From NCBI GenBank assembly GCA_009702045.1, contig WLIV01000025.1, forward strand, positions 1-52,406: 52,406 bases of DNA, in the 5' to 3' direction. Positions 1 through 52,406 of this stretch are shown here, in pieces. Both the position numbers and the translations under genes were made by a program. Origin of the DNA: Actinomycetota bacterium (GTDB taxonomy: Bacteria; Actinomycetota; Acidimicrobiia; Acidimicrobiales; Ilumatobacteraceae). The notes beneath the pieces are model-generated. The model saw only the letters and a list, made by a program, of their open reading frames with translations. It made no database searches and had not been told where the DNA came from. The stretch's first letter is position 1. Each line of letters opens with the position of its first letter.

Positions 1-968
1 CCAGCGACCGTCGAGATGAAGCCAGTCGCGTGATCCACCATGCGGACCACGTAGTTGCTGTAATCGGGGATGTACAGGTTGCCGGCGCCGTCCAGAGCGA
101 GATAGCCGGGCTCGCTACCCAACGTTGCGTCGGTGGCGGCAGCGCCATCACCGGTGTAACCGATCGCACCGGTGCCAGCAAACGCCGAGACAAATCCGGT
201 CGAGTGATCAACCCGGCGGATCACGTTGTTGTCGTAATCGTTGATGTACAAGTCGCCGGCAGCATCCACGACGACATCCATCGGCCAGTCAAATGTCGCG
301 TCGGTGGCGGCAGCACCATCACCGCTGTAACCCACCGCACCAGTGCCAGCGACAGTGGTGATGATTCCGGTCGCGTGGTCCACCCGGCGGATCACGTTGT
401 TGGCGCTATCGGCGATGTACAGATCGCCGGCGGCGGTCACGGAGACCCCGTACGGACCGTTCAGTTCCGCGATTGTCGCAAGGCCATCATCACCGCTGTA
501 CCCGGCGGCACCGGTGCCAGCGACAGTAGAGATCAAGCCGGTCGCGTGATCCACCCGGCGGATCACGTTGTGTTGTTCATCGGCGATGTACAGATCGCCG
601 GCGGCGTTCACCGCCACGTCGGTGACCCAGCCAATGTCTGCGACGGTTGCCACGGTGCCATCAGGGCTGTTCCCCCCGGTACCGGTCCCCGCAACTCTGG
701 TCACGATTCCGGTCGTGTGATCGATCCGACGGATCATGTAGTTGCCGCCATCGGCGATGTACACGTTGCCGGCACCATCCACGGACATGCCGTAGAAGCT
801 CTCGAACTGAGCGAGGGTGGCGAGGCCATCATCACCGCCGTACCCGACGGTGCCGGTGCCAGCGACCGTGGAGATGTCGCCGACTGCGGCGCTCGCTGGC
901 AGCGCAACTGCCAAGGCGAAGAGTGCGGATGCGGCAACCGCGGCCGCAAGGATCCTCTGGATTCTCAT
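1..968 (-). CDS. Secreted NHL-repeat beta-propeller protein, 3' end outside window
   Basis: The gene reads leftward off the window edge, so only the first 322 residues are visible. It starts at an ATG with a GAAGGA ribosome site 6-7 nt upstream. Residues 1-27 are a Sec signal peptide (basic MRIQR, then an Ala/Leu/Val core, ending in an A-S-A cleavage site). From residue 31 there are five complete tandem units of about 57 residues and the start of a sixth. Each unit has the pattern (I/V)STVAGTG..GYSGDG, then (A/G)AGDLYIAD, then NNVIRRVDHATG, which is typical of NHL blades. NHL propellers bind protein or ligand surfaces; an extracellular binding or structural role is inference, with no catalytic motif seen. 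Five blades in the visible part imply a six-blade or longer propeller, and further domains may follow outside the window. Confidence 0.88.
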   Translation of the reverse strand, partial: MRIQRILAAAVAASALFALAVALPASAAVGDISTVAGTGTVGYGGDDGLATLAQFESFYGMSVDGAGNVYIADGGNYMIRRIDHTTGIVTRVAGTGTGGNSPDGTVATVADIGWVTDVAVNAAGDLYIADEQHNVIRRVDHATGLISTVAGTGAAGYSGDDGLATIAELNGPYGVSVTAAGDLYIADSANNVIRRVDHATGIITTVAGTGAVGYSGDGAAATDATFDWPMDVVVDAAGDLYINDYDNNVIRRVDHSTGFVSAFAGTGAIGYTGDGAAATDATLGSEPGYLALDGAGNLYIPDYSNYVVRMVDHATGFISTVA

Positions 969-1142
969 TTGTGGTCCTTCCGACAGAAAGGCCTCGCCGC
1001 TCAACTCATGAGACACAGCGAAACATGTGATCGCACAATAGACACAGTTCTGGACAGGTCGTGCCACCCGCACGTTGGCGCGCTTGATTCCGCATGGAAG
1101 CGACGCCTACACCACCGGAAGGGCCACTGCGCTGCACGTTCG
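969..1142. other. Intergenic leader region of the NHL gene
   Basis: No gene is seen here. On the minus strand a TATTGT hexamer (1040 to 1035) fits a -10 box for the NHL gene and would give a 5' leader of about 60 nt. No convincing -35 box and no recognised riboswitch fold were found. Confidence 0.4.
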
Positions 1143-1159
1143 TGGAGCGGACGACGAGA
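1143..1159 (-). repeat. 17-bp copy of the tRNA-Gly 3' end
   Basis: TGGAGCGGACGACGAGA is identical to 1244-1260, which encodes the 3' acceptor strand, CCA end and part of the T arm of tRNA-Gly. The copy lies about 100 bp downstream of the tRNA, beyond its terminator. It looks like a remnant of a second tRNA or of a recombination or integration event. No integrase or other element is nearby. Confidence 0.75.
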
Positions 1160-1200
1160 CCCGTCCATCGCTCCGCTCGTCCGGTTCTGCGGTCGTGTGC

Positions 1201-1244
1201 AAATACAACGAGGCCCGGCCTGACGGCCGGGCCTCGTTGTATTT
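1201..1244 (-). terminator. Intrinsic terminator of tRNA-Gly
   Basis: Perfect 20-bp inverted repeat (1201-1220 against 1225-1244) with a TGAC loop. The GC-rich centre (GGCCCGGCC) is flanked by AAATACAACGAG/CTCGTTGTATTT. The stem begins at the CCA end of the tRNA, so it should end tRNA transcription at once. Confidence 0.85.
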
Positions 1245-1319
1245 GGAGCGGACGACGAGATTCGAACTCGCGACCCTCACCTTGGCAAGGTGATGCTCTA
1301 CCAGCTGAGCCACGTCCGC
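1244..1319 (-). tRNA. tRNA-Gly(GCC)
   Basis: A 76-nt cloverleaf: acceptor GCGGACG/CGTCCGC, D stem GCTC/GAGC, anticodon stem TCACC/GGTGA with loop TTGCCAA (anticodon GCC), and T loop TTCGAAT. Discriminator T is followed by an encoded CCA. A promoter lies upstream and a strong hairpin directly downstream. Confidence 0.96.
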
Positions 1320-1331
1320 AATGCGGGAGGC

Positions 1332-1361
1332 AATCTATCGACCGATCACGGGGCCTGACAA
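1332..1361 (-). promoter_or_regulatory. Promoter of tRNA-Gly
   Basis: Minus-strand TTGTCA (1361 to 1356), an 18-bp spacer and TAGATT (1337 to 1332) form a near-consensus vegetative promoter. The -10 box ends 12 nt before the mature 5' end of the tRNA. Confidence 0.7.
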
Positions 1362-1391
1362 CGCGCCGCCCCCACTTCGCCGAAAGACGGG

Positions 1392-1622
1392 TCAGCTGCG
1401 CTGGTCAGCGGGACGCAGGTCGACCTTCAACACCAGGAACCCGTCTTCCATCGAGGCCGTCGCATCACCGATGATCGCGAAGTCGCGGAAATCGGACTGG
1501 GCCTGCTGGATGAACTTCGACCGCTCCTCCCCCGCCACCGGCGGCAGCGGTCGCTGCTTCACGGCGTGCGCCCGCTCACGGAACCGGACCAGCATTGCTT
1601 CGACATCGAGACCTTCAGCCAT
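1392..1622 (-). CDS. Small conserved protein of unknown function, 76 aa
   Basis: A 76-residue soluble, charged protein beginning MAEGLDVEAMLVRFRERAHA and ending in a mostly beta segment (GFLVLKVDLRPA). There is no signal peptide, membrane segment or known motif. The start is supported by TACCGT (1634 to 1629) lying 6 nt upstream of ATG, a leaderless-promoter arrangement seen repeatedly in this window. The gene follows the membrane protein gene on the same strand by only 26 nt, so the two may work together, but no function can be assigned. Confidence 0.7.
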   Translation of the reverse strand: MAEGLDVEAMLVRFRERAHAVKQRPLPPVAGEERSKFIQQAQSDFRDFAIIGDATASMEDGFLVLKVDLRPADQRS

Positions 1623-1648
1623 GCGCCCACGGTACCGGGCGCGGCTTG

Positions 1649-2218
1649 TCAGAGGATGTCCTTCCTCAGCAACGGGTCGATGGAGCGCGGCGCCACGGGC
1701 GACTGCGGCTCGGTGCGAATCACCATCGGGGCTGGACGCCAGTCGGGTGCGGACTCGTTCTCATCCGCGTGCTGGTCGAACAACGCCGGTCGGGGCGCAA
1801 CGGGCGCCAGCGCTACGGGCGCGGGCGGCTCAGGCACCGGGGCCTCGGCAGCTGCGACGGCCACATCAGCGAACTCGACAGCATCGTTGTCCGCAGGCAT
1901 CAACCCGGCGAACGACAGCTCGGAGCTCGGATCGCCATCGAGTTGCTCCAAGAACTCGTCGTGCACCTCGAGCTCGTCGACCACCTGCGCACCGGGGCGA
2001 GCGGCCTCGATGATCTCTCGACGCATCTCCTCATCGGATGACCGGAACACCTTGGTGCTCATCATTTCCAACGGGCCGAGCGCAGGATGCTCGACAGCGC
2101 TGGAACGCCACCACCACACCGTGCCGCCGACGAGACCGATGGCCATCAGCACCAACCCGCCAGCGGCGAGATAGATGATGCGTGCGTGCTCGGGGTCGGA
2201 GAAGTTGGCTGCCAACAC
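1649..2218 (-). CDS. Single-pass membrane protein of unknown function
   Basis: From the GTG at 2218 the protein has 189 residues. It starts VLAANFSDPEHARI and then has one transmembrane helix (about residues 14-37, ending in a Trp-rich VWWWRS). A soluble part follows, with an acidic, Glu-rich segment and a Pro/Ala-rich low-complexity stretch (EAPVPEPPAPVALAPVAP). An in-frame ATG at 2248 is an alternative start but has a poor ribosome site. The gene is divergent from the membrane gene at 2299, and the two probably share a control region. The family is not recognised. Confidence 0.65.
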   Translation of the reverse strand: MLAANFSDPEHARIIYLAAGGLVLMAIGLVGGTVWWWRSSAVEHPALGPLEMMSTKVFRSSDEEMRREIIEAARPGAQVVDELEVHDEFLEQLDGDPSSELSFAGLMPADNDAVEFADVAVAAAEAPVPEPPAPVALAPVAPRPALFDQHADENESAPDWRPAPMVIRTEPQSPVAPRSIDPLLRKDIL

Positions 2219-2298
2219 GGCACATAGTGTCGCACGCGGCGCACCCATTTCCCCACGCGCCCTGCAGAGTTGTCGCACGAGACCACGTGCCATCGGCC

Positions 2299-2712
2299 AT
2301 GCTGTGGCCCGTGGAGTACGTCTGGTTCGCACTGCTGATCTTCGCCATGGGCGGTATGTGGTGGCTGGCGTACCGCATGGAACCCCACTGGTCCGCCCAG
2401 GATGGCCGCCGGTTCTTGTGCACGTCGCAAGATCTCACTGATTCCGCGCACCCCGGACGGCGCCGCGAGGCACGTGTGGTGGTCACCCCCGACGGCACGC
2501 TCTACGTCACCCACAAGAACGGGTTCCGCCGCCACGAGACCGCCTGGACACTGATCGGCAAGGCCCCGACGCCACCGAAGAAGATCGAGATCTACGTCGC
2601 CCGCGAATGCACCGACGGGCACGGTACCGCCATGCTCTCGCTGCGTCTGCCGTCGAAGAGCCGCTGCATCGCCGTGCTCGATGGCGTCCTCGCCGGCGTT
2701 CACGAGGACTGA
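2299..2712 (+). CDS. Small membrane-anchored protein of unknown function
   Basis: 137 residues beginning MLWPVEYVWFALLIFAMGG, with one N-terminal membrane helix (about residues 5-23). A soluble domain of about 110 residues follows, rich in beta strand (ARVVVTPDGTLYVTHKNG). A GTG at 2311 (VEYVWF) is an alternative start, because CATGCT lies 7 nt before it. The gene ends 14 bp before the converging metX stop. No known domain is recognised. Confidence 0.65.
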   Translation: MLWPVEYVWFALLIFAMGGMWWLAYRMEPHWSAQDGRRFLCTSQDLTDSAHPGRRREARVVVTPDGTLYVTHKNGFRRHETAWTLIGKAPTPPKKIEIYVARECTDGHGTAMLSLRLPSKSRCIAVLDGVLAGVHED

Positions 2713-2726
2713 CACGCCAGCGCCTG

Positions 2727-3914
2727 TCAATGCGTCGCCACGGTCTCCAAGAACGTGCGAACGGGTGGAGCGACCTGGTCGAAGTTGATCAGGAACGCGT
2801 CGTGTCCGTGTGGTGAGTTGATCTCCACGTACTCGGCCCGCGTCCCGTTCGCGGCCAGGAGGTCGACGATCTGCCGTTGCTGATACGTGGGGTAGAGAAT
2901 GTCGCTGGAGATACCCAGCACGAGCGTGGGCGCCTTGATGCGCGCCATGGCGGCGTTCACACCGGATCGGCCACGGCCGACATCGTGCAGATCCATCGCT
3001 TTGCCGATGTGCAGATAGCTGTTGGCATCGAAGCGCCGGACCAACTTGTCGCCGTGGTACTCGAGATAGCGCTCGACCTCGAAGCGCTGCCACAGGCCGA
3101 CACCCTCGTGATGGGTGGCGCCGTCGGCCAGTTCGCGGCCGAACTTCTCGGTGAACACGTTGTCGCTGCGGAACGTCACCTGCGCCACCATGCGCGCGAT
3201 CGACAGCCCCTCCCACGGGCCGTCGCCGTCGTCCGCGTCGTAGTAGTCGCCGTCGCGCCACTTCGGGTCGAGGCGAATCGCCCGACGACCGATGGCGCCC
3301 CATGCAATCTGCTGCGCAGTGGCCTGCGCACACGTCGCGATCGGCACGATCGAACCCACTCGATCGGGGAACGTGATCGCCCACTCCAGCACTTGCATGC
3401 CGCCCATCGACCCGCCGACTACTGAGTGCCAGCGAGCAACGCCGAGATGGTCGGCCAGACGGGCCTGCGCTCGCACCATGTCGCGGATGGTGACGACCGG
3501 GAAACGACTGCCGTAGGGGCGGCCGTCATCGGGATGCGGTGACGCCGGCCCAGTGGAACCCTGGCACCCACCAAGCACGTTGACGCACACGACGAACCAG
3601 CGGTCGGTGTCGATCGCCAGTCCGGGACCAACGACGTCCTCCCACCAACCGGGTGCAGGGTGGCCGACACCGGCTGCGCCGCTGACGTGGCTGTCACCGG
3701 TCCAGGCATGACAGAGCAGGACGGCGTTGCCGCCATCGGCATCGAGGCGTCCCCACGTCTCGTACGCCATCGTGACACCGTGCATGGTGACACCACAGTC
3801 CAGAGCGAACGGCCGGTTCGGTGCGAAGGTGAAGAACTGACGCGAGCCGGCCAGTTGGCCGGGCATCCACGCACCCGTCACCGGATGCGGGCGCCCAGGT
3901 CGGGCAATGGCCAT
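2727..3914 (-). CDS. metX: Homoserine O-acetyltransferase
   Basis: MetX transfers an acetyl group from acetyl-CoA to homoserine in methionine synthesis. The 395-residue alpha/beta-hydrolase has the nucleophile elbow GGSMGG (Ser169), the family sequences HAWTGDSHVSG and VNVLGGCQGSTGP, and the C-terminal SPHGHDAFL with the catalytic His. Length is usual for MetX. The start at 3914 is chosen because CTGGAGGAGG lies 6 nt upstream; an upstream in-frame ATG at 3953 falls inside the riboswitch stem. A SAM riboswitch in the leader makes methionine-pool feedback almost certain. Some family members use succinyl-CoA; the acyl donor cannot be settled by eye. Confidence 0.96.
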   Translation of the reverse strand: MAIARPGRPHPVTGAWMPGQLAGSRQFFTFAPNRPFALDCGVTMHGVTMAYETWGRLDADGGNAVLLCHAWTGDSHVSGAAGVGHPAPGWWEDVVGPGLAIDTDRWFVVCVNVLGGCQGSTGPASPHPDDGRPYGSRFPVVTIRDMVRAQARLADHLGVARWHSVVGGSMGGMQVLEWAITFPDRVGSIVPIATCAQATAQQIAWGAIGRRAIRLDPKWRDGDYYDADDGDGPWEGLSIARMVAQVTFRSDNVFTEKFGRELADGATHHEGVGLWQRFEVERYLEYHGDKLVRRFDANSYLHIGKAMDLHDVGRGRSGVNAAMARIKAPTLVLGISSDILYPTYQQRQIVDLLAANGTRAEYVEINSPHGHDAFLINFDQVAPPVRTFLETVATH

Positions 3915-3948
3915 GTCGTCCTCCTCCAGGTGCTCTATGCGGTTCTTC

Positions 3949-4083
3949 GTCACGCATCACCAGGGGAAGCGTTGTTGCCCGGCACAGCCGGACCACATCC
4001 CTGCCGAGGCAGGTAGGCACCGTGGGGCTTCCACCCCGGTTGCCGGACTCCCGATCTCTCGGGCGTCACTCGTGATGCATGAC
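3949..4083 (-). ncRNA. SAM riboswitch (SAM-I/SAM-IV superfamily)
   Basis: In RNA sense this leader opens with GTCATGCATCACGAGTGACG and contains CCGGCAACC followed by GGTGCC, the conserved core of SAM-I/SAM-IV aptamers. A 12-bp closing helix pairs GTCATGCATCAC (4083 to 4072) with GTGATGCGTGAC (3960 to 3949) with one G-U pair. Two internal hairpins are visible (CCTGCC/GGCAGG and CCGGC/GCCGG). The aptamer ends about 20 nt before the metX ribosome site and no U-tract follows, so translational control is more likely than termination. The exact subclass is not certain. Confidence 0.88.
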
Positions 4084-4089
4084 GTCAGC

Positions 4090-4117
4090 ACGTTAGCAAC
4101 CGATCCCGGTCGGGCAA
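4090..4117 (-). promoter_or_regulatory. Promoter of metX
   Basis: Minus-strand TTGCCC (4117 to 4112), a 16-bp spacer and TAACGT (4095 to 4090). Transcription would begin about 6-7 nt downstream, at the first base of the riboswitch closing stem. Confidence 0.6.
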
Positions 4118-4232
4118 CGGTCATATCGGCACACCCGCTGACGCGACTGGCAGCCAGGCTGATTCGCGCGTCAGCGCGGCTGATCGGTGAGCGAGTCGAC
4201 AGCGCCGGTTTCGCGCACCATGCTGTGAACCG
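4118..4232. other. Divergent region between metX and the SET gene
   Basis: No gene seen. It holds the upstream part of the metX promoter region and whatever drives the SET gene. CATGCT lies 8 nt before the SET start codon and could be a weak leaderless -10 box. Confidence 0.35.
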
Positions 4233-4763
4233 ATGAGCGTCAGCTATCTCACCCCCAAGGCACGTCCGGTGCTCGTCGGTGCAGCCGGTCGCGGCTCCGT
4301 CGCGGTCGAGCACATCAAGACCGGCGAGGTGATCGTCGCCTTCGGTGGCCGCGCCATGGTGCGCGACGAGTTCGACCTGCTCCCCGAAGGGCAGCGGGCG
4401 CGCAGTATCCAGATCGAGGACGATCTGTACCTCTCTGGCGCACCCGAACCGGAACCCGCCGACTTCATCAACCATTCGTGCCAGCCGAACTGCGGCCTCA
4501 GCGGCGCCACCGTCCTGCTGGCGATGCGCGACATCGAACCAGGCGAACCGCTCACCTACGACTACGCCACCAGCGACGGCAGCGACTACGACGAGTTCGA
4601 CTGCATGTGCGGTGTCGACACCTGCCGGGGCAAGGTCACCGGGCAGGACTGGATGTTGCCAGATCTGCAACTGCGCTACCGCGGTTGGTTCAGCCCGTAC
4701 ATCGCCAACCGCATCGCCGTCCTCTCGCAACCGAGCGGGCAACGTCGGGCCTTCGCCTACTGA
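4233..4763 (+). CDS. SET-domain protein (putative protein-lysine methyltransferase)
   Basis: A 176-residue protein made almost wholly of a SET domain. The SAM-binding NHSC motif is complete (FINHSCQPNC, residues 79-87). The second SET motif is GEPLTYDY (104-111). A post-SET cysteine cluster C-M-C-x4-C (124-131) can bind zinc together with the NHSC cysteine. An N-terminal strand-rich part (RGSVAVEHIKTGEVIVAF) matches the SET start. Such proteins methylate lysines; in a bacterium the target could be a nucleoid or ribosomal protein, but nothing here identifies it. The gene stands alone, divergent from riboswitch-controlled metX. Confidence 0.88.
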   Translation: MSVSYLTPKARPVLVGAAGRGSVAVEHIKTGEVIVAFGGRAMVRDEFDLLPEGQRARSIQIEDDLYLSGAPEPEPADFINHSCQPNCGLSGATVLLAMRDIEPGEPLTYDYATSDGSDYDEFDCMCGVDTCRGKVTGQDWMLPDLQLRYRGWFSPYIANRIAVLSQPSGQRRAFAY

Positions 4764-4788
4764 TCTGCGCGGCCGCTGTTCGGCGGGT

Positions 4789-4801
4789 TAGTGTCGCCGG
4801 T
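4789..4801 (+). promoter_or_regulatory. Leaderless -10 element
   Basis: TAGTGT (4789-4794) followed by 7 nt and then ATG at 4802. This spacing places the transcription start at or next to the start codon. Confidence 0.55.
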
Positions 4802-6025
4802 ATGCGACTCCTAGTCGTCGGCGCTGGCGGCGTGGGATCGTCCATCGCGTCGATCGCCGCCCGACGTGATGTGTTCGAACAGATCGTCGTTGCCGACCTC
4901 GACCTCGACCGGGCCACGAGAGCAGCAGCCGTTACCAAGTCGGATCGGGTGATCGCCACTCGTGTTGATGCATCCGATCGTGTCGACCTGGTCGACCTCA
5001 TCCGTTCGACGCGCTGCGATGTGGTGATGAACGCGTGCGACCCGCGGTTCAACCCCCCGATCTTTGATGCTGCGTTCACCGCCGGCGTGCACTACCTCGA
5101 CATGGCGATGCACATGTCGACCCCGCACCCCACCGATCCTTACCACCAGTGTGGTGTGAAGCTGGGTGACGCACAGTTCGCGGTGTCGCAGCAGTGGGAA
5201 GACCGGGGGCTACTGGCCCTCGTGGCCATGGGTGTCGAGCCGGGGTTCAGCGATGTGGTTGCTCGCTACGCGTCGGATCACCTGTTCAGCCGTATCGACG
5301 AGATCGGCGTGCGCGACGGCGCCGATCTGGTGATCGAGGGGTTCTCGTTCGCCCCCACGTTCAGCATCTGGACGACGATCGAGGAGTGCCTCAACCCGCC
5401 GATTATCTATGAACGCGACAAGGGTTGGTTCACCACGGCACCGTTCAGCGAACCCGAGACGTTCGTGTTCCCCGAGGGCATCGGCCCGCTCGGCTGCGTG
5501 AACGTCGAGCACGAAGAAGTGATCCTCATGCCCCGCTGGCTGGACGTTGGCCGGGTGACGTTCAAGTACGGCCTCGGTGACGAGTTCATCGACGTACTGC
5601 GCACGATCCACATGTTGGGCCTCGACAGCACTCGCCCTGTCAACGTCCGTGGAGTGGAGGTCGCTCCCCGCGATGTCGTCGCCGCGACGCTGCCGAACCC
5701 TGCCGAACTGGGCCACCTGATGCGTGGCCGCACGTGCGCCGGTTCGGTGGTCACCGGCCTGGGCATCGACGGCACACCGCGCAGCACGTACCTCTACCAG
5801 GTAGTCGACAACGAATGGACGATGCGCGAGTACGGCCATCAGGCTGTCGTGTGGCAGACCGCAGTGCACCCGGTGGTAGCGCTGGAAATGATCGCCACCG
5901 GCGAGTGGAAGGGCGCCGGCGTCAAAGGCCCAGAGGCGTTCAACGCCGATCCGTTCCTTGCGTTACTCAATGAGCACGGTGCCCCGTGGGCCACTGAGGA
6001 GCTGCTGCCACGCGAGGCGAGCTGA
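4802..6025 (+). CDS. Saccharopine dehydrogenase family oxidoreductase
   Basis: A 407-residue protein with an N-terminal Rossmann fold (MRLLVVGAGGVGSS, dinucleotide loop about residues 7-12), followed by V-V-A-D-L-D-L-D at the cofactor-selecting strand. The C-terminal catalytic part resembles Lys9/saccharopine reductase and carboxynorspermidine dehydrogenase-like enzymes (GVEPGFSDVVARYASDH). The reaction would be NAD(P)-dependent interconversion of an amino acid and a 2-oxo acid through a secondary amine. The substrate is unknown. No lysine or polyamine gene adjoins it. A leaderless promoter fixes the start, and the stop overlaps the next start (TGATG), so the two are co-translated. Confidence 0.85.
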   Translation: MRLLVVGAGGVGSSIASIAARRDVFEQIVVADLDLDRATRAAAVTKSDRVIATRVDASDRVDLVDLIRSTRCDVVMNACDPRFNPPIFDAAFTAGVHYLDMAMHMSTPHPTDPYHQCGVKLGDAQFAVSQQWEDRGLLALVAMGVEPGFSDVVARYASDHLFSRIDEIGVRDGADLVIEGFSFAPTFSIWTTIEECLNPPIIYERDKGWFTTAPFSEPETFVFPEGIGPLGCVNVEHEEVILMPRWLDVGRVTFKYGLGDEFIDVLRTIHMLGLDSTRPVNVRGVEVAPRDVVAATLPNPAELGHLMRGRTCAGSVVTGLGIDGTPRSTYLYQVVDNEWTMREYGHQAVVWQTAVHPVVALEMIATGEWKGAGVKGPEAFNADPFLALLNEHGAPWATEELLPREAS

Positions 6026-6270
6026 TGCCCCGGCTGAAGAAACTCGACGTCGAACGACTGATGAACGACTACGACCTCGACCCAGTTGCCGCATTGACCC
6101 GGGCGCTGCGCATCACACTCGACCAGCCCGATGGTGAATGGACGGCGATGGTGAAGGCCGCAGGCTTCACCTGCGCGCAGCGCATTCGCCTACAGGGTCA
6201 CGACCCCGCGGCGCTCGACGAGTTGTTGGTGCACCTCAACGAACTGCGCACGACGCCGGCCCACGTGTGA
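6025..6270 (+). CDS. Small conserved protein, 81 aa
   Basis: 81 residues, mostly helical and soluble (MPRLKKLDVERLMNDYDLDP), with no known motif. Its ATG shares bases with the stop of the dehydrogenase gene, which argues for a real, translationally coupled gene. Its last 35 bp overlap the end of the converging DUF393 gene on the other strand. Function unknown; a partner or accessory role to the dehydrogenase is only suggested by coupling. Confidence 0.7.
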   Translation: MPRLKKLDVERLMNDYDLDPVAALTRALRITLDQPDGEWTAMVKAAGFTCAQRIRLQGHDPAALDELLVHLNELRTTPAHV

Positions 6271-6613
6271 ACCGGTGGCGGTTGCGCGCCACCCAGCGAT
6301 AGACCACACCGCACAGCCAGTGCACGCCAGGGAGCTTCATCAGCGCGCCCGCAACCCACCAACCCTTGCCCGCCGCCAGCAGCAGCGCACTCACCGCATC
6401 GTGCGCCGAGTACACCTGGTGGTCGCGAGCCACGTACTGCACGGCCGTGGCGCACTCATCGGCGGTGAGACCCAAGGCGACGAGCTCGGCGGACTGGTAG
6501 GCCACGATGGTCGGCATCGTGCCGATGTGCCGGCGGCCCCATTCCACGCTCCGCTGACAAAACGCGCAGTCGCCGTCGAACACCAGCACCGGCAGGGTGG
6601 GCGGCGTGGTCAT
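6236..6613 (-). CDS. DUF393 (DCC) thiol-disulfide oxidoreductase-like protein
   Basis: 125 residues with the family hallmark VLVFDGDCAFC near the N-terminus (DxDCxxC, Cys16 and Cys19), a thioredoxin-like fold motif. Typical later elements are present: SAHDAVSALL in the middle and a C-terminal YRWVARNRHRF helix. DCC proteins are thought to act in redox chemistry, with few studied members. The start overlaps the stop of the DUF4262 gene by ATGA, so both come from one message. The 3' end overlaps the opposite-strand gene by 35 bp. Confidence 0.85.
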   Translation of the reverse strand: MTTPPTLPVLVFDGDCAFCQRSVEWGRRHIGTMPTIVAYQSAELVALGLTADECATAVQYVARDHQVYSAHDAVSALLLAAGKGWWVAGALMKLPGVHWLCGVVYRWVARNRHRFTRGPASCAVR

Positions 6614-7092
6614 GACAACACCCCCACAACCGGCTGAGCGAGCACGACCCGCCGGTCGAAACCGGCTTCGGTGGGCAGGAACCCGTTGCGATCAGGCCAC
6701 AGCAGTTGCACGGCCTCGAACGGCGCACCCTTGCGCCAGGCGACACCGGTCCTCAGCAGTTCGCCGGTCGCTTCGGGCGGAATCGGTGCGAACACGCAGC
6801 GCAGATCACCGTCGAACAGACCCAATAACTCTTCGCCGAGCGGAATCTCCGTGCCGCCACGAAGCATCTCGGCGACCATGTCGAACAGACCCCGCGCCGC
6901 CGATGGGGTGAGCCCGAACACGAGTACCTCGGGGAACCCGAGCGCCTCCGGAAAGCCGATCGTGTACACATAGCCAGCCACTGGCGGATCGGTGTCGGTA
7001 CGAGCGGCGACGGGTTCCATCGCCCAGCCGTGGGTCTCGATCATCCACTCGATCTTCTCGGCGTGGGGAATCTTGAAATCGGGCAGTTCCAC
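6610..7092 (-). CDS. DUF4262 domain protein
   Basis: 160 residues from a GTG start. Family features include HAEKIEWMIETHGWAMEPV, GYVYTIGFPEALGFPEVLVFGL and a C-terminal VQLLWPDRNGFLP. DUF4262 proteins are found widely in actinobacteria; biochemical function is unknown. The start is set by TAGCGT, which ends 7 nt before GTG 7092. A longer frame would run back through a large hairpin and is unlikely to be coding. The gene is coupled by a 4-bp overlap to the DUF393 gene. Confidence 0.82.
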   Translation of the reverse strand: MELPDFKIPHAEKIEWMIETHGWAMEPVAARTDTDPPVAGYVYTIGFPEALGFPEVLVFGLTPSAARGLFDMVAEMLRGGTEIPLGEELLGLFDGDLRCVFAPIPPEATGELLRTGVAWRKGAPFEAVQLLWPDRNGFLPTEAGFDRRVVLAQPVVGVLS

Positions 7093-7105
7093 CACGTCGA
7101 CGCTA
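7093..7105 (-). promoter_or_regulatory. Leaderless -10 element
   Basis: TAGCGT (7105 to 7100), then 7 nt, then GTG at 7092. Confidence 0.55.
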
Positions 7106-7133
7106 CTGCGATGTGTGCCGTCCCGGCTGTTCT

Positions 7134-7172
7134 GGGAAGGGCCAGTCCCGGTTTCCGGGACTGGGCCTTCCC
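7134..7172. repeat. Large intergenic hairpin
   Basis: An 18-bp inverted repeat with one mismatch (7134-7151 against 7155-7172), built from GGGAAGG, CCAGTCCCGG and their complements around a TTT loop. Flanking GGCTG/CAGCC extends the pairing. It lies between the kinase-like gene and the DUF4262 gene, so it may terminate the first transcript or be an extragenic palindrome. No U-tract follows. Confidence 0.7.
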
Positions 7173-7223
7173 GGACAGCCAAGTGGGACGATTCCTTCCC
7201 AGAATCCGGGGGGACGGGCGGTG

Positions 7224-8258
7224 TCAGATGAGGGATTCGGCGGCGAGGTCGAGCGCGTGGCGAGTGTGGCGCGTGGCCATGGCGGCGAACATTGCCTCGC
7301 TGCGCTCGCTCTCCCCCACGATCTGCGAGGCGATCACCGACATGATGATGCCGCTGTAGGCATCGCGCCGGAAGTGACGCCAGAACTCGTCGTGATCGAC
7401 GGTGACGCCGTACTCGTCAAGCGCACCGCAGTAGTCCTCCACCAGCTCGCGCTCGATCTCGCGGCGCAGGTCCGGCAACGGACCGGCACCGAGGAAGTAG
7501 CTCACATCGCCACTCGCCGCCCCATGTCCGGGCGTCTGCCAGTCGACAGCCGCGATCGGGTACCCACCCAGCGCCGATCGGAACATCAGATTGTCGAGTC
7601 GGTAGTCGCCATGCGTGACGGTGGCCGGCATGGTGTGCCCCGCAATCCAGTCGATCAGTCGTGGCCCGAACCGTTCGATCAGGCCGATGCCTTCGCTGTC
7701 GAGGTATTTCGCATACGTGCCGAGGAACCCCGGCAGCAGCATGTTCCACAAACCCTCCAACATCGCTGCGTCGTCGGCGCCGCGGCGCTGCAGGAACTCG
7801 ATCTCGTCGAGCGTCGGGTCTCCCCAGCGCGGGCCGTGCAGCCGGGCTAGCTCCAGCACCGCTGCCCGGGACTGTTGCGCAGAGCATCCCGTCAGCTGGT
7901 TTCCCGGCTGCGCGGGCGCCAGATCTTCCAGCAGGAGCGCGAAATCGTCATTCGACTCGGTCCACTCGGCGTAATGACAGTGCGCCACCCTCACATCGAC
8001 AGTGGTCGCGATCTGTTCGTAGAACTTCACTTCCCGCTCATAGGTGCGCAGCGCCTTGGCCGTCCCGCGACTGGTGGGGTCAAGTGTCGGCAGTTTGGCA
8101 ATCAGCGTCGCCGGCACGGCGCTGTGCTGCGAACGACGCAGTTCGAGCCGCAAGTTCATCCCCACCAGACCGTCACCGATCCGCGTGGTCCCCACTAACT
8201 CGACGTCGTCGCCCAACACTTCGCTGAGCCATTCCGAGGTGATCCCGTCGGGTGTCAT
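7224..8258 (-). CDS. Aminoglycoside phosphotransferase-like (APH/EcK-type) kinase
   Basis: 344 residues with a protein-kinase-like fold. It has the ATP-binding lysine region (ATLIAKLP), a catalytic-loop motif THGDYRLDNLMF (HGDxxxxN) and the metal-binding aspartate region IAAVDWQTPGHG. This arrangement matches APH and the related ecdysteroid-kinase-like family, often coenzyme-A or lipid linked in actinobacteria. The substrate is not deducible; antibiotic resistance should not be assumed. A TACCGT box 8 nt upstream supports ATG 8258 over the longer frame. The gene is divergent from the SURF1 gene. Confidence 0.85.
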   Translation of the reverse strand: MTPDGITSEWLSEVLGDDVELVGTTRIGDGLVGMNLRLELRRSQHSAVPATLIAKLPTLDPTSRGTAKALRTYEREVKFYEQIATTVDVRVAHCHYAEWTESNDDFALLLEDLAPAQPGNQLTGCSAQQSRAAVLELARLHGPRWGDPTLDEIEFLQRRGADDAAMLEGLWNMLLPGFLGTYAKYLDSEGIGLIERFGPRLIDWIAGHTMPATVTHGDYRLDNLMFRSALGGYPIAAVDWQTPGHGAASGDVSYFLGAGPLPDLRREIERELVEDYCGALDEYGVTVDHDEFWRHFRRDAYSGIIMSVIASQIVGESERSEAMFAAMATRHTRHALDLAAESLI

Positions 8259-8272
8259 GGTCAGCGACGGTA
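8259..8272 (-). promoter_or_regulatory. Leaderless -10 element
   Basis: TACCGT (8272 to 8267), then 8 nt, then ATG at 8258. A facing TACGGT (8315-8320) lies 10 nt before the SURF1 start on the other strand. Confidence 0.5.
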
Positions 8273-8330
8273 GCCCTCCCCGGGAGCCAGCCTGCGACGG
8301 AGCGCACCATCCGATACGGTCAATCACAGC

Positions 8331-9098
8331 ATGTATCGGTTCCTACTGAAACCCAAGTGGCTCGTCTTCCACGTGCTGTGCCTCGCCGCGATCGTCGCCA
8401 TGGTGATGCTCGGCGTGTGGCAACTGCATCGTCTGCAAGAACGCACATCGTTCAACGACCGGGTGTCGGCGCACACACACGCCCCGATTGCCCCGATCAA
8501 CGATCTCCTCGCGTTGCCCCAGCTCGACGCCGAGTACCGCCGCGCTGCGGCCACCGGCACCTACGAGCCGGGCCGCGAGTTCGTCGTCGTGAACGTCACC
8601 CAAGACGGCGTCGTCGGCCGCGACGTGGTCAACGCTCTGCGACTGGACGACGGCACGCTGGTGATCGTCAACCGCGGTTTCGTGTCCAATGGCGTTACCG
8701 CGCCCTCAGCACCGTCCGGCGTAGTCACCGTCACCGGTCGCCTCAAGCACAGCCAGGCGGCCGGCCTGGGCGAACCGTCCGATGTCGGCTCGGCGACACT
8801 CACCGAGATCCGCCGCGTCGACCTCGGTGCGCTCTCCCAACAGTTCGACTCACCAGTGGCGCCGATGTACCTGGAGCTGTTGTCATCAGACCCTGCTGAG
8901 CCTCGCACCCTGCAGGTGATCAAATTTCCTGGTCTCGACAACGGCCCACACCTCAGCTACGCGATCCAGTGGTTGGTCTTCACGATCTGCGTCGGTGTCG
9001 GTTGGGTCTTCGCCGTGCGCCGCCACATCAATGAGCAGCCGGGCCGCCCCCCGAAGACGCGTCGCGGTCCCCCGCCAATCGCCGACGAGTTCCTGTAA
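8331..9098 (+). CDS. SURF1 family protein (cytochrome oxidase assembly)
   Basis: 255 residues with the SURF1 layout: an N-terminal membrane helix (about 10-30) followed by LGVWQLHRLQER, a periplasmic domain containing NRGFV, and a second helix near the C-terminus (SYAIQWLVFTICVGVGWVF). The paired YAIQW signature and two-helix topology are diagnostic. SURF1 helps insert heme a or assemble aa3-type cytochrome c oxidase. No oxidase genes are adjacent. A TACGGT box 10 nt upstream suggests a very short leader. The last 25 residues are a basic, Pro-rich tail. Confidence 0.92.
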   Translation: MYRFLLKPKWLVFHVLCLAAIVAMVMLGVWQLHRLQERTSFNDRVSAHTHAPIAPINDLLALPQLDAEYRRAAATGTYEPGREFVVVNVTQDGVVGRDVVNALRLDDGTLVIVNRGFVSNGVTAPSAPSGVVTVTGRLKHSQAAGLGEPSDVGSATLTEIRRVDLGALSQQFDSPVAPMYLELLSSDPAEPRTLQVIKFPGLDNGPHLSYAIQWLVFTICVGVGWVFAVRRHINEQPGRPPKTRRGPPPIADEFL

Positions 9099-9119
9099 CG
9101 CCGGCCCCCCGGCGAGGCT

Positions 9120-9131
9120 TACAGTGAGGCC
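9120..9131 (+). promoter_or_regulatory. Leaderless -10 element
   Basis: TACAGT (9120-9125), then 6 nt, then GTG at 9132. Confidence 0.55.
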
Positions 9132-10676
9132 GTGCGGCAGCTCAACGGGATCGATGCCAGCTTCCTCAATCTGGAGACTGCCACCAACTTCGGGCACATC
9201 AGCTCGATCAGCCTCTACGACCCGCACGACTCGCCGGGCGGCGCCGGCCTGGAGGCCACCAAGGAGCTGATCCTCGAGCGCATCGATCGGTTGGTTCCCT
9301 TCCGGCGACGCCTGGTTACCGTGCCGCTGGGCCTCGACCTGCCGTACTGGATCGAGGATCCCGACTTCGACATCGACTTCCACGTCCGCCACCACGCGGT
9401 CCCGCCGCCCGGAACACCCGAGCAACTGGCCGACGCCATCAGCCGCATCGTCGCCCGCCCGCTCGACCGGTCGCGCCCGTTGTGGGAGCTCTACGTCATC
9501 GAGGGTGTCGACGAGGGCCGCATCATCGCCCAGCTCACCAAGGTGCATCACGCCGCGGTCGACGGCGCGGCCGGCGCGCTGATGCTCGCCGCGCTGCTCG
9601 ACCTCGACCCGGACTCGCGCCCCACCGGCCACCCGGCGCCGTGGCAGTCCGAGACCGTTCCCACCGATGAACAGTTGCTGCGGCTGACCGCGATCGAATA
9701 CCTGCGCCGCCCGGAGAAGGTGGTGCGCCTGGGGGTGAAGGCCGCGCGCGATCTGGCCGCCTCCACCCGCTCGGGCGGGCTGAAGGCACTCGCCGACCTC
9801 GTCGCCCAGCCCGTGCCCGGCCCGCTGGGCAACCTGATGCGCACGCGGCTGCGCGCCCAGCACGGCCACGACGTCGACCACCCCCCGGCGCTGCCCCCGA
9901 CCCCAGCCCCGCGCACACCGTGGAACCGGCCGATCTCGGCCCATCGGCGCTTCTCGTACACCTCGGTGCCGTTGGAGGACGCTCGCGTCGTGCGCAGGGT
10001 GTTCGACTGCACATTCAACGACGTGGTGATGGCCGTGTGCTCGGGCACCTTGCGCCGTTACCTGCAGCTACACGACTGCCTGCCGCCCGAAAGTCTGATC
10101 GCCATGGTGCCCGTCAGCGTGCGCACCGGCCAGGAGGACGACTGCTTCCAGAACCGGGTGTCGGCGATGTTCACCGATCTGGCCACCAACGAGAACGATC
10201 CGGTGCGCAGGCTGCGCCACGTGCAGGGCAGCCTGATCACCGCCAAGCAGCACTTCGCCGCGATCCCCGCCGACGTGCTGCAGGACTTCACCCGCTTCGC
10301 GCCGCCCGCCATTGCGGCACGGGCGATGCGGATGTACAGCCGGCTCCGCCTCGCCGACCACATGAACCCCCCGTTCAACCTGGTCATCAGCAATGTCCCC
10401 GGGCCGAACGTGCCGCTGTACTCGGCCGGCGCCCGGCTGCTGCACTACTACCCCGTCAGCACGTTGATCGACGGCCAGGGCCTGAACATCACGGTGCAGA
10501 GCTACGACGGGAACCTCGACTTCGGCTTCCTCGGCTGCCGCGACCTCGTCCCCGACATCTGGGTCCTCGTCGATCTGCTGCACGAATCGATGCAGGAACT
10601 CGTCGACATCGCCGCCGCAGCCGCGAGGCCGATCCAACCACCCAAACGGTCGCGCCAGCGTTCGACCGCGCGTTAG
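9132..10676 (+). CDS. WS/DGAT wax ester synthase / diacylglycerol acyltransferase
   Basis: 514 residues. The N-terminal half has the catalytic HHxxxDG motif as HHAAVDG (about residues 139-145) and the family PLW motif in SRPLWELYVIEG. The C-terminal half is the DUF1298 domain, with NLVISNVPGP and the closing YDGNLDFGFLGCRDLVPD. These enzymes join acyl-CoA to diacylglycerol or fatty alcohol to make storage triacylglycerol or wax esters. The GTG start is preceded by a leaderless promoter. The stop overlaps by 4 bp the stop of the converging GMC gene. Which acceptor is used cannot be judged. Confidence 0.95.
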   Translation: MRQLNGIDASFLNLETATNFGHISSISLYDPHDSPGGAGLEATKELILERIDRLVPFRRRLVTVPLGLDLPYWIEDPDFDIDFHVRHHAVPPPGTPEQLADAISRIVARPLDRSRPLWELYVIEGVDEGRIIAQLTKVHHAAVDGAAGALMLAALLDLDPDSRPTGHPAPWQSETVPTDEQLLRLTAIEYLRRPEKVVRLGVKAARDLAASTRSGGLKALADLVAQPVPGPLGNLMRTRLRAQHGHDVDHPPALPPTPAPRTPWNRPISAHRRFSYTSVPLEDARVVRRVFDCTFNDVVMAVCSGTLRRYLQLHDCLPPESLIAMVPVSVRTGQEDDCFQNRVSAMFTDLATNENDPVRRLRHVQGSLITAKQHFAAIPADVLQDFTRFAPPAIAARAMRMYSRLRLADHMNPPFNLVISNVPGPNVPLYSAGARLLHYYPVSTLIDGQGLNITVQSYDGNLDFGFLGCRDLVPDIWVLVDLLHESMQELVDIAAAAARPIQPPKRSRQRSTAR

Positions 10677-12010
10677 AACGAGGCGGCGATCCGCTCGGCA
10701 ATCATCACGACCGGCAGGTGTGTATTGCCTCGCATGATCCAGGGGATCACCGAGGCATCGGCCACGACCAGACCGTCGTACCCGAACACGCAACCGTTGG
10801 TGTCCACCACGGCCATCTCATCGCCAGTGGCACCCATCCGGCACGTGCCGATCGCGTGCACGTAGTCGCCCACCGAGCGCCGCAACGCGTCGTCGGACAC
10901 GTCGTACGGCTCGACGTCGGCGACCGCGGCGATGGCGGCGCTCTGCGCAACACGTTCCGTGAGCGCCGCTGCGGCGCGCATGGCCACCACATCGCGCTCG
11001 TCGTCCAGCATGTTGAAATCGATCAGGGGATGCGCCATCGGATCCGCCGAGGCCAGGCGTAACGAGCCACGTGAATGCACCCGCATCACGGCACCCATCA
11101 ACAAACCCAGCCAGGGCATCGCCGGGTCGACCATGTCGAGCGCCAGCAGCTGCAGATCGTTCGTCTCGAGGTGTGTTGCGCGCAGGCACGCCGAGCCAGC
11201 CAACCGGCCAGGAGCGGCCACATGACCGTCGCGCATGTGCAATGCGATCGGGATCGACGGGTGGTCCTGCAAACCCTGACCGATACCGGGCAGGTCGACG
11301 CCGCTACGCAGCAAGATGGCCGGCGAATGGACCGCGCCGGCGGCGAGCACGACCGCGCCCGCCTCGATGTGTGTCCCGTCGGCGAGCAAAACACCCACGG
11401 CACGTCGGCCTTCGAAGACCACCCGGTCGACGAGCGAATCACCGCGAGAACAGAAGTTGGGGCGCGAGCGAGCAGGTTCGACATAGACATCGTTCGTGCT
11501 GGCCCGGCGGCCATCGGGAAAGCGCGTCAGCGGCGCAAGTTCGGCGGTCGGTTCAGCGGCGAACAGCGCTCGGGCGACCGAGCCGACCTCGTGCGAGCGC
11601 GCCTGGTGAATGGGTAGTGCGATGCGCTCGAACCACGGGGCGACCGCCGACCAGTTCCACCCCGTACAGCCGTACGCGGTCTCCCACTCGTCGTAGTCGC
11701 CGGGTTCGCCGGGGATCGCAATCATCGCGTTCACGGCCGATGACCCGCCTGCGCCGCGTCCTCTGGCATACAGCCGCGGCCCCTGTTCGGCGGTGCGCGT
11801 GGCGAGCATGTCGGTCCACATGCGCTCGGGCTCGAGCATCGCTTCCAGAAAGTTCGCGCCGGCGATCGACGCAGGTGTGTGCGCCGAGTCGTGGTCGGGC
11901 CCCGCTTCCAGTAACAGCACCGTGCGGTCGGGCCGTTCGCTGAGACGCCCGGCCATCACTGCCCCAGCAGATCCGGCGCCCACCACCACGACGTCGTGAC
12001 GCTCGGCCAC
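10673..12010 (-). CDS. GMC family oxidoreductase
   Basis: 445 residues of an FAD-dependent glucose-methanol-choline oxidoreductase. The N-terminal FAD site is VVVGAGSAGAVMAGRLSE. GARGRGAGGSSAVNAM-type residues match GMC signature 1. The C-terminal HAIGTCRMGA carries the conserved active-site region, followed by the FAD-binding VVADASVIPWIMRGNTH. The protein is shorter than many GMC enzymes (500-550) but has both ends. It oxidises an alcohol or similar substrate that is not identifiable. The GTG start has GAAGG upstream and lies 3 bp after the phosphatase gene, so they form an operon. Confidence 0.92.
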   Translation of the reverse strand: MAERHDVVVVGAGSAGAVMAGRLSERPDRTVLLLEAGPDHDSAHTPASIAGANFLEAMLEPERMWTDMLATRTAEQGPRLYARGRGAGGSSAVNAMIAIPGEPGDYDEWETAYGCTGWNWSAVAPWFERIALPIHQARSHEVGSVARALFAAEPTAELAPLTRFPDGRRASTNDVYVEPARSRPNFCSRGDSLVDRVVFEGRRAVGVLLADGTHIEAGAVVLAAGAVHSPAILLRSGVDLPGIGQGLQDHPSIPIALHMRDGHVAAPGRLAGSACLRATHLETNDLQLLALDMVDPAMPWLGLLMGAVMRVHSRGSLRLASADPMAHPLIDFNMLDDERDVVAMRAAAALTERVAQSAAIAAVADVEPYDVSDDALRRSVGDYVHAIGTCRMGATGDEMAVVDTNGCVFGYDGLVVADASVIPWIMRGNTHLPVVMIAERIAASF

Positions 12011-12013
12011 GGC

Positions 12014-12670
12014 TCAGCCTTCCCTGGTGGCCGACGGGAGCCCGGCAAGATGGGCGGTGTCGTTGTAGCGATCGAGTCGCCACAGGTTCGGCTTCAGCAG
12101 CAACAGTTCGGTGATCGATGTGTTGCGCGTATGGATCTGGAACTGACCCATCCCGGGTGCTTTCAGCGCCAGACGCACGACGGCGTCGATCACCCCGCCG
12201 TGGCACGCGATCACCACGGTCTGAGCGGCGTACATCTCGGTGATACGCCGCATGGCGGAGCCAACACGGAACTGAAAAGCCGCCACGGTCTCACCGCCGG
12301 GGAACGTGGTGTCGAAGGGATCAGCGGCGTCCCACCATGCCCTGCGGTCTGGATAGCGACGCACGAACTCGTCGAACGACAGGCCGTCGCACTCGGGACC
12401 GGGGTCGTGTTCGCCGAACCCAGGGTCGCTGATGACGGGCAGATTGGCCAAGGCCGGGGCGATGATCGCGGCGGTCTCGGCCGCACGCGGGTACTGGCTG
12501 GCGACCAGTGCATCGACCTGGAACTCGGGCGCTGCGGACCAACGGTCGCGCAACCGTTCGGCCTGCAGACGACCAAGTGGTGACAGGCCGGAGCAGGTAC
12601 GCGGTCCACCGATGACGCGATCGACGGTGACGTTCGATTCCCCATGGCGTACGAGCACGATCCTGGTCAC
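12014..12670 (-). CDS. Histidine phosphatase family protein
   Basis: 218 residues of the phosphoglycerate-mutase-like histidine phosphatase superfamily. The phospho-acceptor motif LVRHGES (His9) opens the protein, followed by LSPLGRLQAERL. The second catalytic His is in VIACHGGVID, and the catalytic acid region is GFGEHDPG. Substrate unknown. A TAAGGT box 7 nt before the GTG gives a leaderless start. It is divergent from purSL with only 88 bp between start codons, so its promoter and the purine control motif share that space. Confidence 0.9.
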   Translation of the reverse strand: MTRIVLVRHGESNVTVDRVIGGPRTCSGLSPLGRLQAERLRDRWSAAPEFQVDALVASQYPRAAETAAIIAPALANLPVISDPGFGEHDPGPECDGLSFDEFVRRYPDRRAWWDAADPFDTTFPGGETVAAFQFRVGSAMRRITEMYAAQTVVIACHGGVIDAVVRLALKAPGMGQFQIHTRNTSITELLLLKPNLWRLDRYNDTAHLAGLPSATREG

Positions 12671-12683
12671 GTCGCTGACCTTA
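12671..12683 (-). promoter_or_regulatory. Leaderless -10 element
   Basis: TAAGGT (12683 to 12678), then 7 nt, then GTG at 12670. Confidence 0.55.
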
Positions 12684-12703
12684 CCCGGCGGCAACCGTGG
12701 CTT

Positions 12704-12758
12704 ACTTTTCGTTCGCGCAGGTCCGTACCTGGAATGGCGCGGGCCTAGCTTCGCATCA
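12704..12758 (+). promoter_or_regulatory. Shared purine promoter/operator, copy 1
   Basis: ACTTTTCGTTC (12704-12714), exactly 29 bp, then CCTAGC (12744-12749), ending 9 nt before GTG 12759. The same two blocks with the same 29-bp spacing precede purN. TAGCTT (12746-12751) is the leaderless -10 box with 7 nt to the start. The upstream block is centred near -50, so it is most likely a regulator site rather than a -35 box. Confidence 0.75.
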
Positions 12759-15542
12759 GTGGCCCCCGGATCGCGTCTCACCATCCGCAGCCGCGATGTC
12801 GACCCCCGCTCGGCGTCGCTGCTGAATGACGCCCAGGCACTCGGTCTCACACAGGTCACGGCGATCGACGTCGCCGATGTTGTCTTCTTCGACAGCGACC
12901 TGGCATTCGAGCAGCGAGTGGCGATCGAGGAGGTGCTCGTCGACCCGTTGCTACAAACCGCCACATGGCAGCCGCCCACAGGCGGCATCGACACCGAACT
13001 CCTGCCCGGCGTCACCGACCCAGCTGCGCAGGCGGTCGCACTGGCCGCCCGCACGGTGGGTCTACCCGACCTGGAAGTCGCCACCGGCATGCACTTCGAT
13101 GTCCGCGGCGACATCGACGACGTCACGGTTTCACTCCTCGCTCGCCGGTTGCTTGCCAATCAGGTGATCGAGCGCTGGGCTACCGCTCCGATCGCACCGT
13201 CGTTCATCGACAGTCATGCAACAGCCGAGCGTTCGGTCGACCACGTGGCGATTTGCGATCTCGACGACGACGCGCTGCTGACCTTGAACAAGGAACGCGG
13301 CCTGTCGATGGACCTCGCCGAACTGCACGCAGTGGCCGAGTTCTACCGAGGTTCCGGCCGCGAGCCCACCGACGTCGAGTTGGAGACGCTCGCCCAGACG
13401 TGGAGCGAGCACTGCTCGCACAAGACATTCCGGGCGCTCATCAGCACACCGGACGGCACCCAGATTCAGCCACTCCTCCAGCAACTCCGCGCGTGCACCG
13501 ACGCCATCGCAGCACCGTTCGTCGTCAGCGCGTTCGTCGGCAACGCTGGCATTGTCACCTACCACCCCGGCACGACGGTCGCAGTGAAGGTCGAAACGCA
13601 CAACCACCCTTCTGCCATCGAACCCTTCGGCGGCGCCAACACCGGCGTGGGTGGCGTGATCCGCGACGTGATGGGCACGGCCCACGACCCGATCGCGATC
13701 ACCGACATCCTGTGCTTCGGCCCCACCGACATACCCGCCGACGAACTGCCCGAGGGTGTGCTGCACCCACGCCTCGTCCAGTCGGGTGTCATCGCCGGTG
13801 TGGCGGACTACGGCAACAAGATCGGACTACCCACCGTGGCCGGTGCGGTCATCTACGACCCGGGTTACACCGCCAACCCGTTGGTCTATGCAGGGTGCAT
13901 CGGTGTCGCCGCTGCTGCTCCGCCGCTGCCCGGTCCGCAGCCCGGCGATCTCGTCGTGGTGATGGGTGGCCGCACCGGTCGCGACGGCCTGCGCGGCGCC
14001 ACGTTCTCCAGCGCGACGATGGATGCCACCACCGGCGACGTCGCTGGTGCCAGCGTGCAGATCGGCGACCCGATCGTGGAGAAGCTGGTGATCGACGCCA
14101 TGCGCGAGCTGCACGGGCTCTACACAGCCGTCACCGACTGCGGCGCGGGCGGCTTGTCCAGCGCCGTTGGTGAGATGGCCGAAGGTATCGGCGCTGAGGT
14201 TGACGTCACAATCGCTCCACTGAAATACCCGGGGCTGCGTCCGTGGGAGGTGTGGCTCAGCGAGGCCCAGGAGCGCATGGTGTTCGCTGTACCGCCACAC
14301 CACTTCGAAGCGCTGCTGGCGGTGTGCGCCCGCCATGGTGTCGAGGCAGTCAGCCTCGGCACGTTCACCGGTGACGGCGTGTTGCGCGTACGCGCCGGCG
14401 ATCTGCAGGTGTTGGAACTCGACACGCACTTCCTGCACGACGGACGCCCGCAGCGGTCGATGATCGCCGAGTTGCCGACGCCCTATCGCGGCGAACCAAC
14501 ACTTCCCGAGTGCGACGACCTGGCCGACACGTTGCTCCGTCTGCTGGCACATCCCGACATCGCGTCGAAGGAACACATCATCCGCCGCTACGACCACGAG
14601 ATCCGCGGCGCCACCGTGGTACGGCCACTCGTCGGCGAAGGCCACGACGGTCACGCCGACGGAGTCGTGCTCGCCCGACCGACGGATACCCACGGGCTGG
14701 CGCTGGGTATCGGCGTAAACCCGTGGTACGGGCTCACCGACCCGGAGCGGATGGCCCACGCGGTGGTCGACGAGGCGATCCGCAACATCGTCGCCGTCGG
14801 CGCCGATCCCGCCAAGGTGTCGCTGCTCGACAACTTCAGCTGGGGCGACCCGCGCCGCCCGTCCACCCTTGGCGATCTGGTGATGGCCGTCGACGGCTGC
14901 TGCGCTGCCGCACTCGCGCACACCGCGCCGTTCGTGAGCGGCAAGGACAGTCTGAACAACGAGTACCTCGGCAGCGACGGCCAGCGTCACGCAGTGCCAC
15001 CCACGCTGGTGATCACCGCGATGGCGCACGTGCCCGACGCCGACCTGGTGGTCACCCCCGACCTGAAGCGCGCCGGCGATGTGCTGGTGCTCGTGGGAAC
15101 CACCGCGCCAGAGTTCGGGGGCAGCCACTTCGAAATGGTTGGCGGCAGGATCGGCCGCGCTGTCGTCCCCGCACCCGACGCGGACGCACCCGTGCGCTAT
15201 CGCCGCCTGCACGCGGCGATGCAGACCGGCCGCGTGCGTGCGTGCCACGACGTGTCCGAAGGGGGGCTTGCGGTCACGTTGGCCGAGATGGCACTTGCTG
15301 GCCGACTTGGCATCCGTGTCGAGACGCTCCCCCACGACCACGCGCCGACTGCATGGTTTGCGGAGTCCAACGGTCGGCTCGTGTGCGCAGTTGCGGCCGA
15401 CGATGTGGAGTGGTTTGTCGCCGCCCTTGGTGAGCCCGCCACCGTGTTGGGCGTGGTCACCGACGACGCGGCACTCGTCATCGATGGCATCACTATCGAT
15501 GACGTCGTGATGCGCACCGCCTGGAAGGGGGCCGCACAATGA
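12759..15542 (+). CDS. purSL: Phosphoribosylformylglycinamidine synthase, PurS-PurL fusion
   Basis: With PurQ this makes FGAM from FGAR, ATP and glutamine. The 927-residue protein is longer than a plain PurL (about 740) because a PurS-like part is fused in front. Residues 5-70 and 81-145 look like two PurS units (GVTDPAAQAVALAARTVGLP, then ARRLLANQVIERW), like the pseudo-dimer at the N-terminus of large single-chain enzymes. The PurL core follows: SEHCSHKTF (about 215-223), KVETHNHPSAIEPFGGANTG, GGRTGRDGLRGATF and a second PurM-like half ending in the DVSEGGLAVTLAEMAL motif. The start is GTG 12759, set by the leaderless promoter. It is first in a purine operon. Confidence 0.93.
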   Translation: MAPGSRLTIRSRDVDPRSASLLNDAQALGLTQVTAIDVADVVFFDSDLAFEQRVAIEEVLVDPLLQTATWQPPTGGIDTELLPGVTDPAAQAVALAARTVGLPDLEVATGMHFDVRGDIDDVTVSLLARRLLANQVIERWATAPIAPSFIDSHATAERSVDHVAICDLDDDALLTLNKERGLSMDLAELHAVAEFYRGSGREPTDVELETLAQTWSEHCSHKTFRALISTPDGTQIQPLLQQLRACTDAIAAPFVVSAFVGNAGIVTYHPGTTVAVKVETHNHPSAIEPFGGANTGVGGVIRDVMGTAHDPIAITDILCFGPTDIPADELPEGVLHPRLVQSGVIAGVADYGNKIGLPTVAGAVIYDPGYTANPLVYAGCIGVAAAAPPLPGPQPGDLVVVMGGRTGRDGLRGATFSSATMDATTGDVAGASVQIGDPIVEKLVIDAMRELHGLYTAVTDCGAGGLSSAVGEMAEGIGAEVDVTIAPLKYPGLRPWEVWLSEAQERMVFAVPPHHFEALLAVCARHGVEAVSLGTFTGDGVLRVRAGDLQVLELDTHFLHDGRPQRSMIAELPTPYRGEPTLPECDDLADTLLRLLAHPDIASKEHIIRRYDHEIRGATVVRPLVGEGHDGHADGVVLARPTDTHGLALGIGVNPWYGLTDPERMAHAVVDEAIRNIVAVGADPAKVSLLDNFSWGDPRRPSTLGDLVMAVDGCCAAALAHTAPFVSGKDSLNNEYLGSDGQRHAVPPTLVITAMAHVPDADLVVTPDLKRAGDVLVLVGTTAPEFGGSHFEMVGGRIGRAVVPAPDADAPVRYRRLHAAMQTGRVRACHDVSEGGLAVTLAEMALAGRLGIRVETLPHDHAPTAWFAESNGRLVCAVAADDVEWFVAALGEPATVLGVVTDDAALVIDGITIDDVVMRTAWKGAAQ

Positions 15543-16249
15543 GCACCCCCCAGGCCATCGTCCTCGCCGCCCCCGGCACGAACCGCGATCACGATGTGGC
15601 GTTCGCTCTCGAACTCGCAGGTGCCGCACCGAGGCTGACGTTGCTGGCGGAGCTGCTGGCCGATTCCTCGGTACTGGCGGATGCCCAGATGCTCGTGGTC
15701 GCGGGCGGGTTCAGCTATGCCGATGCGCTCGGCGCTGGGCGCATGTGGTCGCTGCAACTCACGCACGGTGTCGGCGATGCGCTGCGCGGATTCGTCGCCG
15801 CCGGCAAACCGGTCATCGGCATCTGCAACGGGTTCCAGGTGCTCACCCGCACGGGCCTGCTGCCGGGCGCGCTGGGCCACAACTCCAGCGGCCATTTCCA
15901 ATGCGAGTGGGTGCGACTCGACGCGCCAGCGAGCCGCAGCGTGTGGACACAGGGCCTTGACCCCATCGAATGCCCAATCGCCCACGGTGAAGGCCGCTAT
16001 GTGCACCCCGACCCGGCAGCGTTGGCGGCCAACGGCCAGGTGGCGTTCACCTATACCGGAACGAACCCCAACGGCTCGCTGGACGCCATCGCCGGTGTGT
16101 GCGACGAATCGGGAGTGGTGCTGGGATTGATGCCGCATCCGGAGAACCACGTCCTGGCGCGGCAACACCCGCGCCACGCCCGCGGTAGCGCTGCAGGTCT
16201 CGGTCTGCCACTGTTCCGGCAGGGCGTGCGTTACGCACGGGAACGCTGA
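15539..16249 (+). CDS. purQ: Phosphoribosylformylglycinamidine synthase glutaminase subunit
   Basis: 236 residues of class I glutamine amidotransferase. It supplies ammonia to PurSL. The nucleophile is in GICNGFQVL (Cys96), the oxyanion region is VVAGGFSYADAL, and the catalytic His-Glu pair is in MPHPENH (about residues 199-202). HGEGRY is also typical of PurQ. ATGA overlap with purSL couples their translation, fitting a fixed subunit ratio. Confidence 0.96.
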   Translation: MSTPQAIVLAAPGTNRDHDVAFALELAGAAPRLTLLAELLADSSVLADAQMLVVAGGFSYADALGAGRMWSLQLTHGVGDALRGFVAAGKPVIGICNGFQVLTRTGLLPGALGHNSSGHFQCEWVRLDAPASRSVWTQGLDPIECPIAHGEGRYVHPDPAALAANGQVAFTYTGTNPNGSLDAIAGVCDESGVVLGLMPHPENHVLARQHPRHARGSAAGLGLPLFRQGVRYARER

Positions 16250-16258
16250 GAAGACGAC

Positions 16259-17224
16259 ATGACCACGATGCCTGCACCCGATCCGTTCATCGATCTCGAT
16301 CTGAACCTGCCCGATCGCCGCGATGGCAAGGTGCGCGTCAGCTACGCATTGCCCGATGCACCCGACGTCGGCGGGCGCCGACTGTTCGTCACCACCGATC
16401 GGCTGTCAGCGTTCGATCGCGTCATCGCCGGGGTGCCTTACAAGGGTCAGGTGCTCAACCAACTGGCTGCATGGTGGTTCGCCGAGACCGCCGACATCGT
16501 CCCCAACCACGTGTTGTCGGTACCCGATCCCAACGTGCTGATCGCCCGTGTTGCCACTCCGTTGCCGGTGGAAGTCGTGGTGCGCGGCTACATCACCGGC
16601 GTCACCTCTACTTCGCTGTGGCGTCAGTACTCCGAAGGTGCCCGCACGATCTACGGCTACCGCTTCCGCGAGGGGCTGCAGAAGAACACCGCGCTCACCT
16701 ACGCGCTCGTCACACCCACCACGAAAGCCCAGGACGGTGCGCACGATGAGCCGATCGAACCGCGCGACGTGACCGAACGCGGTCTGGTTGCGCCTGGGGC
16801 GTGGGTGCGCACCGTCGAGGCGGCGCTGCGGCTCTTCCAACGCGGCCAGGAAATCGCCGGGCACGCCGGACTGATCCTCGCGGACACCAAGTATGAGTTC
16901 GGTCTCGACGAGCACGGGACGGTGATGCTCATCGACGAGATGCACACACCCGACTCGTCTCGCTACTGGGTGGCGTCCTCGTATGAGGCACGTCTCGCCG
17001 CTGGTGAAGAGCCGGAGAGCCTCGACAAGGAAGTCGTACGCCGAGCTTTGCTCGACGCCGGCTACACGGGGCATGGCGACCCGCCTGCCTTGCCGACCGA
17101 TGTGTGGCAGCAGACCAGCGCCCGCTACATCCAGGCGTTCGAACAGATCACCGGAACCGAATTCGTACCCGGCGCCTATCCAGTCGCACCCCGCATTACG
17201 GAGGCCTTGCGCCATGTTTCCTGA
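16259..17224 (+). CDS. purC: SAICAR synthase
   Basis: Ligates aspartate to CAIR with ATP to give SAICAR. The 321-residue protein has the ATP-binding start GKVRVSYAL, the SAICAR signatures LPVEVVVRGYITGV and LADTKYEFGLD, and the metal/substrate region LIDEMHTPDSSRYW. Length matches the longer, yeast-like form of PurC (about 300) rather than the short bacterial form (about 240). It begins 9 bp after purQ and overlaps purF by 11 bp. Confidence 0.96.
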   Translation: MTTMPAPDPFIDLDLNLPDRRDGKVRVSYALPDAPDVGGRRLFVTTDRLSAFDRVIAGVPYKGQVLNQLAAWWFAETADIVPNHVLSVPDPNVLIARVATPLPVEVVVRGYITGVTSTSLWRQYSEGARTIYGYRFREGLQKNTALTYALVTPTTKAQDGAHDEPIEPRDVTERGLVAPGAWVRTVEAALRLFQRGQEIAGHAGLILADTKYEFGLDEHGTVMLIDEMHTPDSSRYWVASSYEARLAAGEEPESLDKEVVRRALLDAGYTGHGDPPALPTDVWQQTSARYIQAFEQITGTEFVPGAYPVAPRITEALRHVS

Positions 17225-18668
17225 CGACAGTCTCCGACCCGCCGACGGCGACCACCCTCATGAGGAGTGTGGCGTGTTCGCGGTCTCCACGCCACATGGC
17301 GAAGGCATCGCGCAGTTGGCCTTCTTCGGGTTGTTCGCGTTGCAACATCGCGGCCAAGAAGCTGCAGGCATCGCCGTCAGCGATGGCAACCGCGTACGCA
17401 TGCACAAAGACAGCGGCCTGGTGTCGAACGTGTTCACCCCGACGACGATGGCCCAGCTGAACGGCTATCACGCCATCGGACACACGCGGTACAGCACCAC
17501 CGGCGCCAACGCACACCGCAACATCCAGCCATTCCTCGTCGAGACGATGCACGGCCCGCTGGCGGTAGCCCACAACGGCAACCTGGTGAATGCGGGGGCG
17601 CTGCGCGAGGAGTTGCTGACGAAGGGTTTCGGCCTCACCGCCACCAGCGACACCGAGGTGCTGACGCTGATGCTTGCCGCTGCCGGCGGTCGCACCTGGG
17701 AAGACCGCCTTGAACGCACGTTGCCGGCATGGAAGGGCGCCTACTCGCTCGTCGTCTTGGCGAAGGACCGGGTCATCGCTGTCCGCGACCCGTGGGGCTT
17801 CCGGCCGATGAGTGTCGGTCGCCTACCCCAGGGCGGCCACGCCGTTGCTTCCGAGACATGTGCGCTCAACACGCTCGGCTGCCTCGACATCACCGAAGTG
17901 CTACCCGGTGAGATCGTCACCCTGCACGGCAGCGAGATCACCCGTCGCCAAGCGCTCGCGCCGGCCGTCAACGCCGCGCGATGCACCTTCGAGTTCGTCT
18001 ACTTCAGCCGCCCCGACAGCGTCTGGGCGGGACGCAATGTGCACCATGTGCGCCAACGGCTGGGCGAACAATTGGCAATCGAGTCCGGTGTCGACGCGGA
18101 TGTCGTCATCCCGGTGCCCGACAGCTCGATCCCCGCCGCGATCGGCTACAGCCGACAGAGCGGGATTCCGCACAACGACGGCCTGATCAAGAACCGCTAC
18201 ATCGGCCGCACATTCATCGAGCCCACTCAAGATCTGCGTGACCGCGGTGTCGCGCTGAAGTTCAACGCGCTCGCCGAAAACCTCGCCGGCAAGCGCGTCA
18301 TCATGATCGACGACTCGATCGTGCGTGGCACCACTGCCGGGCCACTCGTCAAACTCGTCCGCGATGCCGGTGCCACCGAGGTACACGTGCGCATCACCTG
18401 TCCACCGATCACCAATGCCTGCCATTTCGGTGTCGACATGGGCCACGACGGTGATCTGATGGCCGCGCGGCTCAGCGTGGAGGAGATCCGGCTGCTGATC
18501 GGCGCCGACTCGCTGGCGTTCCTGTCATTGGAGGGGATGAACCTGGCCATCGAGCCCGAGCACGAAGGGTCTGGTGCCGGGTACTGCAACGGTTGCTTCA
18601 CCGGGAACTACCCGATGGCCGTGGACGACGCGCCACCCAAGCTGAGCTTCGAGGGAGCGCTGTCGTGA
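17214..18668 (+). CDS. purF: Amidophosphoribosyltransferase
   Basis: First committed step: PRPP plus glutamine to phosphoribosylamine. The 484-residue protein begins with an 18-residue propeptide before Cys19 (HEECGVF), the N-terminal nucleophile of the glutaminase domain. Glutaminase motifs GHTRYSTTG and HNGNLVN follow. The phosphoribosyltransferase half has VIPVPDSS and the PRPP loop VIMIDDSIVRGTT. Cysteines in ITCPP and GYCNGCFTG match the 4Fe-4S ligands of the Bacillus-type enzyme, so this should be the oxygen-sensitive Fe-S form. It overlaps purC and, by GTGA, purDM. Confidence 0.96.
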   Translation: MFPDDSLRPADGDHPHEECGVFAVSTPHGEGIAQLAFFGLFALQHRGQEAAGIAVSDGNRVRMHKDSGLVSNVFTPTTMAQLNGYHAIGHTRYSTTGANAHRNIQPFLVETMHGPLAVAHNGNLVNAGALREELLTKGFGLTATSDTEVLTLMLAAAGGRTWEDRLERTLPAWKGAYSLVVLAKDRVIAVRDPWGFRPMSVGRLPQGGHAVASETCALNTLGCLDITEVLPGEIVTLHGSEITRRQALAPAVNAARCTFEFVYFSRPDSVWAGRNVHHVRQRLGEQLAIESGVDADVVIPVPDSSIPAAIGYSRQSGIPHNDGLIKNRYIGRTFIEPTQDLRDRGVALKFNALAENLAGKRVIMIDDSIVRGTTAGPLVKLVRDAGATEVHVRITCPPITNACHFGVDMGHDGDLMAARLSVEEIRLLIGADSLAFLSLEGMNLAIEPEHEGSGAGYCNGCFTGNYPMAVDDAPPKLSFEGALS

Positions 18669-20845
18669 GAGTGCTCGTGATCGGTGGCGGTGGCCGCGAG
18701 TCAGCAATCGCGTGGGCGTGCAAACGCCGCGGGCACGACGTACAGATCCTGGCGGAGCTCCCCGACTCCCCGGTCGCCGACCTCGTCATCGTCGGCCCCG
18801 AGTCCGCGCTGATCGCTGGTGTGGCCGATCGCTGCGCTGAGCTGCGCATCCCCTGCTTCGGCCCGACAGCCGCTGTCGCCCGACTGGAAGGGTCGAAGGG
18901 GTTCACGCGCACACTCGCTCACTCACTCGGGCTGCCGTCACCGGCGTTCCACTTGTCGTCGTCCGAGGCCGAAGCGCTGGCGTGGTGGCGTGGGTTCGCC
19001 AAGCCCATCGTCGTCAAGCTCGACGGCCTGGCCGCCGGGAAGGGTGTCATCGTGCCCGAGGGTGAGGCCGAGACGCTGGCCGCAATCCGCGAGTTGGTCG
19101 AGCAGGGTCCGATCGTGCTCGAGGAGCGACTGGTCGGCCCGGAGTGCAGCTTGATGGCGATGTGCGATGGCCGCGTCGCTCGGCCGTTGCCGATCGCGCA
19201 AGACCACAAGCGCATCGGTGAAGGCGACACGGGCCCCAACACAGGGGGTATGGGTGCCTACGCACCTGCGCCCGTGCCGTACGACGCAGACGAACTGACG
19301 GCCAGGTTCATCCAGCCGGTGGTCGACCACTTGTGGGAGGCCGGGGCACCGTACGTCGGGGTGCTCTACGCCGGGCTGATGCTCACCGACGACGGTCCCA
19401 AACTGCTGGAGTACAACTGCCGCTTCGGCGACCCAGAGGCGCAGGCGGTGCTGCCGCTCCTCATCGACGACCTCGCCGAGTTGGCGCTCACCTGTTGCAA
19501 CGGCGCGCTCGGCGAACGGCGTATCCAGTCGCGGGGCTTCGCCTGCACCGTGGTGGCAGCCGCGGAGGGTTACCCGGCCATGCCGATCCCCGGTGCGGCG
19601 ATCGAGGGCGATCTGCACGACTGGCCCGATGCGATGGTCTTCCGCGCTGGCACCGACGGAGCGATGGTCACTGGCGGACGCGTACTGGCCGTCACCGGCC
19701 TCGGCAACGACCTCGGTACTGCCCGGGCGCACGCGTATCAGCGGATGAAGGCGATCCGCTTCGACGGTATGCAGGTGCGCGGCGACATCGGCTGGCGTTC
19801 GATCGGCGCCGGCCTGTCCTCCTACGCCGCGGCAGGTGTCGACATCGATGAGGGCACCCGCGCCGTCGACCAGATGAAGGCTGCCGTCGAGCGCACACAC
19901 GGACCTGCCGTCCTGCGCGGTGTGGGCAGCTTCGGTGGCGTGTTCAGCCTCGCGGCGATCAAGGACATGGACGAACCACTGCTCGTCGCCTCCACCGATG
20001 GCGTCGGCACGAAGGTCGAACTCGCCGCCCGTCTCGGCAAGTACAAGGGCGTGGGCATGGACATCGTCAACCACTGCATCGACGATGTGCTCGTACAGGG
20101 CGCTCGTCCACTGTTCTTCCTCGACTACATCGCCAGCAGCAAGCTCGACGCCGATCAGGTGGCAGAGGTGGTCACCGGTATGGCCGAGGCGTGCGAGGTT
20201 GCCGGATGCGCCCTCTTGGGTGGTGAGACAGCGGAGATGCCGGGGGTGTACACCGAAGGGTCGTTCGACATCGCCGGCACGCTGGTCGGCCTCGTCGACC
20301 GAGCGCAGATGCTGCCACGAGGCACCCTGGAGGATGGCGACGTGCTGTTGGGGGTGGCCTCCAACGGGCCGCACACCAACGGCTACTCGTTGTTGCGCAA
20401 GGTGTTCGCCTGGCTGCCAATGGACTCGGTGCCTGCCGGGTTCTACTGCACCCTCGGCGAGGCACTGTTGCGACCCCACCGCAACTACCTGCCCGTGCTC
20501 GGTGCGGCGATCGACAGCGGCCGGGTGAAGGCGCTCGCACACATCACCGGTGGCGGTCTCCCCGAGAACCTGCCGCGTGTGCTGCCCGAATCGCTCGACG
20601 CCGTCGTCCAACTCGGCTCGTGGCCCATCCCTCCCCTGTTCCGTCTGGTGCAGGAAGTCGCCTCGCTGCCGATCCACGAGTTGTACCGCACACTCAACAT
20701 GGGCATCGGCATGGTTGCCGTGGTCGCCGTCGCCGACCTCACTGCCGTCCAGGCCCTGATCCCCGAGGAGACCTGGGTCATCGGCCGCCTCACCCCCGCC
20801 CCCGCCACCGCCCCCGGCCGCCAGGTCCACCTCCTCCCCGCCTGA
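18665..20845 (+). CDS. purDM: Bifunctional GAR synthetase - AIR synthase (PurD-PurM fusion)
   Basis: One uninterrupted 726-residue frame. Residues 1 to about 375 are PurD: GGGGRES, LEGSKGFTR, VVKLDGLAAGKGVIV, the ATP-grasp DTGPNTGGMGAYAP and EYNCRFGDPEAQAVLPLL. From about residue 378 the protein is PurM: LSSYAAAGVDID, STDGVGTKVELA, LGGETAEMPGVY and ITGGGLPENLPRVLP. The linker is nearly absent. The PurD N-domain is about 25 residues shorter than usual, lacks the PGNAGT segment, and has Ser where the family has His in GREHA. It catalyses steps 2 and 5 of the pathway, like yeast Ade5,7. The start is the GTG overlapping the purF stop. Confidence 0.94.
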   Translation: MRVLVIGGGGRESAIAWACKRRGHDVQILAELPDSPVADLVIVGPESALIAGVADRCAELRIPCFGPTAAVARLEGSKGFTRTLAHSLGLPSPAFHLSSSEAEALAWWRGFAKPIVVKLDGLAAGKGVIVPEGEAETLAAIRELVEQGPIVLEERLVGPECSLMAMCDGRVARPLPIAQDHKRIGEGDTGPNTGGMGAYAPAPVPYDADELTARFIQPVVDHLWEAGAPYVGVLYAGLMLTDDGPKLLEYNCRFGDPEAQAVLPLLIDDLAELALTCCNGALGERRIQSRGFACTVVAAAEGYPAMPIPGAAIEGDLHDWPDAMVFRAGTDGAMVTGGRVLAVTGLGNDLGTARAHAYQRMKAIRFDGMQVRGDIGWRSIGAGLSSYAAAGVDIDEGTRAVDQMKAAVERTHGPAVLRGVGSFGGVFSLAAIKDMDEPLLVASTDGVGTKVELAARLGKYKGVGMDIVNHCIDDVLVQGARPLFFLDYIASSKLDADQVAEVVTGMAEACEVAGCALLGGETAEMPGVYTEGSFDIAGTLVGLVDRAQMLPRGTLEDGDVLLGVASNGPHTNGYSLLRKVFAWLPMDSVPAGFYCTLGEALLRPHRNYLPVLGAAIDSGRVKALAHITGGGLPENLPRVLPESLDAVVQLGSWPIPPLFRLVQEVASLPIHELYRTLNMGIGMVAVVAVADLTAVQALIPEETWVIGRLTPAPATAPGRQVHLLPA

Positions 20846-20851
20846 CCCGGT

Positions 20852-20968
20852 GCGAGTGCCTGGCCGCCGCCCCGAGTGCCAGGTGACGCCCGAGTGCCAC
20901 GTGACACCCGGGGTGTCACGTGGCACTCGGGCGCGGCCTGGCACTCGGGGCGGCGTCGTGGCACTCGC
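20852..20968. repeat. Nested palindromic intergenic element
   Basis: Three nested inverted repeats share one centre: a 9-bp outer pair (GCGAGTGCC/GGCACTCGC), a 15-bp pair (GCCCCGAGTGCCAGG with its complement) and a perfect 21-bp inner pair around a CGG loop. CGAGTGCC occurs six times, three in each direction, placed symmetrically. The element begins 6 bp after the purDM stop and ends 2 bp before the purN control motif. It may end purDM transcription or be a mobile palindromic repeat. Confidence 0.85.
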
Positions 20969-20970
20969 GA

Positions 20971-21024
20971 ACTTTTCGTTCAGGTGGAGGCGCGTGCGGG
21001 GCGGTCGGAACCTAGCGTCTGCCT
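20971..21024 (+). promoter_or_regulatory. Shared purine promoter/operator, copy 2
   Basis: ACTTTTCGTTC (20971-20981), 29 bp, CCTAGC (21011-21016), then 8 nt to ATG 21025. TAGCGT (21013-21018) sits 6 nt before the start as a leaderless -10 box. In this copy the upstream block also contains an inverted repeat GAAC-N5-GTTC. Confidence 0.75.
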
Positions 21025-21660
21025 ATGGAATCTCGTTGTCGTCTGGTGTTGATGGCTTCTGGCAACGGATCCAACGCCCAAGCGCTGATCGACGCCTGCG
21101 GACGCGGTGAACTTCCGGCCCAGGTGGTTGCGGTGATCAGCGACAAGGGCGATGCCCGTGCGCTGGTGCGGGCCGACACCGCCGGGCTTCCTGCCGTGCA
21201 CGTCGGTAAGCGGGTGGATGAGTCACGCGCCGACTACGACGCTCGTCTCGCCGACATCGTCTCCGGCTTCGACCCCGATTACGTAGTGCTCGTCGGTTGG
21301 ATGCGTGTGCTCACACTCAGTTTTCTCGGTTGGTTTCCCGGCATGGTCATCAACCTGCACCCGGCACTTCCCGGCGAACTACCAGGCACCAACGCAATCG
21401 AACGTGCGCTCGCTGAAGCGCAGAACGGCACTCGCACCGCCACCGGCGTCATGGTGCACTTCGTGCCCGACGAAGGTGTCGACGACGGGCCGTTGCTCGC
21501 CACCGAACCTGTGCCGATCCTGCCGGACGACACCCTCGACACCCTCGCAGTTCGTGTGCACGCGGTTGAGCATCGGCTCCTCGTCGATGCGATTCGCGAC
21601 GTATGCGCAGCGCTCCTCGCTGACCGATCACTCACCTCCAGGAACGGAACCCCCGCATGA
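21025..21660 (+). CDS. purN: Phosphoribosylglycinamide formyltransferase
   Basis: Transfers a formyl group from 10-formyl-THF to GAR. 211 residues with [12 protein letters not shown] (substrate phosphate loop), GWMRVL, the catalytic [13 protein letters not shown] (Asn and His) and the catalytic Asp in [10 protein letters not shown]. Slightly longer than E. coli PurN. It starts a second purine transcript from its own copy of the purine promoter. It follows purDM, so the order PurD-PurM-PurN is the same as in the animal trifunctional GART protein. Its stop overlaps the guaB start. Confidence 0.96.
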
Positions 21661-23156
21661 TCAACGATGATCTGTTCGACCGCTTCCAAGCGCTCACCTT
21701 CGACGATGTGGTCATCGTGCCGGGGTACAGCGACGTGCTGCCCGACATGGTGGACACCTCCGCCGTTTTCGCGGCTGATATTCGCCTCGCCGTCCCCGTG
21801 GTCAGTGCGGCGATGGACAAGGTGACAGAGGCGCGGATGGCGATCGCGCTCGCCCGCGAGGGTGGCATTGGCGTGATCCACCGCAACATGACCATCGCCG
21901 AACAAGCGGCGGAGGTGCAGAAGGTCAAGCGCAGCCAAAGCGGAATGATCTCCGACCCGATCACGCTGCCGCCGACAGCGACGCTCGCCGAGGCCGAAGC
22001 GCTGATGCATCAGTTCAAGATCAGTGGTGTTCCGATCACCGATCCGCACGGTCGCCTGGTGGGCATCCTCACCAACCGCGACACTCGCTTCTGCGAGCCA
22101 TCCGACTACGCACGCTCGGTCGCCGATTTCATGACCAGCGAGGGCCTCGTCACGGCCAAGCACGGCACGACCCTCGACGAGGCACGCGGCATCTTGCAGC
22201 GGCACCGGATCGAGAAGTTGCCGCTCGTCGACTCCGACCTTCGCCTCACGGGCCTGATCACCGTGAAGGACATCCTCAAGAACCAGGAGTTCCCCAACGC
22301 CACCAGCGACAGTCGTGGGCGCCTCCGTTGCGCCGCTGCCGTTGGAGTCGGGCCCGATATGGAAGAACGCGTTGAGGCGCTACTCGCGCAGGGTGTTGAT
22401 GCGGTTGCGATCGACACCGCACACGGCCATTCGGCCGGAGTGATCAAGGCCATTGGGCGGATCAAGTCGGCATGGCCCGACCTTCCTGTGATCGCCGGCA
22501 ACGTCGTCACCGAGGAAGGTGTGGATGCGCTCTCCCTGGCCGGTGCCGATGCCGTCAAGGTAGGCGTCGGGGCAGGCTCGATCTGCACGACCCGCGTCGT
22601 CAGCGGCGCTGGCATGCCGCAACTGTCGGCGATCTACTTCACCACCAAGTACGCCCGCCGCCGTGGCGTGCCGGTGATCGCTGATGGCGGTATCACCTAT
22701 TCTGGCGATGTCGTGAAAGCCATCGCCGCCGGCGCCGACACCGTGATGCTCGGCTCATTGCTGGCCGGTACCGACGAGGCACCGGGCGAACTGGAACTGT
22801 TCGAGGGTCGCCGCTACAAGAGCTACCGCGGTATGGGCTCGATGGGCGCGATGCAGGGCCTCGGCGCCGATCGCTATGCAACCGCACAGACCGACAAGAG
22901 CCAGATGGCCGGTCAGTCGCGCAAACTCGTACCCGAGGGCATCGAAGGGCGCGTCCCCTACGCAGGAACGTTGGGCGATGTGGTGTACCAACTCGTCGGC
23001 GGATTGCGCAGCGGTATGGGCTATGCCGGCGCCGCCACACTCGACCACCTGCGCGATTCCGCACGGTTCATGCGGGTCACCACCGCCGGCCGCAACGAAA
23101 GCCACCCGCACGATGTCACGATCACCAAGGAAGCGCCGAACTACCAGCGCAGCTGA
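21657..23156 (+). CDS. guaB: IMP dehydrogenase
   Basis: Oxidises IMP to XMP with NAD, the first step to GMP. The 499-residue protein has the catalytic loop [15 protein letters not shown] (Cys310), a Bateman module of two CBS domains (about residues 95-205: [13 protein letters not shown] and [19 protein letters not shown]), the substrate loop [16 protein letters not shown], and the mobile flap [17 protein letters not shown] overlap with purN places it in the same transcript, so GMP synthesis shares the purine promoter. It converges on the VWA gene with 27 bp between stops. Confidence 0.97.
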
Positions 23157-23183
23157 ACCAGGTGTGGCGCCATGCCGAACCGG

Positions 23184-24623
23184 TCAGGCCAACTTCTCGA
23201 CGAAGCCTTCCAACTGGCGCAAGTTACGGCACTCGTACACGCCATCGGTGTGCGTGCCGTAGTCGCCGACGATGGAGTCACCAGTGTTCCAGTAGCTCTT
23301 CGGCTCAGGATTCAGCCAGTACACACGGCGGGCCTTGGACTTGATCTCTTTGATCACCCATGCCTGGCTGGCGTGGTAGTTGTTGCGAGCGTCGCCCAGC
23401 AACAGCACCGTGGTCTTGGGGCCGATGTCCTTGCCGTAACGCTCCCAGAACACCTCGAACGCGTGGCCGTAGTCGCTGTGCCCGTCGACCCACACAACAT
23501 CGGCCTCGGTGTTGACGCGATGGATCGCGTTGGCGATGTCTTCTTCGCCCTTGAAGTAGTCCGTGACTTCGTCGATGCCATCGATGAACACGAACGAGCG
23601 CACCTTGGAGAACTGCCCCTGGATCGCGTACACCAGCATCAATGTGAAGCGGGCGAACGCGGCGACTGAGCCGCTGATATCGGCCACCACCATCAACTCC
23701 GGCTTGGCCGGGCGCGGGTACTTGAACTTTGGCTCGGCCGGCACGCCGCCGTACGACAGCGAGTGGCGCACGGTGTTGCGGAAGTCGAGCGGACCCTTGC
23801 GACCGTGCTTGCGCTTCCGTGCCAAACGGGCGGCGAGTTTGCGGGTGAGCGGCTGCAGGGCCTTCTTCAAGCTCTGCATCTCGTCGCGCGACGCATGCAT
23901 GAACTCGACGTCCTCGGGCAGTGGCTTGCGCAGCGTCTTGGCCATCGCTTCCGCACCACGATCAGCGACGAGCCGACGACGGATCTCGGCTTCGATCTCT
24001 TTCTTGAACTGATCGATGCGGTCGTTGTACTCGTCCTTCTCGAGACGCTCCTCGAGTGCGGTGAGTTCGCCGCCGACTTGCTGGCGACTGGCCTCCATCA
24101 ACTTCTCGAGCATGCCATCGAGATCCAGGTTGCGCAGTGTGCGGTACAGGTAATACGTGCCGCCCACGGGGCGACCTGGTTCCATACCGGCGAAGCGCTG
24201 CACCGACTGCTTGGCGAGTGCACGCATCATTGCCTGGTCGCCGTTCATCAGCGCCGACATCAGCATCTGCGCGATTTCCTCGGGCGTCAGACTGTCGAGG
24301 CTGCCACCCTGGTTGCCGCGGCTGTCGCCCTCCTGGCGCATCTGCTCCTGCATCTCGCGCCACATGGCATCGAGATCGGTTTCACCCTCGGCGATCTTGT
24401 ACTCAGGGCCGCGCAGACTGAAGTACACCTCGAACACCGTCTCGAACGCGCGCCAATGCGCATTGTTCTTGACCATCGTGGCCCCGAGCGCGTACTTGAA
24501 CGCCTCTCGGTCCTCGATCGGGATGTGCTGCAACGCCTCCATCGCGTCGAGGTTCTCGGTGAGCGACACCGGCAGCCCGGCGTTGCGTAACTCGTTGACG
24601 AACCCGGCAAGAAGATCGAGCAT
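23184..24623 (-). CDS. VWA-domain CoxE-like protein
   Basis: 479 residues. The N-terminal half is helical and charged (MLDLLAGFVNELRNAGLPVS, then long Glu/Lys-rich helices). The C-terminal third is a von Willebrand A domain with MIDAS motif DISGS (DxSxS, near residue 314) and a later LLLGDARNN aspartate. YDLCoxE/VWA proteins of this type pair with MoxR ATPases as metal-cofactor insertion or complex-remodelling chaperones. The MoxR gene lies directly upstream with a 6-bp gap. No client enzyme (such as CO dehydrogenase) is in the window, so the target is unknown. Confidence 0.88.
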   Translation of the reverse strand: MLDLLAGFVNELRNAGLPVSLTENLDAMEALQHIPIEDREAFKYALGATMVKNNAHWRAFETVFEVYFSLRGPEYKIAEGETDLDAMWREMQEQMRQEGDSRGNQGGSLDSLTPEEIAQMLMSALMNGDQAMMRALAKQSVQRFAGMEPGRPVGGTYYLYRTLRNLDLDGMLEKLMEASRQQVGGELTALEERLEKDEYNDRIDQFKKEIEAEIRRRLVADRGAEAMAKTLRKPLPEDVEFMHASRDEMQSLKKALQPLTRKLAARLARKRKHGRKGPLDFRNTVRHSLSYGGVPAEPKFKYPRPAKPELMVVADISGSVAAFARFTLMLVYAIQGQFSKVRSFVFIDGIDEVTDYFKGEEDIANAIHRVNTEADVVWVDGHSDYGHAFEVFWERYGKDIGPKTTVLLLGDARNNYHASQAWVIKEIKSKARRVYWLNPEPKSYWNTGDSIVGDYGTHTDGVYECRNLRQLEGFVEKLA

Positions 24624-24629
24624 CGTGAC

Positions 24630-25496
24630 CTACTTGTCTACTGACAGTTCTTTCGAGGCCTTGGCGATGTCGCTCTGGTACTTGAGCAGGATGTGCAGCG
24701 TGTCCTTGGCCTGTTGCGCATCGATGTGCTCAATACCGAGCAGCACGAGTGTGCGCGCCCAGTCGATTGTCTCGCTGACGCTGGGCGCCTTCTTGAGGTC
24801 GATCTGACGGATGCTGCGCACGATGCGTGCGATCTGGTCGGCAAGGTTCTCGCTGACCTCGGGCACCTTGGTGAGGACGATCTGCTTCTCGCGCTCCATG
24901 TCGGGGTAGTCGACGTGTAGGTAGAGGCAGCGACGCTTCAGCGCTTCACTGAGCTCACGGGTGTTGTTCGACGTGAGGAACACCAGCGGAATCTGCTTGG
25001 CGGTGATCGTGCCCAACTCAGGAATCGAGACCTGATACTCGGACAGGATCTCGAGCAGCAGCGCCTCGGTCTCCACCTCGACACGGTCGACTTCGTCGAT
25101 CAGCAGCACTACCGGGTCGTCGGCCGTGATGGCCTCGAGCAGTGGGCGCGTGAGCAGGAAGTCGCTACCGAAGATGTCGTCGTGAATATCACTCCACGAG
25201 TCGCTCCCACGGTCGGCCTGGATGCGCAGCAGCTGCTTCTTGTAGTTCCACTCGTACAGCGCTTTGGACTCGTCGAGCCCTTCGTAGCACTGCAGACGAA
25301 TCAGCCGGGCACCGGTCATATCGGCGATGCTCTTGGCCAGCTGGGTCTTCCCCGTGCCGGCCGGACCTTCGACAAGGATCGGCTTGCCGAGACGATCGGC
25401 GAGGAAGGCGACGCCGGAAATACCGTCGTCGGCGAGGTAGTTCACGTCTCTCAGGCCATCACGGACCTGCTGGACGCTCTCGAAACGATGAGCCAT
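24630..25496 (-). CDS. MoxR family AAA+ ATPase
   Basis: 288 residues with Walker A GPAGTGKT (44-51), Walker B VVLLIDEVDR (about 112-121), sensor 1 in FLTSNNTRELSEAL and an arginine-rich KRRCLYLHVDYPD. It is an ATP-driven remodelling partner of the downstream VWA protein, likely acting on an oligomeric or metal-containing client. A TAGGGT box 7 nt before ATG 25496 sets the start and excludes the longer frame. It is divergent from the subtilase gene. Confidence 0.93.
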   Translation of the reverse strand: MAHRFESVQQVRDGLRDVNYLADDGISGVAFLADRLGKPILVEGPAGTGKTQLAKSIADMTGARLIRLQCYEGLDESKALYEWNYKKQLLRIQADRGSDSWSDIHDDIFGSDFLLTRPLLEAITADDPVVLLIDEVDRVEVETEALLLEILSEYQVSIPELGTITAKQIPLVFLTSNNTRELSEALKRRCLYLHVDYPDMEREKQIVLTKVPEVSENLADQIARIVRSIRQIDLKKAPSVSETIDWARTLVLLGIEHIDAQQAKDTLHILLKYQSDIAKASKELSVDK

Positions 25497-25509
25497 GCGG
25501 GGCACCCTA
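25497..25509 (-). promoter_or_regulatory. Leaderless -10 element
   Basis: TAGGGT (25509 to 25504), then 7 nt, then ATG at 25496. A second TAGGGT on the plus strand (25592-25597) may be the -10 box of the subtilase gene. Confidence 0.55.
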
Positions 25510-25617
25510 CAGTTGATGCTGGCCGCACGGTCAATCGTAACGAGCGGTGCATTCTGATGGCGGTCGCTTCCCGGTCCACGGCCGTGTCGATTAGGGTGAT
25601 GAACCACGCAGGCCCTC

Positions 25618-28600
25618 GTGGCCGATTCGGGAGGTTGGAAGGCCATCGAGCGTTCGAGGGGCACTGGTCGTGCGGTGATGGCCGGGCTCGCACTGGTCGG
25701 CATTCTCGCGCTCTCGGGTCCGGTACGAGCGCAGTTTTCCACTCCCCCTGTCCCACCCGTGCCGGGCCCGGACGACTCACGGTTCGGGCCACTCGCTCAC
25801 CCGGTCATCACGCTCACCGGGGCCACCCCACCAGCGGATCCCGACGCAGTGGTGTCCGCCACGGTGGTGTTCAGCGGCGACTCGGTGAGTACTGCCCAGG
25901 CCCGTGCCGCCCGCACCCACCGACCGTTCGATGCAGCAGTCGCCGAGGGTTCTGTGGAGCGCACCCAGGCCCGCACCGTGCCCGAGCTACAGGCCGCCGG
26001 CGCCACCGTTGACGCCACCATCACCAACGTCCTGAATGCGGTCACGGTGCACGTGAAGGTGCGCGACCTCGACGGCCTCGCCCAGGTCGCCGGCGTGGCG
26101 CAGGTGCACGTTTCGCGCACGATCCAGCGCGACAACGGCACCTCCAACGCGTACACCGGCGCCACGGCCGTGTGGAACTCTCTCGGCCGTACCGGGGCGG
26201 GCGTCAGTATTGCGGTCATCGACGACGGGATCGACTACACCCACGCCGACTTCGGCACACGCGGTGCCGTCGGCGACGCGGCGCGCTACACAGCGAACAA
26301 CCCGAAGATCATCGAGGCGGGCACGTTCCCCACGGTGAAAGTCATCGGCGGCTACGACTTCGTCGGCGATCGTTACTCGGCGGGAGCCTCCGCCATCGCC
26401 TGCAACACCGTCACCGGCAGCCAAACCACCCGCATCGCCTGCCCCGACGTCGACCCATTGGCGTGTGGCGAACACGGCACCCACGTGTCGGGCACCGCTG
26501 CCGGATACGGCGTGCTGGCCGATGGCACCACATACGCCGGCGGATACGACACGGCATCACTCAGCGGCCAGACGTTCAAGGTTGCGCCTGGCTCGGCGCC
26601 GATGGCGAAGCTCTACATGTACAAGGTGTTCGGCTGTGAGGGCGGAACCAGCGACACCGTCATCCTGGCCGCGCTCGACCAGGCGATGGCCATCACCGGG
26701 GCTGATCGACCGAAGGTGCTCAACATGTCGCTCGGCAGTTCGTGGGGAACCGCTGATGAGCCGATTGCGTTGGCCCTCGACGCCGTGGCCCAATCCGGAA
26801 TCTTGCCGGTGGTCTCCGCCGGCAACTCTGGCGCTGGTCCGTACGTGGTGGCTGGACCCGGCACCGCCGACAGGGCGTTGTCGGTGGCTGCTGCCGACAC
26901 CTCCTCATCCACCGTGCCGGGAGTTGCTGTCACTGGTGGAATCACGTACTCCGCGCAAAACTCCAACTCGTACGACTTCGCCGGGAGCGGTTCGGTGACT
27001 GGTCAGCTCATCGCTGTCAACGACGGCTGCGATGACACCGACTTCAGCGCTGCCTCGGGCAAGATCGCAGTCGCTACCAGAGGCGGCCGCTGCGGTCGAA
27101 CTGATCGGCTCACCCTTGCGCAGGCAGCAGGGGCGCGTGCCGTCATCTTCATCAACAACGTCAGCTACTTCCCACCTGTCGAGGGTCCCATCGCCGGCGT
27201 GACGATCCCGTTCGTCGGCGTCAACCCGGACGACGCCCAGGCCGCGAGTTTCCGCACCAGCGGCACCTCGGTCACACTCGGCGCTGCGGCCCCTGTGACC
27301 AACCCGGGGTACGAGCGTTTCGCGTCGTTCTCGTCGAATGGCCCGCGCTCGGACAACGCGCTCAAACCGGACATCGCCGCACCGGGGGTGGCCGTCGTCT
27401 CCGCCTCTGTCGGGAGCGGCACAGCGGCGATTGTTCTGTCCGGCACGTCGATGGCCAGCCCGCACACCGCCGGGATCGCAGCGTTGGTGGCGGAGGCGCA
27501 TCCGTCCTGGTCGCCGGCGGAGATCAAGGGTGCGTTGATGGCCACTGCCACGGCCAGTCGGGTGCTCGACTACGACACCGTGCGCGGCGGAACAGGAATG
27601 GTCGCCGCTGCGGCGGCGGTCGCCTCTGTCGCCACGATCACCACATCCGATGGCCTCGACAACCTGTCCTTCGGTATCGCCCACATCAGCACCACACTCG
27701 ACAGCACCCGACCGTTCACCATCGAGAACTGGTCCGGGCAGGCCATCGTCTACGACCTCTCGACAGCTCATGTCATCGACCTCGGGCTCGGTGCGGCCCT
27801 CTCGATCACCTTCGACCATTCCACCGTCACCGTTCCGGCGGCCAGCGGCACGTCACCCAACATCGTTCCTGGCACCGCGCTGGTGAACGTCTCGTTGCAC
27901 CTCGGCGGTCCCGCCGCGCTGCCAACACAAGAAACATCGCGTGGCGTTGCGTTGAAGTCGATCAGCGGGCTGGTCGTCGCCACGCCGCGTTCGGCCGCTC
28001 CCGGTGTCGTCGCGCTCACCGTGCCGTTCCTGCTCGTTCCGTACGGCGTCTCCGATGTCACGGCCAACGCGATCTCCGCTCGGGGCCTCGATGCAATCGC
28101 CCAGACGCCTACATCGCTGAAGGTCAGCAACCGTGGCACACACGCCGGCTATTACGACACCTACCAGTGGGCGATCAGCGACTCTGTTGTCGACACCTCA
28201 TCGGCCGAGACACCCAACGTCGCTGACGTGGGCGTGAAGACCTACACCACGACAGGGAACGTTCAACTGGTCGTGTTCGCAATCCGCCTCGACCAACCGT
28301 TCGCGACGATGGGGATGAACTACTTCGACGTGTTCATCAATACCGACTCCGACCCAGCCCCCGAATACGAACTCCTGGCGAAGGACGACGGGCTCGTCAG
28401 TTCGGGCACGCCAAACGGCATCATGAGCGCGTACTTGTTCCCGTACGGCAGCAGCACTCCGATCGATGCCTTGACGTCGTTCGCCCCCTACAACGGCACC
28501 GTCATCGAGATACCGGTGAGACGGAGTCTGCTGGGGTCCGGTGGAGCCTTCAGCTTCACTGTCACTGCCGATTCGGTCGTCGCTGCGGTGCCCGCCGACA

Positions 28601-28827
28601 CCACCGTCACCGGGCGCTTCGACCCGTCGGCGCCAGCGCTGAACAACGCCGATTACGGACTCCTCGCGGCTGGCAGCACGGTCATTCTCACCACCACCAT
28701 CCACCTCGCGGCAGCGAAGACACAAGGTGCGCTCGGCTGGCTGATCGTGTCGGTCGACGATGCCACCGACAGCACCGTTGACCGCGTACCCCTGCTGGCC
28801 CTCCGACCCACCCGCGCTCCTGCGTGA
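25618..28827 (+). CDS. Secreted subtilisin-like (S8) serine peptidase with PA domain
   Basis: 1069 residues. A signal peptide core (AVMAGLALVGILALSGPVRA, about residues 19-38) is followed by an inhibitor-like propeptide. The catalytic triad is complete: Asp in VIDDGIDYTHADF (about 202), His in CGEHGTHVSGTAAG (about 286) and Ser in SGTSMASPHTAG (about 611). A protease-associated domain (about 440-560) is inserted between His and Ser. About 400 further residues form beta-rich domains of unknown role, and no sorting signal or C-terminal membrane helix is seen, so it is likely secreted. The start may be GTG 25618 or an inner ATG near residue 21. It ends 19 bp before murJ. Confidence 0.93.
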   Translation: MADSGGWKAIERSRGTGRAVMAGLALVGILALSGPVRAQFSTPPVPPVPGPDDSRFGPLAHPVITLTGATPPADPDAVVSATVVFSGDSVSTAQARAARTHRPFDAAVAEGSVERTQARTVPELQAAGATVDATITNVLNAVTVHVKVRDLDGLAQVAGVAQVHVSRTIQRDNGTSNAYTGATAVWNSLGRTGAGVSIAVIDDGIDYTHADFGTRGAVGDAARYTANNPKIIEAGTFPTVKVIGGYDFVGDRYSAGASAIACNTVTGSQTTRIACPDVDPLACGEHGTHVSGTAAGYGVLADGTTYAGGYDTASLSGQTFKVAPGSAPMAKLYMYKVFGCEGGTSDTVILAALDQAMAITGADRPKVLNMSLGSSWGTADEPIALALDAVAQSGILPVVSAGNSGAGPYVVAGPGTADRALSVAAADTSSSTVPGVAVTGGITYSAQNSNSYDFAGSGSVTGQLIAVNDGCDDTDFSAASGKIAVATRGGRCGRTDRLTLAQAAGARAVIFINNVSYFPPVEGPIAGVTIPFVGVNPDDAQAASFRTSGTSVTLGAAAPVTNPGYERFASFSSNGPRSDNALKPDIAAPGVAVVSASVGSGTAAIVLSGTSMASPHTAGIAALVAEAHPSWSPAEIKGALMATATASRVLDYDTVRGGTGMVAAAAAVASVATITTSDGLDNLSFGIAHISTTLDSTRPFTIENWSGQAIVYDLSTAHVIDLGLGAALSITFDHSTVTVPAASGTSPNIVPGTALVNVSLHLGGPAALPTQETSRGVALKSISGLVVATPRSAAPGVVALTVPFLLVPYGVSDVTANAISARGLDAIAQTPTSLKVSNRGTHAGYYDTYQWAISDSVVDTSSAETPNVADVGVKTYTTTGNVQLVVFAIRLDQPFATMGMNYFDVFINTDSDPAPEYELLAKDDGLVSSGTPNGIMSAYLFPYGSSTPIDALTSFAPYNGTVIEIPVRRSLLGSGGAFSFTVTADSVVAAVPADTTVTGRFDPSAPALNNADYGLLAAGSTVILTTTIHLAAAKTQGALGWLIVSVDDATDSTVDRVPLLALRPTRAPA

Positions 28828-28846
28828 GCCCCGACTGCTCGTCACC

Positions 28847-30445
28847 GTGAGCACCTTGCTGAAGTCGAACCTGTCGGTTGCCACCGGCACCGCACTCTCC
28901 AGGATCACCGGTGTCATCCGCGTTGCAGTCCTTGGAGCAGTGCTCGGCAGTCCCAGCGCGCTCGCCGACGCCTACGACCTCGCCAACGGCACGCCGAACA
29001 TGATCTACGAGCTACTGCTCGGCGGAATCCTCAGCAGCAGCCTCGTCCCCCTCTTCACTCGGCTCCATGAGGAGAACGACGACGAGGGCACGAACGCCGT
29101 CCTCAGCGTGTCGCTGATCGTGATGGCGGCCATCACTGCAGCCGCGGTGTTCGCTGCACCACTCGTGTTCCGCCTGTACTCGCTGCTCACGTCCGCTGCT
29201 GTGGATGCCGGGCAGTACCGAGCGGTGGGAACGATCCTGTCCCGAATCTTCCTGGTGCAGATCCTGTTCTACGGGATCAACTCGCTCGCGTCGTCGTTGC
29301 TGAATGCCCGCCGCCGGTACTTCGCCGCAGCGTGGGTTCCGGCGCTCGCGAACCTCGTCACCGTCGTGTCGCTGCTGCTGGTGCACGGCACCACCGGCCA
29401 CAAAGTGCCCACCTTGCAGGACGCGCTCGACAACTCATCGTTGCAATGGGTGCTGGGTCTTGGCGCCACGTTGGGTATCGCGGTGATGGCGATTGCGCTC
29501 CTGCCTGCAGTCGCCGGCACGGGCTTCCGGTTTCACTTCCGTCCGCAGTTCCGTCATCCGGCGGTGCAACGACTGCGCACCCTGTCGGGGTGGGCACTCG
29601 GGTACGTGGTGGCGAACCAAATCGCCATTGTGGTCATTCGCAACCTGCTGCGCGGTGGCAACGGTTCGATCTTCGCCTACTCGCGCGCCTACCTGTGGTT
29701 CGTGTTGCCGCATGGACTGCTCGCGGTCTCTATCGCCACCACGTTCCTGCCGGAGATGACGAGCGCCATCCGCCGCAAGGATCGTCCGGGGCTGATTCGC
29801 CAGTCGTCGCTCGGTATCCGGCTCGTCGCCATCGTCTCGCTGCCGGCCGGGTTCGGGCTGTTCGTACTGAGACGTCCGATCATCGGCGCTGCGTTCCAAC
29901 ACGGGAATGTCACCGCTGCCGACGCGCTGCAGACGTCCCGCGCGCTCGCCGGTTTCGCGCTCGGCCTGGTCGGCTTCTCGGTGTACCTGTTCGTACTGAA
30001 CGTGTTCTACGCCCATCACGATGCGCGCACACCGTTCATGATCAACGTCGGCGAGAACCTGATCAACATCGTGCTCGCCATCGTGCTCGTCGACCGATTC
30101 GGGCTGCTTGGGCTCGGCCTGTCGTTCGCCCTCGCCTACCTGGTGTCCGCGCTCTGGAGCCTGCAGGTACTCAGCTACAAAGTGCCCGGCTTCCCCCTAC
30201 GCCCGCTCTTCGCCTCACTCCACCGGATGTTGCTCGCTTCGGTGATCATGGCCGAAACGGTGTGGGCCGTCGCCCGTCGCGTTGGCGGCAACTCTGGCAT
30301 GGCTGCCGTCGAACGAATCGCTGCCGGCGGAATCGTGGGCGCGTTCGTGTACCTCGGGATGCTCATACTGTTGCGGGCACCGGAACTCGACGACCTGCGC
30401 CGTCGGTTCGGCTCGGGCCAGGAAGACGTTCCCGCGTCCGGCTAG
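28847..30445 (+). CDS. murJ: Lipid II flippase MurJ
   Basis: 532 residues with about 14 predicted membrane helices, matching MurJ/MviN. Family features: ATGTALSRITGVIRVAVLGAVLG at the N-terminus (in part), the NLVTVVSLLL helix, and FVLNVFYAHHDARTPFMINVGENL with its conserved charged residues. It flips the peptidoglycan precursor across the membrane. It lacks the kinase-like C-terminal extension of the mycobacterial protein. The GTG start lies 19 bp after the subtilase stop, so the two are likely co-transcribed. Its stop shares CTAG with the converging proB stop. Confidence 0.94.
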   Translation: MSTLLKSNLSVATGTALSRITGVIRVAVLGAVLGSPSALADAYDLANGTPNMIYELLLGGILSSSLVPLFTRLHEENDDEGTNAVLSVSLIVMAAITAAAVFAAPLVFRLYSLLTSAAVDAGQYRAVGTILSRIFLVQILFYGINSLASSLLNARRRYFAAAWVPALANLVTVVSLLLVHGTTGHKVPTLQDALDNSSLQWVLGLGATLGIAVMAIALLPAVAGTGFRFHFRPQFRHPAVQRLRTLSGWALGYVVANQIAIVVIRNLLRGGNGSIFAYSRAYLWFVLPHGLLAVSIATTFLPEMTSAIRRKDRPGLIRQSSLGIRLVAIVSLPAGFGLFVLRRPIIGAAFQHGNVTAADALQTSRALAGFALGLVGFSVYLFVLNVFYAHHDARTPFMINVGENLINIVLAIVLVDRFGLLGLGLSFALAYLVSALWSLQVLSYKVPGFPLRPLFASLHRMLLASVIMAETVWAVARRVGGNSGMAAVERIAAGGIVGAFVYLGMLILLRAPELDDLRRRFGSGQEDVPASG

Positions 30446-31527
30446 ATCAGCACGAGCAGATCGTCGCGATGGATCGCTTCGTGCGTCGCATCCGCCGGCA
30501 GTTCGGTGGTGCGGCGGCCCATGTACCCGCGCAGCGTGGCAGCGTTGTTGAGCACCATGCCGCGAGCGACCGCAACACCGGCGTGATCGCGCACCTCGAC
30601 GACATCGCCCTCTTCGAACTCGCCCAGCACTTCAGTGATACCGGCGGGCAGCAACGACGTGCCACGCTCCACGAGCGCACGGCGCGCGCCGTCATCGATG
30701 ACGAGCACGCCTTCGGGTTGTGTGGCGAAGCCGATCCAGAGTTTGCGTGCGGGCAAGTTGCGGCTGCTGGCCAAGAACGTGGTACCCACGGAAACACCGT
30801 TCACCGCGTCGACCAGCACATTCGGCCGCGACGCCTTGGCGATGATCGCCCGGACCCCCGACCAAGAGGCCATCCGGGCAGCCGACAGCTTGGATGCCAT
30901 ACCCCCGCTGCCACGGTTGCTGCCCGACTCGGTGGCCGCCACCGAGAGCAACGGATCGTCGGCGGCCACCACTTCGATCAGTTCCGCAGACGGGTCGGTG
31001 CGCGGATCAGCGGTGTACAGACCCGGGGTGTCGGTGAGCAGCACCAGCACATCGGCAGCGACGTTGTGCGCCACGAGCGCGGCGATGCGGTCGTTGTCGC
31101 CGTAGCGAATCTCGTCGCTGGCGATCGCGTCGTTCTCGTTGACAATCGGCACACAGCCAAGCTCCAGCAAGCGCACCAGGGTCTGGCGCGCGTGGAGGTA
31201 CTGCCGGCGATCGACGAAATCGTGTGGCACCAGCAGCACCTGCGCGGCCACCAACGCGTGGCGGCCGAGCGAACGGTTGTAGGTCTCCATCAATCGGCTC
31301 TGGCCGGCGGCCGAGATGGCCTGCAGCGTGATCACATCGGTAGGGCGACTGGGCAGACCCAGCGCAGCGATGCCCGCCGAGACTGCGCCGCTGGTGACGA
31401 GGATGACCTCGTGCCCGGCGGCGCGCAGTGCCGCCAGCTGATCGCACACCGAGTCGATGATGGCGCCGTCGATGACGCCCAGATGGTCGGTGAGCGATGA
31501 CGTCCCGATCTTGGCGACGATGCGCAT
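30442..31527 (-). CDS. proB: Glutamate 5-kinase
   Basis: First step of proline synthesis. 361 residues: an amino-acid-kinase domain (MRIVAKIGTSSLT, LVTSGAVSAGIAALG, VNENDAIASDEIRYGDND, GSGGMASKLSAARMA) and a C-terminal PUA domain (about residues 270-350). It begins 2 bp after the obgE stop and is the last gene of the obgE-proB unit, a common actinobacterial pairing. Confidence 0.97.
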   Translation of the reverse strand: MRIVAKIGTSSLTDHLGVIDGAIIDSVCDQLAALRAAGHEVILVTSGAVSAGIAALGLPSRPTDVITLQAISAAGQSRLMETYNRSLGRHALVAAQVLLVPHDFVDRRQYLHARQTLVRLLELGCVPIVNENDAIASDEIRYGDNDRIAALVAHNVAADVLVLLTDTPGLYTADPRTDPSAELIEVVAADDPLLSVAATESGSNRGSGGMASKLSAARMASWSGVRAIIAKASRPNVLVDAVNGVSVGTTFLASSRNLPARKLWIGFATQPEGVLVIDDGARRALVERGTSLLPAGITEVLGEFEEGDVVEVRDHAGVAVARGMVLNNAATLRGYMGRRTTELPADATHEAIHRDDLLVLI

Positions 31528-31529
31528 GC

Positions 31530-32765
31530 TCAGACTTCCTCGTGGTACTCGAAACTGAATCCGGCGATCCAGATGATGTCGCCGTCGAGCGCGCCAGCGC
31601 GGGTCAGCAACTTGGGAACGCTGAGTCGCTTCAACTGGTGGTCGATGTAGAACAGCGCCTCGGGAGTGGAGACGTCGTTGAGCGCCACGATGCGCTCCAC
31701 CTGACGGCCGACCAGGCGGAACTCGTGATCGCCAAGGCGTTCGACGCGAGCGCCCTCGGGCTGCGGACGAATGATGACGATGCCCTCGGTGTCGGGCTGC
31801 TCAGCGCGAGCCTCCGTGACGAGCGACGCCAGACGGCCGACCAGTTCGCGCACGCCCTGGTTGGTGATCGCCGAAATCTGCTCACCGTCCCAGTCGTACA
31901 CCGCCGAGTCGCTCTTGGTGCCCACGACTAGGCGCGGCCGTTCCAGCAACTCTGGCCGATACTCACCCAGTTCGTGGAGCAACACACGCTCTTGTTCGTG
32001 CGGGTCGACACCGTCGATGGCAGAAAGATCGACCATAATCAGCAGCGCACGAGCGCGCTCAATATGGCGCAGGAACTGGTGGCCAAGACCGCGGCCCTCG
32101 CTGGCACCCTCGATCAGACCGGGGATGTCGGCCACCACGAACTCGGAGTCGTCATAGCGCACGACGCCGAGGTTGGGCTCGAGCGTCGTGAACGGGTAGT
32201 CGGCGATCTTCGGCTTTGCCGCGCTGATGACGCTGATGAGCGTGCTCTTGCCGACGTTCGGGAACCCCACGAGCGCGACGTCGGCCATCAGCTTGAGTTC
32301 CAGCTTCATCCACTGCTCGTCACCGTGCTCGCCCTGCTCAGCGAACGTTGGGGCACGACGCCGGTTGGAGGCGAACTTGGCGTTGCCACGGCCGCCGCGG
32401 CCACCAGGGGCCGCCAACCATCGGTCGCCGTGGTGAGCGAGGTCGGCGTACAGCTCTCCCGTATACAGATCGGAGACGATGGTGCCCTCCGGCACGAAGA
32501 CTTCAAGATCGACACCGCGCTTGCCGTGCTGATCCTTACCCGAGCCGTGCACGCCATCCGCTGCCCGACGGTGTGGGTGATCGCGGAACGCCAGCAGCGA
32601 CGCAACGTTGCGCGTGGCCACCAGCCAGACGTCGCCGCCCTTGCCGCCGTCGCCACCGTTGGGGCCACCGAACGCAACCGGCCCTTCACGACGGAACGAC
32701 ACACATCCAGCGCCACCATCGCCGCCGCGTACGTTCAGTTGGGCTTCGTCGACAAATCCGCTCAT
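31530..32765 (-). CDS. obgE: Obg family GTPase (ribosome assembly)
   Basis: 411 residues with three domains: the glycine-rich Obg fold (GGDGGAGCVSFRRE, FGGPNGGDGGKGGDVWL), a G domain with G1 loop GFPNVGKST (about 164-172), DIPGLIEGAS and the base-recognising GTKSD, and a C-terminal OCT domain (about 330-405). It acts in 50S maturation and stringent-response links. The start MSGFVDEAQLN has GAAGG close upstream and TAGCCT 11 nt upstream. It is usually next to rpmA; here dgt lies between them on the other strand. Confidence 0.97.
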   Translation of the reverse strand: MSGFVDEAQLNVRGGDGGAGCVSFRREGPVAFGGPNGGDGGKGGDVWLVATRNVASLLAFRDHPHRRAADGVHGSGKDQHGKRGVDLEVFVPEGTIVSDLYTGELYADLAHHGDRWLAAPGGRGGRGNAKFASNRRRAPTFAEQGEHGDEQWMKLELKLMADVALVGFPNVGKSTLISVISAAKPKIADYPFTTLEPNLGVVRYDDSEFVVADIPGLIEGASEGRGLGHQFLRHIERARALLIMVDLSAIDGVDPHEQERVLLHELGEYRPELLERPRLVVGTKSDSAVYDWDGEQISAITNQGVRELVGRLASLVTEARAEQPDTEGIVIIRPQPEGARVERLGDHEFRLVGRQVERIVALNDVSTPEALFYIDHQLKRLSVPKLLTRAGALDGDIIWIAGFSFEYHEEV

Positions 32766-32803
32766 AAGACCTTCAGAGGCTATCTGAACACCGCCCATCC
32801 CTT

Positions 32804-32848
32804 CGTTTGAAGGCGCAACCGCACCCGGTGCGGGTAACCCTTCACACG
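32804..32848. repeat. 45-bp palindromic repeat, copy 1
   Basis: Begins CGTTTGAAGG and ends CCCTTCACACG, with an inner palindrome CCGCACCCGGTGCGG. It differs from copy 2 (32866-32910) at two positions only. It forms a two-part hairpin. Confidence 0.85.
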
Positions 32849-32865
32849 TCGCGCTCCACCCACTG

Positions 32866-32910
32866 CGTTTGAAGGCGCAGCCGCACCCGGTGCGGGTAAC
32901 CCTTCAAACG
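32866..32910. repeat. 45-bp palindromic repeat, copy 2
   Basis: Begins CGTTTGAAGG and ends CCCTTCAAACG, so the outer arms pair perfectly; the inner arms are CCGCACC and GGTGCGG. It lies 17 bp from copy 1, in the divergent obgE-dgt region, and ends 33 bp before the dgt -10 box. Confidence 0.85.
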
Positions 32911-32943
32911 CGGTGGTGGCGGGGGTGGGTCGGCCGGGGCGGG

Positions 32944-32957
32944 TACCCTTCGACGAC
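32944..32957 (+). promoter_or_regulatory. Leaderless -10 element
   Basis: TACCCT (32944-32949), then 8 nt, then ATG at 32958. Confidence 0.5.
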
Positions 32958-34100
32958 ATGGGCGGCACACACTCCACCTCGCAGAGCGACGAGTCGCGGC
33001 CGCGCAGCGAGGTCTGGGCCGGGACGATGAAAGGTGTCGCCACCGACGAAGGCATCGTCCTCGCCCATCGCAACTCGCCGCCGCCCTCCGTGGAGCCTCG
33101 GCTGCTCGATCGACGTGCCCGCGAGGATGCCGAACACGAAGCCCTGACCGCCGGCGCCACTCGAGCCGCAGGCGCAGGCGACCGCGAGCTCGAGGAGCAA
33201 CCAGATCCGCTGCGAACATGCTTCGAACGCGATCGCGACCGCATCCTGCACGCTGCAGCTTTCCGCCGACTGGCTGGCAAGACCCAGGTGTTCGTGTTTC
33301 CTGCCGACCACCAGCGCACACGGCTCACGCATGCACTCGAGGTTGCGCAGGTGGCCACCGCAGTCGCTCGCGCCACGGGGCTCAACGTCACGCTCACCGA
33401 AGCAATCGCTCTTGGTCACGACTGCGGACATGGTCCAGGCGGCCATGCCAGCGAGGACGCGTTCGACGAGTTCATTCCCGAGGGGTACAACCACGCCATC
33501 TGGGGCGCCAACGTGGTACTCGTGCCGCTCAACCTGTGCAGTCAGACACTCGACGGCATCCGCAACCACTCGTGGTCGTTGCCCACCCCTTCCACTCCGG
33601 AGGGTGCGGTCGTCAGCTGGGCCGATCGGTGCGCCTACAGCGCTCACGACCTCGAGGATGCAGTGCACGCTGGAATCGTCAGCATCGACGACCTGCCGGA
33701 CGAGGTCACCGAGGTACTCGGCCGCACTCGCTCCAGCCAGCTCGGTGCGCTGATCAGCTCCCTGGTGCGCTGCATCTCAGAGCGCGGGGTCGTCGGCATG
33801 GATCCCACGCACGCCAGTGCGCTCGCAGCGCTGCGCAGCTTCAACTACGAACACATCTACATGCGCCCCGACTCGCTGGCCCAGGGTGAGGCCGTCATCC
33901 GCGTGTTGCGCTCGCTCGTGGGCTACTACGCCGAGCATCCCGACAGCTTGCCGCTCACTGCTCAAGGTGACGATGCGGTGCGCGATGCCGTCACGTACGT
34001 GGCCGGTATGACCGACCGCTACGCGTTCGACCAAGCGGTGCATTTGCTGGGCTGGCCGCTCGACCGCTTGCCCAAGGGCATCGATCGTCCCGACGCCTGA
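32958..34100 (+). CDS. dgt: dGTP triphosphohydrolase-like HD-domain protein
   Basis: 380 residues. The HD metal site is formed by RLTHALEV (His125), HDCGHGPGGH (154-163) and a later Asp in SWADRCAYSAHDLEDA. FRRLAGKTQVF is the family nucleotide-binding segment. Such enzymes cleave dNTPs to deoxynucleoside and triphosphate and control dNTP pools; exact nucleotide preference is unknown. About 80 N-terminal residues precede the conserved part and look disordered. It is placed on the plus strand between rpmA and obgE, which normally adjoin. Confidence 0.92.
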   Translation: MGGTHSTSQSDESRPRSEVWAGTMKGVATDEGIVLAHRNSPPPSVEPRLLDRRAREDAEHEALTAGATRAAGAGDRELEEQPDPLRTCFERDRDRILHAAAFRRLAGKTQVFVFPADHQRTRLTHALEVAQVATAVARATGLNVTLTEAIALGHDCGHGPGGHASEDAFDEFIPEGYNHAIWGANVVLVPLNLCSQTLDGIRNHSWSLPTPSTPEGAVVSWADRCAYSAHDLEDAVHAGIVSIDDLPDEVTEVLGRTRSSQLGALISSLVRCISERGVVGMDPTHASALAALRSFNYEHIYMRPDSLAQGEAVIRVLRSLVGYYAEHPDSLPLTAQGDDAVRDAVTYVAGMTDRYAFDQAVHLLGWPLDRLPKGIDRPDA

Positions 34101-34123
34101 GCAGCTTCTCCGGAAAACGGCGA

Positions 34124-34149
34124 AGGCCCGTCGCTTTCGCACCGGGCCT
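34124..34149. terminator. Bidirectional terminator between dgt and rpmA
   Basis: Stem AGGCCCG (34124-34130) pairs with CGGGCCT (34143-34149) around a 12-nt loop. On the minus strand it is followed by TTCGCCGTTTT, suiting rpmA; on the plus strand it lies 23 bp after the dgt stop. Confidence 0.75.
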
Positions 34150-34166
34150 CGTACAGATCTGGTGGT

Positions 34167-34421
34167 TCAGACGGTCGGAAGAACGTCGACGACCTTGCGG
34201 CCCTTGCGTGCTCCGAACTGCACCGTGCCCTCGGCCAGCGAGAACAACGTGTCGTCGCCGCCGATACCGACGTTGTTGCCGGGGTGGAACTTGGTGCCGC
34301 GCTGACGCACGATGATGGTGCCAGCGTTCACCTTGCTGCCGCCGAACACCTTTACGCCGAGGCGCTGTGCGTTGGAGTCACGACCGTTGCGAGTTGAACC
34401 GCCGCCCTTTGTCTTTGACAT
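34167..34421 (-). CDS. rpmA: 50S ribosomal protein L27
   Basis: 84 residues, a complete L27: [42 protein letters not shown] and [17 protein letters not shown]. There is no N-terminal cleavable extension of the Firmicutes type. It lies 5 bp after rplU on the same transcript. Confidence 0.98.
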
Positions 34422-34426
34422 GGTGC

Positions 34427-34738
34427 TCAGCCCTTCTTGATGGAGGTGATTTCGATGACGTGGTACTGCTGACGGTGCCCATAGCGGCGACGCTGGTTAG
34501 TGCGTCGCTTGTAGGTGAAACCGTCGATCTTCGGGCCCTTTGCCCACCCAATCACCTTGGCGGTGACGGTGGCGCCCTTCAACTGCTCGGGGGTGGCGAG
34601 CACGGTTTCACCATCGACGACGAGCACGGGGGTGAGGTTGACCTCGGTACCCTGCTCGGCGTTGAGAAGTTCAACGTGCACCTGCTGGCCCTCGGCGACG
34701 CGGGCTTGTTTTCCGCCGGATGCGATCACTGCGTACAT
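34427..34738 (-). CDS. rplU: 50S ribosomal protein L21
   Basis: 103 residues with typical L21 features: [48 protein letters not shown]-type basic C-terminal segment, and KVIEI-like end ([12 protein letters not shown]). First gene of rplU-rpmA. A TAGGAT box ends 9 nt before ATG. Confidence 0.98.
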
Positions 34739-34753
34739 AGCTCTTCGATCCTA
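34739..34753 (-). promoter_or_regulatory. Near-leaderless -10 element of rplU
   Basis: TAGGAT (34753 to 34748), then 9 nt, then ATG at 34738. Confidence 0.55.
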
Positions 34754-34770
34754 GCGAGTGGCGCGGCCAC

Positions 34771-34792
34771 TCCCACCGGAGAACCGGTGGGA
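34771..34792 (-). terminator. Hairpin after rne
   Basis: TCCCACCGG (34771-34779) pairs with CCGGTGGGA (34784-34792) around a 4-nt loop, 16 bp past the rne stop. A second palindrome GAGTGGC-GCG-GCCACTC (34756-34772) adjoins it. Probable rne terminator or attenuator before rplU; no strong U-tract. Confidence 0.55.
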
Positions 34793-34808
34793 AATGCCCG
34801 AAACGCCG

Positions 34809-37004
34809 CTATTCGAACAGCGCGAAGTCGATCTTGACCCCGCGCCCCTCACAATTCGGGCATTGGTCAGCGAAGTTCACGAGCAGACCTTCACCGATGC
34901 GCTTGCGGGTCATCTCCACCAGGCCCAGCTCGCTGATGTCGAACACCTGGGTGCGGGTCTTGTCGCGAGCGAGCGCATGGCGGAAGGCGTCGACCACCTT
35001 GCGACGGTTGTCCTTGATCTCCATGTCGATGAAGTCGATGACCACGATGCCGCCGATATCGCGCAGGCGCAGCTGCTTGGCAACCTCCTCGGCCGCCTCC
35101 AGGTTGTTGCGGTAGACGGTCTCCTCGAGGTTCGACGTACCGACGTTCTTACCGGTGTTCACGTCGATCACCGTCAGCGCCTCGGTGTGCTCGATGATCA
35201 ACGAACCACCGCTGGGCAACCAGACCTTGCGGTCGAGCGCCTTGTGCAGTTGTTCGTGGATGTGGAACCGCTCGAACAACGGCAGACCGTCTTCGGCTGC
35301 ATCGAAGTGCTCGATACGGTCGGCCAGTTCAGGGTTGAACGCCTCGACGTACCCACGTACATCTTCGTGCAGGCGGCCGTCGTCGATGACTACGCCGCGG
35401 TACTCGACGTTGAACTCCTCACGAATCACGCGGACGGCCAGTTCCGGTTCGCGGTACAGCAGCGCCGGACCGCCGGCCTTCTTGGCCTTGGCCTCGATGA
35501 CGTTCCACTGATCGAGCAACCGAGTCATGTCGGCACGCAACTCGTGCTCGGTGGCGTTCTCGGCCGCGGTGCGCACGATGAGGCCGTGCTCGCCGGGCTT
35601 CACGCGGTCGAGGATGTTGCGCAGACGCTTGCGCACGTCGTCGGGCAGTCGCTTGGAGATGCCGTAGGTCTTGGAGTGCGGGATCAGGACCACGAAGCGA
35701 CCGGGCAGCGAGACTTCCTGCGTCAGCCGAGCGCCCTTGGCCCCGATCGGGTTCTTCGTCACTTGGCAGACGATGAGTTGCTTCGAGCGCAGCATCTGCT
35801 CGATACGCGGCTCTTCCTTCTTCGACTTCTCGACGATGTCCTCGGCGTCGTACTGCACATCGCCGCGGTAGAGCACGGCGTTCTTCGGTGTGCCGATATC
35901 GACAAACGCTGCCTCCATACCGGGCAGCACGTTCTGCACCTTGCCGACATAGATGTTGCCGTGGATCTGGCTGACGTCGTCGGCCGGACGACTGGTGTAG
36001 TGCTCGATCAGCGTGCGGCCTTCGAGCACTGCCACCTGGGTGAGGTTCGGACGAACCTGCACACACATCAGGTAACGACCGATCGGACGACCGTTGCGCT
36101 CGCGCCCACGGCGACGCTCCAGCACATCGGGATCGAGTTCCGGACCACCCTGTTCGGGACGGCCCTGTTCGGCACGGCCCTGGTCGGGGCGACCCTGACC
36201 CGTGCCGCCGCCGCTGCGGCTCTTGCCGCCGCGCCGGCGCTTCTTCTTGGCGGCTTCGCCTTCGTTCGTCGACGCCTCAGCCTCATCCTCGGTGCTGAGG
36301 GTGGCAGCGGGCCTGCCACCATCGGCCTTCGGCGTGGACGCCGCCCTCGGCCCCTTCGCCTTGGCGCGCTGACCCTGGCCCTGGCCCTGGCCTGCGGCGG
36401 CGACAGGTTGCGCGACAGCCGAGGACGGCCGGGTGTCGCCGATCTGCGGACGGCGCACGAGGGCCTTGTCGGCGGCCTCCGCCGACGGGCGACCTTCGCT
36501 CATGCGTTCGGGCAGTTCAGGGAGTTCGTCGCTCGCGGATGACACCTCAGCAGCGACACGCCCGGGAGTCGGACGTGGGGCGCGGGGCGCCCTCGCCGGC
36601 CGTGCAGCGACTGCAGGGAGATCGGTGGTCTCTGTCTCTGCCGTGTCGTCGCCGCCTTCATCGTCGAAGTCGTCATCATCATCGTCGAACTCGCTGTCAG
36701 CAGCATCGTCGCCGGCTTCACCGACCGGACGCGGCTTCTTGCGGTTCTTTCCCCCGCGCGAACCACGGCGACGTTTGCGCGTCGCCGGCCGCAGGGTGGG
36801 GTCGGCGATGTCGTCGTCGCCAGGTTCGCCAGACTCAGCGGTCTGAGCAGCTGCATCGCCCGCGTCGATGAGACCACCCGTTTGGGGAGTCGAAGCGGCA
36901 GCCGGGGCCGGAGTCTCAGTCGAAGCGGCGGCCGGGGCCGGAGTCTCAGTCGCAGCGGTGTCGGACGCAGACGCGCCGGCAGTGTCGAGTTCGGAGTTGT
37001 CCAT
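34809..37004 (-). CDS. rne: Ribonuclease E/G family protein
   Basis: 731 residues. About 300 N-terminal residues are low complexity and probably disordered: Ala/Thr/Pro repeats (ETPAPAAAST twice), acidic runs (DSEFDDDDDDFDDEGGDD) and basic RKRRRGSRGGKNRKK. The catalytic core follows: S1-like domain (HGNIYVGKVQNVLPGMEAAF), the DNase I-like part with metal-binding Asp in EALTVIDVNTGK and GGIVVIDFIDM, and the Zn-link CPNCEGRG just before the C-terminus. It is the main mRNA-decay and rRNA-processing endonuclease. The extra N-terminal tail, typical of actinobacterial RNase E, could anchor partners. AGAAGGGA precedes the ATG. Confidence 0.96.
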   Translation of the reverse strand: MDNSELDTAGASASDTAATETPAPAAASTETPAPAAASTPQTGGLIDAGDAAAQTAESGEPGDDDIADPTLRPATRKRRRGSRGGKNRKKPRPVGEAGDDAADSEFDDDDDDFDDEGGDDTAETETTDLPAVAARPARAPRAPRPTPGRVAAEVSSASDELPELPERMSEGRPSAEAADKALVRRPQIGDTRPSSAVAQPVAAAGQGQGQGQRAKAKGPRAASTPKADGGRPAATLSTEDEAEASTNEGEAAKKKRRRGGKSRSGGGTGQGRPDQGRAEQGRPEQGGPELDPDVLERRRGRERNGRPIGRYLMCVQVRPNLTQVAVLEGRTLIEHYTSRPADDVSQIHGNIYVGKVQNVLPGMEAAFVDIGTPKNAVLYRGDVQYDAEDIVEKSKKEEPRIEQMLRSKQLIVCQVTKNPIGAKGARLTQEVSLPGRFVVLIPHSKTYGISKRLPDDVRKRLRNILDRVKPGEHGLIVRTAAENATEHELRADMTRLLDQWNVIEAKAKKAGGPALLYREPELAVRVIREEFNVEYRGVVIDDGRLHEDVRGYVEAFNPELADRIEHFDAAEDGLPLFERFHIHEQLHKALDRKVWLPSGGSLIIEHTEALTVIDVNTGKNVGTSNLEETVYRNNLEAAEEVAKQLRLRDIGGIVVIDFIDMEIKDNRRKVVDAFRHALARDKTRTQVFDISELGLVEMTRKRIGEGLLVNFADQCPNCEGRGVKIDFALFE

Positions 37005-37019
37005 GAAATGAGTCCCTTC

Positions 37020-37499
37020 TCATGCGCACCCCACTGGGGTACGCGTCGCAACCGCACGCGCCGGGATGATCTCCCTGCGCACTGCGTCGCGCTCGATCCA
37101 TTGATGTGTGCGCAACACTCGTCCGGTCACATTGATCGGGTCGAGTGCGGGGAACAGCGCGCCGGCGAATTCCGTCGGACGCAGTCCCCTTCCATTCGTG
37201 GCCAGCACCGCGCACAGGTGTGGCCGGGGATCGTCGGCCACCGAGGTGACCGACAGAGCTTCTCGGGGCGCGTACGTTCGCTCGGCGACTGCGCCGCTGC
37301 GTTCGTTCAGGATTTCGTAGAGGATCTGGAGCCCCTGGTTGGGAAAGCCGATTTCGTACGTGTCGGGGTAGGCGAGCAGCCACGACACCCGATCCGGCGC
37401 AGGCCGGGGGGTGACGGCGCCGTCCTCGCACCCGATGTAACGGGCCGGTTGTTGCACCCGAGCCAGGAGCGGTTTGATCCGCGCCCAGAGTGAGGTCAT
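37020..37499 (-). pseudogene. Remnant ORF: start of a B12-binding radical SAM gene joined to the end of a DUF2344 gene
   Basis: The frame encodes 159 residues. Residues 1 to about 79 match the start of TIGR03960-type B12-binding radical SAM proteins (LWARIKPLLARVQQPARYIG, then YPDTYEIGFPNQGLQILYEI, then LNERSGAVAERTYAP). Residues about 80-159 change character (VLATNGRGLRPTEFAGALFP, then GRVLRTHQWIERDAV) and resemble the C-terminal part of DUF2344 proteins. No CxxxCxxC radical-SAM cysteines remain. In other actinobacteria these two genes lie between rodA and rne, exactly here. A deletion of a few kb that fused the two genes in frame explains this. It may still be translated; function is doubtful. 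Confidence 0.7.
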
Positions 37500-37541
37500 G
37501 TTCCCGCCGAGTCTACCCTGCAGGTACCCGACGACGCCGGA

Positions 37542-37570
37542 TGAGCAGCTTGACGTGATCGTGCTGCTCA
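37542..37570 (-). terminator. Weak hairpin at the rodA stop
   Basis: TGAGCAGC (37542-37549) pairs with GCTGCTCA (37563-37570), overlapping the rodA stop codon. No U-tract, so termination is uncertain. Confidence 0.35.
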
Positions 37571-38749
37571 GCGGTAACGGCGCATGTGGACGTTCTGCAC
37601 CAAGCCCATCAAGGCGAAGAACGTCACCAGGCCTGAGCCGCCATAGGAGATGAACGGCAACGGCAGGCCGGTGATCGGCATGATACCGACGGTCATCGCG
37701 ATGCTCTGAAACACCTGCCAGAGCAGAATTGAGAACACGCCGACACACAGGTACGTACCCAAGAGATCGCGGGAAAGGTGCGAGATGCGCCAAATTCGCA
37801 ATAGCACCACGGCGTACAGCCCGAGGAGGACCGCTGCGCCGACCAACCCGAACTCCTCGCCGACAGCCGAGAACGGGAAGTCTGCCCATTGCACCGGGAT
37901 GTCGTTGCGAGCCATGGTGATCGGGCCGTGCAGCCACCCCTTGCCGGCGATGCCGCCAGTGGCCACGGCACGCACCGCATTGCGCCCCTGATACACATAG
38001 TCGCGCAGGGCAGGATCGTTGGAGTCCTGGTTGAAGAACGCAGTGAACCGGCGCAGTTGGTACTGGCTCAGCAGGTCGGTCACCAGCGCCCCACCCACCG
38101 TGCCGATCGAGACAAACGTAATTAGTGCCATGTAGCGCAACTTGGCGCCGGCGACCAGCATGATTCCCATCGCCATCACGATCAACACCGACGACGTGCC
38201 GAGGTCGGGTTGCAGGATGATCAAACCTGCTGGCATGCCCACCAGCATGAGACCAATGATGAACCGGTGGTACAGCAAGACATCGCTGCGATCCTCGGCG
38301 AGATAGGCCGCAACGGTGAGCAGCACGGTGAACTTGCTGAACTCAGCCGGCTGCAGCTTGAGCGGGCCGACGTTGAAGCTGAGCGATGCGCCGCCGCTCA
38401 CTGCTCCCACCAGGATCACCAACGTCAGCAGCATCAAGGTCGCGCCGTACAAGAACCGGGCATGGTCCTTCCACCAGTCGTAGTCGAACGCCATCACGAT
38501 CGCCATCGTGATGACCGCGCCGATCAGGAAGATCTCCTGGCGGGTGACGAACTGGAAGTCGAAGGGAGCCGTGGCCCCTGGGCCGTACTTCGTACGCGAA
38601 GCGGAGTAGATGACGGCGAGTCCGAGGAGCGAGAGCGCGCTGACCGCCATCATCAACACCCAGTCGATGTTGCGCGTCGGAGCGCTGGCACTCGCCCGGA
38701 TGTTGCCCAGCCCGGAGTCGGGCCGACGACGGAGGAAAGTCGCCGCCAT
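37568..38749 (-). CDS. rodA: Rod-shape peptidoglycan polymerase RodA
   Basis: 393 residues, polytopic SEDS protein (about 10 helices). Family marks: LKLQPAEFSKF, LQPDLGTSSVLI and the C-terminal ITGLPLPFISYGGSGLV. It polymerises glycan strands with PBP2 during cell elongation. The gene lies 3 bp after mrdA, at the end of the mreBCD-mrdA-rodA set, and so marks this as a rod-forming elongasome rather than the division paralogue FtsW. Confidence 0.95.
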   Translation of the reverse strand: MAATFLRRRPDSGLGNIRASASAPTRNIDWVLMMAVSALSLLGLAVIYSASRTKYGPGATAPFDFQFVTRQEIFLIGAVITMAIVMAFDYDWWKDHARFLYGATLMLLTLVILVGAVSGGASLSFNVGPLKLQPAEFSKFTVLLTVAAYLAEDRSDVLLYHRFIIGLMLVGMPAGLIILQPDLGTSSVLIVMAMGIMLVAGAKLRYMALITFVSIGTVGGALVTDLLSQYQLRRFTAFFNQDSNDPALRDYVYQGRNAVRAVATGGIAGKGWLHGPITMARNDIPVQWADFPFSAVGEEFGLVGAAVLLGLYAVVLLRIWRISHLSRDLLGTYLCVGVFSILLWQVFQSIAMTVGIMPITGLPLPFISYGGSGLVTFFALMGLVQNVHMRRYR

Positions 38750-38752
38750 CGG

Positions 38753-41065
38753 TCAGTCCTTCAGACCCGACGAGCCGTTGAGGCAGTACGAGTTGTGCAG
38801 TTGTCGAGCAGGAGCGGCGGTGAACGAACTGACGTCGAGCGGGTCGCTGACCACGACAGGATCGAGCTTCACCTGCTGGGTCAGCGCGAGGAACACACAC
38901 TTCACCACCGGCGCCGCGGCCTTCGAGCCGTAGCCACTCTTCTCCAGGTAGGCCACCACCGTGTACGGAACGTCGGTGGGGTTCTCCGAGTTCAGATCGG
39001 TCACACCGAATGCTGCGAAGGCCGAGGAGTCGTTCCACGGCAGGTTGGCGGCGCCTTGTGCAGTGCCCGTCTTGCCGGCGATGTTCACAGGGAACCCCTT
39101 GAACAGGCGAAAGCCGGTGGTCTCGTGTTCGAACCCGTAGAACACCCCGGGACCGCGGATGACGCGGGTGAGGCCCTCGATGATCGGCTTGTAAATGGTC
39201 TCAGGATCCATCTCGAGTTGGTCGCGAACGATTGCGTTCTCGTAGCTCACGCGCACCTCACCCTTGGTGAGGTCGGCCATCGCCGGCCCTGCGTTCGGTG
39301 TGAGGGGCGCCCAGATGGCCTTGATGATCGACGGTTCGAGCAGGAAGCCACCGTTGGCCAGCGTGGAGTACGCCATCGCCAACTGCAACGGGGTACCGGC
39401 CATCAGACCTTGGCCAATCGCCATCTGCACGTTGTCGCCCACGACCAGCCGGGGTGCCTCGTTCTTGTTCAACACACCCTTGCGGACGAGGTCTGCCTTG
39501 ACTTCGTTGGTGGGCAGACGACCCTTCCACTCGTACGGCAATTGGATACCGCTCTTGGTTCCGAATCCGAACCTCATCAGGTTGTCCTGCAACAGGTGGC
39601 GCCCGACACCCTTGGTCGCGTAGGCCATCTCGCCAATACGGTAGAAGAACGTGTCGGACGACACCGCGAGTGCATCGGCCACCGTCACCGGGCCGTACGA
39701 ACTGGGACGCAATGTGTTCTTGTTGACGGCGTTCTTGAAGATGCAGCGCGCGACGCCGCCGTTCTGCTGACAGTCGTTGGCATCGATCGTGGTGAGGTTG
39801 TAGTAACCCTCATCGAGGTACTTGTCTGTGGCCTTGATCAGGCCAGAGTGCAACGCGGACCACGCGACGAACGGTTTGAACGACGAGCCGTAGTTGTAGT
39901 TGCCCTGCACCGCGCGGTTCACAAGGATCGACTTGTCGGGGTCGATCGGGGTGCCGTCGGCGTTCTTGCTGGGGAACAGCTGCTGATACTTGTCGCCGCT
40001 GATGCCCGACTCCATCCAGCGATTGTCGAACGTGGGATAGCTGGCCATCGCGATCACCTGGCCGTTGTGGTGGTTCACCACCACCACTGAGCCGGCTGGC
40101 GCTTTGTGCTGCACCCATTCCGGGTATTCGATGACCGTGCCGTCCTTCATCGTGCGGCGAAACACCCGCTGGGTCCAGTTGGTCTGACGGTCGAGCGGGT
40201 TGTGCGGAGCAGAATCGCCCATCGTCAGGTTCTCGGCCAGGTTGCGTCGCGACCTCAGCTCGGTCTCGAGCGCCTGCTCGGCGTACTGCTGGACATCCAG
40301 GTTGATGCTGAGCTGCACGTCGAATCCGGCCACCGGGTCGATGTTCTGATCGGTGAGTTCACGCACGATAGAACCCGCTGCGTCGACCTCGTAGACCTTC
40401 TTGCCCCACCGGCCGTGCAGCTCGCGTTCCATACTCTGCTCAACACCAAACTGCCCGACACGTTCGTTTCGCTTGTACCCCTGGGCGAGGTAGCTCTTCA
40501 GCCCACCCTCGCTGATCGAGCTCATGAACCCCACCACATGGGCCGCCAACGGCGCATAGGGATACACGCGCTTGTACTGCTCGGTGACGTCGATGCCCGG
40601 ATAGTCCTCACTGCGCTCCATGAGGAAGTTGACCGTGGCCTCGTCGACGTCTTCCTTCAGTGGCAAGGGCAACAGCGAATCGAACTGCTGCTTTTTCTTA
40701 CACCCCGTCGGCTGCTTGTAACACGGGTCGTACCGGCGCATCAGATCGTCGACCGGTGTCTTCAGCGGACCCGACAGCCGTGTGAACAACTCCAGCCGGT
40801 TGCTCGCCTTGCGTACGACCTGCCAGTCGACGGTGACAGTGAGGAAGCTTTTGTTGTCGGCAACGACACGCCCCAGCGAGTCGAAGATGCGACCACGCTC
40901 AGGAGCGATATACACCGTACGGGTCTTGGCCGAGGTGACCTTGGCCTGGTAATAGTCGGCCTTCACGCCCTGCAGGAACCACAGGCGCACTCCCAGCAGG
41001 CCGATGAGGATCAGCGAAACGGTGGCGAGGACCCCGAGGCGAGCGGTGCGCTTGTCAACGGCCAT
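38753..41065 (-). CDS. mrdA: Penicillin-binding protein 2 (class B transpeptidase)
   Basis: 770 residues: one N-terminal membrane helix (about 9-30), a PBP dimerisation domain (RTVYIAPERGRIFDSLG), and a transpeptidase domain. Catalytic motifs are SxxK in YGSSFKPF (near 392), SSD in AVSSDTFFYRIG (near 470, the usual PBP2 form of SxN) and KTGT (near 664). It crosslinks the strands made by RodA. It is about 130 residues longer than E. coli PBP2; the additions include a Cys-pair loop DPCYKQPTGCKKK. Confidence 0.96.
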   Translation of the reverse strand: MAVDKRTARLGVLATVSLILIGLLGVRLWFLQGVKADYYQAKVTSAKTRTVYIAPERGRIFDSLGRVVADNKSFLTVTVDWQVVRKASNRLELFTRLSGPLKTPVDDLMRRYDPCYKQPTGCKKKQQFDSLLPLPLKEDVDEATVNFLMERSEDYPGIDVTEQYKRVYPYAPLAAHVVGFMSSISEGGLKSYLAQGYKRNERVGQFGVEQSMERELHGRWGKKVYEVDAAGSIVRELTDQNIDPVAGFDVQLSINLDVQQYAEQALETELRSRRNLAENLTMGDSAPHNPLDRQTNWTQRVFRRTMKDGTVIEYPEWVQHKAPAGSVVVVNHHNGQVIAMASYPTFDNRWMESGISGDKYQQLFPSKNADGTPIDPDKSILVNRAVQGNYNYGSSFKPFVAWSALHSGLIKATDKYLDEGYYNLTTIDANDCQQNGGVARCIFKNAVNKNTLRPSSYGPVTVADALAVSSDTFFYRIGEMAYATKGVGRHLLQDNLMRFGFGTKSGIQLPYEWKGRLPTNEVKADLVRKGVLNKNEAPRLVVGDNVQMAIGQGLMAGTPLQLAMAYSTLANGGFLLEPSIIKAIWAPLTPNAGPAMADLTKGEVRVSYENAIVRDQLEMDPETIYKPIIEGLTRVIRGPGVFYGFEHETTGFRLFKGFPVNIAGKTGTAQGAANLPWNDSSAFAAFGVTDLNSENPTDVPYTVVAYLEKSGYGSKAAAPVVKCVFLALTQQVKLDPVVVSDPLDVSSFTAAPARQLHNSYCLNGSSGLKD

Positions 41066-41125
41066 TTCGACAGTCTTGTCCGTGCAGGGGCGAGAGTGGG
41101 CGCGCGCGTCCGCTGAGGGCGCCGG

Positions 41126-41650
41126 TCATAGGGAGAGCGCCTTCCACTTCTTGCGCTTCGAACCGGTCATCCAGCGTGCCGTCGGGAGCAGCAGCGGACA
41201 GACCAATCCAGAAGTGACCGCCACCAACGGCACGGCAAACAGGATGTCGCCGGTGATCCAGCCGCTCTCCCCAGTGATCGCGTTGGCCACTGGGATGCAG
41301 AGTTCCCCCACCGCCGAGCCCATCGTGGCGAAGATGGCCGCCAACCACCACTGCGGATCGGGAGTGAACGCGTGCAGGTACCCGGCGACGATGCCACCCA
41401 GCCCATACGCCAACGCCGTGAGACCGAGCGGAGTATTCCCGGCAAGGTCGTACATCAATCCCAGCGCGAAACCGGCCACGGCACCGCGCTCGGCACCTCC
41501 GCCCACACCGGCTGCGGCAACCAGCGCGAGCACGAACTGCAACTTCACGTCGTGGATCGGGTGGCGGGCGAAGACGGCCCGCTGGAGGGCCAGAGCGATC
41601 AGCCCCACCACTAGGAGTCGCGGCCCGGCACCGATGATGAATCGACGCAA
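41126..41650 (-). CDS. mreD: Rod-shape-determining membrane protein MreD
   Basis: 174 residues with 5-6 hydrophobic helices. AGFALGLMYDLAGNTPLGLTALAYGLGG is the recognisable MreD core (in part GLMYDLAGNTPLGL). It ends in a basic tail (GSKRKKWKAL). It links MreC and the RodA-PBP2 pair. Placed 3 bp after mreC and 60 bp before mrdA. Confidence 0.9.
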   Translation of the reverse strand: MRRFIIGAGPRLLVVGLIALALQRAVFARHPIHDVKLQFVLALVAAAGVGGGAERGAVAGFALGLMYDLAGNTPLGLTALAYGLGGIVAGYLHAFTPDPQWWLAAIFATMGSAVGELCIPVANAITGESGWITGDILFAVPLVAVTSGLVCPLLLPTARWMTGSKRKKWKALSL

Positions 41651-41653
41651 CGG

Positions 41654-42637
41654 TCAGCCGCCGATGGCCTGCTGGTTGGGCTTGAACAGCACCACCGCGA
41701 CGAAGTTCAAGCGCCGCAGATCGGCGTTCGGCCGCACTTCCACCAGCGTCGTGCTGTTCCCGGATTGCCGCGTGATCGCGGTGATGATGCCGATGGGAAT
41801 ACCTTGCGGCGCCAGGCTGCTGGTACCCCCTGAGGTGTCGACCACCGCTCCCACCTTCAGGCTCGTGAGCGCCGAGTTGTTATCGGTGAAACGCAGCACC
41901 AACGTCAGTCTGGGGCCACGCCCTTCGAGCATGCCGGTCTCGCGGACCACAGGCGGCAAGGTTGTGGTGGCCTGAGCGACGGGACCCAAGGGATCAGTGA
42001 CGGTCGGGTCGACGACGGGAACCGGAGCGACCGTGGTGCTCGTAGCACCAGTAGTGGCGTCACCGGTAGAGACCTGGTCGTCGGTGCTCAACACACGAGC
42101 AGAAATGGCGAACGTAGGGTCCGTGATGAGCAGCACGATGCTGCGACTGGGATACACCCGAGTGATGCGACCGATCAGACCCGCACCGTCGGTGACCGGC
42201 ATTCCCACTTCGACACCGCTCTCGGAGCCAACCCCGATCTCGACCGTCTGCTCGTAGTTGCCCGGCGAAGCGCCCACCACCTCAGCGGTGACCACGTTGT
42301 AGCTCCATTTGGAGGGGAGCTGATCGAGTTTCAGCAACTCGCGGTATTGCAGCACCGCTGAGCGCGCCTCGATATCGCTGCCCTTCATGTGCTCGATCTG
42401 GTCGCGCAGCACGGCGTTCTCACGTTCCAGATCGTGGTAGTTCGACACGCCGTACCACGCTCGCTCAACCGGGAGCACGATCGCCCGCGTGGCAGTGTCC
42501 GCCGGCGACAGCAGAATGTCGAACGCCCGGCGTGCCCGATCGATGATCGGATTCCCCTGTTTGTCGAGGGTGATCAACAACAGGCAGGTGAGCACCACCA
42601 GGAGCACAATCCGGCGACGGCTGAGCGACGAGAACAT
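41654..42637 (-). CDS. mreC: Rod-shape-determining protein MreC
   Basis: 327 residues: N-terminal membrane helix (RRIVLLVVLTCLLLITL), a coiled coil (about 63-105, DLERENAVLRDQIEHMKGSD) and two beta-barrel-type lobes. Family sequences include AEVVGASPGNYEQTVEIGVG and LIGRITRVYPSRSIVLLITD. A Thr/Pro-rich insertion (about 195-225) is unusual and probably a flexible loop. It activates PBP2 outside the membrane. Confidence 0.93.
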   Translation of the reverse strand: MFSSLSRRRIVLLVVLTCLLLITLDKQGNPIIDRARRAFDILLSPADTATRAIVLPVERAWYGVSNYHDLERENAVLRDQIEHMKGSDIEARSAVLQYRELLKLDQLPSKWSYNVVTAEVVGASPGNYEQTVEIGVGSESGVEVGMPVTDGAGLIGRITRVYPSRSIVLLITDPTFAISARVLSTDDQVSTGDATTGATSTTVAPVPVVDPTVTDPLGPVAQATTTLPPVVRETGMLEGRGPRLTLVLRFTDNNSALTSLKVGAVVDTSGGTSSLAPQGIPIGIITAITRQSGNSTTLVEVRPNADLRRLNFVAVVLFKPNQQAIGG

Positions 42638-42655
42638 GAGCGAACCGCCGAGCGA

Positions 42656-43690
42656 CTACTCGTCGCCACCGAGCGACATCAGCCCCCGCATGGCATCGAT
42701 GTTCTCGAGTGCCCGACCTGAACCGATGACCACGCTGTAGAGCGGATCGCGAGCGATGTTGACAGGCATACCAGTCTCGTGCGAGATACGACGATCGAGA
42801 CCGGCCAGCAACGCGCCGCCGCCGGTGAGCATCACACCCTGTTCCATGATGTCGGCAGCAAGTTCCGGCGGGGTGCGATCGAGTGTGGCTTTCACTGCAT
42901 CAACGATGGCAGACACGGGATCGGAAAGGGCTTCGCGTACCTGCTCGGTGGTCAGCGCCAGCGTTCGCGGCAGCCCGGTGATGAGGTCGCGGCCACGGAT
43001 GTCGGCCGTCAGTTCCTCGTCGAGCGGCCATGCGGAACCCATGTGGATCTTGATTTCCTCGGCGGTGCGGTCGCCGATGGCCATCGAGTATTCCTTCTTC
43101 ATGTACTGCATCAGCGCTTCGTCGAGTTCGTCGCCCGCGACTCGCACCGACTGCGCCGTGACAATGCCGCCGAGCGAAATGACGGCCACCTCAGTGGTGC
43201 CACCGCCGATGTCGACGATCATGTTGCCGCTGGGCTCGTGCACCGGCATATCGCTGCCGATCGCTGCCGCCATCGGTTCTTCAATGATGTGCACGGGCTT
43301 GCGGGCGCCGGCGTATTCAGCCGCGTCCTGCACCGCCCGCTGCTCGACACCGGTGATGCCGGATGGCACGCAAATGACCATGCGCGGCTTGCTCCAACGG
43401 CTGGCGTGCACCTTCTGGATGAAGTAGCGCAACATCTTCTCGCAGACCTCGAAGTCGGCGATCACACCGTCTTTCATCGGCCGAATGGTCTTGATCCGGC
43501 CCGGAGTGCGGCCCATCATGCGCTTGGCCTCGAAGCCAACAGCCACTGGGCGGCCATCGGTGATATCGATGGCAACGACGGAGGGTTCGTTCAGCACGAT
43601 GCCCTGGCCACGCGCATAGATCAGCGTGTTCGCAGTGCCGAGGTCGATGGCGAGGTCGCGTCCGAGCGCGAGCGGATTACTTCTCGCCAT
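42656..43690 (-). CDS. mreB: Actin-like rod-shape protein MreB
   Basis: 344 residues with all actin-fold motifs: DLGTANTLIYARGQGIVLNE (phosphate 1), VDIGGGTTEVAVISLGG (phosphate 2) and MLTGGGALLAGLD (adenosine). It forms membrane filaments that steer wall synthesis. ATG 43690 is chosen because AAGGAGGT lies 6 nt before it; the adjacent GTG is too close. First gene of mreBCD-mrdA-rodA. Confidence 0.98.
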   Translation of the reverse strand: MARSNPLALGRDLAIDLGTANTLIYARGQGIVLNEPSVVAIDITDGRPVAVGFEAKRMMGRTPGRIKTIRPMKDGVIADFEVCEKMLRYFIQKVHASRWSKPRMVICVPSGITGVEQRAVQDAAEYAGARKPVHIIEEPMAAAIGSDMPVHEPSGNMIVDIGGGTTEVAVISLGGIVTAQSVRVAGDELDEALMQYMKKEYSMAIGDRTAEEIKIHMGSAWPLDEELTADIRGRDLITGLPRTLALTTEQVREALSDPVSAIVDAVKATLDRTPPELAADIMEQGVMLTGGGALLAGLDRRISHETGMPVNIARDPLYSVVIGSGRALENIDAMRGLMSLGGDE

Positions 43691-43747
43691 CACCTACCTC
43701 CTTCTCGTGCCGGACTGTGGCCCGCCAGTGTAGCGGGCGCCGGATTG

Positions 43748-44158
43748 TTACAGATTCGGGAAGAAAATCCCGATTTCACGTTCCGCGGAGGCGAGCGAGT
43801 CGCTGCCGTGCACGAGGTTCTCGGTGAAGAGAATCCCCAGGTCGCCACGAATGGTACCAGGGGCAGCCTTGCGCGGGTTGGTCGCGCCCATCATCGTGCG
43901 CACAACTTCCCAGGTGTCTTCCGGGCCCTCGATGACGAGCGCCACCGCGGGGCCACGGCCCATGAACTCCACGAGCTCGGCGTAGAAGCCCTTACCGACA
44001 TGCTCTTCGTAGTGACGGGCCAATGTGTCGGCCTCGAGCGTGCGCAGTTCGAGCGCTGCGATCGTGAGGTTCTTGGCCTCGAAGCGGCCGAGGATCTCGC
44101 CGACGAGACCACGCTCCACGGCATCAGGCTTGAGCAGGACAAGTGTGCGATCAGACAT
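43748..44158 (-). CDS. ndk: Nucleoside diphosphate kinase
   Basis: 136 residues, normal length. LVLLKPDAVERGLVGEILGR opens the fold, and the phosphohistidine lies in NLVHGSDS (about His116). It balances NTP and dNTP pools, relevant to the purine and dgt genes nearby. A TAGCCT box 8 nt before ATG gives a leaderless start separate from folC. Confidence 0.98.
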   Translation of the reverse strand: MSDRTLVLLKPDAVERGLVGEILGRFEAKNLTIAALELRTLEADTLARHYEEHVGKGFYAELVEFMGRGPAVALVIEGPEDTWEVVRTMMGATNPRKAAPGTIRGDLGILFTENLVHGSDSLASAEREIGIFFPNL

Positions 44159-44172
44159 GGCGAACGAGGCTA
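44159..44172 (-). promoter_or_regulatory. Leaderless -10 element of ndk
   Basis: TAGCCT (44172 to 44167), then 8 nt, then ATG at 44158. Confidence 0.5.
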
Positions 44173-44197
44173 TCGACGTTCCCGGGTGATCACCCCG

Positions 44198-44244
44198 CAA
44201 GTCGGCGTTCAGGAACGGAAGGGTCAGACCTCACCGCCGACTTG
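44198..44244 (-). terminator. Inverted repeat after folC
   Basis: CAAGTCGGCG (44198-44207) pairs with CGCCGACTTG (44235-44244), with a 27-nt loop, 14 bp past the folC stop. A possible folC terminator that would insulate ndk; the large loop and lack of a U-tract leave it doubtful. Confidence 0.35.
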
Positions 44245-44258
44245 GCATGCACTCCGGG

Positions 44259-45551
44259 TCAGAGGACTTTGCGCAGGTACGGTCGGGCTGAGCCGACGAC
44301 GTAGAGCGAGCCGGTGATGACTACTGCGTCGTCGTAGTCGGCGAGCGAGAGCGCCCGGTCGATCGCTCGGTGCAGATCCTCGATCTCCAGTACCTCTTCG
44401 CACCCCATCGCCTTGGCCGCTGCCGTCAGCTCTGAGGCCGGCAGCCCACGCGACGACGGCGCTAGACACGTGATGACCACGTCGTACTCGTCGGCACGCA
44501 AGGCCCCCAACATGTCGCGCGGCTCGCGACCCTTGAGGCAGCCGACCACCAGGATGCGCCGACCGGCTGGGTCGAAGTCCTCGAAGAACACTGAGGCGCA
44601 TGTGTCGGCACCAGCGGGGTTGTGTGCACCGTCGATGATGACCAGGGGCTGATGACCGAGCACCTCGAATCGACCCGGCATCAACACTTCGGCGAAACCC
44701 TCCGCCACCAGTTCACCCGGGAGCGGTGCCGCGAAGAATGTCTCGACAGCGGTGAGCGCGACCACCGCGTTGTCGCCCTGATGCCGCCCATGCAACGGGA
44801 CGAACACATTCGGGTACACCGTGGTGGGCGTGCGCAGATCGACCATCCGGCCGCCGAGGGCGAGGTTGTTCTCGACCACGTCGAAATCTTCGCCGCGCAG
44901 CAGAGCCGCGGCACCGCCCGCTGTGGCGAACACCGACGCGAGATCAGGGTCGGGTTCGCCGATGATCACCGCACTCCCCGGCTTGACGATGCCCGACTTC
45001 TCGATTGCGATGTGCCGTGTAGTGGGCCCGGCGTATTCGGTGTGGTCGATACCGATGTTGGTGACCACCGCCACCTGAGCATCGCACACGTTCGTGGCGT
45101 CCCAGCGTCCGAGCAACCCGACCTCAATCACTGCGACATCCACTGCCACGTCGGCCAGCCAACGGTAGGCGGCGGCAGTGACCGACTCGAAGTAGGTGGG
45201 CCGCACACCGGTGAGCGTCTCGAGGTTGGCAACGGCGGCGATCTGCTCTGCGAAGTCTTCATCGCTGATCGGCTCACAGTTGCGGGTGATGCGTTCGTTG
45301 ATCCGCTCAAGGTGTGGGCTGGTGTACGTGCCCACCGTGAGGCCGTGCGCCATCAGCAGTCGGGTGATCATCTGCGTGGTGGAACCCTTGCCGTTCGTGC
45401 CGGTCACGTGGATCACGGGGAACGCCAGCTGCGGATCGCCCATCGCCGACATCAGCTCGCGCATACGGTCGAGTGTGGGTGACGTGATCCGCCCGGTGAC
45501 GTCGTAGTTGGAGTGTGTGTCGAGGAACGCGAGCGCTTCTTCGTAGGTCAT
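44259..45551 (-). CDS. folC: Folylpolyglutamate / dihydrofolate synthase
   Basis: 430 residues of the Mur-ligase-like fold. ATP loop VTGTNGKGST (49-58), the THxER-type YTSPHLERINERI, EVGLLGRWDATN and the C-terminal IIDGAHNPAGA are all in place. It adds glutamate to folates; many bacterial forms also make dihydrofolate. The start MTYEEALAFLD is 25 bp after clpX. valS, which often sits between clpX and folC in related bacteria, is missing here. Confidence 0.97.
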   Translation of the reverse strand: MTYEEALAFLDTHSNYDVTGRITSPTLDRMRELMSAMGDPQLAFPVIHVTGTNGKGSTTQMITRLLMAHGLTVGTYTSPHLERINERITRNCEPISDEDFAEQIAAVANLETLTGVRPTYFESVTAAAYRWLADVAVDVAVIEVGLLGRWDATNVCDAQVAVVTNIGIDHTEYAGPTTRHIAIEKSGIVKPGSAVIIGEPDPDLASVFATAGGAAALLRGEDFDVVENNLALGGRMVDLRTPTTVYPNVFVPLHGRHQGDNAVVALTAVETFFAAPLPGELVAEGFAEVLMPGRFEVLGHQPLVIIDGAHNPAGADTCASVFFEDFDPAGRRILVVGCLKGREPRDMLGALRADEYDVVITCLAPSSRGLPASELTAAAKAMGCEEVLEIEDLHRAIDRALSLADYDDAVVITGSLYVVGSARPYLRKVL

Positions 45552-45576
45552 GACATGCGCTCGTTCGGTGTGCGGC

Positions 45577-46857
45577 TCAGCTGGCCTGGCGGCGCGGGCG
45601 TTTGGTGACCGGCTCGCGCGGCACCATGGTGGCGTTCGACTTGGTAGCGACCGACTCGGCGTCGATGATGACGCGACCGATGTCGGTACGGCCCGGCAGT
45701 TCGTACATCGTGCCGAGCAACACTTCTTCCAGGATCGCGCGCAGACCGCGAGCACCCGTGCCACGCAGCAGTGCCTGCTCAGCGATGCCTTCGAGCGCAT
45801 CGTGGCTGAACTCGAGCTCGACATCCTCGAACTCGAACATCTTGCGGTACTGCTTGATCAGCGAGTTCTTCGGCTCGACGAGGATCTTGATCAGCGCTTC
45901 GCGGTCGAGGCTGCGCACGGCCCCCACCATCGGCAGACGACCGATGAACTCTGGAATCATGCCGAATTTCAGCAGGTCTTCCGGCTGCACCTGGGCGAAC
46001 AACTGACCTGGGTCGCGTTCCGTGCGACTGCGCACGATGCCGTTGAACCCCATGCTCCGCTGACCGACGCGGTTCTCGATGATCTGATCGAGGCCCGCAA
46101 ACGCGCCGCCGCAGATGAACAAGATGTTCGTAGTGTCGATCTGGATGAACTCCTGATGCGGGTGCTTGCGCCCGCCCTGCGGCGGCACCGATGCCACGGT
46201 GCCTTCCAGGATCTTCAGCAGTGCTTGCTGCACGCCCTCGCCGCTGACGTCGCGGGTGATCGATGGGTTCTCGCTCTTCCGCGCGATCTTGTCGATCTCG
46301 TCGATGTAGATGATGCCGGTCTCGGCCTTCTTCACATCGAAGTCGGCAGTCTGGATTAGCTTCAGCAGGATGTTCTCGACATCCTCGCCGACGTAGCCGG
46401 CCTCGGTGAGCGCGGTGGCGTCAGCGACGGCGAACGGCACGTTCAACAAACGCGCGAGGGTCTGTGCGAGGTGGGTCTTGCCGCAGCCAGTGGGGCCGAG
46501 TAGCAGGATGTTGCTCTTCGACAGTTCGATGTCGTCGCGACGACCGACGCCGGCACCCTGTTGGTACTGAATACGCCGGTAGTGGTTGTACACCGCGACG
46601 GAGAGGATCTTCTTCGCATCGTCCTGACCGACGACGTAATCGTCGAGGAACGTCCGGATCTCTCGCGGAGTGGGCAGCTGATCGAAGTGCAGTTCACCGG
46701 TGTCGGTGAGCTCCTCTTCGATGATCTCGTTGCAGAGGTCGATGCACTCGTCGCAAATGTAGACACCCGGCCCAGCGATGAGCTTCTTGACCTGCTTTTG
46801 CGACTTGCCGCAGAACGAGCACTTCAGCAACTCACCGGTGTCACCGAATTTCGCCAC
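45577..46857 (-). CDS. clpX: ATP-dependent Clp protease ATP-binding subunit ClpX
   Basis: 426 residues: zinc-binding domain (CSFCGKSQ to CDECIDLC, about 12-40), AAA+ Walker A GPTGCGKT, pore loop GYVGED, Walker [12 protein letters not shown], the RKH loop in GGRKHPH and an IGF-type loop (GFNGIV region). It unfolds substrates for ClpP. The GTG start ([12 protein letters not shown]) has GGGGAAG upstream, which rules out a longer frame that would overlap clpP. Confidence 0.97.
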
Positions 46858-46909
46858 AACAGCTTCCCCTCTTGTCGACCGATCGCCATTCCGGCGCGGA
46901 CACCGATCT

Positions 46910-47530
46910 TCAGCGGATGGGGCCGCTGCGGTCGACGTCGTCTCGCGTAGTGATGACATCATCGATGATGCCATACGCGAGGGCCTCAGATGCTTCCATC
47001 ACGAAATCTCGGTCTGTGTCGGCGTGGACGCGCTCGAGCGTTTGGCCCGTGTGCTTCGACAGAAGTTCCTCCAGCAGATCGCGCATACGCAGGATCTCCT
47101 TGGCAGCAAGTTCCAGATCGGTGACCTGGCCGTAGCCAACCTGGCCAGAGGGCTGGTGCAGCATGATGCGGCTGTGTGGCAGCGCCATCCGCTTGCCCTT
47201 GGTGCCTGCTGCGAGCAGCACGGCGGCGGCGGAGGCCGCCTGTCCCAGGCAGATTGTCGCAATGTCGTTCCTGATGAACTGCATCGTGTCGTAGATCGCA
47301 AACAGCGCGGTGATGTCGCCACCGGGGCTGTTGATGTAGATGCTGATGTCCTTGTCGGGGTTCTCGCTCTCGAGATACACCAACTTGGCACACGTCAGAC
47401 TCGCCGAATTGTCATCGATCGGCGTGTCGAGCCAGATGATGTTGTCGCGCAGGAGGCGGCTGTAGAGGTCGTAGCCGCGCTCTCCACGGCTGGTCTGCTC
47501 GACGACGCTCGGGATCGTGTAACCCGACAT
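46910..47530 (-). CDS. clpP: ATP-dependent Clp protease proteolytic subunit
   Basis: 206 residues with the complete triad: Ser100 in [15 protein letters not shown], His125 in RIMLHQPSG and Asp in the DTDRD segment. [19 protein letters not shown] is the family start. The N-terminal 15 residues are a short propeptide or axial loop. It begins 1 bp after the tig stop and precedes clpX, so one message makes the chaperone, protease and unfoldase. A second clpP, common in actinobacteria, is not in the window. Confidence 0.97.
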
Positions 47531-47531
47531 C

Positions 47532-48962
47532 TCAGTGCTCCTCGTGGTCGTGATCGTGATCGTGGTCGTGATCGTGATCGTGGTCGTGGTCCTTGCCCAT
47601 CAGCATGTCGCGATCGATGGCCGCACCCGCAGCATCAACGACTTCGGCGTGCTCGAGCAGCCAGTCGAGTGCCTTGGACTTGCGCAGCTGATCCTTGAGG
47701 TCGGTGACGGCATCGTTCTTCTCGTAGGCCTTGCGCACCTCGCTGGCCTTCTGGCGCACCTGCAGCGCAATCCGGGCGTACTCGGCGTTGACGTCGTCAT
47801 CAGAGATTTCGATCGCCTCTGCGACCGCGACGGCACGCAGTGCGAGATCCACCTTGACCGCCTTGATCGACTGCTCGCGCAACCCCTCGATGAACGCTTC
47901 GGTGGACTGACCGGTGGCAGCGAGCCACTGATCGATACCGATTCCCTGCGACTGGAACTGCTGCACGGTGTTCTGCACCCGGGCCTGCAGATCGCCGGCG
48001 ACCATGCTGTCGGGAGCCGGCACGTCGACGAGTTCGGCCAACGCGCTGGTGGCCCGGTCGACGAACAGGTTGCGGGCTTGATTGAGCTTGGTGGTGCTGA
48101 GCCGCTCGGCGATCGAGACACGCCATTCCGTGACCGTCTCGAACTCGCCCAGGTTCTCGCTGACCCACTCATCGGTGACCTCAGGAAGCTCCAGCTTCTG
48201 CACGTTGCTGACCGTCACCGTGAAGTCGGCGGGCTCGGTGGTACCGGACGGGTTGGCGCTGAACGTGAGCGTTGCGCCCGTCGCAGCTCCGGTGAGCTTG
48301 TCGTCGAAACCCTCGGCGACCCAACCCTTGCCGACCTCGTACAACCAGTCCTCGGTGTTGAGTCCGACGACGGGCTCGCCATCACGGGTGGCTGCGAGCG
48401 TGAGCGTCACGTGGTCGCCTGTCTCCGCACCGCGGCCGGCGTCGACCAGCGAACCCTGGCGGCGACGCTCGGCATCGACGGCCTCGTTGATCTCTTCCTC
48501 AGACGCCAACGGGCTGGGCAACTCGACCCGCAGGCCGCCGTAGCCAGGCACGGTGATGACCGGGCGGACTTCGCAGACTGCGTCGAACGCGACGTCGCCA
48601 TCGTCGGCGCCACCGGTGATCTCCACCTCTGGAGTGGCGATGAGATCGATGTCGTGCTCGCGCACTGCCTTGGCCAGGTAGGCCGGAACGGCATCACGCA
48701 GCGCCTCGTCGCGGGCGGCGCCGAGACCGATGCGGGCCTCGAGCACCTTGCGCGGCACCTTGCCAGCGCGGAATCCCGGCAGATTGACCTCGCGGCCGAT
48801 CTTGCGGAACGCCTGGTCGATGTCGCGGTCGAACTCGGCCTGGTCGATGACCACCGAGAGCTTCACCAACTCGCGGGGCGAACGTGCAGGTGCGTCGCCG
48901 CTCTCTGCGTCGGCGGGCGGAACTTCACGGGTGTCGTGTGCAGGTGCGATCGTACTTTTCAC
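47532..48962 (-). CDS. tig: Trigger factor with metal-binding-type His/Asp tail
   Basis: 476 residues. The ribosome-binding signature [20 protein letters not shown], a FKBP-type prolyl isomerase domain (about 180-265) and the helical C-terminal chaperone arms match trigger factor. The N-terminus carries about 25 extra residues before the usual first strand. The C-terminus ends in eight DH repeats followed by EEH. Such His-rich tails bind metal ions in SlyD-like proteins; here that is inference. The GTG start has TAGAGT 9 nt upstream, near-leaderless. First gene of tig-clpP-clpX-folC. Confidence 0.96.
47544..47591 (-). repeat. Hexamer repeat coding the His-Asp tail
   Basis: Eight tandem 6-bp units (GAY CAC in coding sense), arranged as an 18-bp higher-order repeat GAC/GAT/GAT. 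Repeat-length change by slippage is likely between strains. Confidence 0.9.
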
Positions 48963-48977
48963 AGAGCGACGACTCTA
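48963..48977 (-). promoter_or_regulatory. Near-leaderless -10 element of tig
   Basis: TAGAGT (48977 to 48972), then 9 nt, then GTG at 48962. Confidence 0.5.
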
Positions 48978-49028
48978 CCGGGGCCTTCCGGATTCCTGGC
49001 GAATGCCGTTCTGCAGCGCCGTTTCAGG

Positions 49029-49041
49029 CAGAATGTGGTCT
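49029..49041 (+). promoter_or_regulatory. Leaderless -10 element, CAGAAT type
   Basis: CAGAAT (49029-49034), then 7 nt, then ATG at 49042. The identical hexamer and spacing precede the multicopper oxidase gene. Confidence 0.45.
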
Positions 49042-49296
49042 ATGACGTTCTGGAAGCCGCACGCCCTCGCCAAGCCGCACGCCAACCAGCTCGACCTGCG
49101 CATGGGCGATCGAGTGAAGAGCACCACCGAGCTGCAGGGTGTCCCCACCGGCTCAGAAGGTCGGGTGCTCCTGGCCAACGGGTTCAACTGGCTGCGATAC
49201 CGCGTGTTGTTCAACAACGGTGTGGAGCTGGGCGACCTCGACCACCGCAACATCGAAGCCACCGGCAAGACCGCCAAGCGGCTCGCCAAGCAGTAA
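49042..49296 (+). CDS. Small conserved basic protein, SH3-like, 84 aa
   Basis: 84 residues, strongly basic, beginning MTFWKPHALAKPHANQLDLR. The middle (GDRVKSTTELQGVPTGSEGR and RYRVLFNNGVELGDLDHRNI) looks like a small SH3/KOW-type beta barrel; nucleic-acid or wall binding is possible. The protein ends in a Lys-rich helix. Divergent from tig. A function cannot be assigned. Confidence 0.75.
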   Translation: MTFWKPHALAKPHANQLDLRMGDRVKSTTELQGVPTGSEGRVLLANGFNWLRYRVLFNNGVELGDLDHRNIEATGKTAKRLAKQ

Positions 49297-49297
49297 T

Positions 49298-49314
49298 CCC
49301 GCAGTTACCGCGGG
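49298..49314 (+). terminator. Small hairpin after the 84-aa gene
   Basis: CCCGC-AGTTACC-GCGGG followed by TTCT, 1-2 bp past the stop codon. A second hairpin GGGAC-TTTG-GTCCC lies at 49329-49342. Weak terminator candidates. Confidence 0.4.
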
Positions 49315-49367
49315 TTCTCGGAGTTGTGGGGACTTTGGTCCCGACCCCGGTGTGCTTCCTGCCCTAC

Positions 49368-49381
49368 TGACATTCATGTCA
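49368..49381. promoter_or_regulatory. Palindrome in the oxidase promoter
   Basis: TGACAT-TC-ATGTCA, a perfect 6-bp inverted repeat centred 25 bp before the oxidase start and just upstream of its CAGAAT box (49387-49392). A regulator operator is possible. The regulator is unknown. Confidence 0.4.
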
Positions 49382-49386
49382 TCCGA

Positions 49387-49399
49387 CAGAATGGCTCCT
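49387..49399 (+). promoter_or_regulatory. Leaderless -10 element, CAGAAT type
   Basis: CAGAAT (49387-49392), then 7 nt, then ATG at 49400. Confidence 0.45.
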
Positions 49400-50767
49400 A
49401 TGAGCAAGGACGACCGGTCAATCATCAGTTGGTTCGCGTTCGCAGCAGCGATCGCCGCGCTTGTCGTGGCCATCGTCGGCGTGTCGAACAACAATGGCGG
49501 CAGCGCGTCCGGCGGTGGAGGCGGCAGCACCAGTACACCGACGGTTGACGTCACGATGACCGACTTTGCGTTCACTCCGGCCACGATTTCGATCCCCACG
49601 GGCGGCGCGAAGATCCGCCTCACCAACAAGGGTGCGGCCACGCACAACTTCCAGGTTGCCGAGCTCGGCCTCAAGAGCATCGATGTCACCTCAGGTGTCA
49701 CCACCGATTTCGACATCCCGGCGCAGAAGGCGGGCACCTACAAGGTCATCTGCCCGCAGCCCGGTCATGAAGGCGCCGGCATGGTGGGCTCGCTCACCGT
49801 CAGCACCAGCAGCACTCCCAGCGGCGGCGCCGACCACCCGGTTGGTGATCCGAAGCTGATGTCGGCCTCGCAGATGGACGCGCTGATGTTGAAGGTCGCC
49901 CAGCAGTACCCGGCGGCCACCGCTGGTCACGGCGGCGACGTTCGGCAACCCGACAGCGTCAGCACCAATGCCGACGGCAGTCGCAACGTCGAGTTCACGA
50001 TCACGGCCAAGGTCGTCGACTGGGAAGTCGAGCCGGGCAAGGTCGTCCAGGCCTGGACCTACGACGGTGTCGTTCCGGCGCCCGAAATCCACGTCAACTC
50101 GGGCGACCACGTCAAGATCATCCTGAAGAACAATCTGCCGCAGTCCACGTCGCTGCACTTCCACGGCATCCAGGTGCCGAACGTGATGGACGGCGTGGAT
50201 CCCTATACAGAAGCCCCCACGGTTCCGGGCGGCGAGCACATCTACGAATGGATCGCCAAGGGTCCGGCCGTCGGCATCTACCACTCCCACCACAACGCAG
50301 AACAGCAGATTCCGGACGGCATGTTCGGCGCCTTCACGATCGACGAGATACCGATCCCGCAGAAGCTGATCGACAAGGGCTACACCAAGGTCGACAAGAA
50401 GGTCAATATGGTGCTGAACGATGCTGGCGTCATCGGCCTCAGCCTCAACGGTAAGAGCTTCCCCGCTACCGAGCCCTACACCCTGCGTGTCGGCGAAGTG
50501 ATGCAGGCGACGTACATGAACGAGGGTCTGCTGGGTCACCCGATGCACCTGCACCAGCCGATGGGTTGGATCGTCGCCAAGGACGGCATCCCGATGGATG
50601 AGCCGACCCCAGCCGACACGATCTGGGTCGCCCCCGGCGAGCGCTACACGGTGCTCTACATGGGCATGGAGCCCGGTGTGTGGGCGTGGCACTGCCACAT
50701 CCTCACCCACGCCGAGACCCCGACCGGTATGAAGTACATGGTGACCGCACTCATCGTTGAGCGGTGA
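49400..50767 (+). CDS. Membrane-anchored multicopper oxidase with N-terminal cupredoxin domain
   Basis: 455 residues. One membrane helix (about 9-28) and a Gly/Ser linker lead to a plastocyanin-like domain with His in ATHNF, then CPQPGHEGAGM (Cys, His and Met of a type 1 copper site). Two oxidase domains follow: LHFHGIQV and GIYHSHHNAEQQ in the first, HPMHLHQ and AWHCHILTHAETPTGM in the second. Together these give type 1, 2 and 3 copper ligands in the layout of two-domain laccases with type 1 copper in the last domain. The extra cupredoxin could relay electrons. Substrate unknown. Inner ATGs at 49376 and 49391 are alternative starts; the CAGAAT box favours 49400. Confidence 0.92.
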   Translation: MSKDDRSIISWFAFAAAIAALVVAIVGVSNNNGGSASGGGGGSTSTPTVDVTMTDFAFTPATISIPTGGAKIRLTNKGAATHNFQVAELGLKSIDVTSGVTTDFDIPAQKAGTYKVICPQPGHEGAGMVGSLTVSTSSTPSGGADHPVGDPKLMSASQMDALMLKVAQQYPAATAGHGGDVRQPDSVSTNADGSRNVEFTITAKVVDWEVEPGKVVQAWTYDGVVPAPEIHVNSGDHVKIILKNNLPQSTSLHFHGIQVPNVMDGVDPYTEAPTVPGGEHIYEWIAKGPAVGIYHSHHNAEQQIPDGMFGAFTIDEIPIPQKLIDKGYTKVDKKVNMVLNDAGVIGLSLNGKSFPATEPYTLRVGEVMQATYMNEGLLGHPMHLHQPMGWIVAKDGIPMDEPTPADTIWVAPGERYTVLYMGMEPGVWAWHCHILTHAETPTGMKYMVTALIVER

Positions 50768-50771
50768 CCAG

Positions 50772-51659
50772 GTGACCGAGCGGCATGCACGGGTGATCGT
50801 CGGAGTCGACGGCACCGATGGATCGAACGAAGCACTGCGGTGGGCGACTCACGAGGCCGCCCGCCGCGGGGCTCCGCTCCATGTGATGACCTGCGCGCAA
50901 CTGCCGGTGACAATCGAGGCGGGCATGGTGGGGGTCGGCGCGTTCGCCGGCTCCACCATGGACACCATCGTCGCCGAGCAAGAGCAGGTCAACCAGGCGG
51001 CGGTCGATCTGGCTCGCTCGCTCGATCTCCACGTGGCGGTCTCCGGCGAGACCGTCCTGGGTGCTCCCGGCTACGCCTTGGTCAGCGCTTCCCACGAGGA
51101 CGACCTCGTCGTCGTCGGTGCCACCAGCCACCCGGGTCGGCTCACCGACGTGCTCGGGTCGGTCGCCACCGTGGTCACCCACCGCGCCAAGTGTCCCGTC
51201 GTCGTGGTGCACGGTCATGGCCGCACGGAACGACCGATCCGCCGCATCGTCGTCGGCGTCGACGGCTCCGCCGCGAGCGACCAAGCACTCCTGTGGGCCG
51301 CAGAGGCTGCGCTGCGCAGCGAGGCAGAACTCGTGCTCGTGCATGGCTGGGTGTACCCCTACCTCGGGTCGCGCACCACGGTCAGCGAACCACGCGACGA
51401 GATGCGCCTCGACGCGATGCGCGTCCTCGAAGCCAGCGCGCTCAAGACCCGCGACCTAGCGCCGGCCGTGGCCTGTCACTCGATCATCACTGAGGAGGGG
51501 CCGGCCAAGGCGATCCTCGATGCCGCGATCGACGCCGACCTGATCGTCGTCGGCTCACGCGGCCACGGTGGTTTCGCCGCGCTGCTGCTCGGCTCGGTCA
51601 GCCGCACGGTGCTGCAACACGCCGAGTGCCCGGTCGCCATCATCCGCCCCTCACGCTGA
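50772..51659 (+). CDS. Universal stress protein, two UspA domains
   Basis: 295 residues in two tandem UspA domains. Each starts with VIVGVDGTDGSNEALRWA-type or RIVVGVDGSAASDQALLWA. The second domain has a full ATP loop GSRGHGGFAALLLGSVS (G-2x-G-9x-GS); the first has a similar GATSHPGRLTDVLGSVA. It is an ATP-binding stress protein, a type common in actinobacteria under hypoxia or stationary phase. The GTG start at 50772 is 4 bp after the oxidase stop, so the pair is co-transcribed. No further regulator is visible. Confidence 0.93.
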   Translation: MTERHARVIVGVDGTDGSNEALRWATHEAARRGAPLHVMTCAQLPVTIEAGMVGVGAFAGSTMDTIVAEQEQVNQAAVDLARSLDLHVAVSGETVLGAPGYALVSASHEDDLVVVGATSHPGRLTDVLGSVATVVTHRAKCPVVVVHGHGRTERPIRRIVVGVDGSAASDQALLWAAEAALRSEAELVLVHGWVYPYLGSRTTVSEPRDEMRLDAMRVLEASALKTRDLAPAVACHSIITEEGPAKAILDAAIDADLIVVGSRGHGGFAALLLGSVSRTVLQHAECPVAIIRPSR

Positions 51660-51777
51660 TCGCTTCCCACTGCGCTGCCGTGCTGGTTGGCCGTGCGCTG
51701 CGCGCAGCGTCACCAGATCGCCTGTTGCGAACGTACGGCTCCGCAGGGCACAGTCCAGGTAGCATCTAGCTGAAATA
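51660..51777. other. Region between the stress protein gene and tRNA-Pro
   Basis: No gene seen. TAGCAT (51760-51765) is a possible -10 box for tRNA-Pro, 12 nt before its 5' end, without a clear -35 box. Confidence 0.35.
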
Positions 51778-51849
51778 CGGGGAGTGGCGCAGCGGTAGCG
51801 TTCCTGCTTTGGGAGCAGGAGGTCGGGAGTTCGAATCTCCTCTCCCCGA
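51778..51849 (+). tRNA. tRNA-Pro(TGG)
   Basis: Acceptor CGGGGAG/CTCCCCG, anticodon stem CCTGC/GCAGG with loop TTTGGGA (anticodon TGG), T arm GGGAG-TTCGAAT-CTCCT and discriminator A. The next bases are CAA, so the CCA end is not encoded, unlike the tRNA-Gly of this window. It ends 3 bp before the converging oxygenase stop. Confidence 0.95.
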
Positions 51850-51852
51850 CAA

Positions 51853-52406
51853 TCAGGTGACGGGGCCGACAGCTTCGCGAATCATGGTGTGAAACACCGA
51901 CAGTGAGTACTCCCACTTCGGGCTGAGCAAGCCGGTGTTGTAGTTGCCTGCGTCAAGGTTGCGCTGCACGTGTTCGCACATGCGTGCATCCTCGTCGGCC
52001 ACCTCTTCGCTGAACTTCACGATGTCTTCGATGCCCTCGGCATCGTCGTGGAAGAAGTACTCGAAGATCAGATCGCTGTGCGTATGACCGCGCGGCAACC
52101 AACGCTCGACGGCGAAGCCCTGAGGGAAGATGTCGAACGCGAAGGTGGGCCAGAAGTAGCCGAACGTGCCGAATGTGCTGCCGTCACGCGGGGGCATCTG
52201 GTGGATGTTCCAGCGGTCGTCACCCTTGTAGATCACCCGGTAGTTCAATGCGTCCGCGTCGCGGCTCATCGCCGGGTGCGTGGTGGGCAGGTGGTAGCCC
52301 TCGAGGAAGTTGTCGCCGTAGGTCTTCCAGTTGCACGCCACGTGACGGACGCTCTTGCTATGGAAGCGGTACGTCTCCAGCGGTACGTCGGCGAGTTCCG
52401 TCGGGA
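51853..52406 (-). CDS. Rieske-type aromatic ring-hydroxylating oxygenase alpha subunit, 5' end outside window
   Basis: The visible 184 codons are the C-terminal catalytic domain; the Rieske [2Fe-2S] part must lie beyond the right edge. The mononuclear iron site is seen in NWKTYGDNFLEGYHLPTTHP (two His, with bridging acidic residue nearby). Later residues include the TFAFDIFPQGFAVERWLPRG strand and a third-ligand candidate in the DDAEGIED/VADED helices. Family members hydroxylate aromatic rings or demethylate quaternary amines; substrate cannot be told from this fragment. The frame is open to the edge of the window. Confidence 0.88.
   Translation of the reverse strand, partial: PTELADVPLETYRFHSKSVRHVACNWKTYGDNFLEGYHLPTTHPAMSRDADALNYRVIYKGDDRWNIHQMPPRDGSTFGTFGYFWPTFAFDIFPQGFAVERWLPRGHTHSDLIFEYFFHDDAEGIEDIVKFSEEVADEDARMCEHVQRNLDAGNYNTGLLSPKWEYSLSVFHTMIREAVGPVT

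Follow-up and report, generated by a model that had tools for sequence, protein, structure and literature searches.

Intact relatives of the organism studied here carry, in the same place beside rne and in the same order, a pair of genes encoding a TIGR03960-type B12-binding radical SAM (rSAM) protein and a DUF2344 (TIGR03936) protein. This pair is the source of both halves of the remnant described below, which differs from it in lacking the catalytic middle and most of DUF2344. No function of the intact pair was found in the open-licence full texts of PubMed Central, as judged by title and the start of the abstract, and no paper in that collection treats Ilumatobacter together with RNase E.

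The 5' untranslated region of E. coli rne is reported (Schuck 2009) to be bound by RNase E for autoregulation. The two cases have in common a cis region ahead of rne with the potential to determine its expression; the locus reported here differs in being coding debris that follows a leaderless-type promoter, and in having no Rfam match. A second point of comparison is provided by the leaderless transcripts and upstream open reading frames (ORFs) of mycobacteria and other actinobacteria, to which the loci reported here are similar in their TANNNT box 6-11 nt before the start codon and in the rarity of a core resembling a Shine-Dalgarno (SD) sequence; an excerpt of PMC10641625 puts the leaderless share of mycobacterial genes at about 15%. 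Unlike those ORFs, the one found here is left over from two enzyme genes, and synonymous constraint affects 77 codons of the intact gene. A third is translational coupling by overlap of a stop codon with the next SD sequence, the subject of a review (PMC12548453): here the TGA overlaps AGAAGGGA, 15 nt before rne. That geometry is kept in the present genome (G000) and in one relative (G123), whereas 15 of 20 comparable scars overrun the rne start in another frame.

The window analyzed is a stretch of 52,406 nucleotides of contig WLIV01000025.1 from a member of the Ilumatobacteraceae, in which the interval between rodA and rne holds a single open frame, here called the scar, in place of the two genes. 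The features of the locus, as aligned with the closest relative (G200), are as follows.

37568..38749, minus strand: rodA, the gene upstream of the scar
37510..37515, minus strand: TAGACT, putative -10 box 10 nt ahead of the ATG, for a promoter of near-leaderless type (start scan; box conserved in relatives)
37020..37499, minus strand: fused remnant frame (scar), 159 codons, read here as a likely leader cistron of rne (ORF, alignment to G200, substitution counts, start scan)
37267..37499, minus strand: TIGR03960 B12-binding radical SAM remnant, codons 1-78, corresponding to the synonymously constrained stretch of intact genes (profile match and G200 alignment)
37263..37266, minus strand: junction bases of uncertain origin, flanked by TACGCGCC (rSAM side) and GAAGCTCTG (DUF2344 side) (G200 alignment)
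37020..37262, minus strand: DUF2344 remnant, about the last 80 codons, in the original frame and with its own TGA (G200 alignment)
37013..37022, minus strand: TGAGAAGGGA, in which the DUF2344 stop overlaps the Shine-Dalgarno sequence of rne, 15 nt ahead of the ATG of that gene, a coupling geometry
34809..37004, minus strand: rne (RNase E/G), the cistron downstream of the scar

Elsewhere in the window, a SAM-I/IV riboswitch (Rfam RF01725, 44.3 bits) lies at 3961-4083 on the minus strand, directly before an ORF (3953-2727) that we take to resemble homoserine O-acetyltransferase (MetX), and a 176-aa ORF at 4233-4763 on the plus strand presumably resembles a SET-domain protein.

The scar frame runs from an ATG at 37499 through 159 codons to a TGA ending at 37020 on the minus strand. 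In a profile search its residues 11-82 aligned with positions 3-74 of the 605 in TIGR03960 (rSAM_fuse_unch; E 1.5e-16), and at 60.1 bits the scar stays below the curated cut-off of that family, 462.3 bits. The radical SAM core is missing, since the frame stops at 159 residues and rSAM sequence past codon 78 is absent. The Pfam profile of DUF2344 (PF10105) found no match in the scar protein, and the assignment of the second half comes from alignment with the G200 gene and not from a profile. The G200 locus has the order rodA, radical SAM protein (659 residues), DUF2344 protein (240 residues) and rne; the scar is 94% identical to it at the nucleotide level over rSAM codons 1-78 and 97% over the DUF2344 end, with the two matching regions about 2.4 kb apart in two genes. 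The scar breaks after TACGCGCC, at rSAM codon 78, and is joined at 37267/37262 with about four ambiguous bases; both halves keep their original reading frames and about 2.2 kb is missing relative to G200. A preliminary description made from the DNA letters had proposed that two syntenic genes normally found between rodA and rne were reduced to one in-frame remnant of 159 codons, TIGR03960-like at its beginning and DUF2344-like at its end, with a break near residue 79. The profile match and the G200 alignment bear this out, with the break placed at codon 78 and the intact pair present at that position in sister species such as G200.

The rest of the genes is gone from this genome (99.45% complete, 56 contigs), in which no DUF2344 match at E <= 0.001 and no other TIGR03960 pieces were found; a search for a second copy of the 233 nt of the rSAM part gave only short chance matches, the best at E 0.03. 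Across 221 genomes of the family the scar protein was matched in 57, and residues 1-159 occurred in one piece only in G000, so that the conserved homologues of the same 159-residue architecture that would have spoken against a deletion scar do not occur among them. An assembly error is exceedingly improbable as the origin of the scar, because comparable scars occur in independent relatives; in addition, the junction is internal to a 52 kb contig and the lost middle is found nowhere else in the 99% complete genome. The scar is a true deletion of the TIGR03960 and DUF2344 pair between rodA and rne. Microhomology was considered for the junction. TACGCGCC is found near the break in both G200 genes, but in differing frames, and is insufficient alone to account for the junction; another relative (G209) seemingly lacks it.

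Constraint on the protein encoded by the remnant is relaxed. With four relatives used to polarise the changes, the G000 branch, which is partly older than the deletion, carries 10 nonsynonymous and 6 synonymous changes (10 N : 6 S, with one further change unresolved), of which the rSAM part accounts for 7 N : 2 S and the DUF2344 part for 3 N : 4 S. On the G200 branch the corresponding counts are 0 N : 5 S and 1 N : 0 S. The rodA gene has 12 N : 53 S on the branch leading to G000, plus 21 unresolved changes. The remnant differs from rodA on the G000 branch (Fisher p 0.001), and the comparison of the remnant between the G000 and G200 branches gives p 0.15. A branch codon model, for which the rodA run had implausibly long branches and served only as a contrast, gave omega 0.42 on the G000 branch vs. 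0.12 elsewhere (LRT p 0.024).

The preliminary description left two outcomes side by side, a recent deletion or a retained small protein, and suggested looking for a dN/dS below 1 over the frame. The estimate of 0.42 does lie below 1 and is not separable from it (p 0.15), and with this value and the count of 10 N : 6 S, purifying selection on the amino acid sequence of the remnant was not detected. The deletion is the outcome that the data favour. The frame is open, with a genuine start and stop and two recognisable halves, as a functional small protein of 159 residues would have it; such a protein is very unlikely nonetheless in view of the substitution counts, the changes at the near-invariant positions E9, L52 and D69, and the lack of a homologue of the same architecture among the 221 family genomes. 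AlphaFold2 likewise predicted no fold for the fused protein (mean pLDDT 37.3), which is weak evidence with an alignment of 27 rows and one real homologue for the second half. The remnant protein is probably non-functional and most likely dead.

Loss of the gene pair is recurrent in Ilumatobacteraceae. TIGR03960 scored above its cut-off in 49 of the 221 family genomes, and in the 15 genomes of the organism's own genus the gene is present in 11, whole or broken by contig ends, without a match in three and reduced to the scar in G000. From the genomes that lack the intact pair, 40 were chosen and their rodA-rne intervals inspected; 34 had rodA, and these together with G000, G209 and G123 make up a set of 37 genomes without the pair. 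A rodA tree of these 37 and of 30 genomes with intact genes, plus three outgroup rows, requires 11 changes, at least 9 of them forced by well supported branches, or 13 if only losses are allowed. The pair was thus lost 9-13 times among the 67 sampled family genomes. This comparison of the interval in relatives, which the preliminary description had called for, revealed the intact pair in sister species and other scars in various stages of decay. In G209 the rSAM gene is kept to codon 78/79 and the DUF2344 tail is out of frame; in G123 it is kept to about codon 75, with the DUF2344 tail in frame and 120 codons in all. Gapped remnants are found in G124 and in G053/G060, and little remains in G194-G196. 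Between pairs of gene-less genomes the rodA-rne interval differs by 0.04-0.30, vs. 0.15-0.62 at fourfold sites of rodA, and is lower in all nine pairs, some of which share a genome (e.g. 0.05 vs. 0.29 for G207/G208 and 0.08 vs. 0.17 for G053/G060); promoters and ribosome-binding sites contribute part of this low change.

The signals at the two ends of the locus are conserved. Among 87 distinct intact loci of Acidimicrobiia, 82 have a TANNNT box 6-11 nt ahead of the rSAM start, vs. 0-3 at seven shifted positions, and an SD-like core precedes the start in only 12. In other Actinomycetota the rSAM start is of the leaderless type in 10 of 70 loci. At the other end the DUF2344 stop is placed at -15 from rne in 39 of 59 distinct loci including this scar (38 of 58 without it) and at -12 in five more, and the loci with the stop at -15 have TGAGAAGGGA or a near variant as the overlap of stop and SD sequence. 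G000 retains both ends. Its scar has the conserved, putative -10 box by the start codon that is expected of a leaderless leader cistron (TAGACT, gap 10), and its TGA at -15 overlaps the SD sequence of the next gene as in a coupled pair.

We somewhat favor the view that the scar serves as the leader cistron of rne, its frame being maintained for translation and not for its product. An in-frame deletion of about 2.2 kb, from rSAM codon 79 to about DUF2344 codon 160 (G200 coordinates), would have spared both ends, the leaderless promoter with its start codon on one side and, on the other, the stop that overlaps the rne SD sequence. Transcription would then begin at or next to the ATG of the scar, and ribosomes would read the 159-codon remnant to TGAGAAGGGA and pass to rne, as they presumably did from DUF2344 before; if translation passes through the remnant into rne in this way, the frame would be kept for that translation rather than for the product.

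A scan of the 37 scar genomes for an ATG or GTG preceded by a TANNNT box found a start in 23. Four weak GTG cases were excluded, two closing after 7 and 2 codons (G215 and G085) and two open (G078 and G174), and G112 was added by hand after its rne start had been missed; manual placement was used for the start of rne in G112, G117, G134 and G174, and in G207, G208 and G123 the second of two candidate starts was used, the first closing after 2 codons. On these terms 19 of 20 accepted leaderless-type scars are free of stops before -15 (21 of 24 with the weak cases), including all 14 that start with ATG. With one genome per loss, i.e. 11 lineages (G000, G194, G207, G124, G117, G118, G134, G033, G053, G209 and G123, with G117 representing the clade of G112), there are no premature stops in the leader frame, vs. 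30 and 23 in the other two frames. The openness of the leader frame in recognisable scars is in part a legacy of their coding origin. In the six lineages where hardly any coding sequence can be recognised (G194, G207, G117, G118, G134 and G033), the leader frame has 0 stops and the others 11 and 8, and the chance that all six are open is about 1e-3, as the product of shuffle probabilities.

Several findings count against a leader cistron: there are two stops in the leader frame of G112, some starts are weak, and the scan found no start in 14 of the 37 genomes, including six of the seven in genus g27. Moreover, the leader is in phase 0 with rne in 5 of 20 scars (G000, G123, G207, G208 and G112), in phase 1 in the other 15 and in phase 2 in none, and those 15 overrun the rne start, unlike stop-and-restart coupling.

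A plain recent deletion without any function, in which the frame is open by chance, as one in three junctions will be in frame, and because the scar is young, appears to us rather unlikely. It agrees with a branch that gathered only 16 changes over 465 nt, at an N:S near the neutral ratio, with the decay of older scars, and with a probability of an open frame by shuffling of 0.041, which is raised by the inherited coding sequence. It does not account for a frame that is open to rne in 19 of the 20 accepted scars (21 of 24 with the weak cases), for the reduced change of gene-less rodA-rne intervals in nine of nine pairs, some sharing a genome, or for the break of G000 and G209 at the same codon.

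The scar genomes show further variety before rne. The phase-1 leaders that overlap the rne start are those of L141-L143, L148, L158-L160, L163, L166-L169, L179, L180 and L053. In G207 and G208 (L146 from 1417, minus strand; L147 from 3231, plus strand) a GTG 10 nt past TACACT opens a frame that runs into rne, and RNase E may there have an N-terminal extension through this in-frame GTG, the earlier GTG giving 2 codons only. In genus g5 the leaderless-type ORFs before rne in L166, L168 and L169 have a hydrophobic start and could encode a small membrane protein. In small-genome relatives (G152, G149 and G154; L173-L175) the rne leaders are short and GC-rich, with apparent hairpins judged by eye and no leader ORF found, and they resemble a structured 5' UTR.

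The most interesting part of the locus is a nucleotide-level constraint that covers codons 1-77 of intact rSAM genes; the deletion keeps to the edge of this constraint. The 87 distinct intact genes were arranged into 31 pairs, each sequence being used once. Over codons 1-79 the ratio of observed to expected synonymous differences (O/E) was 0.66, with 26 of the 31 pairs below their value for the remainder of the gene. In the 18 pairs within the family, 215 synonymous differences were seen in codons 1-77, where the remainder of the gene predicts 421.4 (O/E 0.51), with all 18 below 1 (0.16-0.92 for single pairs) and z -13, a value inflated because codons and pairs are treated as independent and some pair paths overlap in the tree. 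In steps of six codons the family O/E was 0.29-0.78 up to codon 78, 1.16 at codons 79-84 and 0.75-1.41 up to codon 120, and other windows of 77 codons gave 0.89 to 1.11. L052 (2206-2436) and its homologues exemplify these rSAM codons 1-77, with half the expected synonymous change and a partial effect in other Acidimicrobiia (O/E 0.79 in 13 pairs, 8 of them below 1). In 23 pairs from other Actinomycetota the O/E over the block was 0.98, and codons 1-20 alone were low there too (0.77 and 0.79). No comparable block was found in rodA or in the catalytic part of rne (0.80-1.18 in windows of 20 codons); the last 100 codons of DUF2344 were mildly low (498 vs. 575.7 expected; 0.68 for the last 20 codons, in the numbering of the reference used). 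The edge of the constraint lies at codon 78/79. G000 and G209 break exactly there and G123 within about four codons, and G124 and G053/G060 differ; the coincidence of three breaks at or near the edge was noticed post hoc and is suggestive.

Codon bias does not explain the constraint: in the 32 sequences shown of the 87, GC3 was 0.66-0.95 in codons 1-79 and 0.48-0.97 in the rest of the gene, mostly lower at the beginning in GC-rich members and higher in GC-poor ones. An overlapping gene was also considered. In all 87 genes, frames +1, +2, -0, -1 and -2 were open over codons 1-77 in 7, 36, 45, 0 and 28, respectively, none of them family-wide. Frame -2 was open in 20 of 41 family sequences, whereas 24 control segments averaged 2.2 and reached at most 14, which is what an antisense gene would lead one to expect; no other frame was much above its control mean. 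Frame -2 is closed by stops, however, in most sequences of genus g1 and in L049, L039 and L056, so an antisense gene cannot explain the constraint in that genus, and the pairs L052/L055, L041/L060, L049/L038 and L039/L050 are among the most constrained despite these closures. We regard an overlapping antisense gene as a highly improbable cause. In genus g6 (e.g. L016, L090 and L099) frame -2 of rSAM codons 1-77 is free of stops more often than in controls, possibly by chance or as a gene.

The loci with the constraint are of the leaderless type and those without it mostly are not, a contrast that suggests a regulatory element located within coding sequence, in a transcript that would have no 5' UTR. 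Some leaderless-type loci lack the constraint, and leaderless transcription alone is therefore insufficient to produce it. At the locus no Rfam family was matched in the window or in 12 loci, with one sub-threshold match elsewhere in L054. Covarying base pairs were not supported in 14 sequences (covariation term +0.37, a double change in 3 of 55 pairs). The fold energy of codons 1-77 against synonymous shuffles had a mean z of -1.16 and was negative in 13 of 13 sequences, which is weak since they are related; control segments gave -0.37, -0.08 and -0.56. Among 51-nt windows along the gene, RNAalifold found those at codons 2-30 to be the most stable, a stability that sequence conservation alone could yield, and no compensatory changes were seen there by eye.

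It is possible, and we put it forward tentatively, that rSAM codons 1-77 contain a nucleic-acid element which guided the deletion: the rne transcript would still need the element, so that deletions sparing it survive. This is compatible with a leader cistron, and our confidence in the two overlaps. The O/E of 0.51 up to the edge at codon 78/79, the fact that G000 and G209 break there and G123 at about codon 75, and the lack of such a block in rodA, rne (0.80-1.18) and the genes of other Actinomycetota (0.98) speak for the element; the missing covariation and Rfam family (14 sequences; window and 12 loci), the loss of much or most of it in G124, G053/G060 and G194-G196, the slight constraint in some family pairs (0.74-0.92) and the 7 nonsynonymous changes within it in the G000 remnant speak against it. 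Stated for the family as a whole, the first 77 or so codons of the leaderless rSAM gene may double as a cis-acting element of the rne operon, placed within coding sequence because the transcript would have no 5' untranslated region, and, once the enzyme pair is dispensable, deletions with similar breakpoints would repeatedly strip the locus to this element and the ribosome-binding region of rne; we hold this, too, as less probable than its opposite. By analogy with E. coli, autoregulation of RNase E through its own leader is an obvious candidate for the role of the constrained stretch.

The 9 to 13 losses of one gene pair amount to a series of natural experiments that separate the dispensable from the retained parts of the locus. 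They draw attention to 230 nt of hidden constraint in a bacterial coding region, at the start of the gene cluster to which the RNase E gene belongs; the constraint is strong in Ilumatobacteraceae, uneven across other Acidimicrobiia and missing from the remaining Actinomycetota examined. Should the element prove to control RNase E, it would be an example of how regulation is carried by a leaderless operon that lacks a 5' untranslated region, and in Ilumatobacteraceae a biosynthetic gene pair would repeatedly have become the leader of RNase E.
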